Shown here: positions 1 through 64,000 of the stretch, in pieces
How positions within the stretch are numbered: position 1 is the stretch's first letter
Layout: every line of letters begins with the position of its first letter
DNA from: Lepiota brunneoincarnata
Taxonomy: Eukaryota; Basidiomycota; Agaricomycetes; Agaricales; Agaricaceae
NCBI GenBank assembly: GCA_023014365.1
Contig: JAEBUN010000077.1
Location: forward strand, 1-64,000
Length of the DNA: 64,000 nt
Direction: 5' to 3'
Made by a program: the position numbers and the translations under genes
Notes under the pieces: model-generated
The model's input: the letters and a program-made list of their open reading frames with translations, nothing else
Databases searched by the model: none
What the model was told of the DNA's origin: nothing

Positions 1-154
1 GGTATGCGAGCGTGACGTCTCTCTCGGACTGGAGATCACCAACATCGAGAGCTGCTTCGAGCTGGTTGATTGCAGATTGTCTGTAGTTGTTCTTGACGCG
101 CTGCCAGTCGTGAATTGAGCCAACAGAGACGCGTGGCCGCTCTTCTCTCTCCAT
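1..154 (-). CDS. 5' end of an unidentified protein-coding gene (partial)
   Basis: The minus strand is open from an ATG at 152-154 to the window edge, giving 51 codons. The peptide begins MEREERPRVSVGSIHDWQRV and is mixed charged and helical, with no low complexity. Codon use and GC content resemble the YJU2 gene next door, which ends 75 bp upstream on the same strand. I do not recognise the family; the segment is too short for a domain call. A minus-strand gene running off the left edge is the simplest reading, but the start is not confirmed. Confidence 0.5.
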   Translation of the reverse strand, partial: MEREERPRVSVGSIHDWQRVKNNYRQSAINQLEAALDVGDLQSERDVTLAY

Positions 155-229
155 GACGATGCACAACGACGCGTTCCTTTGTCTTGTACATAATAACAGA
201 GAGGACGTGACCGTGGGTATGTTACTTAG

Positions 230-1233
230 CTATGACAACACCTTACTTTTCTTCACCACCTTTATTCCTAGCAAATTCTTAGCCTCCTTTCTCTTCTTTG
301 CTACAGGCACCGTCGATGTTGAGTTGATCAAAGGCCGCGTGGAACTTTGCAGGAGACTATCTACTGTCGGCTCGGTGTCGTCTGCTTTGCGTTTGACCGT
401 GACCAGGGTTGTGGTGTCTGAAGTGCCCGAGTCCGACACTGGGACTGCCACCTTCGAGAACACCTCTCTCACAAGCTTCTCGTCCTCTTCCTCCAGTCGC
501 CGGCGCTCAGCATCTTCCTCGTCCTCTACTTCCTCTGCCTTTATCCTCTCCAGCAGGTCAACGGACTGACCAACCCTTTCATTCCGTGCGTTTCGAGCCC
601 TAATATCTTGCAGCGCGTCGAGGATGTCCATTTCTCGCTTGGAATCAACAGTGCGGTTCTCTAGCGCTTTCATAGGATTGTTCTCTTCCTCCTCCAATTT
701 AGCAAGCCGGTCCTCCTCTTCCACGGCTTTCTCCTCTCTCCAAGGCTCAAAGTTCCGTGAAGCACCATGTTCTGCTGTGTAGTCCGTGTTCTTGGGATCG
801 GTCTTGAATGTGATTTCCGCAGAGCACAAGGTACTATAGGATACGTTCAAATACTACGATCTCTTTATACAACACGAGCAAACTTACCATTTAATGTAAA
901 AACGAAAAATCTTAATCCCATAGTAGTCTTCGCCCTCTACTGTTTCTTTACGTGCATTGAATTTCTTGCCTTTGTAGATGTACTCTCCGCATGTATTACA
1001 ACGCCTATTGCATCAAACTGTCAGCAGACAGTAAGGATACCTTGAGATAATGTCAAACATACATCGAGAATGGTGCCATAAGGCGGACAACTTGCTGCGA
1101 ATTTTTTGGCTGCTTCCTCCGAGGTATGAGGTCCGGGTCGAAATCCGGAGGGAAGTATTTATTGAGCACTGGACAGGATTTCAGTTATGCATAAATCGAA
1201 AGCAGCCGACCGTGTACCTTTTCGTTCAGACAT
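230..1233 (-). CDS. YJU2: YJU2/CWC16 (CCDC94) family pre-mRNA splicing factor
   Basis: Four exons (1233-1218, 1168-1063, 1004-888, 833-230) with GT-AG introns of 49, 58 and 54 nt join to an uninterrupted 280-residue frame. The N-terminus has the family signature [18 protein letters not shown], then [20 protein letters not shown]. The zinc-binding CxxC pair (CNTC) is followed by a second CxxC (CTLC) just before [15 protein letters not shown]. The C-terminal half is charged coiled coil with the conserved [11 protein letters not shown] block and a Lys-rich tail. Known family members are step-one spliceosome factors that join with the Prp19 complex and promote branching. Length is normal. It faces the helicase gene across a 130-bp gap, so the two probably share a promoter region. 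No break is seen. Confidence 0.94.
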
Positions 1234-1363
1234 TGTGGGTGCGGATGAGGAGCTGACGTTGTGGATGTCCTCTCTTAGCGGACGATGCTATTTGCATCTA
1301 TTTTCCACTCCCAGGGCTTGCACATGCCGCAAACCCTAAGCGATACTCATTTCTTTAGCAAAT
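1234..1363. promoter_or_regulatory. Divergent intergenic region between YJU2 and the DEAH helicase
   Basis: This 130-bp gap lies between the two outward-facing start codons, so it must hold the 5' ends and core promoters of both genes. I see no canonical TATA box. A T-rich patch around 1290-1310 and a short AAACCCTAA-like stretch near 1331-1338 are the only compositional features. The assignment as a bidirectional promoter is inferred from layout. Confidence 0.45.
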
Positions 1364-4164
<2,801 letters not shown>

Positions 4165-4650
4165 ATTCAGACTACATCTCCAAAATCCCCATTTGGCTGC
4201 AAGCCATCCATGAAGGGAGGACTTTACACTCCCTCATATATTCCAAGTTAGTCCACATGGACTCCAAGTTAGTTTGTTGTATAGTAAATCCCCAATTTCA
4301 TTACATTTCTTCAAGTAGTCAGCACAGATTAACTTGGACTCTGTGGATCTGTGTAAGTCCATTGACTCAGACTCTGAGCATTAATACAATATATATTATC
4401 CAGAAAAGTAGCATTTATTCCTTCAATTTACAGGACTGAATTTGTCAGCATAAATTGATCATAAATTTGTGTTTGCTTGGATTCCTTTTCCTTCTATAAG
4501 CTGTGCCTCCACTGGCACCCTCAATCTCTCTAGGCATGAGTTCTCAAGCCCCAGGCTCCACTCTACCTGAATATGCAACACCAGAGATTGGACTTGGACC
4601 TAGTGATCTGCCAGCTCCAGCCTGGCTCAGACCTCCTCAACATGCAGGCC
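4165..4650. other. Intergenic stretch between the gene island and the repeat block
   Basis: AT-richer than the genes. It contains a short repeated phrase (CCAAGTTAGT near 4244 and 4264) and the helicase 3' flank. No conserved ORF or RNA gene is visible. From about 4503 the plus strand encodes a Pro/Ser-rich peptide that may be a gag remnant of the neighbouring retroelement, but I cannot show this. Confidence 0.4.
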
Positions 4651-4699
4651 AAGCCCTTATCCAGGACCCAGGCTTGATGAAAAGTGACCATTTGTGTGT

Positions 4700-5335
4700 G
4701 GGCCCAAAGGTGTGCCAGCCACTTTGGTCAGAATAAAACACTGGAACTCATCCTGTGTGAATACACCTGGCCTAGTGTCCACACCTTTGTCAAGGATTTC
4801 TGTAAGTCTTGTGTCACCTGTATGAGGTCTAAACCCCAGTGTCACCATCCCTATGGTCTCCTCAAGCAACTCCCCACCCCTGAATGCCCTTGGAATTCAA
4901 TCTCCATGGACTTCATCAAAAAACTCTCTGAAAAGTTCCTTGGGCCATATGAGATCATTGCACAAGCAGGTACCCACTCCTTTACTCTCTGACTTCCTGA
5001 CTCCATGTGTGGAGTACACCCAGTTTTCCATGTTTCCATGCTCAAACTGGCTATGCCTAACACCATACCCACTTGATTGGACCCGCCACCTGCACCATTT
5101 TCTATTAACAGTGAACCAGAATACAAAATTACTCACATCATCAACTCAAAGATTGATTGGTGCCACACATGCAAGCTCCTCTATAAAGTCATCTGGTTGG
5201 GCTATGAAGACACTGAAGAAGAGTCCTCTTAGTTACCAGCTACCAAGCTTGAACATGCTATAGATCTAGTAGAAGCTTTCCATTCCTCTTACCCCACTAA
5301 GCCTGGTCCCCTCCATTCACTTGAACTTCACTAAT
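4700..5335 (+). pseudogene. Gypsy-Z integrase and chromodomain remnant
   Basis: One frame reads HFGQNKTLELI and CKSCVTCMRSKPQC (the HHCC zinc finger of integrase), then CPWNSISMDFI at the start of the catalytic core. It jumps directly to FLGPYEIIAQ and HPVFHVSMLKLAMP (integrase C-terminal barrel) and a chromodomain with LLYKVIWLGY. The DDE core is therefore deleted. In-frame stops are TGA at 4990-4992 and near 5073, and a TAG that replaces the Trp expected after EEESS. The chromodomain marks the chromovirus branch of Ty3/gypsy. Confidence 0.8.
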
Positions 5336-5401
5336 CACACATCACACCAAGAAACAACAATTTATTGCACAAGTCCAAAAAGAAAAACAACCACCATACA
5401 A

Positions 5402-6028
5402 CTACCTATCTGTGTCATCTCCAGAGAGGCCAGGCAACCCATTTGCTTCTTCCATCAGGTCCTGCACCTCCTCTTCTGACATAGCCCTGACACTCTCTGA
5501 ATCCTCTGTCCTCAACACATCCCCACTCAACCACATCCCATCTACCTGTGCCTCCCAATGCCATAGTTGCTCATAGCAGCCAGCAAGCAACTCCACCTTA
5601 TCCACCTTTTCCCCCAACCAAGCGATGGCCTGTTCAAGCCACACCTCCACTATGTTCACCTGCTTGAGGGTCTCCTGGTGTCCTTCTTCAACAAGCCTCT
5701 TCAACTCTACAAGATCTTGGTCAGCAACCCTCACAATCAATAATCCTGATTTACCTTCAATTTGCTGGCTCAACACTGCCCCAGCCCTGCTTAGTTCCAT
5801 CTCCTCTTGACCCCTGCATCTCTTCTTCATTTTGCTACACCATTGGTAGCTCCTAGTGTTGTTGGGATCATTGTCAGCAAAATTATCTCTGGGAACTTGA
5901 AATTACTTGCCTGCTGGCAATCTCACACTGGACCTCATCTCATTGGCACCTCCAGCACAGGTTACTGCCCCTGAATACATTTTTGTTTCCCCATTGTAGG
6001 GCTGCCCTAGCCTTCCCCTTGCCCTTCC
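5402..6028 (-). pseudogene. C-terminal part of gypsy-Z antisense ORF (Cys pair plus coiled coil)
   Basis: The frame contains WCSKMKKRC, then 142 codons (5830-5402) of Glu/Leu/Val-rich sequence typical of coiled coil, including ELKRLVEEGHQETLKQ. An AATAAA signal on the minus strand (5361-5366) follows the stop, so a minus-strand transcript ending near 5340 is plausible. Upstream the reading frame is degenerate (about 5850-6023), with a CWRC...QC cluster in another frame. It continues across the gypsy-A insertion to 12585-13032. The function is unknown; a Cys-cluster plus coiled coil suggests a nucleic-acid-binding or multimerising accessory protein. Confidence 0.55.
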
Positions 6029-6329
6029 TGTAAGGGCAACCTGGTTGTTGCATCATGTCAACTGAGCAGGGGGAAACCTTAGAGAATCAAGTAAGGTTTC
6101 TCCAAGCTTACCTACACTACTTATACTACTTGCCGTAAGTCCAAGTTAAGTAATCTACTCTACATAAATGGCCATGAGGTGTCAGGGATGTCTAAAGTGG
6201 GTATGGTCAGGAATGGGCTTGGGACAGGGTTGCATGCACCAGTGAGGGTTTGCATCTGCATTGGAGGGGCATAGGAAGGAACTCCAAGCACTGGAGTGCT
6301 GGAGGACCAAATTTTGAACTGAAGGGGGC

Positions 6330-6640
6330 TGTAAGGGGACTATACCCCCTTACGCAAGGTACGTCTAGGGGTCTGTGGTTGGGTATCTGTGCTCGGCCTC
6401 TCTAGCCGATGCCCGATGCCTAAGCCCGGCCTCGGCCTTCGGCCACCCCCATCCCCGAGTCTAACCCATGTGCGACTGACGTTGTTTGTATATTGTTTGC
6501 GTACGTTATGTTCTAGTAGCTACGTAGTGTTTGGCTACCCGGTCTGTGCGCAGGCCTCTATGTATATAAGTAGTGTGGGTGTCAATTGTATTCGCCACCC
6601 AAATATCAACTTGGTTCTGGTGCTCTTACTTCCCCTAACA
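6330..6640 (+). repeat. 5' LTR of KH-1
   Basis: 311 bp, TG...CA bounded, with a TATATAAG box at 6563-6570. Ten differences from the 3' LTR are visible and all are C/T or G/A at CpG-type sites. Translations of the LTR are conserved between copies only because the LTR itself is conserved. Confidence 0.92.
6563..6570 (+). promoter_or_regulatory. TATA box of the KH-1 5' LTR
   Basis: TATATAAG lies about 34 bp before ACCCAAATATC (6597-6607), the likely transcript start. The equivalent box is kept in the 3' LTR and in KH-2. The start site itself is inferred from spacing. Confidence 0.6.
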
Positions 6641-6642
6641 GA

Positions 6643-6652
6643 ATATTTGGGT
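6643..6652 (+). other. Putative self-priming site of KH-1
   Basis: ATATTTGGGT starts 2 nt after the 5' LTR and is the exact reverse complement of ACCCAAATAT at 6597-6606, the predicted 5' end of the transcript. Tf1/sushi-type elements prime reverse transcription by folding the mRNA 5' end onto a site just after the LTR. No complement to a tRNA 3' end is apparent here. KH-2 keeps both halves. Confidence 0.55.
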
Positions 6653-6721
6653 CTCTACGCAGACTCGCCAATCTAGCCCTCTGCACCCCACCTACCCTGT
6701 CTTCTCAGCTCTAACGTTAGT

Positions 6722-7873
6722 ATGCCCCACCGAAAGTCCTCAGGCAAACAGAAAGCGACTGTGCCTGCCCTACCGACAATGGCCCCTGCCTCAGCAGGAT
6801 CCTCGCGTTCAGGCGAGGATACTCAGGCCTTACTGGCCCGGATCGGCAAGCTTAACCACTTGATCGGTTTGCTCTCATCCCGCCTGCGCACCCTCGAGGA
6901 TCGCACCTCGACGGCTGCTGCCAGTCCTACTCCAGCTGTCATTCAAGCAGCTACTACCCAGAAGGGTCGCTTGCGGATCTCTGCGGATGTCCCACGCACT
7001 TCTAACCGCCCGGGCCCCACTCGCCCCACGGTAAAAGGCACCTCTACCGCCCTCCCGCTGTCGGCTCACTACCCACGGGACAACGAGGCCGATCGCTATC
7101 AGGCCACCCTTGTCATCGCCGACGACATGGGTGGGCACGTGGTTGGTCGCGGCGGCCGCGGCCTTAAACAGGTCGCCGACATTAGTGGCGCTCACCTCCG
7201 GGTCTATTCTGTGGCCACGGATGGTGCCGACGAGCGCCATGTCTCTATCAGGGGGATCGAGCAGCAACTCGGTGATGCCCTTGTGGTATTAGGTAAGCGG
7301 ATTGCGCGCAAGCGCGTCCACCTTCCAAAGACGAAGAAGGAGAAGACAACGGCGGCTTCCGGCCCTGCCCCAGCGGCCCCCGGACTGCCCGCTCCTGCAG
7401 CGGCGCAGGCTCCCGCTCCAGCTCGTGTGGATCCCACTGCCTCCGGCTCTGCTACCCCGGTCCCTGACTGGGCACATCCGGGTGCACGGTCTTCCTCGCA
7501 GGCCTCTTCTGTCGCCCCCACTCCCCCCATGATTTCTACCCCGGCCGGCGTCCCATCGACTACTATGCGCACGGCCGCATCTACTCCCACCCCTATGCGC
7601 TTGCCCGCGGTTTCTCGGCAACCGTCGCGCGGCTCCCCTATGCCCATCTCTACCCCCTCCGGTGCGTCTACTCCCGGAGTCCCATCAGTCCGGATGGGAA
7701 GCACTACCCCTACCCCGGCCTTGACCCCGATGGAGGTCGACAGCGTCATCTCGACCTGGGGCCAGGGACTTCCGCCTGTTGCCTACCCAGCCCGTCTTGA
7801 CTATGCCCGTTCCCTTCTGGCGGATAGGCTTGTCATTCGGCTCGTGGATGGTCGCTGGGCTCGTGCTGCTTAG
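6722..7873 (+). CDS. Gag-like KH-domain protein of KH-1
   Basis: An intact 383-residue ORF. Residues 1-30 are basic and Ser/Thr-rich; about 31-62 form a Leu-rich helix suited to self-association. A KH domain lies at about 126-200 with the hallmark GHVVGRGGRGLKQVADISGA: the GxxG loop is GRGG at 142-145. A Lys/Arg patch follows (KRIARKRVHLPKTKKEK). Residues 215-330 are a Pro/Ala/Thr-rich linker. The last 45 residues (from MEVDSVISTWGQG) are ordered-looking and conserved in KH-2. KH domains bind single-stranded RNA or DNA, so packaging of the element's own RNA is a reasonable inference. The start ATG is the first after the LTR. No other ORF is present in the element. Confidence 0.85.
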   Translation: MPHRKSSGKQKATVPALPTMAPASAGSSRSGEDTQALLARIGKLNHLIGLLSSRLRTLEDRTSTAAASPTPAVIQAATTQKGRLRISADVPRTSNRPGPTRPTVKGTSTALPLSAHYPRDNEADRYQATLVIADDMGGHVVGRGGRGLKQVADISGAHLRVYSVATDGADERHVSIRGIEQQLGDALVVLGKRIARKRVHLPKTKKEKTTAASGPAPAAPGLPAPAAAQAPAPARVDPTASGSATPVPDWAHPGARSSSQASSVAPTPPMISTPAGVPSTTMRTAASTPTPMRLPAVSRQPSRGSPMPISTPSGASTPGVPSVRMGSTTPTPALTPMEVDSVISTWGQGLPPVAYPARLDYARSLLADRLVIRLVDGRWARAA

Positions 7874-7921
7874 GACGAAGGAACCGAGTCGTCGGGTCAT
7901 CGACTCTTAAGAGGGGGCTGG

Positions 7922-8232
7922 TGTAAGGGGACTATACCCCCTTATGCAAGGTACGTCTAGGGGTCTGTGGTTGGGTATCCGTGCTCGGCCTCTCTAGCCA
8001 ATGCCTGATGCCTAAGCCCGGCCTTGGCCTTCGGCCACCCCCATCCCCAAGTCTAACCCACGTGCGACTGACGTTGTTTGTATATTGTTTGCGTACGTTA
8101 TGTTCTAGTAGCTATGTAGTGTTTGGCTACCCGGTCTGTGCGCAGGCCTCTATGTATATAAGTAGTGTGGGTGTCGATTGTATTCGCCACCCAAATATCA
8201 ACTTGGTTCCGGTGCTCTTACTTCCCCTAACA
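7922..8232 (+). repeat. 3' LTR of KH-1
   Basis: Same length as the 5' LTR, ending CCCCTAACA and followed by the GGGGC target duplication. It differs from the 5' LTR only by transitions at CpG-type positions. Confidence 0.92.
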
Positions 8233-8399
8233 GGGGCTGGGGATGAGATTTCTGAACATAGAGGGGCAGGGAATTGGATTTCCAAATTTGAGGTTGTAAG
8301 CAGTGACCTGAAGTTCCCCTTACACCTACCCCCTTCAAGGTTGTGATGACTCAGCACAATGGGTGGGTCAAGGGCATGGAAAGGGATTGAGCCAAATGT

Positions 8400-9310
8400 G
8401 AGACTTCTGATCTGTCTTGGAGCTCCCAGGTGCTGTTGATAGAATTCCATTACACAGTTGGGGGCATGGATGTCGTTGGCCGATTCCCAGGAGTTTTCTT
8501 CAATCCCAAAGTCTTTCCATTTTACTAGGAACTGAAGTCTCCTCTGGTGGATGCGGCTGTCTAGAATTTCCTCAACTTCCCACTCTTCTTCATCCTCAAT
8601 GATGATGGGTGTTGGTGGTGGCTTGGGGTGGTGTCCGGGAATAGGGTCTATGGGAGCAGGTGTGAGCTTTACCACATTGAAGACTGGATGGAGGCATCTC
8701 ATGGATTTTGGCAACTTCAGTTGGTATGCGTTGGGGCTGATCTGTTTGTAAATTGCATAAGGTCCTGACCAGCAATGCGAGAGTTTCTTGGATGGTTGTG
8801 TGGTTTGTATATCCAACACATCTGGAAAGACCTTATCTCCAGTTTTGAACTCCAGAGTTGGGGTTCACTGTTGGTTGTAGTACCTTGCCATATCATCTTT
8901 GGACTTTGCAAGTGCTGATCTTGCCTCCTCCAATGCTGATTCCATCCAGGATTTGAACTTGTTGACTGTTTCCAGCTGAGATGGTCGTTGGTGAGGTTCT
9001 AACCCCATTCTCAGGTTTCAGCCAGTGTCTAGGATGAATGGTGAGTGTTGAGTGGAGGCATGGATGTGATTGTTATGCTGGAATTCTGCTAGGGGAAGGA
9101 GGTCATGCCAATCATTCTGCTGCTCATTGACAAAAATCCAGAGGTATTGGTCCAATTCCTGGCTGACCCATTCCATCTGCCCATCAGATTGGGGATGCCA
9201 TGCTATAGAAGAAGCACTTTTGATTCCAAGTAAGCAGTAGAGTTCCTTGGTGAATGATGCGATGAACTGAGGACCTCGATCTGAGACCACTTGTTGTGGA
9301 AGTCCATGTA
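8400..9310 (-). pseudogene. Gypsy-A integrase C-half and chromodomain
   Basis: The frame reads GLPQQVVSDRGPQF and HPQSDGQMEWVSQEL (the second Asp and the Glu of the integrase DDE core, where ME replaces the usual TE). It continues to VFPDVLDIQTTQPSKK and a chromodomain with LQFLVKWKDFGIEENSWE. Stops interrupt it near 9010 and 8866. The stop normally ending pol seems lost, so translation could run through the polypurine tract into the LTR. Confidence 0.75.
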
Positions 9311-9760
9311 TGTAGATGACCTTGATTCCTTCCATGATAAGTTCATGAAAGATATCATTCATCATTGTCTGGAAGGTAGCTGGACTATTAGTGAGGCTGA
9401 AGAACATGACAAGGGGTTCAAAGAGGCCCCGGTTGGTGCAAAATGCTGCCTTCCACTCATCTCTGGGCTTAATCCAGACATTATTAAAGCCCTATTGGAT
9501 GTCCAACTTGGTGAAGTACTTGGCCCCTCAGAGCTGCACAACTAGCTCAGAGATGAGGGGGAGGGGGTACTTGTTCTTCACCATGAGGGCATTGAGTGCT
9601 TGGTAATCCTGTACTAGGTGAAGTGAACCATCCTTTTTTTTGATAAAGAAGACTGGAGAGGCCATAGGAGACTTAGATGGGTGTATTCAACCTGAAGACA
9701 AGTTTTCCTGTAGGAATTCATCCAGTTCCTTTTGCTGAAGAGGGGACAGCAGGTAGACCT
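9304..9760 (-). pseudogene. Gypsy-A reverse transcriptase N-half, fused to integrase
   Basis: Recognisable RT blocks: [48 protein letters not shown]. After EGIKVIYI the sequence jumps in frame to HGLPQQVVSDRG of integrase, so the YxDD active site, connection, RNase H and integrase N-half are missing. The fusion lies near 9304-9312. Confidence 0.78.
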
Positions 9761-10179
9761 TGCACCCCTTGGGGTCTGCTCCAGGGATAAGCTCTATAGC
9801 ATGATCCCAGGGTTGGTGATCTGGGAGCATGTCAAAGGACTCTTTGGCAAAGATGGCAGTGTACTCCTGGAGGTACAAGGGGACATGTGCTTGGAAGCCA
9901 GAATTTTGGGGGTCATTTGTTTGGGAGTTCCAGAGAAATGCTTCAGCCAGGCATTGGGAAGTAGTAGAACCTGCAGCAATCACTTCAGGTGTAGGCTTTG
10001 GGGGGAGGAGTCCAACTGCAAAGATACAATCTTCATCTTCCAAAGGCTTGTCTGGCTCTGAGGTGAGAGGGTTTGGCTCATCCTCTTCCTCTTCTTCGGC
10101 TAAGGTGGGGGAATGGGCCAAGCCAGTATGCACAGATGCAGTTAGCTTGAAGCTTCTGTGCATGGTGCTTGGCATGCAA

Positions 10180-10780
10180 GTGGTCTTGGCATTCAGTACA
10201 GCATGAGGGGCATCGAGATAATTTGACTTTGCCAGTCTGCCAGTCAATTTCCAGGTTATGTTGTTTCAGCCATGTGAACCTGAGAAGGAGTTCTTGCTTT
10301 CCCAGCTTGGTTACTGCCAACAGTGTGCACTTGGCATGGTTCCAATAGTGTAAGACCACATCTACCACTTTGGAGATTTGGCCAGCCTCATTTGGAGTTC
10401 CATCTACATTGAACACTGGGATGGGGTTGGATAAGTGGCAAGTACTGAGGTGAGCAGCACAAATAAAATCTTGGTCAATGAAGGAACCAGTTGCTCTGGA
10501 ATCTACCAATGCCTTGACTGTTTTGCATTCAGCCAAGTCAGTGGTCTCAAGTTCTACCATCAGCTGGAGGGATTTGGATTCTGAATCAGAGTAAGCAATG
10601 ACTGGTCTCTTTGGAAGGTGGTGTTCCCAATGGGGACATTGCATTGGAGTTTTGGGGGGTGGTGGTGTGTCTTTGGAGGTTGGTAGGGAGTTGGAAATGG
10701 GTTCTATTTCATCTACCAACAAAACAGAGAACCTATTACTTGAATGCAGTGGGGGCACACCAGTCACCTGTTGCACTGCT
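10180..10780 (-). pseudogene. Gypsy-A aspartic protease region
   Basis: The frame contains ALVDSRATGSFID (usual DSGAT; the Gly is Arg here) followed by FTWLKQHNLEIDW, the conserved flap and distal region of gypsy retropepsins. The Gly-to-Arg change in the active-site triad predicts loss of activity. The continuing frame (10247-9687) leads to the RT N-terminus. Confidence 0.7.
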
Positions 10781-10839
10781 GAAAATCCTCCTCTGATGCC
10801 ATCTCTGCTTCTTCCCCTCTCGGAATTCTAGTCATTGCA

Positions 10840-12208
10840 GCTAGGGTATCTATCTCAGAATTCCACCTCTGGATTAGCTCCTCTCATTCCTCCAGATCCA
10901 TGTACTGGATGTCGTGACAGAGTGGGCACTTGGCCTTCATGTGTCCTAGTCTTTTACAGCGATAGCAAAGTTGGGGAAGTCCCAATTTCTGCTTGGAGGC
11001 ATCAATGTCCATAGGGACTGGATTTCCTGGGGAGGAGTTAGAATGGGTGAGGGGGCATGGAGGGGCTGAGGGTCAGACTGTCGGCATGAAGGGGGGGAGT
11101 CTGACATATCCCGGGGCAGGCCTAGAGGTGGAAGGAAGTGGGGAGTGAGCATTAGAGCAGAATGCCCCATTTGCCATCTGGGCTTGGTCCACCCATCATG
11201 CTGCTGAGTACCAGGCCTCTGGGTCTGAGTCAGAAGGGTGGCCTGCTGGGAGAGTGGCAATGGCATTCTGGATGGAAGGGTGCAGACCTCACTGGAATTT
11301 GACCACAATGACCTGAGGGTCTCGGTACCCAGACTCAGAGATGAGAACCTTGAAGGTGTCTAGGTAGTCCTTGACTGTGTATTCTCACTGGTGGTATGAA
11401 GGGGACTCCAATGTATTCAGGGCATTGGCTTCAGCATTGATGGGAAAAAACTGACTCTTGAACTGTTCAGTGAAGTCCCACCAGTCCATAAATGGAAATC
11501 CACCGATACTTGCTTCCAAGCAGAATAGCTCATTGGCCCATTGCACCACGCATCCTGACTTCATGTATGAGAGGGTCCACAGTATTTTCTGTTCATCAGA
11601 ACAGAATTGATCTGCCAAGAACCTGATGTAGAGCTGGCATGCATTCAAAAATGCATGACCCTTAGCACATTCTCCATCAAAGTTGGGTGGGGTTGCCACC
11701 TTGGCCTTGGTAGAGGTGCATGGTGGAGGTGATGGTAGATGGGAGTGGAGGGTGGGAGGAGGGGGGTTGTGAATCACAGCTCAGGTTTCGTACTCTCCTT
11801 GGTTAAGGGGCATGGCTGAGATAGGGGGGGGGGGGTGTTAGGGTGCTGGCATCCTACTGAGTCCATGAGGTTTTGGAGGGTGTCACATATGCCATTCACC
11901 ATGTCCATCATGTTCCATTTAGCTTCAGCTTGTTGGGCCTGTACAGCCACCATGTCTGTGAGTAGTGAGCCTATAGCCTCCTCAATGGTCATTTGAGTCA
12001 GTGGTTGCTGCTGCTGCTCTTGGGACATTTTGGAGAAGGTGCCAGGAGGTAGAGGAAGGGTAGTTGGCATGGGAGAAGTGGTATAGCTTGTCCAAGCGTT
12101 GTCAACTGCCAGTCCTCCGAGAATAGACTCAATTCTTCTGTAAGGGCAACCTGGTTGTTGTGTCATGTTGACTGAGCAGGGGGAAACCTTAGTGTCATTC
12201 TGGGACAT
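10840..12208 (-). pseudogene. Gypsy-A gag
   Basis: Degenerate gag. It has a Gln-rich N-terminus with a Met-rich helix, a capsid-like block (TPPNFDGECAKGHAFLNACQLY and ...WDFTEQFKSQFF) and a CCHC zinc knuckle CYRCKRLGHMKAKC (about 10927-10968). At least one frameshift (near 11775) and several stops separate the parts. The most distal ATG (12208) lies inside the 5' LTR, so a start nearer 12030 (MSQEQQQQ) is more plausible. Confidence 0.7.
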
Positions 12209-12579
12209 CTATCCAAGTATATACCTGAGCAAGGGGAAACCTTAGAGAATCAAGTAAGGTTTCTCCAAGCTCACCTACACTACTTATACTACTTGCCATA
12301 AGTCCAAGTTAAGTAATCTACTCTACATAAATGGCCATGAGGTGTCAGGGATGTCTAAAGTGGGTATGGTCAGGAATGGGCTTGGGACAGGGTTGCATGC
12401 ACCAGTGAGGGTTTGCATCTGCATTGGAGGGGCATAGGAAGGAACTCCAAGCACTGGAGTGCTGGAGGACCAAATTCCAGGCTGAAGGGGGCTGGGGATG
12501 AGATTTCCAGACATAGAGAGGCAGGGAATCGGATTTCCGAATTTGAGGTTGTGAGCAGTGACCTGAAGTTCCCCTTACA
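12139..12579 (-). repeat. 5' LTR of gypsy-A
   Basis: 441 bp, plus-strand TGTAAGGGC...CCCCTTACA, followed by the CTTCC duplication. On the minus strand a TATAAG box sits near 12284-12289. It carries an extra block of about 53 bp compared with the 3' LTR. Confidence 0.85.
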
Positions 12580-12584
12580 CTTCC

Positions 12585-13032
12585 CTTCTGAATTCTTGGA
12601 GTCCTCCTCTTCTTCATCCCTTGCCACATTTTCCAAATCATAGTTGGTGCTGGGTTCACTGTCCACATTCATCAGTTGCTCTGGTAGGTGGCTAGATGAA
12701 GCCACAGTGGTCATCATGACAAGTCAGATCTGAATTGCCCAACATTCCTCCTCTGCAGCCTCATCTTGTTGCCTCCTGACTTCTTCTGCCAGTCACTCCC
12801 TTGCTCATTCCTCCGCTTGTTGCTGACACAGTTCTATCTGCTATTGCCATTTTTCCTCTTGGTGCTCTGCTGCCAGCTGCCACTCTTCTTCTTGCTGTTC
12901 CTTCTCTTCCAGCCTCTCAATCTCCAGTTGCATCTGCTCCTCCTGCTCTGCCTTCTCCCTCAGCAATTGTGCCTTGCATCCATGGTGGTCAGTTGTCAGG
13001 ATGGTTGTCTGCTCATGGGGGTAGGAGGTCAA
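12585..13032 (-). pseudogene. N-terminal part of gypsy-Z antisense ORF
   Basis: One frame from MTSYPHEQTT at 13032 runs through Glu/Gln-rich coiled coil, then MNVDSEPSTNYDLENVARDE (12660 region) to the gypsy-A insertion at 12584. Stops at several sites are TAG or TGA where Gln or Arg codons are likely. It joins 5402-6028 once gypsy-A is removed. The plus-strand Leu-rich ORFs here are shadows of this coiled coil. Confidence 0.55.
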
Positions 13033-13135
13033 GTTGTGTTTTTTCAGAACTAAACCAGTTCACTAGTTTTTATACCCTGATGGAATTTTCTGATGGGCCC
13101 CAGTCTAGACCACCTTTGGGCCTCAAGGCTTGGCC

Positions 13136-13146
13136 CAAAAGGGGAG
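13136..13146 (+). other. Polypurine tract of gypsy-Z
   Basis: AAAAGGGGAGG lies a few bases before the plus-oriented LTR at 13151, the place where plus-strand priming occurs. It supports plus orientation for gypsy-Z. On the minus strand the same bases could be read as a tRNA-like primer site (TGGTGCC...), so orientation is not absolute. Confidence 0.5.
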
Positions 13147-13150
13147 GCAC

Positions 13151-13806
13151 CATCATATCCATGCCAACTCAAAGCCTAATCATTAAACTTTGGCTTCTTG
13201 ACTCCATGTGTGCTCCACACAACAACCCTCTACCCTCCAACTCAGCCCTGACTTGCTCCAACCCCAACCCACTGCCCTGATCATGTGACCACCTATGCAC
13301 ATGCCATGGTCACCTAACCCTCAGTGTTTCTACTTCCCAGTTCTCCATTCCCTGCCTGTAGTCAGGATATGTTATCAGTCTCCATACCCATACTGGTTTC
13401 CATTCCATTTGTAATCCATTTGTAATCCATTTGTAACCATATTGGTCTCCACTTTGCTCTGCATGTAGTCAGTATGAGTCATAGTTTGTAAGGCCAGTAG
13501 TATATATACCATAGGTACTTGGCTTGTACTCAGTCTGATAATTAAATCAAGCAGCAGACCAGCTCTCTGTTCCATATCCTCCTCTCTTCTGCCTTGCTCT
13601 GCTTGGCCCTGACCTCCTGAAATACAGACTTGGACAGTAGGAGGGCATAGCACATAAGCTAAGGCCACAAGTCCAACCCCTTGCCCAAAGTACTCCACCT
13701 TGGTCCTGAAGTCTACATACTGACTTCACCCTATCCCCTGGTTACCTTGTATTAAGGATACCACCCCAACCCTCTGCTTCAGTCCTGACCCACACCAGCT
13801 CTAACA
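13151..13806 (+). repeat. LTR-C copy 1 (3' LTR of gypsy-Z), CpG-decayed
   Basis: 656 bp, homologous end to end with the solo LTRs at 20327-20987 and 37536-40067. It ends TCTAACA; the first two bases are CA where the family has TG. A TATATATA box lies near 13500. Almost every CpG of the young copy is TpG or CpA here. It interrupts a LINE RT frame at 13807. Confidence 0.85.
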
Positions 13807-14269
13807 ACAAGTGACCATCAGGCTCACAAGAATGGACTTGAGGTGCATCCATGTGATGTGGTCCAGACTGGGCGAAGATAAAGAAGAGCATGTGCACAAA
13901 GCCTCATGCATCTCCAAGTCAGAGAAGACTGGCCACTCCCATGAAGAGAGTGAATTGATCTAATCAAGAACCCTGACATTGACTGAACAGTCATTGGCAG
14001 CATTGTAAGACCTGTGGAGCCCTTCCCAGAGCTCCCCAAGAGTATTGCAGGAATGATCACAATAACAGATCACCTTGCAGGGAGGCAACTTGTGTGCCCT
14101 GACCCAATCCATCAGGTTCTAGGGGTGCTTGTTGGTAGAAGCAATCTTCTCAATGCAATCATCAAAGAACTTGCACTTAGCAGCCTTCCAGGTCCACTTG
14201 AATGTGTGAGCATCCTCCCAGTCCTGAGACCAAGAATATGCCCTGTAAGTGTGTGAGCACTCATCATCC

Positions 14270-15196
14270 CATCACAGCTTGGACTGTGAGATAATGCAGA
14301 TCTCCTTGGAGTGGGCAAGCCATGCTGTGGAGAAGACCACTGAGATGGCCAGGGCCACCTCATTGATCCTGTCAGATGAGCCAAAGTCCAGGAAGTCCAG
14401 ACCCATAAGCCCCATTGAGACCTCAGCAAGGAACTTGGCCTCCTCATCCAATTCCAACTTCAGTGAGTGCCTGGGCACAGTCTCCTCAAAGGCTTCCAGG
14501 GGGATACTGATCCAAAGGGGTAGAAGCAAGCCCCTCCTCAAAGGAGAAGTGGGTGGGGCCTGGGTTCCCAGGGAGAGAGAGGTCCAGGCCCAATGACTCT
14601 GCTGTTTCCAGCAGGGGGGCAGCAGCAGCAGGATTGTGGGGAGCCCAGGGGTCCCACTGTGGCATGTGGCAGTTGAAGTCCCCTGACATGAGGATGCACT
14701 GTGGAAGAGAGTCAACAGTATCTGCAAGATAGTGGATGCCTGACTGCCTGTTGTCCAAATAGATGTTGAGAAAGTACACAGCCTTCCCATGCAAAAACAT
14801 GGAGATGGCCATAACATCACAGTGATTGACAATGTTACATCAAAGAGAGGGCCAGAGCTGCATCATCTGGTTATGTACATACACCATAACCTGAGGAGGC
14901 TGATCCAGGGAAGAAGGAGGGCAGAACAAGCATAGCCACTCTGGATGCTTGGGCACCTCAACAACCTCATCCCTATCAGGGTCAGAAGAGGACAGAATGT
15001 GATGGATGGAGTGCCAAGGCAGCTCCTGTAGTAGGAACACATCAACCTCATCCTTGAATTGTTCTAGCAAAGTATCCACAAGAATGTAACTATGAAAAAC
15101 ATTCTGTGACCATATATGACACATTCTCTGCAATCTCCTAGGTTCCTGATGGTCCCTATTCATTGGGGTAAGCGGGTTTGATGTGGTGGGGAACAA
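14270..15196 (-). pseudogene. L1 apurinic-type endonuclease domain
   Basis: Two frames cover an EEP endonuclease. QELPWHSIHH carries the catalytic Glu, MVYVHNQMMQ follows, then FLNIYLDNRQ and SGDFNCHMPQWDP with the conserved D-F-N, and a C-terminal SDRINEVALA linker toward RT. The frame breaks near 14830. The domain nicks target DNA for target-primed reverse transcription. Confidence 0.78.
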
Positions 15197-15420
15197 ACCC
15201 TTACCAGAGCATCATACCAGTGCTCAATCCACTCCCTATTGAAGTGGTGAGCCCAGAATGGGCAGGCTGAAGCCAAAGCAACATGAGTGCTACTGCAATT
15301 CATGCACACAGGGGCATGAGGGCAGGGACAGTCAGTGGGGGTGGGGGCAATGGATGGCCAGTAATTGGGCTGGCCCTTGCAACATGCAGCAAATGCCTGA
15401 TGGTTAGTTGGGGAATGCAG

Positions 15421-17278
15421 TGTTGCACCACAAAATCATTTCATTTATGAAATCACTAGTTAACAAAGTAACTAACTCTCTGAAACCAAATAATATCAAT
15501 ATATAGCCATTGTCAGACACTGGGTACAAGAGCTTGGAATACTATCTAAATATGTGAAGGCAGACATCTCAGAAACTGAATCAGAATACCCAGACAAGTA
15601 AAAGCAATGCTGACTAATTTATTAGTGATAAGGCTATGGAAGAATGACTCTGGTATGAATGTATCTGAGTGTTGTATCCAATACTGTGTTAACTAAAATA
15701 TTAGTTAAGATCCTTGTGACTGTACAAAAGACCCATTGCTCTGTCTTTGCCCTAGAAAGCAGATGAGTTGTAACACCTATGTCATTCAGATGGTACCTAG
15801 CCATAATAACAGGTCCAGGAGTGAATCTTGACAAAAGAATGTAGGGATTAGCTAATGCCCTGGCAAGAATGTTCCCTTGGAATGGTTCTGATGGTATTGA
15901 AACCTAAGGGATCAGATGGGGGTATCCAAGAGGGTAGTCAGGGAAGGATGCTCCCTCATAGAAACAAAAAGAGATCAGAAATGATGAACTAGAAAATGAA
16001 GATTGATAAGAATGGAATAAGCTAATTAATTCTAGTATTAGTCTACTGTCTGAAGGCTATGAAAGTGAACTTTTAGAACATTAGGGTTGAGAACTCAGGT
16101 GTGGAGAGTCCAAGAATAAACTAAAACCTATAGATAAATGTTAGTGAGGAAACTTGCTAACCTGACTGGCTGTGATATAAATAGCCAGGCACCTAGGGAG
16201 CAAGTTCCTGAGAGCAAATTGATGTCACTGATATTGGAACTCATAGAATGATGCTCCTAAATGATGAGGAGACAATAAAATGATGATGCTGAAGGCTTGT
16301 TTTCTGGTATACCCATAAGTTAATTGTATTTTTGTTATAAAACTCATCTGTAAATTACATGGGAGGCAAGAAACTGCTTACCTATTTCCCCCCCTAATTG
16401 TATGGTCAATTAGGATAGGAATATAAAGCAATTTTATGCAATTTTCTTCAGTTATAGACCACCAGAGACTTAGAGAGTTATACTCTTTAAAACCAGACCC
16501 TTTAAAACAATTGAGATATTGACAGACCCTTCTGCTTGACTCAAGAGCTGAATACAAGTTGATACAACTCTTCTGTTCTTAAGTAGAAAGTTCACTAACT
16601 TCTGTTTCTTTGGGTTTCGCTTAGAGGCCTTGCCTCAGGAGTATACCATTGGATTGTAGGACTGTTTGATTGAGGAGTGAGCATAGTACACTAGGGCCCA
16701 TTGAAAATGCTGTCCACTAGGTCTATCTAGTTTAAAGATACTTACTGTGGGAGCTTGCAAGAAGCCTATCTCGCTGAGTAGTATAAAGTTTTATTGCATT
16801 GTTCAGAAGCTGTAGTGCACTAGGGCCCATTAGATAACACTGTCCACTAGGCCTACTAGCTTAAAGACACTTACTGCAGGAGCTTGTAGAAAGCCTGTCT
16901 TGCTGGGTAGTGTAAAGTTATAGTATTGTCAAGAGAAAAGGACATAGTACACTAGGGCCCATTAGAACACACTGTCTGCTAGGTCTATGGAGGCTCACTG
17001 ATTGCAAAAGCTTGCATTTTGCCTGACTTATTGAATCATGAAGATATTAGTTAACATATTATATAGTAATGACTGTTGAAGTTCCCATTGTATTCAGATA
17101 GGACAACTGTCTGTCTAGTTGGAGACTAAGAGAATAACATACCAAAACCCTAAAACATTAGGATTGAATATATTTCTGGAGATTTGCAACAACCTCTCTC
17201 CCATGAACTTATAAAGTTGGAATTAGTGAACTTGTTAACAAACTTTGTTTTCAATCCTGTAAAGTAATCCGCTTTTCA
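15421..17278 (+). repeat. S1: 1.86-kb non-coding repeat, probably a long solo LTR
   Basis: Homologous over its full length to 38145-40007 (inverted). Ends are TGTTGCACC... and ...GCTTTTCA, i.e. TG/CA as in LTRs, with no terminal inverted repeats. An ATATAAATAG box near 16177 and an AATAAA near 16275 fit an LTR promoter and polyadenylation site. It contains three tandem 128-131 bp units (about 16684-17030) each with CACTAGGGCCCATT. No long ORF. A clear target duplication is not visible. It interrupts the zinc-knuckle region of L1. Confidence 0.6.
16684..17030 (+). repeat. Triple tandem repeat inside S1
   Basis: Units begin with CTAGGGCCCATT at about 16691, 16819 and 16951, each followed by a CTGTCCACTAGG-like phrase and an AGCTTG(C/T)-AGAAAGCC phrase. 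The same triplication exists in S2 (about 38400-38750), so it predates both insertions. Confidence 0.75.
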
Positions 17279-18270
17279 GTGGACTGCTGCAGTGAGAGCA
17301 GCAGATAGCCTCCCTATGGCAGGCTAGAGAAGGGTGACCCCACTTCCAGCAATACTGGCAGAGGGGGATGCTGGGGTTGGCCTTGGCAGGGATGATCCTG
17401 CATAGGGTGCCATCAATGGTAATGACTCTCCAAGTGAGAGTCTTACCATCCTGATCCTGTTGAGAGTCCCAGATTTCAAAGAACACCATGGTCATACCAT
17501 TGGACTGTGAGTCCTTGACAATGTAACGCCTGGTGGCCAGCACAAAATACTTAGACCACACAGAGTGCTGCATGGCCTTGATACCCTGTCAGGTATGAGC
17601 CAGGGCTGACCACCCTGAAACATAGGTGTATTGAGGAGCTTGAGGTAGCTCTTTGAGTGGGGGAGGTTTGCATCCATGGTGGCCTGAGGCCAGTTACTGT
17701 GGACTGCATTCCTGATTGTGCTGATATCCAGCTCACTGGGCACTTCCATGGTGTAGCATGCTATGTGTGAATCCATTTGCTGGACCTGCTCAATATAAAC
17801 AACCAAGCCCACAGACACCAGGACAGCTGCTGCTACCCAATGAATCTCCACACAGATGATGGAGTCCAGGCTAACTAGGAGACTGTCCCCTGTGAGGGTG
17901 AGCATGACCCACTTGTGTGAAGGTCCAGATGTAGTCATCCAAGGCTTGGGAGCCCTGGGTGGCTGCTGAGTGGTTGCCACTTGCTTGTGAAAGGCAACTA
18001 CCTTGTGAGATGGAAGCTTGGGTATAGCATGCACCAGGTCAACCAGACCTGATGAAGAAGAGACAGCTGTGGCCACATAGGAGCAGGGCAGGGAGTGTGG
18101 TTTGGTAGCCAGATTGACACAGAGGGGGGGGACTGGGGGGCAGCCTCACAGCCAACTGAGCCCCATCTACTGCTGACAGTAGGGGGACAAGAGCAGCATG
18201 TGCCACTCTAATGCATGATGGCCATTGCCCTGCACCAGGGTTGCAAGCCACTGGAATAGGGTTACCCAGA
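17279..18270 (-). pseudogene. L1 ORF1 middle region
   Basis: Frames (18251-18039, 18076-17492, 17573-17235) match the ORF1 of LINE L8: LLVSLDSIICVEIHWV, VPSELDISTIRNAV, FFEIWDSQQDQDGKT, then the first zinc knuckle CQYCWKWGHPSLAC. Frameshifts separate them. The region is bounded by S1 on the left and gypsy-B1's LTR on the right. Confidence 0.72.
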
Positions 18271-18390
18271 TGTTACCTGGGTTAGGGGTTTGCTCTTGAG
18301 TAGCATGGCATTCAGGGCAAGATGTCTATACAGACTTGGTCTTGTCCTACTAGGTATGACTTAGAGATGACAGAGCACTATAGTCCAGCC

Positions 18391-20315
18391 TGTTAGGGGA
18401 AGTTAAGAGTGCCAGAACCAAGTTGATATTCGGGTGGCAAATACAATTAACACCCACACTACTGATATACATAGAGGTCTGCGCACAGACCAGGTAGCCA
18501 AACACTACATAGCTACTAGAACATAATGTATGCAAACAATATACAAACAACATTAGTCGTATGCGGATTGGACTTGGGGATGGGGGTGGCCGAAGGCTGA
18601 GGCCAGGCTTAGGCATCAGGCATCAGCTAGAGAGGCCAAGCCCGGACACCCAACCACAGACCCCTAGATGTACCTTGTGTAAGGGGGTGCACATAACGCT
18701 AGTCCCCTTACACCAGCCCCCTCTTAAGAGTCGATGACCCAGCGACTCGGTTCCTGTGTCCTAGGCAGCACAAGCCCAGCGGCCATCCACAAGCCAAATG
18801 ATGAGCCCATCTGCCAGAAGGGAATGGGCATAGTTAAGATGGGCCAGGTAGGCAACAGGCAGAAGTCCCTGGCCCCAGGTTGAGATGACACTGTCGACCC
18901 CCATTGGGGTCAAGGCCAGGGCAGGGGTAGCACTTTCCATCTGGACTGATGGGACTCTAGGAGTAGACACACCAGAGGGGGTAGAGATGGGCATAGGGGA
19001 GCTATGCGATGGTTGCCGAGAAACCATGGGTGAATGCATAGAGGTGGGGGTAGATGCAGCTGTGCACATAGTAGTTGATGGAGTGCCGGCCGGGGTAGAA
19101 ATCATAGAGGGAGTGGGAGCAACAGAAGAGGCCTGTGAGGAAGGCCATGCACCTGGATGTGCCCAGTCAGGGACTGGGGTAGCAGAGCCGGAGGCAATGG
19201 GATCCACACAAGCTGGAGTGGGAGTCTGAGCTGCTGCAGGAGTGGACGGTCCAGGGGCCGCTGGGGCAGGGCCAGAAGCCACCGTTGTCTTCTCCTTCTT
19301 TGTCTTTGGAAGGTGGATGTGCTTGTGCGCAATCTGCTTACCTAATACCACAAGGGCATCACCAAGTTGCTGCTTGGTCCCCCTGATAGAGACATGGCGC
19401 TCGTCAGCACCATCTGTGGCCACTGAATAGACCCAGAGGTGAGTGCCACTAATGTCGGCAACCTGTTTAAGGCTGCAGCCACCGTGACCAACCACATGCC
19501 CACCCATGTTGTTGGTGATGACAAGGGTGGCCTGATAGCGATCGGCCTTGTCATCCCGTAGGTAGTGAGCCGACAGTGGGAGGGTGGTAGAGGTGCCTTT
19601 TACCATGGGGCAAGTGGGGCCCAGGCAGTTAGGAGTGTGTGGGACACCTGCGGAGATCCACAAGTGACCCTTCTGGGTAGTAGCTGCCTGGATGACAGCT
19701 GGGGTGGGACCGGCAGCAGCCATTGAGGTATGATCCTTGAGGATGCACAGGCAGGATGAGAGCAAACCGATCAAGCAGTTAAGCTTGCCAATCTGGGCCA
19801 ATAAGGCCTGAGTATCCTCACCTGAATGCAAGGGTCCTGCTGAGGCAGGGGCTATTGTCAGTGGGGCAGGCACAGTCACTTTCTGCTTGCCTGAGGACTT
19901 TCAGCAGGGCATACTAGTGTTAGGGCTGAAAAGACAGGGTAGGTGGGGTGCAGAGGGCTAGATTGGCAAGTCTGCATAGAGACCCAAATATTCTGTTAGG
20001 GGAAGTTAAGAGTGCCAGAACCAAGTTGATATTTGGGTGGCGAATACAATCGACACCCACACTACTTATATACATAGAGGTCTGTGCACAGACCAGGTAG
20101 CCAAATACTACATAGCTACTAGAACATAATGTATGCAAACAATATACAAACAACATTAGTCATACACAGATTGGACTCAGGGATGGGGGTGGCTGAAGGC
20201 TGAGGCTGGGCTTAGGCATTGGGCATCAGCTAGAGAGGCCAAGTCTCGACACTCAACCACAGACCCCTAGACGTACCTTGCATAAGGGGGTGCACATAAT
20301 GCTAGTCCCCTTACA
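18391..20315 (-). mobile_element. KH-2: second KH-domain LTR element, CpG-decayed
   Basis: Two 322-bp LTRs (18391-18712 and 19994-20315) and perfect target duplication CAGCC (18386-18390, 20316-20320). It lies on the minus strand inside a gypsy-B LTR. The interior is colinear with KH-1, including the primer site after the 5' LTR and a purine tract before the 3' LTR. Nearly all changes against KH-1 are C-to-T or G-to-A at CpG. Confidence 0.9.
18761..19912 (-). pseudogene. KH-domain Gag-like ORF of KH-2
   Basis: The homologous start (19910-19912) is followed at codon 4 by TGA where KH-1 has CGA; after that the frame is open for 372 codons from 19879. The KH block reads GHVVGHGGCSLKQVADISG: the GxxG loop is GHGG, so an Arg is lost. 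Many Arg residues of KH-1 are Cys, His or Gln here, as expected from CpG decay. The C-terminal segment DSVISTWGQG...GRWACAA is kept. Confidence 0.82.
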
Positions 20316-20326
20316 CAGCCAGTTTA

Positions 20327-20987
20327 TGTCATATCCATGCCAACTCAGAGTCTAATCATTTAAACTTTGGCTTCTCAACTCCACGTGTGTTCCACACAAC
20401 AACCCTCTGCCCTCCGACTCGGCCCCGACCTGCTCCGACCGCAACCCACTGCCCCGATCACGCGACCACCTCCACACGTGCCGTGGTCACCTGATCCTCG
20501 GTGTCTCATACCCCCGTCTCCATTTCCCGTCCGTAGTCAAGATACGTTATTAGTCTCCATACCTGTACCCATTTCCATTCCATTTGTAATCCGTTCGTAA
20601 TCCATTTGTAACTAGATCGGTCTCCGCTTCGCTCTGCATGTAGCCAGTACGAGTCATAGTTTGTAAGGCCGGTAGTATATATACCGTAGGTACTTGGCTT
20701 GTACTCCTCAGTCTGATAATCAAATCGAGCAGTGGACCAGCTCCCTGTTCTCTATCCTCTACTCTCTTCTGCCTCGCTCCGCTTCGGCCCCGACTTCCTG
20801 AAATACGGACTAGGGCAGTAGGAGGGCACAGCACATATGCTGAGGCCGCAAGTCCAACCCCCCGCCCGACGTACTCTGCCTCGGTCCCGAAGTCTACATA
20901 CTGACTTCGCCCTGTCCCCCGGTTACCTTATATCAGGGATACCACCCCGACCCTCCACTTCGGTCCCGACCCGCACCGGCTCTAACA
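20327..20987 (+). repeat. Solo LTR-C copy 2, young and CpG-rich
   Basis: 661 bp, TGTCATATCC...CTCTAACA, with perfect 5-bp duplication GTTTA (20322-20326, 20988-20992). It has a TATATATA box near 20677. It is CpG-rich, unlike its homologue at 13151, so it is recent or has escaped mutation. No internal region remains, so it arose by LTR-LTR recombination. Confidence 0.9.
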
Positions 20988-21230
20988 GTTTAAGGGCAAA
21001 GAGGTATAGGAAGCAAGAACTGTATAACACTAAGATAGAGATACATAGGGATGTACTGTATCCTTATATACTTCTATGTGTGGCTATGCTCCTACTATAA
21101 TAGGCCAGACCTGGGTAACTATGAGTCATAACTAAGAATAGTCCTTCTGATGTACACTACTGATTGTTTCATAGTGACATGGGAGTTTGTGCTAAATATA
21201 ACTGTCCTTCTGATGGAGTTTCTGATAACA

Positions 21231-21810
21231 TTAGGTCCATTTCTAGAGTTGTTTTCCATCACAACTTGTTAGTTTCCTTCTTCCAGGTATTCGGCTAGGT
21301 AATTGGGCTTGTAGAAGTCAACTTGAAGATGATCAGTAGAGTCTGGGCATGGGGGAATGACAGAGGAAAAGGTGGGAGTGGGAGTTCTGTGTAAGTCAAG
21401 TATTGCAGCTGTTTCTGGGGATGGAGGTCATTCTGGGTAAAAGATATCATATAGGAGTCATCTGAAGTGGGGGCTTTCTATTCTTTCTTCTGTCAGAGTA
21501 TTCTGGGTTTCTTCAGAAGGTACCACATGGTTCTCCTGTGATGTTGGACTTGGCGACCTTGTTGTAGCATTCCTCATGGTAATCCTTGTTGGTGAGGTCA
21601 ATGTATCTATTATGAGTTGTGGGGGTCATTGAGGGATGGGTTGTTGAATTTCTGGAGTAGGGGGCATGTCAGGTCTTCCGAGCTGGACATTTGGTCCATT
21701 TATGGTGAGGTTGGAAAACTGCGCAGTGGGGGCATCAATACTTGATGCAGTCATAGGAATAATGTCCTAGGGCATATTGCTTGCATCCAAGGCAAGCAAA
21801 TTGTGGGCAG
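21231..21810 (-). mobile_element. Gypsy-B1 internal fragment
   Basis: 580 bp of the 3' end of a gypsy-B interior, colinear with 22195-22780, including part of the zinc-knuckle ORF3 (CLGCKQYALGHYSYDC). It ends exactly where the next LTR-B begins (21811). Only this piece and the LTR of B1 remain. Confidence 0.78.
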
Positions 21811-22194
21811 TGTTACCTGGGTTAGGGGTTCGCTCTTGAGTAGCACAGAGTTTGGCACAAGATGTCTATACAGACTTGGTCCTGTCCTACTAAGCGTGAC
21901 TTGGAGACAACAGAGCACTATAGTCCAGCTGGTTTAGAGGCAAAGAGTTATAGGAGGCAAGAACTGTATAACACTAAGATAAGGATACAAGGTATTGTAC
22001 TGTATCCTTATATACTTCTAAGTGTGGCTGTACTCCTACTATAATAGTCCAGACCAGAGTAACTATGAGTCAGAGATAAGAAACATGAGGCATATGGTAA
22101 GAATAGTCCTTCTGATGTACACTACTGATGGTTTCATAGTGACATGGGAATATAGCTAAAAATAACCGTCCTTCTGATAAGACTTCTGATAACA
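21811..22194 (-). repeat. LTR-B copy b (3' LTR of gypsy-B2)
   Basis: 384 bp, TGTTACCTGGG...GATAACA, same length as copy c at 34587. On the minus strand it carries TATATAAGG followed about 26 nt later by ATCTTAGTGTT. Confidence 0.88.
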
Positions 22195-23206
22195 TTAGGT
22201 CCATTTCTAGAGTTGTTTTCCATTACAACTTGTTAGTTTCCTTCTTCTGGGTATTCGGCTAAGTAGTTTGGTTCGTAGTAATCGATTTGAGGTTGGTCAG
22301 TGGAGTCTGGTCAGGGAGGAATGATGGGAGAGAAAGTGGGAGTGGGAGTTCTGTGAAGATCGAGTATGGTGGTGGTTTCTGGGGATGGAGGTTGTCCTGG
22401 ATAGAAGATGTCGTATAGGAGGCATCTGAAATGAGGACTTTCTATCCTTTCTTCTGGTGGGGTAGTTGGGTTTTCTTCAGAAAGAACTGCATGGTTCTCC
22501 TGTAATGTTTGATTCAGCCATGTCGTCATAGCACTCCTTGTAGTAATCATCGTTGGTGAGATTGATGTATCAATGGTGAGTTGTGGGAGTGGTCAAGGGA
22601 TGGGTTGTAGGATTTCTGGAGTAGGGAGCGTGTCAAGTCTTTTGATTTGGACATTCGGTCCATTTATGGCAAGGTTGGAAGACTGCACAGTGGGGGCATC
22701 AATATTTGATGCAGTCATAGGAGTAGTGTCCTGGGGCATATTGTTTGCATCCGAGGCATGTGAATTGGGGGCAGTCCATGGACCAGTGTCCAGTATGTCT
22801 ACATTGGATGCAGACTGATCTGTCGGTGGTTCAGGGGTTGGCTTGTGTGTGAATGGGGTTGGGGGAGTTCTGAACCAGGATGTTGTTATTGGTGATGGTG
22901 TGGGTGGTGTTCTTGGTGGGGGTGAGAAGTCTGAAGGGATTTCTGATGTTGGTGGGCTTCTTTCCCTTGCTGGGGATGGTGGCAATGATTGCAGCAGTGG
23001 TTGTCATGGTAGTGGTGGGGATGGTTGTGGTGGGGGGCTGCGAGGTATGTACCTCATCTCATTTGGGTAAGTTCTTCAACACCTTGGACTTGAGGCTCGA
23101 TCTTGAGCAGAGAAGTCACTTGAGTGATTCTGCCCAGGCATGTTGCATATTGTATGCAGTAGCGAGAGCCTTAGTCTGTCATATGTGGTGGGTATAGTTG
23201 TACCAG
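22195..23206 (-). pseudogene. Gypsy-B2 ORF3, zinc-knuckle half
   Basis: Continuing ORF3 across the copia insertion, the frame has a Pro/Thr-rich stretch, then three Cys/His clusters: CIQCRHTGHWSMDC (CX2CX4HX4C), CLGCKQYAPGHYSYDC and CPHCAVFQPC (about 22812-22690). It then reads YINLTNDDYYKEC. An overlapping frame is open at 22985-22593 and 22550-22311, and its acidic end (IDYYEPNYLAEYPEEGN) may be the true C-terminus after a frameshift. Stops are TGA at likely Arg codons. Zinc knuckles bind nucleic acid; the element already has one in gag. Confidence 0.6.
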
Positions 23207-23211
23207 AGTTG

Positions 23212-23549
23212 TGTTAAATAAAGTGACAGATCACTTATTAGTTAGTAACAAATTATGATATATAAGTAATTAGTTGTTATGTACACCCATCCCTTGGGGA
23301 TGTCAATTAGTGGACACCGAGTTTCACACCTCGTGTCCATTTTGACAGGATGGGACCTTAGACTAGCCAAATCCTATTATGTGAAGGGGAGTTACATACA
23401 AAGAACCTTTACACTTGACCAAATCAGTGGGCTTATCAAATCACACTATTATTAACAACGTGTGAATACATCAGTGATTGTTGATCAACTCGAGCTAGTG
23501 ACTAATGATCAGTGTGTCACTGATACTATTGACTCTACTCAGTTCAACA
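23212..23549 (+). repeat. 5' LTR of the copia element
   Basis: 338 bp with TG/CA ends. A GATATATAAGT box lies near 23270. Followed directly by the primer binding site. Confidence 0.92.
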
Positions 23550-23566
23550 GGTTATGGGCCCCAGCT
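23550..23566 (+). other. Primer binding site complementary to initiator tRNA-Met anticodon arm
   Basis: GGTTATGGGCCCCAGC follows the 5' LTR at once. Its first 12 bases are complementary to the GGGCCCAUAACC anticodon-arm sequence of many eukaryotic initiator Met tRNAs, the half-tRNA priming known from Drosophila copia. One C is extra relative to an exact complement. The host tRNA is not in the window. Confidence 0.6.
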
Positions 23567-23691
23567 CTACACCATTTTAATCATTGATTGTTGGGGATAC
23601 TGCTGCATATTGCTGCTACTGTGACTATTGGCTTATTGCCACCATATTGCGCTTTTATTGCGAGTTTATTGGGGATTTATTGGATATCACT

Positions 23692-26600
23692 ATGTCTGAC
23701 TCAGTCAGTGCTAGAATTACACCTCTTACCAACTCCAACTATGGAGAGTGGTCAGGTGAAATGCAGGCATGGTTGATGTCAAAGGGATTGTGGAATGTGG
23801 TCAGTGGGAAGGAGAAAAAGCCTGAAAAGGATCAGGGGAATATAGATGCTTGGGAATTGAAGGTGCAAAAGGCTGCTGGTGACATATATCTGTTACTGGA
23901 TCGTGACCAGAGGGTGCATGTTCAAGATTTAGTGGGGGATCCAGTTGAAATGTGGAAGAAGCTTGAGGCGGTGCATCAGTCCAAGAAACCTGGTGCTTGA
24001 TTCAATGCATATGATGATTTCTTCTCCATTCGTAAGAATGATGAGGAATCATTAGTTGATCTGGGGACACGAATAGAGAAGGCAATGACAACTATACAGG
24101 ATTTACGTCCTACCAAGTTCACCATTACCAATCTTGATGAGGAACTACAATGCATGGCATTGATTTGAGCATTACCAGAGGACTATGCGCACCTGTCAAC
24201 AGCACTACTACTACAGGACAAATTGACCAAGTCAACTGTCCTTGCTGCCTTCTGAAATGAGGACCTCAATCGTCAAAAGCGAACAGAGATAGCCAATCGG
24301 GCAATGGTGGGAGGCTTTAAAGGAAAGAAAAAGTGGAAACCAAAGACACCAGGGGTTGTAGTCACTTGCTATGTCTGTAGCAAAGTGGGGCATATTGCAA
24401 GAGTGTGTCATGATCGCAAAGACAAAGTTGGGACAAATACAGCAGAGGCACACAGAGTTGAGGAAAGTGGGGAGAAGATGCCAGAGTCAGCTCATGTGGC
24501 AAGTACTCTTTCTGGTTTTGAGGCATGCTTTACATCATCTAATAGTTTCCATTGGATTATAGACACAGGGGCCTCTTCTCATATGACCCCTCATAAAAGC
24601 TGGTTACAAGATTACACTCCATTTAGAGTTCCTGTTTGACTTGCGGACAACAGTATTGTATATTCAGAGGGTATTGGACATGTTATCTTCAGACCAGTTA
24701 TTAATGGACAATTAGAAAGAGATGTTGAATTTACCAGAGTACTACATGTTCCGGCATTACAGAGTAATCTTCTTGCTGTTCTAAACCTAACTCTTCATAA
24801 AGGGATTGATGTTCACATTTCTCTTGATAAACTACAGTTCTTCCAAAAAGACCAATTACTATTTACTGGTTCAGTTAAAGGTACTACTGGTTATCTTGAT
24901 GGTTCTACTGTAGAAAATATAGAAAATGTTCATATTGCATCAACTCTCCCTCTGAATCTATCTCTGTGGCATAAATGGCTTGGGCATCACAACTATGAGG
25001 ACATCAAACGGATGATCAAAAGTGACATAGTTAGTGGAATGACAGTAAGCTCATCTGAGAAGCCTGATCCAATCTGTGAGCCATGTCTAGCAGGAAAAAT
25101 GCATGCAAACCCATTCCCCCCTTCAGAACATAGAGCATTACAGTCATTAGAACTTGTTCACTCTGATCTTCACCAAGTATCAGTAACATCATTGGGTGGT
25201 TTCGATTATTGGGTTACATTTATTGATGACTTCTCTCGATTTCGGGTTGTCATACCCTTAAAGAGAAAGAGTGATGTATTTGATGCATTCAAGCGGTTTA
25301 AAGTGTTTGCAGAAAATCAAACTGGACACACTCTGAAAACCTTCCGATGTGACAAAGGGGGTGAATATATGGGATCAAACTTTATCAAGTTCCTTGATGA
25401 TTGTGGCATTGCTAGACAATATACTGTGCGAAATAGGCCACAACAGAATGGTGTTGCTGAACGAGCAAACAGAACACTTAATGAAAGGATCACAGCTATG
25501 ATCTCAGAAGCTAATCTGTCAAAGGGGTACTGGGGTGAATGTCTTGCTGCACTTGTTCATGTTTGGAATCACTGTCCCACATCTGTACTGCCAAGCATGA
25601 CACCATATGAGGCATGGTATGGCAAGAAACCTGATGTTAGTCATCTTAGAGTTTGGGGGTGTATCACATATGTCCATATCCAAAAGGATAAAAGGTCACC
25701 ACTTGGAAGTCATATGGAAAAGTGTGTATTCATTGGGTATCCTGAAGGATATAAGGGGTGGAAATTTTACAATCCTGTTACAAAGAAAATAGTTATCAGT
25801 GAACGTGCAGAGTTTGATGAGTGTATTGGTTTAAATGGTCCTCTCCATCACCAATTGCAACCTAATGATATAAATGATAAAGAACCTGTTCTACCAGCCT
25901 CTGAACCAATCCTGGTACCACTCACTGACCCATTGACTCCATGTGTACAAATACCACCAACTGGACAAGTTGAAGCAAATGATGAACAGGATGATGATAT
26001 CAGAGAAGGCCTACCAAGTGAACCTGAAATTGACTCTAGACCAATTGCTATTCGAAAGCCCAAATGGAATGTGGCATGCCCATTAGGATATTGGAAGCAT
26101 AGAGAGCCTAAACCACTGGTCACTGACTCAGAATCAGAGGATGAGCAACAGAATGCTCAGTATAGCCAAGAGATGGAACCACAGTCATACTCTGAGGCAT
26201 TAGAGCGACCAAATGGTGAGGGTGATAAATGGCATGAGGCAGCACTAGAGGAGATTAATGCCCACCTCACAAATGGAACTTGATCACTTGTACCACTGCC
26301 TCCAGGGGAGAAAGCAATTGGGTCTAAATGGGTGTTCAAGGTTAAACACAATGCAGATGGCTCTATAGAGCGTTACAAAGCCCGTATTGTAGCAAAGGGA
26401 TTTAGTCAGCAACCAGGACAAGATTATTTTGAAACCTTTGCATCAACTATGTATCAGAGTACCATCCAAACTATACTTGCTCTGGCTGCTATTGAAGACC
26501 TAAATCTGTGTACTGTGGACATATCTCATGCTTTTATCAATAGTGATATTGATGCTGAAATATATATGAAGCAGCCAGAAGGGTTTGAGCAAGGGGGTTC

Positions 26601-27747
26601 AGAGTATGTTTGTAAACTGAACAAGTCCCTATATGGGTTAAAGCAGTCACCTCATCTGTGGAGTGAAAAACTTGCAACTGTAATGGAAGGGATGAATTTC
26701 CATAGGTTGCACAGTGATCCATCAGTTTACCTCTATGCCCGGGATGATGTACAGGTAATCGTCCCCATGTTTGTGGATGACATCACAATTGCATCAAAAT
26801 CTGTTGAGAAAATGGACCAGTTTGTGGAAGAATTATCTTCACATTTCAAATTGAGGGACCTAGGTGAAACATCATTCTTATTGGGTGTTGAAATCAAACA
26901 AGATAGGCAACAGCACATATTGACACTGTCCCAACGTCAATATATTCTAAAGAAGTTGGAAGAGTTTGGAATGACAGAGTGCAAACCACAAACAACACCC
27001 ATGATACCTAATAAGGTCCTTACACTAGATGACTGTCCAAAAACTCCAGAGGAAAAGCAAAAGATGGTTAATATCCCTTACATGAATGCTGTTGGCTCTC
27101 TCATGTATTTGGCCACTACAACATGTCCGGACATTGCTTATGCTGTAGGGGTACTAGCACACTTCAATGCTAACCCTGGAATGGCTCATTGGTCAGCTGT
27201 TAAATACCTGTTCCAATACTTAAGGGGTACATTGAACTATAAGCTCACATATGGATCTGACTCCAGTATTGGTGATAGGATGTTTGTGACATATTGTGAT
27301 GCTGATCATGGAGGAGACAAGGACTCTCGCAAATCCACAACAGGATATTTGGTGAAGCTGGGTCAGGGGGTTGTGTGTTGGAGAAGCAAGCTTCAACCTG
27401 TAGTCACCAAGTCAACTACTGAAGCAGAGTATGTGGCTGGAAATGAAGCTGGAAAAGAAATCCTGTGGATGCAAAAATTGCTAGGAGAGCTTGGATATAC
27501 TCCATGTGCCCCATCGGTACTATACACTGATAGCCAGTCTGCAATGTCTGTTGCCAAAAACCCTGATCACCATGGGAGGATGAAACACTTGGACATGGGT
27601 TATTATTGGTTGAGGGAGAAGGTGGCAATGAAAAAGCTACAGCTTGAGCACCTGTCTACTGATGACATGCCAGCTGATCTGCTTACAAAACCTCTTGCCC
27701 GAGTCAAGGTGGAGAAGTTCTGTGATCTTATAGGTTTAAGGAAATGA
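23692..27747 (+). pseudogene. Copia gag-pol polyprotein, five in-frame TGA stops
   Basis: One frame of 1351 codons from MSDSVSARITPLT. Domains: gag helices (1-200), zinc knuckle CYVCSKVGHIARVC (226-239), protease DTGASSHM (Asp 291), GAG-pre-integrase HKWLGHHNYED...CEPC, integrase DDE with Asp 492, Asp 554 and Glu 590 (D35E spacing), RT with VDISHAF (942-948), YGLKQSPHLW and FVDD (1027-1030), RNase H with CDADHGGDKDSRKSTTGY, TEAEYVA and YTDSQSAM. Stops at 23998, 24166, 24253 and 24637 are TGA where Arg is expected; that at 26281 is TGA where Trp is expected. No frameshift is needed. All catalytic residues are present, so inactivation is recent and purely by point mutation. Confidence 0.93.
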
Positions 27748-27847
27748 TGGAATAGGAAGTTGGATAATTGAAGGTGTGGAGTGGATCAGGGGGTTGTGCA
27801 TTGGTGATCCACTACACAAATGAAAGAAGTGTTCTGTCAGAGGGTTG

Positions 27848-28185
27848 TGTTAAATAAAGTGACAGATCACTTATTAGTTAGTAATGAATTATGATATATA
27901 AGTAATTAGTTGTTATGTACACCCATCCCTTGGGGATGTCAATTAGTGGACACTGAGTTTCACGCCTCGTGTCCATTTTGACAGGATGGGACCTTGGACT
28001 AGCCAAATCCTATTATGTGAAGGGGAGTTACATACGAAGAACCTTTACACTTGACCAAATCAGTGGGCTTATCAAATCACACTATTATTAACAACATGTG
28101 AATACATCAGTGATTGTTGATCAACTTGAGCTAGTGACTAGTGATCAGTGTGTCACTGATACTATTGACTCTACTCAGTTCAACA
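27848..28185 (+). repeat. 3' LTR of the copia element
   Basis: 338 bp. Differs from the 5' LTR at about nine sites, mostly CG in one copy against TG or CA in the other. The 100-bp spacer 27748-27847 after pol contains a purine-rich run (CAGAGGGTTG) before the LTR. Confidence 0.92.
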
Positions 28186-28661
28186 AGTTGTCTGTCATAT
28201 TCTGAAATTGAAGTGTGTTCCAATTTAGTTGTAAAGGCTCTGTCAGTGGCAGCCTTGTGCAGATCTCTGTCAGAAGGGTGATCTGGTCCATGTGGTTGTA
28301 CTCCAGCTGTATGGTATCTAAGGGAGGCAGCTGGGGCGCTTGTTGGTTCTGGGGTGGCGTTGGGGTCAGGGGTCTCATCTCTGAGAGAGGCGTATGCAGC
28401 AGTGAAGGTGTGAGAGGGGGTGTTGGGAGATGGGGCCGGAATGGGAGTTGTCTGAAGTGTAGTATGTTCGATGCTTGCATTGTTGACAATGATGATAGAG
28501 GACAATGAGGAAGTGGGTGAGGGTGTTGTTGAGAAAGGGGGAGTGGTTTGGGGGCAAGTGAGGTCAAGGTTCATGGGCATCTTTTTAAGTATGTTTGGTG
28601 TGGGAGTGGAGTTGTCTTTGGTAGGTTCTGGTGGGTTCCTGCTCTTTCTGGAGAATTCCAT
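28186..28661 (-). pseudogene. Gypsy-B2 ORF3, N-terminal half
   Basis: Starts with ATG at 28659-28661 and overlaps the last 70 or so bases of pol in another frame (pol ends in a TAA near 28590). It is an open Pro/Ser/Thr-rich frame with no recognised domain, ending RDLHKAATDRAF...SISEYDRQ at the copia insertion, and continues at 23206. The overlap and separate start make it a distinct third gene in the place where some retroelements have env or accessory genes. Confidence 0.6.
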
Positions 28662-30453
28662 GAGCTTCTTTATACTTGGTTAAGTATTCTTTGGTGTTTG
28701 TGTGGAGTGTTTCGTTGGTGATCCATTTGTTCTCCGTGTGGGAGTATCCTTTCTATTTGACATAGTATTGAAGTTTTCCATGATATCAGTGGTGATTTAG
28801 AATGGCTTCTATTTTGTATTCTTCTTCTTCATTGATGATGTCTGGTGGTGGTGGAGTTGGGTAAGATCCATATGCTTCTGTTTCGGTATATGGGGTTAGA
28901 AGATTTCAGTGGAATACCAGATGTATCTTCCATTTGATTGGAAGTTTTAGTTTGTATGTGAGTGGTGATAAGACTTCTGAGATAAGGAAAGGTCCTAGTC
29001 TTTTTGGGGATATTTTGTTGGAGATGAAGGGGAGTTTGAGGTTCTTGGCTTCTAGCCATACTTTTTGACATGTTTCAAGGGGTTTGACAGTTCTTCTGGT
29101 TCTTTGTTTCATAATATTGGCAGAGAGTTGATGTGCCATGTGTGCTTCTTTTCTGGCATCATCAAGGAGTCTGATGTGTTCATCTACTGACAGGAAGTTT
29201 GATGTTTCCATTACTGTGGGTATCAGTGGAGAATTGTATCCCATGATTAGTTCAAATGGAGATTTCTGTCTTGAGGCATGTATTTTGGAGTTGTGTGCAA
29301 ACTTGGCAATGGGGAGGGTTTCTGACCAGTCAAGGGGGTTCCTGGTGCAGTATATGGCAAGATAGGTCTCAATTTCTTGGTTATATCATTCAGTAGAACC
29401 ATCTGTCTGTGGGTGGTATACAGTTGAGAATGCTTGTTGGATGTTTAAGTGTTTGGCTAGCTCTCGGAGGGAGTTGGTGGCAAATCTGGGGTCTCAATCT
29501 GATATGATCTTGTCAGGTAATCCAAACCTAGTGAAGACTTTTTCTATTAATAGTCATCTGATGTCATCGGCGTTTCACTGATCTGAGGTTGGGATGAAAA
29601 TTACCCCCTTCGTAAGGCTGTGGTCCACCATGGACAATATTGCATTATGACCAGCACTAGGCGGTAGACCAGTGATAAGATCCCATGAGATTTGAGCAAA
29701 TGGGCATTTGGAAGATGATGGTGGGATTGGTTGAGTTGGTGTGCAATCCGGTCTGTGTATGATTTTATGTTGTTGACATTCTGGACAGCCTTTGACATAA
29801 TTCTTTATGAATGTCGACATTCCTGGCCAATATATTTCTTTCTTGGCTAGGCAGTATGTTTCCTGTTCTCCAGGGTGGCCACCTGTAGGGTGGTCATGGT
29901 ATCTTGTGATGACATCACATCTGAGTTGGAGGTCTTCTGGAATGATGACATGTTCTTGGAACATGAGGAGTGGGCCATTCGAGGTCGGGACTGTTCCGAA
30001 GTCTTTATTGGCAGCATTAGGGTGGGCTTCTTTTAGGAGTTTGAATGCTTCGGTGGTTCTAGCATCATATTTGGGTGATTCTGTGATTCTTTCTTGGAGT
30101 TCCATATCGATGGTGGCAATAAAGAGGTGTTCTGGGAGTACTGTGATCAGGTTTTGATCTTCTATGTCGGTGGTGGCGACAAAGAGGTTATTTGGAAGCA
30201 TGGTGATGTCTTTGTTGTTGTTATCCTCATCAGGGATGTAGTCTGGATGTCTTGATAGAGCATCTGGTGCAGGGATCTTTGATCCTGGGACATGTTCCAG
30301 TTTGAAGTTGTAGTCGGTGAGGGTCTGGACCCATTGTACTTGTTGGCAGTTGATTTTCTGGGGTTTATGCCAGTATGTGAGGTTCTGGTGGTCCGTTCTG
30401 ATACAAACAGTATGGGGGCTGCCAAGGAGGTAGTGGCGCCATTCTTCTAGGGC
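28590..30453 (-). pseudogene. Gypsy-B2 RNase H end, integrase and chromodomain
   Basis: Contains RTDHQNLTYW (RNase H), HHCC zinc finger (HPTGGHPGEQETYCLA...GCPECQQHK), integrase core with SWDLITGLP, IISD.DPRF and HPQTDGST, and a chromodomain near 28700-28860. Stops after TSDQ, NADDIR, IISD and DGSTE are TGA where Arg is expected; the chromodomain Trp of YYVKWKGY is TAG. No large deletion is seen. Confidence 0.85.
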
Positions 30454-32241
30454 TCAGATAATAGCAAGGAGTTCTCTGTTGTATATGTCATAGTTGTGTT
30501 CTGCTGGTCCGAACATTTTTGAATAGAATGATATGGGTTTCCGTATGCCATTGATGTTGTGTTGGTACAGGACAGCTCCTGATGCAAATTTGGAAGCATC
30601 AGCTTCTATTTTGAAGGGTTTTGTGGAGTTGGGCATGAGTAGTACCAGTTCCTTTAAGAATTCGTTCTTAAGTGTTTTGAATGCTTTTTGTTGTTCTTCT
30701 TTCCATTCAAATTTGTTTGATTTGGATAGGAGTTGGTTCAGGGGTTTGGTGTGGTGGGAGTAGCTGTGGATGAACTTCTGATAGAAGTTACAGAATCCAA
30801 TGAATTTCCAAATATGTTGGACTGTCTTCGGCACTGGCCAGTCTTCTATTCCCTTGAGTTTTCTGGGATCCATTTTGATTTCATCGGGCATGATGATCAT
30901 GCTGAGATATTCAAGTTGTTGATTGTTGAACTTGCATTTCTCCATTTTGAGGTAGAGGTCGTTTTCCTGCAGGATTTGTAGTACTTTTTCCATAAGTCGG
31001 TTGGTTTCTTCCTGGGTTTTACCATAGATTAGGATATCATCCATATAGATGATGATTCCTCCTTTCTCCATTATCTCAGAGAATAATGTGTCCATCATAT
31101 GTTGGAACATTGCCGGACTATTGCAGAGTCCGAAAAACATAACAGTTGGTTTGAAAAGACCCATAGGAGTCTTGAACACTGCTTTCCATTGGTCACCATC
31201 TTTGATTCTGATGTTATTGTATCCTAGGCGGATGTCGAGCTTAGTGAAGTATTTAGCTCCTTTGAGTTTATCCATGATAGAGGAAATCATGGGGATTGGG
31301 TTGGCATTTTTGATGGTATGATCATTTAGATAATGATAGTCTTGGCAGGGTCAGAGGTCTCCCCCTTTCTTGGCAACAAAGAAGAAGGGTGATGCCATAG
31401 GGGATTTTGAGGGGTGGATGTACCCTTTTCGGAGGTTTTCGTCTATGAATTCTTTTAGTGCTTTTTCTTCAGCAGGTGCTACTTGATAAGGTTTTATCAA
31501 TTTTGCTTCAAATGTCAGTTTTAGTTTGATTTTGTGATTAAACATTCTTGATGGTGGGAATTGTTCGGAGGCTTTCTTGAATATTTTAGCCCATTGGGCA
31601 AATCTCCGAGGGATCTTAGGTGGTTCTTTGTTTGATTCCAGTTGTTTTCCTTTTTGGTTTGCCAATTTTGTTGGGCTATGTTGCTCATTGTAGAGCATTG
31701 TGGCATGTGTCGCTTTGGCATTTACTTCTAATGGGATTAGAAGCATTGGATTCATTTCTCTTTCTAGAGAGAAGGTGTCAAGGTCAACATTTGACAGGTT
31801 GACATATTCTTCGGGATTTTTCTTGGGTTGGGAGGTTTTTCCAGCCATTACGTCCATGGCAATGGAGTTGAGTTTGATGGGTCGTCGTAGGGTTCTAAGG
31901 AGTTTGGAGAAGTTTTGATGATCGATTCGGAGTTTCCAAGAGAATGTCTTGGTCTTCCAGTTGATGTCAGGATTGTATTGTTCCAACCAGGGAAATCCGA
32001 TGATGAGGTCCTTTTCACCAGTGTTTGTGACATATGCTTCTAGTGTACAATCTCTTCCATCAATGATGGTCCTGATTTTGATGTATTCATGGATCTTGCC
32101 ATGTTGATTGTCAGTTCCATCAACGTTGCTAAGAGGGATTGGTTGGTCCAGCCATTTGGTTTGATAACCATGTCGCTCAATGACTTTGTGGGAGATAAAA
32201 TTCCCTTGGGCTCCTGAGTCTATCAGGGCAGTGATGGCCAC
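30454..32241 (-). pseudogene. Gypsy-B2 protease and reverse transcriptase
   Basis: Protease motif ALIDSGAQGNFIS at the start (32241), FPWLEQYNPDINW downstream. RT blocks: [47 protein letters not shown], and catalytic IIYMDDILIYG, then the connection and RNase H start (FKIEADASKFASGAVL). A TGA near 31351 precedes CQDYHYLN where RP is usual. The YMDD is intact. Confidence 0.88.
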
Positions 32242-32417
32242 AGGTTTTGATATCCGTTCACTCCAAATCTTGATGGGTAAGAAAAGGGATCATTTATTTG
32301 GGGATAGTTGTAATTGTACAGAGTTTATCGAGAAAATGTCCTTCTGGGAGTGAGAGTACAAAATGTCCTTCTGAGTTCTGGAATGTGCAGGGGCACATCG
32401 ATCAACAGCGTTCCTTT

Positions 32418-33617
32418 TTAAAAATCCTGGAATGGACACATCTCCAGATCCTTGGCTAGTGTGGAGTGGAGTTCTTGTTGGAGTTCAGGGTCAAGGTCAT
32501 CAACCATTTGGTGCATCTGAGATGCAACTTCTGTGACAGCAAGGGAGTACTTGTATTGTGGTGATTGTTGGGTGTTCCGGTTTGGAAATCCAGGACAAGT
32601 GTTTTGTTGTCCAGGGAAAGGACAATTGGGGTTTCTTGCAGGGTGAGGGGGATTGGTACACATTCCTGGGAAGCATCTAGCTGGCAGTGGTTGTAGGCAT
32701 TTACTGACCCAGTGGTCCTTAGCTCCGCATCAGAAGCATTCTTGGTTTTGATATGATTTCATTTGTTGTCCAGTGACAACGGCATCTAACTCCAATGATT
32801 CTTGAGCAGAGTCTTCTTCAGCATATTCTGGTTGGGGTATTTCAGGATAAGGATCTTTGAATCCTTCTTCTACTGTGACTTGGTCTATTTCCATGGCGTG
32901 TGGGTCTTGTGGGGTGAAACGTGGAGCATTGCTCCTTTGGTAAAATTGTGCATAGGGCACATTGTTGTTTGGACGGTTTGGTCTGCAGTTTGGTTGGTAT
33001 TGGTTCCTTTGAGGGAACATGTTTCTGGGTGTGCCATATAAGGCATTGATTCTGCAGAAATTGTCATTGAGTTTGTTGGCTTGGGTATACCAAGCAGTGA
33101 TGGTCGTTGGAGGGTTCTCCAATTCGTCAATCTTCATTGCAATGCGGTGATTGATTGCTTTGTGGTAGAGATTGATTAGGGTACAATCTTTGTTGAGTCT
33201 GGATTGACGGACAAGTTCCTTGAACTGAGCATTGAATTCAGTCATCGGTTTGCCTGCTTGGTGCAGGGTTTGAAGTCTGGTATGCACGTACACATGTTCG
33301 TCTGCTAGGGTGAAGTCGGCTCTGAGCTGGGCAGTGAAGTTGTCCCATGACTCCATGGCTATGGGTTGCCCTTGTTGGGTTTGGGCATTTCTCTCGTGGA
33401 GGTATTGTCTGGCCCAAGCTTGGGCATCTCCTGATTGCATTGTTGAAAGGACAAATAGGGTCCTAGCAAGGTCGGTGTTGTAAGTGGTTGTGTTGGCGAG
33501 CACATAAACTTTGCATTGGAAGATCCAATCTTCAAAAAGTCTTCTAGTTCCATCAAAGGTGATAGGTTTGAGGAGTCCTAACTCCTTTGGGGTATGTGTG
33601 GTGGCCATTATTTGCAA
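32418..33617 (-). pseudogene. Gypsy-B2 gag, capsid and zinc knuckle
   Basis: Capsid-like region with FDGTRRLFEDWIFQCKVYVL, ARTLFVLSTMQSGDAQAWA, FTLADEHVYVHTRLQTLHQ and FNAQFKELVRQ. It is followed by a Pro/Asn/Gln-rich linker and zinc knuckle CF.CGAKDHWVNKC, where the dot is a TGA (32730) for Arg. The frame continues to 32418. Good match to gypsy Gag. Confidence 0.82.
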
Positions 33618-33765
33618 TTGTCTGGGTGGTGGTGGTGGTAGTCTTGGTGGTTGCGTTGGTTGTATGGGTGGTGCCGGTAGGGCTAAGGGTTGTACTGGTG
33701 CAGGTAACGTGGGTGGTTGAGGATCGGGGTCCGATTGGTTGTTGTCAGTAATGTAGACGTCTGAG

Positions 33766-34215
33766 TCATTGTCTACTGGGGGGGGTTCTTCCTTGATTTA
33801 CTGCATACTTGTGGCATGTGAGTAGGTTTTCTTCTGATTTGGAAAGTTCTCTTGGTTGTTTGAGGGCGTATTCGAGTTTTTGAAGTTCAAAGTCATTTAA
33901 TGGGTCTACTTTAGCACAATATTCTTTGGCTTGTTTATGTCTTCTCTTTTCTTGTTTGTAGTGTTCTTTTAATTCTTTTTTGTGTTGTATTCTTTGTCGT
34001 TCTGCTAGTTCTTCAGCAAAACTTGTTTGAGTATGTGTTGATGTACTTGGAGTGGGTGAATCAAATGGGGATGGAGGATAGAATGGGGATGGTGTCTGAG
34101 TGGGGATAGGGTTTCTTCTGGGATCTGGATTTTGGGTTTCTGATCTGGAGATTCTACTTCTTGATTTGGGAGGAGGTGATGGAGTTTCTTGGGCCGAGAA
34201 CTTCTTTGGAGGCAT
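33766..34215 (-). CDS. Gypsy-B2 5' ORF, probable Gag N-terminal region
   Basis: 149 codons from MPPKKFSAQETPS: a Pro/Ser-rich start followed by a highly charged Lys/Glu coiled coil (ELAERQRIQHKKELKEHY). It is the first ORF after the 5' LTR and lies in a different frame from the capsid ORF, 149 bp upstream. It may be fused to gag by a missing frameshift or be a separate product; I cannot tell which. Confidence 0.55.
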   Translation of the reverse strand: MPPKKFSAQETPSPPPKSRSRISRSETQNPDPRRNPIPTQTPSPFYPPSPFDSPTPSTSTHTQTSFAEELAERQRIQHKKELKEHYKQEKRRHKQAKEYCAKVDPLNDFELQKLEYALKQPRELSKSEENLLTCHKYAVNQGRTPPSRQ

Positions 34216-34574
34216 GGTGATAGTTGTCTAGCAATCAATTATCGCTAGAAGGATGAAAAATTGGGTTGTGATGATGGAGATCCCTGAATACAGGTTCCAC
34301 AATCTGACAACACAGCAGTGACAGGAACACGTGATGCATTCGAGTTCTAGGGTGATTATTTGGTAGGTGATGAGAGTGGTGGTGGAGGTGAAGACAAAAA
34401 TGAGTAGGTAAGCCAGGTCTTCTGGCAGGGAGAGGTTGAGGGATGTAGCAATGGCTACACAGAGAGGTGGTTCTCTTTCGCACATCGTTTTGAATGACCA
34501 GAGTACTTCGACGTGTTCAGTATGTCGGCAGAGCAGAGCAAAGTAAAGGGCAAGCAAGAGATAAGCAGCAGAGT

Positions 34575-34585
34575 ATCTTAGTGTT
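34575..34585 (-). other. Putative self-priming site of gypsy-B2
   Basis: On the minus strand AACACTAAGAT begins 1 nt after the 5' LTR and is the exact complement of ATCTTAGTGTT (minus strand, 34756-34746), which lies about 26 nt after the LTR TATATAAGG box (34790-34782). This is the arrangement of Tf1-type self-primed elements. No 18-nt tRNA 3'-end match is seen at this site. Confidence 0.6.
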
Positions 34586-34586
34586 T

Positions 34587-34970
34587 TGTTACCCAGGTTA
34601 GGGGTTTGCTCTTGAGTAGCACAGGATTTGACACAGGATGTCTATACAAACTTGGTCCTGTCCTACTAAGTGTGACTTGGAGATGATGGAGCACTATAGT
34701 CCAGCTGGTTTAGAGGCAAAGAGTTATAGGAGGCAAGAACTGTATAACACTAAGATAAGGATACAAGGTATTGTACTGTATCCTTATATACTTCTAAGTG
34801 TGGCTGTACTCCTACTATAATAGTCCAGACCAGAGTAACTATGAGTCAGAGATAAGAAACATGAGGCATATGGTAAGAATAGTCCTTCTGATGTACACTA
34901 CTGATGGTTTCATAGTGACATGGGAATATAGCTAAAAATAACTGTCCTTCTGATAAGACTTCTGATAACA
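34587..34970 (-). repeat. LTR-B copy c (5' LTR of gypsy-B2)
   Basis: 384 bp, TGTTACCCAGG...GATAACA. Followed on the right by LINE 3'UTR sequence. Very similar to copy b. Confidence 0.88.
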
Positions 34971-35235
34971 TAACCCCCAATAAGGGGGGGGACCCTGCCT
35001 CTGGTCTGGCACCTTTGCCACATGCTAGGCAGCAGCTGTCTTCCTGCCTCCATTTGCTCAGGGTGGCTTCTTCCTGGGTATGGGAAAATGCATGCCTGCA
35101 TCTGCAGTCATGCATTGTATGTACAAATACCCTGTAGTGTACAGCTTGGTCGTTTGTACTGTAGTACATTGCTGCATGCAACCTCCCTACATGGCCTACA
35201 TAATAAATTGGAGATTTTTTTTAAAAAAAAAAAAA
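34971..35235 (+). mobile_element. LINE L2: family A 3' end, plus strand
   Basis: 265 bp of 3'UTR starting TAACCCCCAATAAGG, ending AATAAATTGGAGATTTTTTT and an A tail (35222-35235). Followed by GATCC of L3. It is 5'-truncated or cut by gypsy-B2's LTR. Confidence 0.78.
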
Positions 35236-36106
35236 AGATCCAGACCCAGTGAGTCTGCTGTTTCCAGCAGGGAGGCAGCAGCAGCAGGATTTTGGGGAGC
35301 CTATGGTCCCACTGCAGCACATGGCAGTTGAAGTCCCCCAACATGAGGGCACACTGTGGGAGAGAGTCTACAGCATCTGCCAGATAGTGAATGCCTAACT
35401 GCCTGTTGTCCAAGTAGACATTGAGGAAGTACATGGCCTCCCCATGCAGAAACATAGAGACAGCTATGATGTCACAATGATCAACCACATCACATCAAAG
35501 TGAAGGCCAGAGCTGCATCATCCAGTTATGTACATACACCATAATCCGAGGAGGCTGATCCAGGGAAAAAGGAGGGCAGAACAAACACAGCCACTCCAGA
35601 TACTTAGGCACTCTGACAACCTCATCCCTGTCAGGGTCAGAGGAAGACTGCATGTGATGGATGGAGTGCCAGAGCAGCTCCTGTAGTAGGAACATATCCA
35701 TGTCATCTTTGAATTGTTTGAGTAAGGTGTCTACAAGAATGTAACTACAGAATACATTCTGCAACCAGATATGACATGCCCATCTCAAGCTCCTAGGTTT
35801 CTGATGGTCCCTATTCATTAGGGTAAGCAAGGTTGACGCAGTGGGGAATGAACCCTTACTGGAGCATTGTACCAGTGCTCAATCCACTCTCTATCAAAGC
35901 AGTGAGCCCAGAACAGGCAAGCCAAAGCCAAAGCAGCATGAGCACCACTGCAGTTCATGCACACAGGGGTGTGAGGGCAGGGGCAGTCAGTGGGGGTAGG
36001 GGCAATGGGTGGCCTGTGGTTGGGCTGGCCCTTGCAACATGCAGCAAATGCCCAATGGTTAGTTGGGGAATGTGGACCACCACAGTGAGAGCAGCAGATA
36101 GCCTTC
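35236..36106 (-). mobile_element. LINE L3: end of ORF1 and endonuclease, minus strand
   Basis: Zinc knuckles (CSHCGG, CMNCSGAHA) and the ORF1 end (EWIEHWYNAPVRV, stop) near 36100-35840. Then ORF2 from about MLTLMNRDHQK with QELLWHSIHH and GDFNCHVLQWDH. It is cut on the left by L2's tail and on the right by L4's tail. It preserves the normal ORF1-to-ORF2 junction that L8 lacks. Confidence 0.78.
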
Positions 36107-36879
36107 CTCTTTTTTTTTTTTGTTTTTTTGAAATCAACAATTTATAATGCAGTGCTCGAACACAGTCCACATGTACTAGCTACATACAAGGCAACTAATA
36201 CATGGTATAACTACCAATAAAGGTAGGGAAGAGAGTCCTGCTGACTTGAAAGGCTACACTCTATAAAGAAGTGCACATGGGTGAAGAGCCCACTACCCTG
36301 ACAGAAACTGGGGCACAGCAGATAAGGGGTGGATAGGGCCTAGAGGTCCCCTCCAAAGGGGGTTAGGGGTCAATTCCCTGTAAATTCCTACACCCTGCAG
36401 GCAGCAGCTCTAAGAGCTTCGGGTCCCCACCCTTACCAGGTGTTAGGAGTCATTTCTCCATAAATTGCTACACCCTACCTGAGGGTAGGGGGCAAATAAC
36501 CATCAGCTCCTTGAGGCCAAAGCCCATGAGGGGGGAATAACCCAAAGGCCCTTCCCAGTCATCCCACTCCCTCTAGGGGGTGGGATTGGAATGATAACAC
36601 AGATGGATTATGTTCCAGAAAGCCCAGAAGGGTGTTGAGGTTGCAGGGTAAGCCGCCACACTGCATATACTCCAAACAGGAGGTAAGGATGTGAGTATGG
36701 GTTTCAAGCTGCAGCCCACAAGGACAGGAGTGATCCTCCTGGGGATGGAATCTAGCATGGTATTCCCCTATAGGGGTATGGCTGAGTATAGTACAGACTG
36801 CCCATGCTGTGCCAGTGACAGACATCCAAAGACCGATTTCCTGGAGCCAAGTACCTCCAGAGAGGTATGAGGGTTGTGA
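36107..36879 (-). mobile_element. LINE L4: family B 3' end, minus strand
   Basis: T-rich tail (36108-36128), then GAAATCAACAATTTATAATGC, the 3'UTR, and the ORF2 C-terminus with the Cys/His cluster CPCGLQLETHTHILTSC. 5'-truncated at about 36880. Inserted after CTTCCTC in L3. Confidence 0.8.
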
Positions 36880-37535
36880 TGCTTCTTTCCCTCTTACCAC
36901 CATCATCTCCACTTTACATTATTTTTTACTCTTAATCTACAGGCAGCCATCTATGTCACTATTCTTACCCTCTTCACCCTTCTGAAGTGTCCTGGGGCTG
37001 TTTGGCATTGTTGGGGAGTTGGGTGCACCCTTGGCAAAGGTGCTTAATGGCTGGATATGCTGGCCACCTGATGAGCTGGTGGTTCTGGGTGGTCTCTGCT
37101 GGGGTCAGTGGATCCCTGGCTGGTCAAAACAGGTTAAGAGTTCCCCTGGGCACATCCTGGGTGGGTTTGCAGTGGGACAACCATGCTCCTCACCAAGCTC
37201 TCGCAAAACCTGTAGTGAGTGTGCTTCTCCCAAATACCCCCTCATGAGTAGAGAGTCTCCTGCTTGAAAATGGGGGCATGCCTGCAAGGGACTGAGAGGA
37301 TGGGGGATGGTAAGAGGGGACATCAAGGTGAGAACAAGCTGACTGAGAGGACAAGCCACCCCCCTCCTGCATTCCAAGTGAGTAAAGCTCAGCTGGGTGC
37401 AGGAGCATTAGTAGGGATTACCCAAACTCCAGGGCAGCTCTCATGCTATGACTTCCATCCCAGTAGCAGCCCCTGCAAGACAGTAAGCCCAGACAGTTAT
37501 ATGGGGATCTGTGCTTATTGCAGATCTGGGCAACT
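36880..37535. other. Unassigned stretch (host or unknown repeat)
   Basis: No match to the LINE or LTR families in this window. There are short ORFs on both strands but no domain I recognise. It continues, after removal of the solo LTR-C and LINE L5, into 40073-40161 and 41573-42050. Confidence 0.4.
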
Positions 37536-40067
37536 TGTTAGAGCCGGTGCAGATCAGGACCAAAGTGGAGGGTCGGGGTGGTATCCTTGGTATAAGGTAA
37601 CTGGGGAACAGGACGAAGTCAGTACGTAGACTTCAGGACTGAGGTAGAGTACTTTGGGTGGGGAGTTGGACTTGCGGCCTCAGCATATGTACTGTGCCCT
37701 CCTACTGTCCTAGTCTGTATTTCAGGAAGTCAGGGCTGAAGCAGAGTGAGGCAAGATAGAGAGAGGAGGATAGGGAGACAGGGAGCTAGTCTGCTGCTCA
37801 ATTTGATTATTAGACTGAAGAGTACAAGCCAAGTACCTATGGTATATATACTACTGGCCTTACAAACTATGACTTGTACTGACTATGTGCAGAGCAAAGC
37901 AGGGGCCGATATAGTTACAAATGGATTACAAATGGATTACAAATGGAATGGAAACCAGTACAGGTATGGAGACTGATAACGTATCTTGACTATGGACAGG
38001 AAATGGAGACTGGGAACTAGAGACACCAAGGGTCAGGTGACCATGGCATGTGTGGAGGTGGTCGTGTGATCGGGGCAGTGGGTTGCAGTCAGAGCAAGTT
38101 GGGGCTGAGTCAGAGGGCAGAGGGTTGTTGTGTGGAACACACATTGAAAAGCAGATTACTTTATGAGATCAAAAATGAAGTTTGTTAACAGGTTTGCTAT
38201 GTAATTCCAACTTTATAAGTTTGTGGGGGAGAGGTTGTCACAGATCTCCAGAAATATATTCAATTCTAGTGTTTTTAGGGTCTTGGTAAGTTATTCTCTT
38301 AGTCTCCAACTAGACAGACAGTTGTTCTATCTGAATACAATGGGAACTTTGACAGTCATTACTATATAATATGTTAACTAATATCTTCACAATTTGATAA
38401 GTCAGGCAAAACACAAGCTTTCACAATCAGTGAACCTCCATAGACCTAGCAGACAACGTGTTTTAATGGGCCCTAGCGTACTACATCCTTTTCTCTTGAC
38501 AATACTGTAAATTTACACTACCCAGTGAGACAGGCTTTTGACAAGCTCCTGCAGTAAGTGTCTTTAAGCTAGTAGGCCTAGTGGACAGCATTATCTAATG
38601 GGCCCTAGTGCACTACAGCTTCTGAACAAGGCAATAAAACTTTTATACTACTCAGTGAGACAGGCTTCTAGCAAGCTCCTGCAGTAAGTATCTTTAAACT
38701 AGATAGACCTAGTGGACAGCATTTTCAACAGGCCCTAGCATACTATGTTTGCTTCTCAATTAAACAGCTCTACAATTCAATGGTATACTTCTGAGGCAAG
38801 GCCTCTAAGAGGAACCCAAAGAAACAGAGGTTAGTGAACTTTCTACTTAAGAACAGAAGAGGCATAGCAACTCGTATTCAGTTCTCGAGTCAAGCAGAAG
38901 GGTCTGTCAATATCTCAATCATTTCAAAGGGTCTGGTTTTTAAAGAGTATAACTCTTTAAGTCCCTGGTGGTCTATGACTGAAGAAAATCACATAAAATT
39001 GCTTTATATTCCTATCCTAATTGACCATACAATCAGGGGGGGAAATAGGCAAGCAGTTTCTTGCCTCCCATGTAATTTACAGACGAGTTTTTATAATAAT
39101 ATACAATTAACTTATGGGTATACCTGAAACAAGCCTTCAGCTTCATCATTTTATTGTCTCCTCATCATTTAGGAGCATCATTCTAGGAGTTCCGATATCA
39201 GCAACATCAATTTGCTCTCAGGGACTTGCTCCCTAGGTGCCTGGCTATTTATATCACAGCCAGCTGGGTTAGCAAGTTTCCTCGCTAACATTTATCTATT
39301 GGTTTTTATTCTCAGACTCTCCACACCTGAGTTTCTCAACCCTAATATTCTAAAGTCCACTTCCATAGTCTTCAGGTAGTAGACTAACACTAGAATTAAT
39401 TAGCTTATTCTATTCTTATCAATCTTCATTTTCTAGTTCATCATTTCTGATCTCTTTTTGTTTCTATGAGGGGGCATCCTTCCCTGAGTACCCTCTGGGA
39501 TACCCTCATTCAATCCCTTAGGTTCCAATATCATCAGAATCATTCCAAGGGGACATTCTTGTCAGGACATTAGCTAATCCCTACATTCTTTTGTCAAGAT
39601 TCACTCCCAGACCTGTTATTATGACTAGGTACTATCTGGATGACATAGGTGTTGTGACTTGTCCACTTTCTAGGGCAGAGGCAAAGAAATGGGTCTTTTG
39701 TGCAGTCATGAGTATCTTAACTAATATCTTAGTTAACATGGTATTGGATACAATGCTCGGGTACATTCATATCAGAGTCATTCTTCCATAGCCTTGTCAC
39801 CAATAAGTTAGTTAACATGACTTTTTACTTGTCTGGGTGTTCTGGTTCTGTTTCTGAGATGTCCACCTTCACATATTTTAGATAGTATTCTAAATCCCTT
39901 GCACCCAGTGTCTGACCATGGCCATATACTGATATTATTCAGTAACGGAGAGCTAGTTACTTTATTAGCTAGTGATTTCACAAATGAAATGATTTTGCGG
40001 CACAACAATGTAGAGTCGAGAAGCCAAAGTTTAAGTGATTAGACTCTGAGTTGGCATGGATATGACA
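37536..40067 (-). repeat. Solo LTR-C copy 3, interrupted by S2
   Basis: Minus-strand LTR-C (TGTTAGAGCC...GGATATGACA on the plus strand) with perfect duplication CAACT (37531-37535, 40068-40072). S2 sits within it at 38145-40007. Partly CpG-decayed. Confidence 0.88.
38145..40007 (-). repeat. S2: second copy of the 1.86-kb repeat
   Basis: Inverted homologue of S1 with the same ends (TGAAAAGC...GGCACAACA on the plus strand), TATA-like and polyadenylation signals and triple tandem repeat (about 38400-38750). It is inserted in a solo LTR-C. The target duplication is not clear (AT or ATG at most). Confidence 0.65.
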
Positions 40068-40161
40068 CAACTGGATCTCAATCATGAACTGGCTGCTGAG
40101 TAACAGAAAGGTGGTCCAGGGGTTGCACCCTGGATAGCCACTGGGCTGTAGCAGTCTGTTC

Positions 40162-41556
40162 TTTTTTTTTTTTTTTTTTGAAATCAACAATTTATAATGC
40201 AGTGCTCAAATGCAGTCCACGTGCACTAGCTACGTACAAGGCAACTAATACAGGGTATAACTACCACTAAAGGTAGGGAAGAGAGTCCTGCTGACTTGAA
40301 AGGCTACACTCCATAAAGAGTGCATGTGGGTGAAGAGCTCGCTACCCTGACAGAAACCAGGGCATGACAGACAAGGGGTGGATAGTGCCTAAAGGTCCCC
40401 CCCTGAAGGGGGTTAGGGGTCAGTTCCCTGTAAATCCCTACACCCCACAAACAATGGCTCTAAGAGCTTTGGGTCCCCCTCTTATCGGGGTAAAGCATCA
40501 ATTCACAGTAAATCACTTCAAGCTACCTGAAGGCAGCCGGTGAATAACCGTGGACTTCTCAAGACTGAAGCCCATGAGGGGGGAATAACCCGAAGGCCCT
40601 CCCCAGTTATCCCACTCCCTCAGGAGGGTGGGATTGGAACAAAAACGCAGAAGGATTTCATTCCAGAAAGCCCAGAAGGGCATCAAGGTCATGGAGTAAG
40701 CTGCCATACTGTGTGTACTTTGGACAGGAAGTGAGGATGTGGATGTGGGTTTCAAGCCACAACCCACAAGGACAGGAGTGATTCTCCTGGGGGTGGAACC
40801 TAGCATGGTACTCCCCAATAGGGGCATGACCAAGTATAGTGTGGACTGCCTGCACCATGCCAGCAACAGACATCCAAGGACCAATTTCTTGGAGCCAAGT
40901 ACCTCCGAAGAGGTATGAGGGTTGAAAAGGCTTCCCAAGGGAGTCCAACAGGAGGAGGAAATTCCTACCCCAATACAAGGGCGAGCAAAACATATTCACC
41001 CACTTGTTGATGCACTCTCTCATGGCCTCAGCCCAGAGAGAGTTGATAGTAGTTGCTGGGCAGATGCCCAGCAACACACAAAGCTCTTTTGCCATCACAA
41101 TAGCATCAGAGTGAAGCTCTGCAACAGAGCCTAGGGGCACCTGCCAGAAAGTAACGGTCCACTGGGCTTTAGCAGACAACCAGTGATCCAGAGACTAACA
41201 CACCTCCAGGGAGTAAGTCTGGCCAGTGTGAACAGAAGGATCAACAGCTCTGCAGGCTCTGCCTGCAGAGCTGGTGTAGATAAAGATATGATCAGTTTTA
41301 GTATGGTCCAGGACCATGCCTACTCCCAATCAGATGGAGTGAAGTTCTGTGTCAGCTAGTAGAACACTCCCTGCAGCCTGCCTGGCCTGCCTGACCAAGT
41401 GTCCACCTGCAAATATGCAAGCTGCTGAAATGGCCTGCAGTCTCCCACACAGCAGCTGGTGAGCACCAGCCACTATGCAAGCAGACAATGGGTTGGTCTG
41501 TACCCTCCATATAGAGGCATGCAGTCCATCAAGATGCCATTGCTTCAAATCCCCCT
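40162..41556 (-). mobile_element. LINE L5: family B, 5'-truncated, with 16-bp target duplication
   Basis: Perfect duplication CTGTAGCAGTCTGTTC (40146-40161, 41557-41572). T tail at 40162-40179, 3'UTR, then the ORF2 C-terminal part: RNase H-like (ELHSI, TDHIFIYTSS), WQVPLGSVAELHSDA, and CPCGLWLETHIHILTSC. Truncated in the region before RNase H. It is the cleanest LINE insertion in the window. Confidence 0.92.
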
Positions 41557-41572
41557 CTGTAGCAGTCTGTTC

Positions 41573-42050
41573 AAAAAATAGCAAACCAGCTTGAGAGATC
41601 ATGATCTGCTGTCAATTGATCCTGAATAAGATCTGGGTTTATCGGTTCAAGTTGTTACCACATCAGTAGTTCTAGTGTGAGTCTGTGGGGTGAGTGGCAG
41701 AGTTTAGCCTGCCTTGTACACCCTATAGGAAGGCCTTCTGCGCTGACCTGCTACCCCGAGGATTACCTAGTTGGGAGAGCAATAGGTTTGGGGTGTTCCA
41801 CATTTTTGTGCTACCTCATATAAGTCCAGCCATTGGCTTTAGTACTGCACCAATTAGGGAGGCTGTTAGTGTGCCATCCAATGCCCCTGGGTGCACCACC
41901 TATAGGGTATGCCCCCACCTGTGTCTATGGCAAGTAAAGCTCAGTCTGGCATGGGAGTAATGGGCACTGTAGCACTCATCTCATGCCAAGTGGGCCATGT
42001 TGGGATTACACAGAGTTTTCCCACAAGGGACTCCTTAGATGGGCTGTGTT
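41573..42050. other. Unassigned stretch
   Basis: Right-hand continuation of the pre-insertion locus after L5. A short plus ORF (41694-41960) has no recognised domain. No RNA gene seen. Confidence 0.35.
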
Positions 42051-43482
42051 GCGGCCTAAGGTGAAGAGTGCTCTCATAGAAGTACAGAACACACTCCCAC
42101 AGCTTACTGAGCCATTCTCTCCATTTGTGGATGAGAATAGGCCAGGTCTCCATCTATTAGACCACTTCTCAGAGTGGATCAAATTCATGCTTTACACCAT
42201 TGATCCAGAGGGGGATTCAAAGCAACAGCACCTCAACAGGCTGCATTCCTCTATCCGGAGGGCACAGGCCAACTCATTGTCTGCTTGCTGATATGGAGCT
42301 CTACTCCATTCAATTAGGAGTAGGTATGGTCCTGGACCGTGCTGAAACTGATCACATCTTTATCTACACTAGCTCCACAGGCTCTGCCTGCAAAGCTGTT
42401 GATCCTTCTGTTCATGCCGGCCAAGCTCACTCCCTGGAGGTTTACCGATCTCTGGATTGCTGGTTGTTTGCCAAGGCCCAGTGAACTGTTACCTTCTGGC
42501 AGGTGCCTTCAGGCTCTGTTGCAGAGGTTCACTCTGATGCCATTGTGATGGCAAAGGAGCTTTGTGTCCCACTGGGTGTTTGCTCAGCAACTACCATCAA
42601 CTCCCTCCAGACTGAGGTCATGAGAGGGTGCATCAACAAGTGGGTGAATATGTTTTGCTTGCTCTTGTATTGGGGTAGGAATTTCCTCCCCTGTTGGACT
42701 CCCTCAGGAAGCCTCTCCAACCCTTGTATCTCTCCAGAGGTACTTGGCTCCAGAAAATCAGCCCTCAGATGTCTGTTGCTGGTATGGCATGGGCAGTCCA
42801 CACTACACTTGGTCACACTCCTATTGGGGAGTACTGCACTAGATTCTACCCCCAGGAGGACCACTCTTGTCCTTGTGGATTGCGGCTTGAAACCCATACT
42901 CACATTCTCACTTCATGTCTGAAGTACACATGGTGTGGTGGCTTACCCTGTGACCTTGATGCCCTTTTGGGCTTTCTGGAACATAATCCTTTGGCGTTTT
43001 CATTCCAATCACATCCTCCTGAAGGAGTAGGATAACTGGGGAGGGCCTCCAAGTTATTCCCCCCTTGCAGGCTTTGGTCTCAAGGAGTCCATGGTTATTC
43101 ACTGGCTGCCCTTGGGTGGCTTGAAGTGATCTACTGCAAATTGATGCATTACCCTGATAAGGGGGGGACCTGAAGCTCTTAGAGCCATCACCTGCAGGAT
43201 GTAGGGATTTACAGAGAAGTGACCCCTAACCCCCTTTGGAGGGGGGACCTCTAGGCCCTATCCACCCCTCATCTGTCACACCCTGGTTTTTGTTGGGTAG
43301 GCAAACTCTTCACCCATGTGCACTTTTTTACAGAGTGTAGCCTTTCAAGCCAGCAGGACTTTCTCCCCTACCTTAGTTGGTAGTTATACCATGTATTAGT
43401 TGCTTTGTTGTAGCTAGTGCACATGGACTATGTTCAAGCACTGCATTATAAATTGTTGATTTTTTTTTTAAAAAAAAAAAAA
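42051..43482 (+). mobile_element. LINE L6: family B 3' part, plus strand
   Basis: Begins about LRPKVKSALIEVQN, runs through RNase H-like sequence (a gap of about 100 bp at 42290), TDHIFIYTSSTGSACKA, CPCGLRLETHTHILTSC, the 3'UTR, and ends ATTATAAATTGTTGATTTT with an A12 tail (about 43470-43482). Followed by GATGG of L7. Confidence 0.82.
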
Positions 43483-45104
43483 GATGGTACTAATGTCCAG
43501 TTCACTGGGCACTGCCATGGTGTAGCACTCCACATGCAAATCCATCTGCTGGACTTGTTTGATACAAACAATTGAGCCCACAGATGCTAGGGCAGCTGCT
43601 GCTACCTGATGAATCTCTGCACAAATGACAGGGCCCAGATTAACCAGGAGACTGCCCCCTGCGAGGGTGAGTATAACCTGCTTGCACAAAGGTCTGAATG
43701 TAGTCATCCAAGGCTTGGGAGCCTTGGGTGGCTGCTGAGCAGCTGCTGCCTACTTGTGAAAGGAGACTACCTGATGAGAAGGCAGCCCTGGAAGTGTACA
43801 TGCCAGGTCAATGAGACCTGACAGAGAGGAGACAGCTGTGGCCACATACTGTAGGAGTAGGGCAGGGAGCAAGGCTTGGTAGCCAAGTTGACATATGGAG
43901 GGGGGGGGGGGCAGGGGGTGGCCTAGCAGCTAGCCAAGCCCTGTCCACCACTGACAACAGGGGGACAAGGGCAGTGTGTGCCGCCTTGATGTGAGATGGC
44001 CACTGTCCCACACCAGGGTTATGAGCCACTGGGACAGGATTGCCCAGCCCTGTGTAGGCCAGGTTCCTGAAGAACTGCTGGGTAGGTGCTGGAGGAGTGT
44101 ACTTGGTGGGAAGCACCCCAGATCCTCCCTTAGGGGGGGAGGCAGGGGGAGGTTACCCTCCACAGGGAGCAGCAAAGAGCTACTAGCCCATGGAGTACCA
44201 TCCACCTCCATAGGAGCTACAGAGGCCCTAGAAGAGTGGGCATACATGCTGCCTGCCACCCTGACAGGGGCAGCAGTGGCAGCAGAGTCCGGCCATTTTC
44301 CTTTCCCTTACACAGGGGTGGGGGTGTCTGGCCTGGATGGACCATACACCTCAGAGGCCCACTTATGAAGCCTCTAAGTGTGCTTGCCCTCCGTAAAGAG
44401 GATATTATCCCAGTCAAGCTCATCCACCTCATGGTAGAGCCTGGCCAGGGAGCGGGTGACCTCTTTGCTGCCACCCTTAGAAAGCTTAGCCCTCTTGGCT
44501 CTCTCCAGCCAAAGGGCCACTGTGTTGAGAGTATCCACCATGACCCCAGCCTCACCCTGTGCATCTGCAGGATTGCGGGAAAGGGTGAGGAAGGTGGGGA
44601 CAAACTCCAGATCCTCCTCCTCATCTACTGCAAAGGTGGGACTGGAGGAAGGCTCAGGGCCAGGGGTGTTGATGACCATCCTGGCAGAGCCTGAAACTAA
44701 CTTGAGGTTAAGATCCTGCCCAAGGAGGGCAGAAGGCTCAGGCATGCAGGTGTGCTTGGGATGAGAGGTCACTGGGACATCATCCAGGTAGATGATGGAC
44801 TTGCAAGGCCTCTTGGGGGCCTTGGTAACCGGAGCCTGCGATGCAGAGCTGTAGCCAGGTTGTGAAGTGCCAGGGGGGGCAACTTGAGTGTGGGAAGGAG
44901 CTATGGCAAGGGGGTCTGGTGACAAAAGATCCACTGGCAGAGGAGCTCCCACCCCCTGAGAGGAGTGAGTAGACCTAGGAGGCATACACATTAGACTTTA
45001 AGATCAATGATCAGACCAGTAGAGCTCATTACAGATTACAATGGGTAGGGGTAGGCTGTGGCTGTGCAAGTGAGTTGTTGGTGGTTGAAGTCCAAGAAGG
45101 GATG
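43483..45104 (-). mobile_element. LINE L7: 5'UTR and ORF1, minus strand
   Basis: Reads from CATCCCTTCTTGGACTTCAA at 45104 (same 5' end as L8, so a true 5' terminus). ATG at about 44991 starts MCMPPRSTHSSQGVGAP; the frame continues with AVDEEEDLEFVPTFLTLSRN, ALWLERAKRAKLSKGGS and VPSELDIST. It is cut by L6's tail at 43483. Frames are broken near 44370. Confidence 0.8.
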
Positions 45105-45866
45105 TTCCTCCACTGTCTCTCAGGATGGTAACAGTGTTGTAGGTGTTCCACTCCACCTGGAGTGGACATGTATATGGAGTCCTTAGCCAGGTGATTCATC
45201 TCCATAAGTGTTGGCTTATGTCCACTTGAGGCTGAAGCTTTTACAACCATCCCTTTGGAGGGACCTCATTGACCATCACAACATTATGGTTGTGTCCATG
45301 TGGTAGGGGGGGCATACCTATAATCTTATGAATGTCTACTTGGACAACCAACACACTGCCATTCTTGCTCTTAGGGAGCTGGTGGACACCTTGCCTGCTA
45401 TAATGTACATGGCAAGTGACTTCAATTGCCACTTGGAGCAGTGGGATCCTAGTTGGATCTTGCATCTGGGGATTGCCCAGTTTCTTTTGGAGGTTGGGAT
45501 GAATCTGGGTCTTGATTTGGCTTACCTGGTAGTTCCAGGCACAACTCACTTCCTGCACAATTTAAATCTGTCACCATTGGTGATCAATCTCATTTTTCTC
45601 CTGATGACTCAAGATCCTGATCTCAGATCAATCTGGAGAAGCATGGTCTGAAAGACCATGCTCCCCTTACTCTGGTTCTTCCAGTCATTCATTTTATGAC
45701 TGGGGTGATCCGTTGAGTTCTGAAGCCCAATAGTGATGAGGAGTCCAAGTTCATGGCCCAGATATGTGAGGGGCTAGCTACGTTGCAGCTGTCCATGGAC
45801 ACTCCTGCTGAGGTGGAGTCTGCAGCTTTAGCTGTGGCTCACATCATCTTGCAGGCCTGGGACATC
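45105..45866 (+). pseudogene. LINE L9: divergent LINE (family C) endonuclease
   Basis: The plus frame reads MNVYLDNQHTAILALRELVD and MASDFNCHLEQWDPSW, then QICEGLATLQLSMDTPAEVE toward RT. These match the endonuclease of families A/B at clear but much lower similarity, so this is a third LINE family. It is interrupted by L10's tail at 45867. Confidence 0.72.
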
Positions 45867-46583
45867 TTTTTTTTTTTTTTTTTTAAATCTCCAATTTATT
45901 ACACAGGCTGTGTAGGGAGGTTGTGTGCAGCAACATACTACAGTACAAACAACCAAGCTGTACACTACAGGGTATCTATACATACAACACATGACTGTGG
46001 ATGTAGGCATGCATTTCCCCATACCCAGGAAGAAGCTACCCTGAGCGAACAGAGGCAGGAAGACAGCTGCTACCCAGCACATGGTAAAGATGCCAGACCA
46101 GAGGCAGGGTCCCCCCCCTTATTGGGGGTTAGGGGTCAATTCCCACATAAATCCCTACATGCTACCTGAGGGTGGTGGAGGAATAACCAACACTCCAGCC
46201 TGGACCCAACCAGGCACCAGGTAGAGCTACTAGCCAATACTCCCCAGGGGGGGCCTGGCCCTCTCAGCGAATGCAAATGGAGTTGGTGACACCTTGAGGA
46301 AAGCAATGAGGGCCTCAACCATAGCCAGAACCCCCACCATGGAGTGCCTAGGGCAATTCCTGAACACGTGCTCACAGGTCTCCCCCCAAAACCTGCAGTG
46401 ACAGAAATAATCTTCCTGTGGATAGCCTCCTATCAGTACATGATTAAGAATAGCACACATCATCCATGCCATAACTGATACCAAATGAGTGTGCGGGATC
46501 CAGGCCCCACTGTAGAGATACATGGGCTGAAGGGGACAGTTGTCATCACTGGCAAGCTGGAGAAAACCATGCCTGCAATGGTC
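45867..46583 (-). mobile_element. LINE L10: family A 3' end, minus strand
   Basis: T18 tail (45867-45884), AAATCTCCAATTTATTACAC, 3'UTR, and ORF2 C-terminus (LYSGAWIPHTHLVSVMAWMM, then a Cys/His cluster FCHCRFWGETCEHVFRNC). 5'-truncated. Inserted after GGGACATC of L9. Confidence 0.82.
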
Positions 46584-46627
46584 TTTTTTTTTTTTTTTTT
46601 TTCTTTTTTGAAATCAACAATTTACAA
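46584..46627 (-). mobile_element. LINE L11: minimal family B tail
   Basis: A T-rich tail (46584-46609) plus about 16 bases of the family B 3' end (AAATCAACAATTTAC). An extreme 5' truncation; L8 inserted immediately beside it. Confidence 0.6.
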
Positions 46628-46639
46628 GGTATAGGGCTC

Positions 46640-49600
46640 CATCCCTTCTTGGACTTCAACCATCAACAACTCACTTGCACAGCCACAGCCTTCCCCTACA
46701 TCGTCCTCTGCAACAAGCTCTATTGTCCTGATCTACGATCTTAAAGTCTAATGCACATGCCTCCAAGGTCTACTCACTCCTCTCAGGGGGCGGGGGCTCC
46801 TCTGCTGCCAGATCCTTCATTGCTGGACCCCCTTGCCATGGCTCCTTCCCATACTTAGGCTGCCCCCCTCAGCTCCTTCCAACCTGGATACAGTTCTGTG
46901 TCACAGGCTGTTGTCCCTGCTCCAGCTGCTGAGGCCCCCAAGAGGTCTCACAAGTCCATTGTTTATCCAGATGATGCCCCGGTGACCCCCCATCCCAAGT
47001 GCACCCACACACTCAAGCCCTCCACCTCCCTCAGGCAGGAGCTTGATCTTGAATCAGTCTCCAGTTCCATTAGGATGGCAGTTGACATGCCTGGCCTTGA
47101 GCCGTCCCCTGGCCCCACTTTTGCCGTGGATGAGGAGGAGAATCCCGATTTTGTCCCCACCTTTCTCGCCCTTTCCCACAGTCTTGCAGATGTAGAGGGT
47201 GAGACTGGGATTGTGGTGGATGCACTCAACACAGTGGCCCTTTGGCTGGAGAGAGCCAAGAGGGCCAAGCTTTCTGAGGGTGGCAGCGTGGAGGTTGCCC
47301 ACTCTCTGGCCAGGCTCTTCCACAAGGTGGAGGAGCATGACTGGGATGATATCCCCTTTATGGAGGGCAAGTGCACCCATAGGCTCCATAAGTGGGCCTC
47401 TGAGGTATATGGTCTGTCCAGGCTGGGCACCCCCACCCCTGCGCAAGGGAGGGGCAAATAGCCGGACTCTGCTAGTGCAGCTGCCCCTGCTGGGGTGGCA
47501 GGCAGCATGCATGCCCCCTCTCCTAGGGCCTCTGTGGCTCCTATGGAGGTGGATGGTGCTCCGCGGGCTGGTGGCTCTTGCCGCCCCCCTATGGAGGGTA
47601 ACCTCCCCCTGCCTCCCCCCCTGGCAGAGGACTTGGGGCATTTTCCTGCTGGGTATGCATGTCCTGTGCCTACCCAGCAATTCTTCAGAAACCTGGCCCA
47701 TACAGGGTTGGGCAATCCTGTCCCATTGGCTTGCAACCCTGGTGCTGGGCAGCGGCCATCTCGCGTCAGGGTAGCTCACGCTGCTCTTGTTCCCCTGCTG
47801 TTGGCAGCAGACAGGGCTCAGTTGGTTGCTAGGCCACCCCCTGGCCCCCTCCCTCCACACGTCAACTTGGCTACCAAGCCTCGTTCCCCACCCTGCTCCT
47901 ATGTGGCCATGGCTGTCTCTTCCCCATCAGGTCTGGTTGACCTAGTGTGTGCTCTCCTGGGGCTGCCTTCTCACAAGGTGGTCTTGTTTCATAAGCAGAC
48001 AACAGCCACTCAGCAGCCATCCAAGGCCCCCAAGCCTTGGATAACTACGTCAGGGCCTTTGCGCAAGCAGGTCATGCTCACCCTTGCAGGAGGTGGCCTC
48101 TCGGTTAACCTGGGCCCTGTTGTCTGCATGGAGATTCATTGGGTGACAGTGGCCACCCTGGCTTCTGCAGGCTCCCTCATGTATATCGAGTGGGTCCAGC
48201 AGATGGACACCCACATAGCTTGCTACACCACTGCTGTGCCCAGTGAACTGGACATCAGTACTATCAGGAACACAGTCTGAGCTCAGTGGCCTCAGGCCAT
48301 CATGGATGTGAACCTTCCCCGCTTGAAGAGCTACCTCAAGCTCCTTGACGTGCCTATGTTCTGGGGTGGTCAGCCCTGGCTCATGCCCAACAGGGTGGTC
48401 GAGGCCATGCAGCAATCTGTGTGGTCTGAGTATTTTGTGCTGGCCACCAGGCCGCGCATTGTCAAGAATTCGAGGGCTGCTGACATGGCCACCGTGTTCT
48501 TTGAGATCTGGGACTCTCAGCAGGGGTCCAATGTGAAGACTGTCTCACGACAGGTCATCACTATTGACGGCGCTCTGTGCAGGATCATCCCTGCCAAGGC
48601 CAACCCTGGCATTCCCCTCTGCCAGCGCTGCTGGAAGTGGGGGCACCCTTCTCTAGCCTGCCAACATGAGGCTATCTGCTGCTCCCACTGCAGCGGTCTG
48701 CATTCCCCAACCAACCATCGGGCATTTGTGTCATGTTGCAAGGGCCAGCCCAACCATAGGCTGCCCATTGCCCCTACTCCTGCTGACCGCCCCTGCCCTC
48801 ACGCCCCTGTTTGTGTGAACTGCGGTGGTGCTCACCATGAGGCCTTGTGCATGTGCTCCTCCTTATCTTCACCCAGTCTGGACCACATCACGTGGATGCA
48901 CCTCAAGTCTGTTCTGGCAGGCCCAATGGTTACCTGTTTGGTCTGTTGGATCGCCAATGCCTGCATGGAGTGTGGACATTGGCCTTGTCACTTTAAGGAG
49001 AGCATGTCAGTTATCATACTGAAGCCTGGCAAGCCCTCCTATGCTACTCTGAAGGCTTTTAGACTGATTGTCCTTCTTAACACTCTCAGTAAACTTATCA
49101 AGAAAATGATCTTGCACTGCTTGCAGTTTGAGGCTGTCAAGTTTGGCATGTTCCATCCAAACCAGTTCAGTGGTGTGATCCAGCAGTCCACTGAAGATGC
49201 TGGTGCCTATCTCATGCACCTAGTCCATGCTGGATGGGCTTGCAGGTTGAAGATGAGTGTTCTCACCTTTGACATTGCACAGTTTTTCCCATCCCTGAAC
49301 CATGGGATGCTTCTCGCAGTTCTGGCTCAGCAGGGGTTCTCCCCTTGTGTGGACCAGTTCTTCACTTTGTATCTCACGGGGAGGTTTACCAGCTACGCCT
49401 GGAATTCCTTCCTGTCTAAACCATTCCGGGTGGAGGCAGGGGTGGGCCAGGGGTCTGCCCTCTCACCTGTCCTGTCCAGCCTTTACTTAGCTCCCACCAT
49501 GTATATTATTGAGCAGAGGCTCCCTCAGCTGGGCCTCTTGCTCCTATCTTACATCAACAATGATACTATCGTGGCACAGGCCTGGGACCTGGATGCTAAC

Positions 49601-51360
49601 TGCGTCCTGCTCCACAGATTTTACAAGGTGGTCCATGACACCTTTACTCAGTTCGCACTTGTAGTGGAGCACGACAAGTCTGAGCTCTTCCATTTCTCAT
49701 GGGATCGTTCCGGTGAGAATCCCCTGGTGGACTTGGGGTTTCCCCCATTCACTGGCACTACTCCCCTTTGGCCCAAGACATATTGGAGGTACTTGGGCTT
49801 CTATTTCGATTGTGCTCCTACGTTTAAGGAGCATGTTTGCTTCTACTCTACCAAGGCTATTTCTATAGTTAAGGCCATGGGGATGCTTGGTAATTCCATC
49901 TGGGGGCTTCTGCCTGATCAGAAGCACCTTCTCTATCGGTTGTGCATGGTTCCTATAGCCATGTATGGCTTCCGCTTGTGGTTCTACTGGGGCGCTAGAT
50001 GTAAGGGCACTTTGGACCACCTCCACCAGATGCAGCATCGGGCTGCACTCTGGATTACTGGCACCTTTAGGACATCTCCCGATGGGGGAGTTGGGGCCAT
50101 TGCGGGCCTGATCCCCATTCATCTTCATCTCCAGAAGCTCCGTGATCGTGCCGAGTTGCGGTACGCCACGCTTGCTCTGGGTCATCCCATTTGTGCCCCC
50201 CTTGGCTGGGGCTACAGCGGTGATCTCCAGTCTCATGTCCAGTCTATAGCCAGGCTCCCTCCCCGAGAGTTGATCAAGGTGAAGGGGCCTGTTGTCGACA
50301 CTAATCAGCATCTTGCCACCCTTGCTGGGCCCTTCAATGCTATTGCACCAGAGGCCTGGCCAGGGCATCGACTCTTGGACATGTACCCGGGTCGGGTCCA
50401 CTTCCACTCGTACGACCAGGGGGCGGAGGATGCCCTTATGGCCCACATCGCAGCTCTTGACTGGATCCTCACCTGGTCGCAGGCTGATGTGGGGGTTCTG
50501 GTAGCAGCAATGGACATGAGTCTGCTGCCCCACCGGGTCCACTAGGCAGTTTTGGCCACTCAGGTTTTCCAGGGGCTGGACTGCATCCATGCAGTCTGGC
50601 TTCCAGGGGGGAAGGTTACAGCTCCTGAGGCTGAGCTTTTCACCATCCAGCTGGCAGTGTCCAAGGCAGTTTCTGTCAAGGGTGCCACCAGTCCTGTTCT
50701 GTTCACCAACTCAGTGGCCACGGCCAGGCGGGTGGTGGACCCTTCAGTGCACTCTGCCCAGGATCATTCCTTGGCGGTTTGTCGCCTACTTGCCAAGTGG
50801 TTTGCCAGGGGTCCAGCCCGCTTGGTCCATTTCTGGGAGGTCCCTTCGCATGTAAAGTGGCCTTTCCATACTCAGGTGCATGACTTCGCTAGGTTGTTGC
50901 CTCCTGTTGGGATAGGGGCTTGTCCCTGAGCCTTGCTTGACTACCTCTGCAAGGAGGAAGTATGTTCGTGTCAGGACCGCTGGATTGATTCATTCCAGGA
51001 TCCTGACTATTGTGGGCACAGTTTCCTCCAGCTCGCCAGGGATGATGACTGTCCCCTGCAGCCCACATATCTCCACAGTGGGGCCTGGATTCCGCACACT
51101 CACTCGGTGTCTGTAATGGCCCGGATGACATGTGCTATTCTTAATCATGCGCTGATAGGGTCCTCCCACCTCCATTCGTTCAGGGTGGCTTCGTCCCGGG
51201 CATGGGGAAATGCATGCCCGCATCTGCAGTCATGCATTGTATATACAAATACCCTGTAGTGTACAACTCAGTTGGTTGTACCGTAGTTAGTAGCTGCACA
51301 CAGCCTCCCTACGTGGCCTGCATTATAAATTGGAGATTTAAAAAAAAAAAAAAAAAAAAA
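46640..51360 (+). mobile_element. LINE L8: family A, complete ends but internally deleted
   Basis: Both ends are real: 5' CATCCCTTCTTGG and 3' ATTATAAATTGGAGATTT plus A20 (51341-51360). A target duplication GGTATAGGGCTC lies at 46628-46639 and 51361-51372. Total 4.72 kb. ORF1 with zinc knuckles is joined to RT by a deletion that removes the ORF1 end, the endonuclease and the RT N-terminus. RNase H follows, but the C-terminal Cys/His part is also deleted near 51165. Cannot be autonomous. Confidence 0.92.
46751..50929 (+). pseudogene. L8 fused ORF1-RT-RNase H frame
   Basis: A single frame of 1392 codons from MHMPPRSTHSSQG with four internal stops (TAG 46856, TAG 47459, TGA 48278, TAG 50543). 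The longest open part is 747 codons (48302-50545). Zinc knuckles CQRCWKWGHPSLAC, CSHCSGLHSPTNH and CVNCGGAHHEALC lie at residues 107-183 of that part. The RT palm follows: VIILKPGKPSYATLKAFR, FDIAQFFPSLNHG, VGVGQGSALSPVLSSLYLAP. The active site is YINND where L12 has YIDDG, so both catalytic Asp are lost. RNase H-like sequence AELFTIQLAVSKAV and LFTNSVATARRVV ends the frame. The junction lies at about 48831-48845 around CATGAGGC. Confidence 0.88.
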
Positions 51361-51372
51361 GGTATAGGGCTC

Positions 51373-51802
51373 TCCTGTGAGGGAGGACCCTATTGCTATG
51401 TGCTCTTGCGAGGCAAGCACCAGATGCACCAGACCCCAGAATCAACTTAGACTCTAACCTGGCTTAGTCAGTCAGGAGAACTGACAGAGGATTTAGTGCA
51501 CTCAAGCCAGGTCATGGGAGACTGTCCCAGCTCACTACAGCTCACACTTCACCAGGGAGTTAGTCTAGAGTCCTGGTTACTGGGCTTCCTGTTCCTGGGC
51601 AGGTGGTTTGCTGATGCCAACTGGTGTGGATCCCCACCTGTCCCAGGTCTCTGCCTTGCCCACAGCCAACCATGTTACACTCCCAGAGGTCCATGGACCA
51701 GTCACATGGAGTTGTTTCAGCACCCTAAGCCTGTGCTGCCCACTTCAGACAGAACACCCATGGGGGATCTAATCCCAGGGCATGCCCAGATGCAGACTCA
51801 CC
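51373..51802. other. Unassigned stretch beside L8
   Basis: 430 bp with no match to the repeats in this window. It is the right half of L8's target locus. No conserved ORF seen. Confidence 0.35.
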
Positions 51803-53164
51803 CAGAGCTCTAAAGCCCAGCCAGAGCAGCAAGATGCTGGTTGGTGTTGATAACAGGCCCCTTCACCTTAATCAACTCACGGTGAGGGAACCTTGCTATG
51901 GACCAGACATACAACTGGAGATTGCTGCTGTAGCCCCAACTGAGGAGGGCACAAACAGGGTGTCCTGGAGCAAGTGTAGTGTACCACAACTCAGCATGGT
52001 CATGAAGTTTCCGGAGATAGAGATGGATAGAGATCAGGCCTACAATGGCCCCAACCCCCCCATCAGGCAACATCCTAAAGGTGTCAGTAATCCAGAGTGC
52101 AGCCTGACACTGCATCTGGTGGAGGTGGTCCAGAGTGCCCTTATATCTAGTGCCCTGGTAATACCACAGACAAAAGCCATAGGTGGCTATAGGAACCACA
52201 CACAACTAATATAGCAGGCACTTCTGATCAGGCAGAAGCCCCTGAATGGAGTTACCAAGCATCTCCATGGCCCTGACCATGGAGATAGCCTTAGTAGAGT
52301 AAAAATGAACATGCTCCTTAAACGTAAGGGCACAATTGAAATAGAAGCCCAAATACTCCCAATAGGTCCTGGGCCAAAGGGGGGAAGTGCCAGTGAATGG
52401 GGGAAACCCCAAATCCACCAGAGGGTTCTCACCAGAATGATCCCATGAAAAGTGAAACAGCTCAGACTTGTTGTATTCCACAACAAGCACAAACTGGGTA
52501 AAGGTGTCATGGACTGATATATAAGATCTGCATGGAGAAGGATGCAGTTAGCATCCAAGTCCCAGGCCTGCACCACGATGGTACCATCGTCAATGTAAGA
52601 CAAGAGTGAGAGGCCCAGCTGAGGGAGCCCCTGCTCAATAATATACATGGCTGGAGCCAGGTACAGGCTGGACAGGACAGGTGAGAGGGCAGACCCCTGG
52701 CCCACCCCCACCTCTGCCTGGAATGGTTCAGACAGGAAGGAATTCCAGGCATAGCTGGTAAACCTCCCCATGAAATAGGAAGCAAAAAACTGGCTAACAC
52801 AAGTAGAGAACCCCTGTCTGGCCAGAATTGCAAAAAGCATCCCATGATTCAGGGATGGGAAGAACTGTGTGATGTCAAAGGCGAGAACACTTGTCTTCAA
52901 CCTGTGAGCCCACCCAGCATGGATCAGGTGCACAAGGTAGGCATCAGCATCTTCAGTGGACCTCTGGATCACACCACCAAACCAGTTTGGATGGAACATG
53001 CCAAACTTGACAGCCTCAAACTGCAAGTGGTGCAAGATCATTTTCTCAATAAGTTTACCAAGAGTGTTAAGAAGGATGATTGGTTGGAATGCCTTCAGTG
53101 TAGAGTAGGAGGGCTTGCCAGGCTTCAGTATGATAACTGACATGCTCTCCTTAAAGTGACGATC
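51803..53164 (-). pseudogene. LINE L12: reverse transcriptase fragment, family A type
   Basis: The frame from about 53164 reads FKESMSVIILKPGKPSY, FDITQFFPSLNHG, VGVGQGSALSPVLSS and LLSYIDDGTIVVQAWD, with an intact YxDD. A frameshift lies near 52510, and a stop at 52206 precedes LCVVPIATYGFCLWY. It lacks both ends. On its right it joins a family B 3'UTR at 53165. Confidence 0.85.
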
Positions 53165-56031
53165 AGGGTAATGTGTCAATTGGCAGTAAATCACTTCAAG
53201 CTGCCCAAGGGTAACTGGTGAATAACCATGGACTCCTCAAGGCCAAGGCCTGCAAGGGGGGATTAATCTGAAGGCCCTCTTTTTTTTTTTTTTTTCTTTT
53301 TTAAATCTCCAATTTATAACGCAGGCTGTGTAGGGAGGCCGTGTGCAGCTACTAACTATGGTACAACCAACCGAGCCATACACTACAGGGTATTTGTACA
53401 TACAATGTGTGACTGTGGATGCAGGCATGCGTTTCCCCATGCCCAGGATGAAGCCACCCCGAATGAATGGAGGCGGGAAGACGGCTACCGCCCAGCACGC
53501 AGCACAAGAACCAAACTGCAGCAAGGTCCCCCCCCTTATCAGGGGTTAGGGGTCAATTCCCTCATAAATCCCTACACACCACCTGAAGGCGGTGGGGGAA
53601 TAATCAACGCCCTGGCCCAGACCCAACTGGGCACCAGGCAGAGCCATTAGCCAATACCCCCCAGAGGGGGCCTGGCCCTCTCAGCAAACACGAATGTGGT
53701 CGGTGATGCCTTGAGGAAAGCAATGAGGGCCTCAACCGTAGCTGGGACCCCTGCCATGGAGTGCTTAGGGCAATTCCGGAATACATGCTCATGAGTCTCC
53801 TCCCAAAAACCCGCAGCAACAGGAATAGTCTTCCTGTGGGAAGAAGCACCTCTGATAGCTCCCTATCAGTGTGTGATTAAGAATAGCACACGTCATCTAG
53901 GCCATTACAGACACCGAGTGAGTGTGCGGGATCCAAGCCCCACTGTGGAGATACGTGGGCTGCAGGGGGCGGTCATCGTCCCTGGCAAGCTGGAGGAAAC
54001 TGTGCCTGCGATGGTCAGGATCCTGGAACGAATCGATCCAACAGTCCTGACACGAATGTACTTCCTCCTTGCGGAGGTAGTCAAGCAAGGCCTGGGGACG
54101 AGCCCCTATCCCAATGGGAGGCAACGACCAAGCAAAGTCATGCACCTGAGTATGGAAAGGCCACTTTGCATGCAACGGGACCTCCCAGAAATGGACTGAG
54201 TAGGCCAGACCCCCAGCAAACCACTTGGCAAGAAGGCAACAAACTGCCAAGGAATGACTCTGGGCAGAGGGCACTGAAGGGTCCACTACCTGCCTGGCTG
54301 CAGCCATCGAGTCGGTGAACAGAACAAGACAGGCGGCACCCTTGACAAAAACTGCCTTGGACACTGCCAGCCAGATGGCAAAAAGCTCGGCCTCAGGAGC
54401 CATAACCCTCCCCTCTGGAAGCTGGACCGCATGGATGCAGTCCAGCCCCCAGAAAACCTGAGCAGCTGAAACCACCTGGTGGACCCGGCAGGGTGGCAGA
54501 CTCACGTCCGTTGCTACCACCAGAACCCCCACATCAGCCTGCAACTGGGCAAGAACCTGGTCAAGAGCTGCAATGTGGGCCATAAGGGCATCCTCCGCCC
54601 CCCAGTTGTACAAGTGGAAGTGGACCCAAACCTGAAGGCCCTCCCCAGTTATCCCACTCCCTCAGGAGGATGGGGTTGGAATAAAAACATAGAGGGATTT
54701 TGCTCCAGAAAGCCCAACAGGGCATCAAGGCCGTGGGGCAAGCCACCACATCATGTGTACTTTGGACAAGAAGTGAGAATGTGTGTGCAGGTTTCAAGCC
54801 ATAACCCACAAGGACAGGAGTGATCCTCCTAGGGGTGGAATCTAGTGTGGTACTCCCTAATAGGGGTGTGACCGAGTATAGTGCAGACTGCCCGCACTGT
54901 GCCAGCAACAGACATCTGAGGGCCAATTTCTGGGAGCCAGGTACCTCCAGAGAGATATGAGGGTTGGAGAGGCTTCCCAAGGGAGTCCAACAGGGGGAGG
55001 AAATTTCTACCCTGATACAAGGGTGAGTGAAACATGTTCACCCACTTGTCAATACACCCCCTTGTGACCTCAGCCTGGAGGGAGTTGATGATGGTCGCCG
55101 GGCAGGCACCTAGCAAGATACGAAGCTCCTTTGCCATTGCAACAGCATCAGAGTGAAGCTTTGCAACAGAGCCTGAGGGCACCTGCCAGAAAGTAACAGT
55201 CCACTGGGCCTTGGCAGACAACCAGTGATCCAGAGACTGACACACCTCCAGGGAGTGAGCCTAGCTGGCATGAACAGAAGGATTAACAGCTCTGCAGGCA
55301 GAGCCTGTGGAGCTGGTGTAGATAAAAATATGATCAGTTTCAGCACAATCCAGGACCATGCCTACTCCCAATTGAATGGAGTGGAGCTCCACATCAGTGA
55401 GCAGAACCCTCCCCATGGCCTGCCTGACCAAGTACCTGCCTGCAAACATGCAAGCCACCAAAATAGCCTACAGTCTTCCACACAGCAGCCGGTGAGCACC
55501 AGCCACTATGCAATCAGACAACAGGTTGTCCTGCACCCTCCAGATAGAGGTGTACAGTCCATCAAGATACTATTGCTTCAAATCCCCCTCCAGATCAACA
55601 GTGTATAACATGAATTTGATCCACTCCAAGAAGCAGTCCAATAGACAGAGACCTGGCCTATTCTCATCTGCAAACAGAGAAAATGGCTCAGTAAGCTGCA
55701 GGAGTACATTCTGTATCTCCACAAGGGTACTCTTCACCTTAGGCCGAAGCGCAGGGGTGAGAGAAGAAATAGACCAAGGGTGCTCTGGAGAGCTCCCCCT
55801 GAACTTATGGCCCAGCAAGGGCCAAAGTGGATAATTCACTGTAAGGGTGGCAACCTGGAAAATCATATGGGAGACTAGCTTCTTGAGATGCAACCAGAAG
55901 GGCAGGAGGCCTGCAAGGGCCTCTGCCCCCCTAGTCAAAAACATACGAAAAGCACAGACAATCCAATTGGTGGCACGCCACTGCATGGAGTTAAATATCT
56001 TGAGGATTTCCTTGTTATGGAAACCCTCATG
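53165..56031 (-). mobile_element. LINE L13: family B C-terminal part and 3'UTR, split by L14
   Basis: Segments 54632-56031 (RT thumb MQWRATNWIVCAFR, GHKFRGSSPEHPW, RNase H-like ELHSIQLGVGMV, FHPRRIT) and 53165-53279 (3'UTR). L14 lies between, flanked by CTGAAGGCCCTC. The 3' end is lost by a junction with L12. At 56031 it meets plus-strand L15 head to head. Confidence 0.78.
53280..54631 (-). mobile_element. LINE L14: family A, 5'-truncated, with 12-bp target duplication
   Basis: Duplication CTGAAGGCCCTC (53268-53279, 54632-54643). T tail 53280-53295, AAATCTCCAATTTATAACGC, 3'UTR, then ORF2 C-terminal part with RNase H: GLDCIHAVQLPEGRVMAPEAEL, LFTDSMAAARQVVDPS. The acidic residues that L8 has lost are kept here (TDS). 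Relatively CpG-rich, so rather young. Confidence 0.9.
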
Positions 56032-57090
56032 ATTCCCACAACCCTGCTGCTGCTACCTCCCTGCTGGATACAGCGGACTTGCTGGGCCTAAACCTCTTGC
56101 TCCCTGGGAACCTGGACCCCACACACTTCCCCTTTGAGGAGGGGCTTGCTTCTACCATGATTGACCTTGTGTTTGCAAGGGCAACTGCAGGCCATCTGCC
56201 ACTTCCCATGAGGTGTCCCAATCTGCAGGGTCAATCTGACCACTGCCCCCTTTGGATCACTATCCCTCTGGAGGCCTTCAAGGAGGCTATGCCCAGGCAC
56301 TCACTGAAGTGGGACTTGGATGAGGAGGCCAAGTTCCTTGCTGAGGTTTCAACAGGGCTTATGGGTCTGGAGTTCCCAGACCTTGGCTCATCTGACAGGA
56401 TCAACAAGGTGGCCCTGGCTATCTTAGCAGTCTTCTCCAAGGCATGGCTTGCACACTCCAGGGAGATCTGTGTTGTCTCACAGTCCAAGCCATGGTGGGA
56501 CAACTAGTGCTCGCACACTTACACATGTACTCTCGGTCTCAGGACTGGGAGGATGCCCACACTTTTAAGTGGAAGGCTGCTAAGTGCAGATTCTTTGATG
56601 AGTGTATTGAGGAGATTGCTTCTACCAACAAGCACCCCTGGGACCTGATGGATTGGGTCAGGGCATGCAAGTTGCCTCCCTGCAAGGCAATCCACTATCG
56701 TGATCACCCCTGCAACACTCTTGAGGAGCTCTGGGAAGGGCTCTATGGTTCTTACAATGCTGCCAATGACCGCCCAGTCAATGTCAGGGTTCTTGATCAG
56801 ATCGATCCACTCCCCCCACAGGAGTGGCTGGTCTTCTCCAATTTGGAGATGCACAAAGCCTTGCACACATGCTCCTCCTTATCTTTGCCTGGTCTAGACC
56901 ACGTCATGTGAACACACCTCAAGTCCATTCTGGCAGGCCCAACAGTTACCCATTTGGTCTGTCGGATTGCTGATACCTGCATGGAGTGTGGGCATTGGCC
57001 TCATCACTTTAAGGAGAGTGTGTCAGTTATCATACTGAAGCCTGGCAAGCCCTCCTATGCTACCCCGAAGGCATTCCAACCAATCATCCT
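56032..57090 (+). mobile_element. LINE L15: endonuclease end and RT N-terminus, plus strand
   Basis: Frames read GLNLLLPGNLDPTHFPFEEG, MIDLVFARATAGHL, QSDHCPLWITIPLEAFKEAM (SDH endonuclease motif), LDEEAKFLAEVSTGL, then RTGRMPT-type linker, NVRVLDQIDPLPPQEW and VIILKPGKPSYATPKAFQ. A stop at 56911 interrupts the frame. Ends at L16's tail. Confidence 0.8.
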
Positions 57091-57785
57091 TTTTTTTTTT
57101 TTAAAAAAAAATCATCAATTTATAATGTGGTGCCTGAACACAGTCTGTGTACACAAGCTATGTACAAGGCAACTAATACATGGTATAACTACCAATAAAA
57201 GTAGGGAAGAGAGTTCTGCTGACTCAGAAGACTATACTCTGTAAAGAAGTGTGCATGGGTGAAGAGCTTGCTACTCTGACAAAAACTAGGGCATGATAGA
57301 TTAGGGGTGGATAGGGCCAACAGGTCCCCCCCCCCGAAGGGGGTTAGGAGTCAATTCTCCATAAATCCTTACACCCTGCAGACTAGGGCTTTAAGAACTT
57401 TGGGTTTCTGCCCTTATTGGGCATTAGGAGTCAATTCTCCATAAATCACTACACCCCGCCCAAGGGTGGGGGGTGAATAACCACTGGTTCCTTGAGGTCG
57501 AAGCCCACGAGGGGGGAATAACCTGAAGGCTCTCCCCAGTTATCCCACCCCTTGGGGCCAGGATAGGAACACAAACACGGAAGGATTGTATTTCAGAAAG
57601 CCCAGAAGGGTGTCGAGGTCGCAGGGTAAGCCGCCACACTGCGTATACTTTGGACAGGAAGTGAGAATGTGAGTATGGGTTTCAAGCTGCAACCCACAAG
57701 GACAGGAGTGGTCCTCCTGGGGATGGAACCTAGCGTGGTACTCCCCTATAAGGGCATGACCGAGTATAGTACAGGGCTGCCCGCA

Positions 57786-58161
57786 GGTATTGGCTAGTAG
57801 CTCTGCCTGGTGCCTGGTTGGGTCCAGGCTGGGGCATTGGTTATTCCCCCACTGCCTCCAGGTGGTGTGTAGGGATTTACGTGGGAATTGACCCCTAACC
57901 CCCGACAAGGGGGGGGACCTCGCCTCAGTTTGGTTCCCGTGCTGCGTGCTGGGCAGCAGCCGTCCTCCCACCTCTGTTCACTTGGGGCAGCTTTGTCCTG
58001 GGCATGGGGAAACATGTGCCCACATCCACAGTCACATGTTGTATGTACAGATACCCTGTAGCTTACAGCTCGGGTTGTACCGTAGTTAGTAGCTGCATGC
58101 GGCCTCCCTACACAGCCCGCATTATAAATTGGAGATTTAAAAAAAAAACAAAAAAAAAAAA
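57786..58161 (+). mobile_element. LINE L19: family A 3'UTR, plus strand
   Basis: 376 bp: GGTATTGGCTAGTAGCTC..., 3'UTR, ATTATAAATTGGAGATTT and a tail of A runs broken by one C (58138-58161). Strongly 5'-truncated. It splits L16/L17. Confidence 0.82.
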
Positions 58162-58736
58162 GAACCTAGCGTAGTACTCCCCTATAGGGGCATGACCAAG
58201 TATAGTGCAGGGCTGCCCGCACTGTGCCAGTGACAGACATCCAAGGACCAATTTCCCGGAGCCAGGTACCTCCAGAGAGGTATGAGGGTTGTAAAGGTCT
58301 CCTGAGGGAGTGCAGTAGGGGGAGGAAGTTTCTACCCCAATACAAGGGTGAGCAAAACATGTTCACCCACTTGTCTATGCACCCCCTCGTGACCTCAGCC
58401 TGGAGGGAGTTGATGGTAGTTGCTGGGCAAATGCCCAACGAGACACGAAGCTCCTTTGCCATTGCAACAGCATCAGAGTGGAGTTCCGCAACAGAGCCCA
58501 AAGGCACCTGCCAGAAAGTAACAGTCTGCTGGGCCTTGGCAGACAACCAGCAATCCAGAGATCAACAAACCTCCAGGGAGTGAGCCTGGCCGGCATGCAC
58601 AGAAGGATCCACAGCTCTGTGGGTGGAGCCTGTAGAGCTAATGTAGATGAAGATGTGGTCAGTTTCAGCATGATCCAAGATCACGCCTACTCCCAGCCAA
58701 ATGGAGTGGAGCTCCATGTCGGCAAGCAGAACCCTC

Positions 58737-61177
58737 TCATGATTCTGGCGGTTCTTTCACAGTCAGGGTTCACGCTGGAGCTGGTGCAATTCTTTGGCTC
58801 ATACTTGGTTGGGAGATCTACTACTTATTTGTGGAACTCCTTCCAGTCGGACCCCAGGCAGGCAGATGTGGGTGTGGGGCAGGGCTCAGCTCTGTTGCTA
58901 GTCCTGTCTGCCTTGTATCTTGCCCCGCTGGTTTATTTGTATTACCAGAGGACAGTCCAGGACCTGGGAGGACAATGTTTCTGCCCTGCAGATGGCCTAC
59001 CGCTGCATGCATGGGCTCTTTGACTCCTTTGGCCTCATGCTTGAACATACCAAGTCTGAGGTCTTCCACTTCTCTCACAACCCGAGGGATGCCAACCCAC
59101 CCATCGACTTGGGCTTCCATCCATATATGGGGGAAACCCCTTTGAGGCCCAAGCTGTTTTGGCAGTACTTGGGCTTCTATTTCGATTGTGCTCTCACTTT
59201 CCACAAGCATGTACACTACTATTCTACCAAAGCTTTCTCCATGGTTGGTGTGATGGGGATGCTTGGTAATTCAACCCGGGGGTTGCTTCCTAACCAGAAG
59301 TGCCTCCCTTACCAGTCCTGTGTGGTTCCTATTGCCACATATGGATTTTGTATGTGGTATCACGAGGGTTTCTGTAACAAGGGGATCCTCAAGATGTTTA
59401 ACTCCATGCAGCGGCATGCTACTAATTGGATCATCAGTGCGTTTTGCACATCCCCCTCCAGGGGAGCAGAGGCCCTTGCAGTTGCATCTCAAGAAGTTGG
59501 CTTCCCAAATGATATTCTGGGTCGCCACTCTTGCGGCGAACCATCCACTTCGGCCCTTACTAGGCCACAAGTTCGGGGGAAGCTCCCCAGCACACCCCCA
59601 GTCTATCTCATCTCTCACCCCAGTGCTTCAGCCCAAGGTGAAGAGTGCTCTTATGGAGGTACAGAACGTACTTCCGCAGCTTACTGAGCTGTTCAGCCCA
59701 TTTGTGGACAAGAACAGGCCAGGTCTCTGACTTTTGGACCACTTTTCAGAGTGGATCAAATTTATACTCTACACTGTTGATCTGAAGGGGAATTTGAAGC
59801 AACAGCATCTTGATGGACTGCATACCTCTATTTGGAGGGTGCAGGCTGACCTGTTGTCTGCTTGCATAGCAGCTGGTGCCCACTGGCTGCTGTGTGGGAG
59901 ACTGCAGGCCATCTCGGCAGCTTGTGTGTTTGCAGGTGGGTGCTTGGTCAGGCAGGCCATGGGGAGGGTTCTGCTTGCTGATGCAGAGCTCCACTCCATT
60001 TGATTGGGAGTAGGCATGGTCCTAGATCATGTCAAAACTGATCACATCTTTATCTACACTAGCTCCATGGGCTCTGCCCACAGAGCTGTGGATCCTTCTG
60101 TGCACACTGGCCAGGCTTATTCCCTGGAGGTGTGCCAATCTCTGGATCACTGGCTGTCTGCTAAGGTCTAGTGGACCATTACTTTCTGGCAGGTACCTTC
60201 AGGCTCTGTTGTGGAACTCCACTCTGATGCTGTTGTGATGGCAAAGGAGCTTCGCATCTTGTTGGGCATTCACCTGGCAACCACCATTGACTCCCTCTAG
60301 GCTGAGATCACAAGGGGGTGTATCAACAAGTGGGTGAATATGTTTTGCTCACCCTTGTATCAGGGTAGGAATTTCCTCCCCTTGTTGGACTCTCTTGGGA
60401 AGCCTCTACAACCCTCGTATCTCTCCAGAGGTACCTGGCTCCAAGAAATCGGCCCTCGGATGTCCATTGCTGGCACAGTGTGGACAATCCACACTATACT
60501 TGGTCACACCCTGATAGGGGAGTACTACACTAGATTCCACCCCCAGGAGGATCACTCCTGTCCTTGTGGGCTGCAGCTTGAAACCCACACTCACATTCTC
60601 ACTTCTTGTCTGAAGTATACACGATGTAGCGGCTTACCCTGTGACCTCGACACCCTTCTGGGCTTTCTGGAATGCAATCCTTCCATGTTTGCATTCCTAT
60701 CCCAGCCCCAAGGGGTGGGATAACTGGGGAGGGCCTTCAGGTTAATCCCCCCTTGTGGACTTAGGTCTTGAGGAGTCTACAGTTATTCACCGGCTGCTTC
60801 CAGATGGTCTGAAGTAATTTATTGTGAACTGACATATTATCCCGATAAGGGGGGGACCCAATGCTCTTAGAGCCTCCGTCTGCGAGGTGTAGGGATTTGT
60901 GGGGAATTGACCCCTACCCCCTTCGGGGGGGGGACTTATTGGCCCTATCCACCCCTCATCTGTCATACCCTGGTTTTTGTCAGGGTAGTGAGCTCTTCAC
61001 CCACACACACTTCTTTATGGAGTGTGGCCTTTCGAGTCAGCGGGACTCTCTTCCCTACCTTCATTGGTAGTTATACCATGTATTAGTTGCCCTGTATGTA
61101 GCTAGTGCATGTGGACTGCATTCAAGCACCACATTATAAATTGTTGATTATAAAAATAAAATAAAAATAAAAAAAAG
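58737..61177 (+). mobile_element. LINE L18: family B ORF2 C-half and 3' end, plus strand
   Basis: Target duplication AGCAGAACCCTC (58725-58736, 61178-61189). Frames: VGVGQGSALLLVLSALYLAP (RT), EHTKSEVFHFSHNPRD, FWQYLGFYFDCALTFHKH, VVPIATYGFCMWYHEGF, then after a frameshift LQLHLKKLASQMIFW, TDHIFIYTSSMGSAHRA, and CPCGLQLETHTHILTSC. The 3'UTR ends ATTATAAATTGTTGATTA and an impure A-rich tail (61147-61177). Several stops. Confidence 0.9.
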
Positions 61178-61546
61178 AGCAGAACCCTCCCCACGGCCTG
61201 CCTGGCCTGCTTGACCAAGCGTCTGCCTGCAAACACACAAGCCACCAAGACAGCCTGCAGTCTCCCACATGGCAGCCAGTGGGCACCAGCTGCTATGCAA
61301 GCAGACGACAGGTCAGCCTGCACCCTCCAAATAGAGGCGTGCAGTCTGTTGAGATGCTGTTGCTTTGAATCCCCCTCCGGATCAATGGCATAGAGCATAA
61401 ACTTGATCTGCTCTGAGAAGCGGTCCAAGAGTCATAACCCTGGCCTATTCTCATCCATGAACAGAGAAAACAGCTCAGTAAGTTGTGGAAGCACGTTCTG
61501 TACCTCCATGAGAGCACTCTTCACCTTGGGCCGAAGCACCAGTGTG

Positions 61547-61682
61547 AGACTCACCTGTCTGCATAGCGGCTGGTGCCCACCAGCTGCTGTGTGGGAGACT
61601 GCAGGCTGTCTCAGTGGCTTGTGTGTTTGCAGGCAGGTGCTTGGTCAAGCAGGCCAGGCAGGCCGCAGGGAGGGTTCTGCTC
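61547..61682 (+). repeat. LINE L20: 135-bp inverted LINE fragment
   Basis: Plus-strand copy of the region that lies on the minus strand at about 61183-61318 (SACIAAGAHQLLCGRLQA...GRVLLF). It abuts L16/L17 on the left and L21's tail on the right. It is either a separate truncated copy or an inversion product. Confidence 0.6.
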
Positions 61683-63311
61683 TTTTTTTTTTTTTTTTTT
61701 TTATAATCAACAATTTATAATATGGTGCTCAAATGCAGTCCACGTGCACTAGCTATGTACAAGGCAACTAATACATGGTATAACTACCAATGAAGGTAGG
61801 GAAGAGAGTCCCGCTGACTCAAAAGGCTACACTCTGTAATGAATAATGCATGTGGGTGAAGAGCTTGCTACCCTGACAGAAACCGGGGCATGACAGACAA
61901 GGGGTGGATAGGGCCAATAGGTCCCCCCCCAAAGGGGGTAGGGGTTAATTCCCTGCAAATCCCTACACCTTGTTGATGAAGGCTCTAAGAGCATCAGGTC
62001 CCCCCCTTATTGGGATAATGTGTTAATTCACAGTAAATCACTTCAGACCACCCAAAGGCAGTCAGTGAATAACCATAGACTCCTTGAGGCCCAAGCCTGC
62101 AAGGGGGAACTAACCCAAAGGCCCTCCCCAGTTATCCCACCCCTTGGGGCTGGGATAGGAATACAAATGTGGAAGGATTGCATTCCAGAAAGCCCAGAAG
62201 GGCATTGAGGTCACGGGGTAAACTGCCATGTCATGTATACTTCAGACAAGAAGTGAGAATGTGAGTACAGGTTTCAAGCCGCAATCCACAAGGACAGGAG
62301 TGATCCTCCTGAGGGTGGAATCTAGCGTGGTACTCCCCTATAGGGGCATGACTGAGTATAGTGCGGGCTGCCCACACTGTGCCAGCAACAGACATCTGAG
62401 GACTGATTTCTCAGAGCTACATACCTCCGGAGAGGTACGAGAGTTGCAAATGTTTCCCAAGAGAGTCCAACAGGGGGAGGAAATTCCTACCCCTATACAA
62501 GGGTGAGTGAAACATGTTCACCCACTCGTTGATGCACTCCCTTGTGACCTCAGCCCGGAGGGAGTCAATAGTAGTTGCCAGGCAAATGCCCAGCGATACA
62601 CAAAGCTCCTTCACCATTGTAACAGCATCAGAGTGAAGCTCTGCAACAGAGCCTGAGGGCACCTGCCAGAAAGTGATGGTCCGCTGGGCCTTGGCAGACA
62701 ACCAGTGATCCAGAGACCAACACACCTCCAGGGAGTGAGCCTGGCCAGCATGCATGGAAGGATCCATAGCTCTGTGGGCAGAGCCTATGGAGCTGGTGTA
62801 GATAAATATGTGATCAGTCTCAGCATGATCCAGGACCATGCCTACTCCCAACTGGATAGAGTGGAGCTCTGTATCAGCAAGCAGAACTCTCCCTGCAGCC
62901 TGCCTGACCAAGCGCCCACCTGCAAACATGCACACTGCTGAGACAGCCTACAGTCTCCCACATGGCAGCCAGTGGGCACCAGCCACTATACAAGCAGATG
63001 ACAGGTCAGCCTGTGCCCTCCAAATGGAGGCGTGCAGTCTATCGAGATACCATTGCTTCAAATCCCCCTCCGGATCAATGGTGTACAGCATGAACTTGAT
63101 CCACTCCAAGAAGTGGTCCAAGAGACGTAGCCCTGGCCTGTTCTCATCCGTGAATGGAGAGAATGGCTCAGTAAGCTGCAGAAGCATACTCTGTACCTCC
63201 ATAAGAGCACTCTTCACCTTGGGCTGAAGTGCCGGGGTGAGAGAGGAAATAGAGTGAGGGTGCTCCGGAGAGCTCTCCTGGGCAAGCGCAGGGCCCAATG
63301 GCCAACGACCT
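61683..63311 (-). mobile_element. LINE L21: family B C-half, minus strand
   Basis: T20 tail (61683-61702), 3'UTR, CPCG-type cluster region, WQVPSGSVAELHSDAV, TDHIFIYTSSIGSAHRA, FMLYTIDPEGDLKQ and ALAQESSPEHPHSISSL at the truncated 5' end. Inserted after GGGTTCTGCTC. Confidence 0.85.
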
Positions 63312-63706
63312 TCTTTTTTTTTTTTTTTTTTAAATCTCCAATTTATAACACAGGCCACATAGGGAGGCCACGTGCAGCTACTAACTACAGTACAACCTGA
63401 GCCATAAGCTACAGGGTATCTGTACATACAACACGTGACCGCAGATGTGGGCATGTGTTTCCCCATGCCCAGGACAAAGCCACCCCAAGGGAACGGAGGT
63501 GGGAGGACAACTGCTACCCGGTGTGTGGCACAAGAACCAAACCGAGGCAAGGTCCCCCCCCTTGTCGGGGGTTAGGGGTCAATTCCTGCATAAATCCCTA
63601 CACGCCACCTGGAGGTGGCAGGGGAATAACCAATGCCCTGGCCTGGACCCAACCAGGCACCAGGCAGAGCTACTAGCCAATACCCCCCAGAGGGGGCCCG
63701 GCCCTC
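63312..63706 (-). mobile_element. LINE L22: family A 3' end, minus strand
   Basis: T tail (63314-63331), AAATCTCCAATTTATAACAC and 3'UTR. It is cut by L23's tail at 63707, after GGCCCTC. Confidence 0.82.
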
Positions 63707-64000
63707 TTTTTTTTTTTTTTTTTTTTAAAATCTCCAATTTATTACATGGGCTGCGTAGGGAGGCCGTGTGCAGCAACGTACTACAGTACAAACAACTGAG
63801 CCATACACTACAGGGTATCTGTACATACAACGCGTAACCGTGGACGCGGGCATGCATTTCCCCATGCCCAGGACAAAGCCACCCCGAATGAACGGAGGCA
63901 GGAAGACGGCTGCCACCCAGCGCGTGGCACAGGAACCAGACTGGAGTGAGGTCCCCCCCCTAATGGGGGTTAGGGGTCAATTCCCATGTAAATCCCTACA
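63707..64000 (-). mobile_element. LINE L23: family A 3' end running off the window
   Basis: T20 tail (63707-63726), AAAATCTCCAATTTATTACA, then 3'UTR to the window edge. Its extent to the right is unknown. Confidence 0.82.

What the first reader, a model, noticed from the sequence alone, without database searches (positions are those of the whole stretch)
6330..8232. LTR retrotransposon whose only gene is a KH-domain protein
Seen: two equal 311-bp LTRs, a 5-bp target duplication, a purine tract and one intact 383-codon ORF with a canonical KH core (GHVVGRGGRGLK). There is no pol. Known: lone-gag terminal-repeat elements exist, and KH domains bind single-stranded nucleic acid. Inferred: the KH protein replaces the usual capsid/zinc-knuckle Gag as the RNA-packaging factor, and movement uses another element's enzymes. 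I do not know of a described family of this kind.
Basis: partly seen in the sequence, partly recalled or inferred. Interest (0 to 1): 0.8.

Follow-up and report, generated by a model that had tools for sequence, protein, structure and literature searches.

The report
Jumping gene with only KH protein
This is a young fungal family of small copy-and-paste jumping genes whose only protein is an RNA-binding KH protein, and which appears to borrow the copying machinery of a larger jumping gene that has the same ends, so it may show a new way for a genetic parasite to hitch a ride.

Summary
Window 6330-8232 is a complete LTR element: two 311-bp LTRs (97% alike), TSD GGGGC, purine tract, and one intact 383-codon ORF with a real KH domain (PF00013, E 2.5e-6; hnRNP K/PCBP-like fold). 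The genome holds at least 17 end-to-end copies at 95% or more, older groups and solo LTRs. No pol-bearing twin was seen, and the ORF is constrained (dN/dS 0.33 between subfamilies, KH 0.22).

The LTR stretch where the RNA should start is complementary to the primer site (10 nt), with compensating changes in three groups: Tf1-type self-priming.

A likely helper was found: a self-priming Ty3/gypsy family (1396-codon pol frame, zinc-knuckle Gag) that shares the first 11 LTR bases, 10 of the last 11, and leader motif CCTACCCTGTC. A pattern of LTR junction plus leader motif has 65 sites genome-wide (reversed control 0), all in these two families.

Best reading: a satellite of this gypsy family whose KH protein binds its own RNA and helps it into helper particles. 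The helper link is well supported; the KH role is inferred. It has no Gag domain, so it is no TR-GAG. No description turned up in the library searched.

The parts
6325..6329 (.). left target-site duplication GGGGC
6330..6640 (+). 5' LTR, 311 bp, TG...CA
6330..6340 (+). LTR 5' terminus TGTAAGGGGAC, shared with the gypsy helper family
6563..6570 (+). TATA box, 34 nt upstream of the self-primer
6597..6606 (+). self-primer ACCCAAATAT, inferred 5' end of the RNA
6632..6640 (+). LTR 3' terminus CCCCTAACA (helper: GCCCTAACA)
6643..6652 (+). primer-binding site ATATTTGGGT, complementary to 6597-6606
6691..6701 (+). C-rich leader motif CCTACCCTGTC shared with the helper family; candidate packaging or initiation signal
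6722..7873 (+). KH protein ORF, 383 codons plus stop
6809..6910 (+). predicted long helix, residues 30-63 (coiled-coil-like)
   Evidence: block pLDDT about 86-91
7061..7318 (+). KH domain, residues 114-199, with GRGG loop at 142-145
7727..7864 (+). C-terminal helix-helix-hairpin, residues 336-381, no firm fold match
7909..7917 (+). polypurine tract AAGAGGGGG
7922..8232 (+). 3' LTR, 311 bp
8233..8237 (.). right target-site duplication GGGGC
18391..20291 (-). second, older copy (88% DNA) in the same window; KH ORF remnant 18761-19879 with PF00013

Best explanation
A non-autonomous LTR retrotransposon family that is a satellite of a resident self-priming Ty3/gypsy family (pol frame of 1396 codons). 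Its RNA starts at the LTR self-primer, folds back on the primer site and is copied and inserted by the helper's RT and integrase, which read the same primer design and the same LTR ends. [Structure and sharing: shown. RNA start and use of the helper's enzymes: inferred.] The one encoded protein, a KH protein with a coiled-coil-like helix and a basic tail, most likely binds its own mRNA at the C-rich leader soon after translation, pairs up through the helix, and delivers that RNA to the helper's Gag particles. [Inferred from the KH fold, the constraint on the ORF and the retention of the ORF in young copies.]
For: Many young, dispersed copies with TSDs (LTR pairs of 20 copies differ at 0-10 sites). 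Self-priming: 28 of 30 tabulated loci (32 tried) have a 10-11 nt match between LTR and PBS; compensated sets ACCCAAATAT/ATATTTGGGT, ACCTGAATAT/ATATTCAGGT and, in a diverged family, ACTTGATTAT/ATAATCAAGT. The helper self-primes too, with its nearest TATA also 34 nt before the primer. Shared ends: the helper LTR starts TGTAAGGGGACA 406-464 bp upstream of its LTR end at 11 of 12 testable junctions; helper LTR end TTGCCCTAACA+GAA against TTCCCCTAACA+GAA. RT lies 2479-2483 nt after 14 of 35 helper junctions and 3005-3799 nt after 3 more (against 18 RT rows picked). Junction plus leader motif: 65 sites, reversed control 0; 45 KH and 17 helper by place, the other 3 also KH. Constraint: dN/dS 0.33 between subfamilies, KH 0.22. 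KH fold nearest hnRNP K/PCBP KH domains. 8 of the 11 motif bases are unpaired in the predicted leader fold.
Against: No binding, expression or mobility data. Within subfamily 1 dN/dS is 0.59 (1.07 in residues 1-110), within subfamily 2 0.51 (1.83 there, few changes), so recent constraint is weak outside KH. The leader match alone is only moderately unlikely: 56 of 20000 shuffles share a 10-mer at similar offset. Exact junction plus motif is missing at 18 of 35 helper junctions and 9 of 54 KH junction sites. TGTAAGGGGACA is not special to the helper: three listed sites lie about 280-300 bp before KH-type LTR cores (C1:1678826, C6:1038676, C15:842073). Only two gypsy families' LTRs were read (L081, L083). 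The leader's whole-fold stability is ordinary (z -1.0). The helper's RT is known by profile only and its integrase was not read.
Confidence: 0.5

Rival explanations
1. The KH protein acts before packaging: it stabilises, exports or promotes translation of its own RNA, as host hnRNP K/PCBP-type proteins do (recalled), and packaging is left wholly to the helper's zinc-knuckle Gag reading the shared leader.
For: The nearest KH relatives by sequence and fold are hnRNP K, PCBP, Nova and KSRP; lysine- and arginine-rich stretches at the N-terminus and after KH; the helper shares the leader motif and has its own zf-CCHC.
Against: Nothing here separates this from the packaging role; no expression data.
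Confidence: 0.25
2. The KH protein is a true Gag substitute that builds its own particle, with only RT and integrase taken from elsewhere.
For: It is the only gene, sits where gag sits, and has a predicted long helix that could oligomerise.
Against: No capsid or zinc-knuckle profile match; 132 of 383 residues have pLDDT under 50; a helper Gag with Retrotrans_gag and zf-CCHC is at hand.
Confidence: 0.1
3. The KH protein is a weapon against host silencing or against the helper (for example it hides the RNA from an RNAi pathway, or blocks packaging of helper RNA).
For: In 20 LTR pairs counted, 18 differ and every difference is a transition, which suggests a silencing or mutation process acting on repeats.
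Against: No direct evidence; the transitions say nothing about the KH protein.
Confidence: 0.1
4. A captured host KH gene carried as a passenger with no role in transposition.
For: Host-type KH genes exist in the genome (16 of 58 KH_1 matches, at about five loci).
Against: Constraint on the ORF; similar proteins in Mycena, Termitomyces and many environmental sets, so the gene is old and maintained.
Confidence: 0.05

Closest known systems
TR-GAG elements of plants (LTRs around a lone gag; passages of PMC9784723 seen)
   Same: Two LTRs, one ORF, no pol, dependence on another element.
   Different: The ORF has no Gag, capsid or zinc-knuckle match; it is a KH protein.
TRIM and LARD non-autonomous LTR elements (recalled)
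   Same: LTR-flanked, no pol, moved in trans.
   Different: As recalled they carry no conserved ORF; here the ORF is constrained.
Tf1/Tf2 of fission yeast and Tj1 of S. japonicus, self-priming Ty3/gypsy (section 3 and passages of PMC4600332, passages of PMC7175516)
   Same: RNA 5' end complementary to the PBS; 5-bp TSD (Tj1).
   Different: Those have gag and pol; this has neither.
Resident Ty3/gypsy family with 1396-codon pol frame (L083)
   Same: First 11 and 10 of the last 11 LTR bases, GAA after the LTR, 10-nt self-primer 34 nt after the nearest TATA, leader motif CCTACCCTGTC.
   Different: LTR mostly 453-464 bp; the part read does not align with KH LTRs at E 1e-4; has gag, protease and RT; no KH.
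hnRNP K and poly(C)-binding protein KH domains
   Different: One KH only, within a protein otherwise unlike them.

Membership tests
LTR retrotransposon (non-autonomous) | paired LTRs with TG..CA ends and TSD at many sites | tested here: met
   16 of 16 assessed complete subfamily-1 copies, and 10 of 10 fetched solo LTRs (10 of the 24 hits outside KH elements among the 40 scored)
LTR retrotransposon (non-autonomous) | no pol of its own | tested here: met
   ORFs; 53 of 54 junction sites in KH elements
LTR retrotransposon (non-autonomous) | PBS next to 5' LTR and PPT near 3' LTR | tested here: met
   (PPT four bases short of the LTR in the three groups looked at)
TR-GAG | lone ORF encodes a Gag domain | tested here: not met
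   only KH_1 in Pfam at E up to 10
TRIM/LARD | no conserved coding capacity (definition recalled) | tested here: not met
   dN/dS, 27 near-whole matches without a stop among 105 rows
Tf1-type self-priming | RNA 5' end complementary to PBS | tested here: met
   by sequence; the RNA start itself is not mapped
Tf1-type self-priming | priming shown by experiment | not testable with these tools
   -
KH domain (PF00013) | profile match over cut-off with GxxG loop | tested here: met
   GRGG at residues 142-145; G142, G144, G145 nearly invariant
Satellite of the 1396-codon Ty3/gypsy family | shared LTR termini, PBS start and leader | tested here: met
Satellite of the 1396-codon Ty3/gypsy family | mobilisation by that family's enzymes | not testable with these tools

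The most novel reading that the evidence does not exclude
A satellite LTR retrotransposon that carries a KH protein as a private packaging adaptor: it marks its own RNA in cis and places it in another element's particles, a protein-based way of trans-packaging that I found described nowhere in the library searched.
Probability: 0.4. Interest if true: 0.82.

Novelty: new variant of a known kind. Interest (0 to 1): 0.66.

Why it matters
How non-autonomous LTR elements get into another element's particles is poorly understood (recalled). Here is a young family with a conserved, non-Gag RNA-binding gene, a likely helper in the same genome and a shared short leader motif, so the question can be tested directly by RNA binding. 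Related proteins occur in Mycena, Termitomyces and many environmental sets, where those that bear a name are called hypothetical, unnamed or KH-domain protein; some such genes in fungal annotations may be retroelement genes rather than host genes.

Tried and rejected
Relatives in viral contigs: 18 stretches matched a word pattern, none encodes a relative (that tool may leave out records near the window's own genome). KH in longer proteins (query length 1000, so candidates of 550-1750 aa): 397 candidates, none at E 0.001, so no KH-pol fusion was found. The two junction sites without a KH match nearby, C26:37882 and C25:73440, proved to be KH leaders broken by insertions. The abundant 1286-codon gypsy family (L081) self-primes and ends in CTCTAACA, but starts TGTCATATCC and lacks the leader motif, so it was set aside as helper. 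The L081 row shows the wrong stretch because of a slip in my search string; one search gives the right one. C-terminal domain alone: best Foldseek hits at E 0.46 and up, winged-helix repressors, not trusted. The VIA rows for the whole model fall on KH, so other parts were hardly tested there. Literature: all listings of an open-licence PMC library, gave no KH-only LTR element; Repbase and subscription journals were not searched. Passages of PMC2864245 were seen and not used further. LTRs of the 1222- and 1203-codon gypsy families were not read.

A caveat to the covariation: subfamilies 1 and 2 differ at what may be an old CpG in the primer (CCCA against CCTG), which deamination can change; the third set (L082) has an A-to-T and other changes that this does not explain.

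Full report

A family, not a curiosity. The window lies in an unnamed 55.6-Mb, 95-contig genome, taken here as a basidiomycete because the named relatives are Mycena and Termitomyces. DNA search finds 17 end-to-end copies at 95% or more and older ones at 79-88% (40 of 381 candidates scored, so lower bounds). Protein search gives 105 matches (107 of 111 candidates scored); by my reading of that table 27 rows cover the ORF nearly whole (residue 9 or earlier to 380 or later) without a stop. The Pfam KH search gives 58 domain matches: 16 at about five loci that look like host genes, and 42 at places of this family (compared by eye). Sixteen of 16 assessed complete subfamily-1 copies have their own TSD, as do L034 and L037 of the older ones; 10 of 10 fetched LTRs outside KH elements are solo LTRs with TSDs (these are 10 of 24 such hits among the 40 scored). 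The LTR core pattern has 312 sites (the list is cut). LTR pairs of 20 copies differ at 0-10 sites (two pairs at none) and every difference is a transition (in five of the 20 the aligned LTR is 302 nt because the first bases were not aligned).

Constraint. By Nei-Gojobori on intact ORFs (15 copies of subfamily 1, 6 of subfamily 2, plus L036), dN/dS between subfamilies is 0.33 over the whole ORF and 0.22 in residues 120-205; against L036 0.39 and 0.20. Within subfamily 1 it is 0.59 (KH 0.31, residues 1-110 1.07), within subfamily 2 0.51 (KH 0.23, residues 1-110 1.83 on few changes); the C-terminal region is loosest between subfamilies (0.62). The transition-rich mutation makes these rough, and only intact copies were taken. 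A selfish element keeps a gene mainly if it helps the copy that encodes it, so the constraint suggests an effect in cis (inference).

Self-priming. The ten bases ACCCAAATAT at 6597-6606, 34 nt after a TATA box, are the reverse complement of 6643-6652, two bases after the LTR. In 30 loci tabulated of 32 tried, 28 have a 10- or 11-nt match; L037 lacked the anchor and L080, whose LTR is cut by another sequence, has six. Subfamily 2 has ACCTGAATAT with ATATTCAGGT. A diverged, decayed relative (L082, 39% protein identity) has ACTTGATTAT with ATAATCAAGT, 33 nt after a TATA. The predicted RNA fold forms the ten-pair stem, though total stability is ordinary (z -1.0). This is the mechanism described for Tf1 and Tj1.

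The likely helper. RT profile search shows many Ty3/gypsy-type copies (150 of 1371 candidates scored). One family has a 1396-codon open frame at five listed places; its 5' part (L083) shows LTR end TTGCCCTAACA then GAAGAATAGGAT, and ATCCTATTCT in the LTR, 34 nt after the nearest TATA (others at 47 and 56), pairs with AGAATAGGAT. It encodes Gag with Retrotrans_gag (E 5.9e-11) and zf-CCHC (E 5.9e-5), then a protease. Its junction occurs 35 times; against 18 RT rows that I picked, RT follows 2479-2483 nt later at 14 and 3005-3799 nt later at three more. TGTAAGGGGACA occurs at 241 places (reversed control 6; 100 listed). At the 12 helper junctions on contigs that list reaches, 11 have it 406-464 bp upstream and one at 804, and 7 have the next one 5269-5271 nt downstream. 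The motif also begins some KH-type LTRs: three listed sites lie about 280-300 bp before KH LTR cores. So the window's LTR and the helper's share the first 11 bases, 10 of the last 11, and GAA after the LTR; the part of the helper LTR that was read (it lacks the first 72 bases) has no blastn match to KH LTRs at E 1e-4. Both leaders hold CCTACCCTGTC 45-50 bases in; CTACCCTGT is kept in all seven KH leaders laid side by side. The pattern CTAACAGAA-N30-55-CTACCCTGT has 65 sites and none in the reversed control: 45 match KH junctions, 17 helper junctions, and the other three are KH elements. It misses 9 of 54 KH junction sites and 18 of 35 helper junctions. One KH copy (L030) sits inside a helper copy's gag-pol region, with TSD TCATC.

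Is there a pol-bearing twin? The 54 junction sites (up to 3 mismatches) were compared by eye with the KH places, and two were fetched: 53 are KH elements; C25:1925448, with 3 mismatches, has no listed KH or RT match near it and is taken as chance. So no element with the same LTR-PBS junction was found to carry pol here.

Relatives. 55 proteins at E 0.001 and 100 with the profile: mostly from environmental sets whose habitat is not shown, many on contigs of 1.2-1.9 kb, plus Mycena citricolor and several Termitomyces strains. The KH core and its last helix, GDALVVLGKRIARKRV in the commonest form, are the conserved part. The C-terminal small domain is seen in a group of environmental proteins but not, by eye, in the one Mycena and one Termitomyces sequence printed. 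Genomic context of these was not available.

How it most likely works. Shown: structure, copy number, constraint, primer pairing, shared ends and leader. Inferred: that the 1396-codon family's RT and integrase move it, and that the KH protein binds its own C-rich leader and brings the RNA to helper Gag. PCBP KH domains bind C-rich single strands (entry titles), and the leader motif is C-rich with 8 of 11 bases unpaired in the fold. The main rival is an earlier step (stability, export, translation). A stand-alone KH capsid is unlikely.

Place among known kinds. It is a non-autonomous LTR retrotransposon but neither TR-GAG (no Gag domain) nor TRIM/LARD (conserved ORF). No such element turned up in ten searches of an open-licence library. 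I rate it a new variant of a known kind.

Noticed in passing
window 18391-20291 (-): Second, older KH element copy (88% DNA identity); the full-length protein match has one in-frame TGA.
   Followed up: partly
window 13153-13806, 20327-20989, 37536-38142: LTRs of the abundant 1286-codon self-priming gypsy family (L081), 81-86% identical.
   Followed up: no
window 25012-27747: Copia-type integrase and RT ORFs (25012-26283, 26332-27747), apparently a broken element (recognised by eye).
   Followed up: no
window 48302-50545 and 52187-54613: LINE-like RT ORF of 747 codons and a similar, shorter set of ORFs on the other strand (recognised by eye).
   Followed up: no
L081: The gag frame of this copy has an in-frame stop before the zinc knuckle; the pol frame of 1287 codons has chromodomain and Tf2-1-like SH3.
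   Followed up: partly
L034 and L036: In these two old copies the 5' LTR primer matches the PBS while the 3' LTR carries the other subfamily's primer form; decay at a CpG or recombination between subfamilies.
   Followed up: no
L082 (C53:20500-23000): A diverged, decayed KH family (39% protein identity; 41% at C59:129439) with the same LTR end and leader motif.
   Followed up: partly
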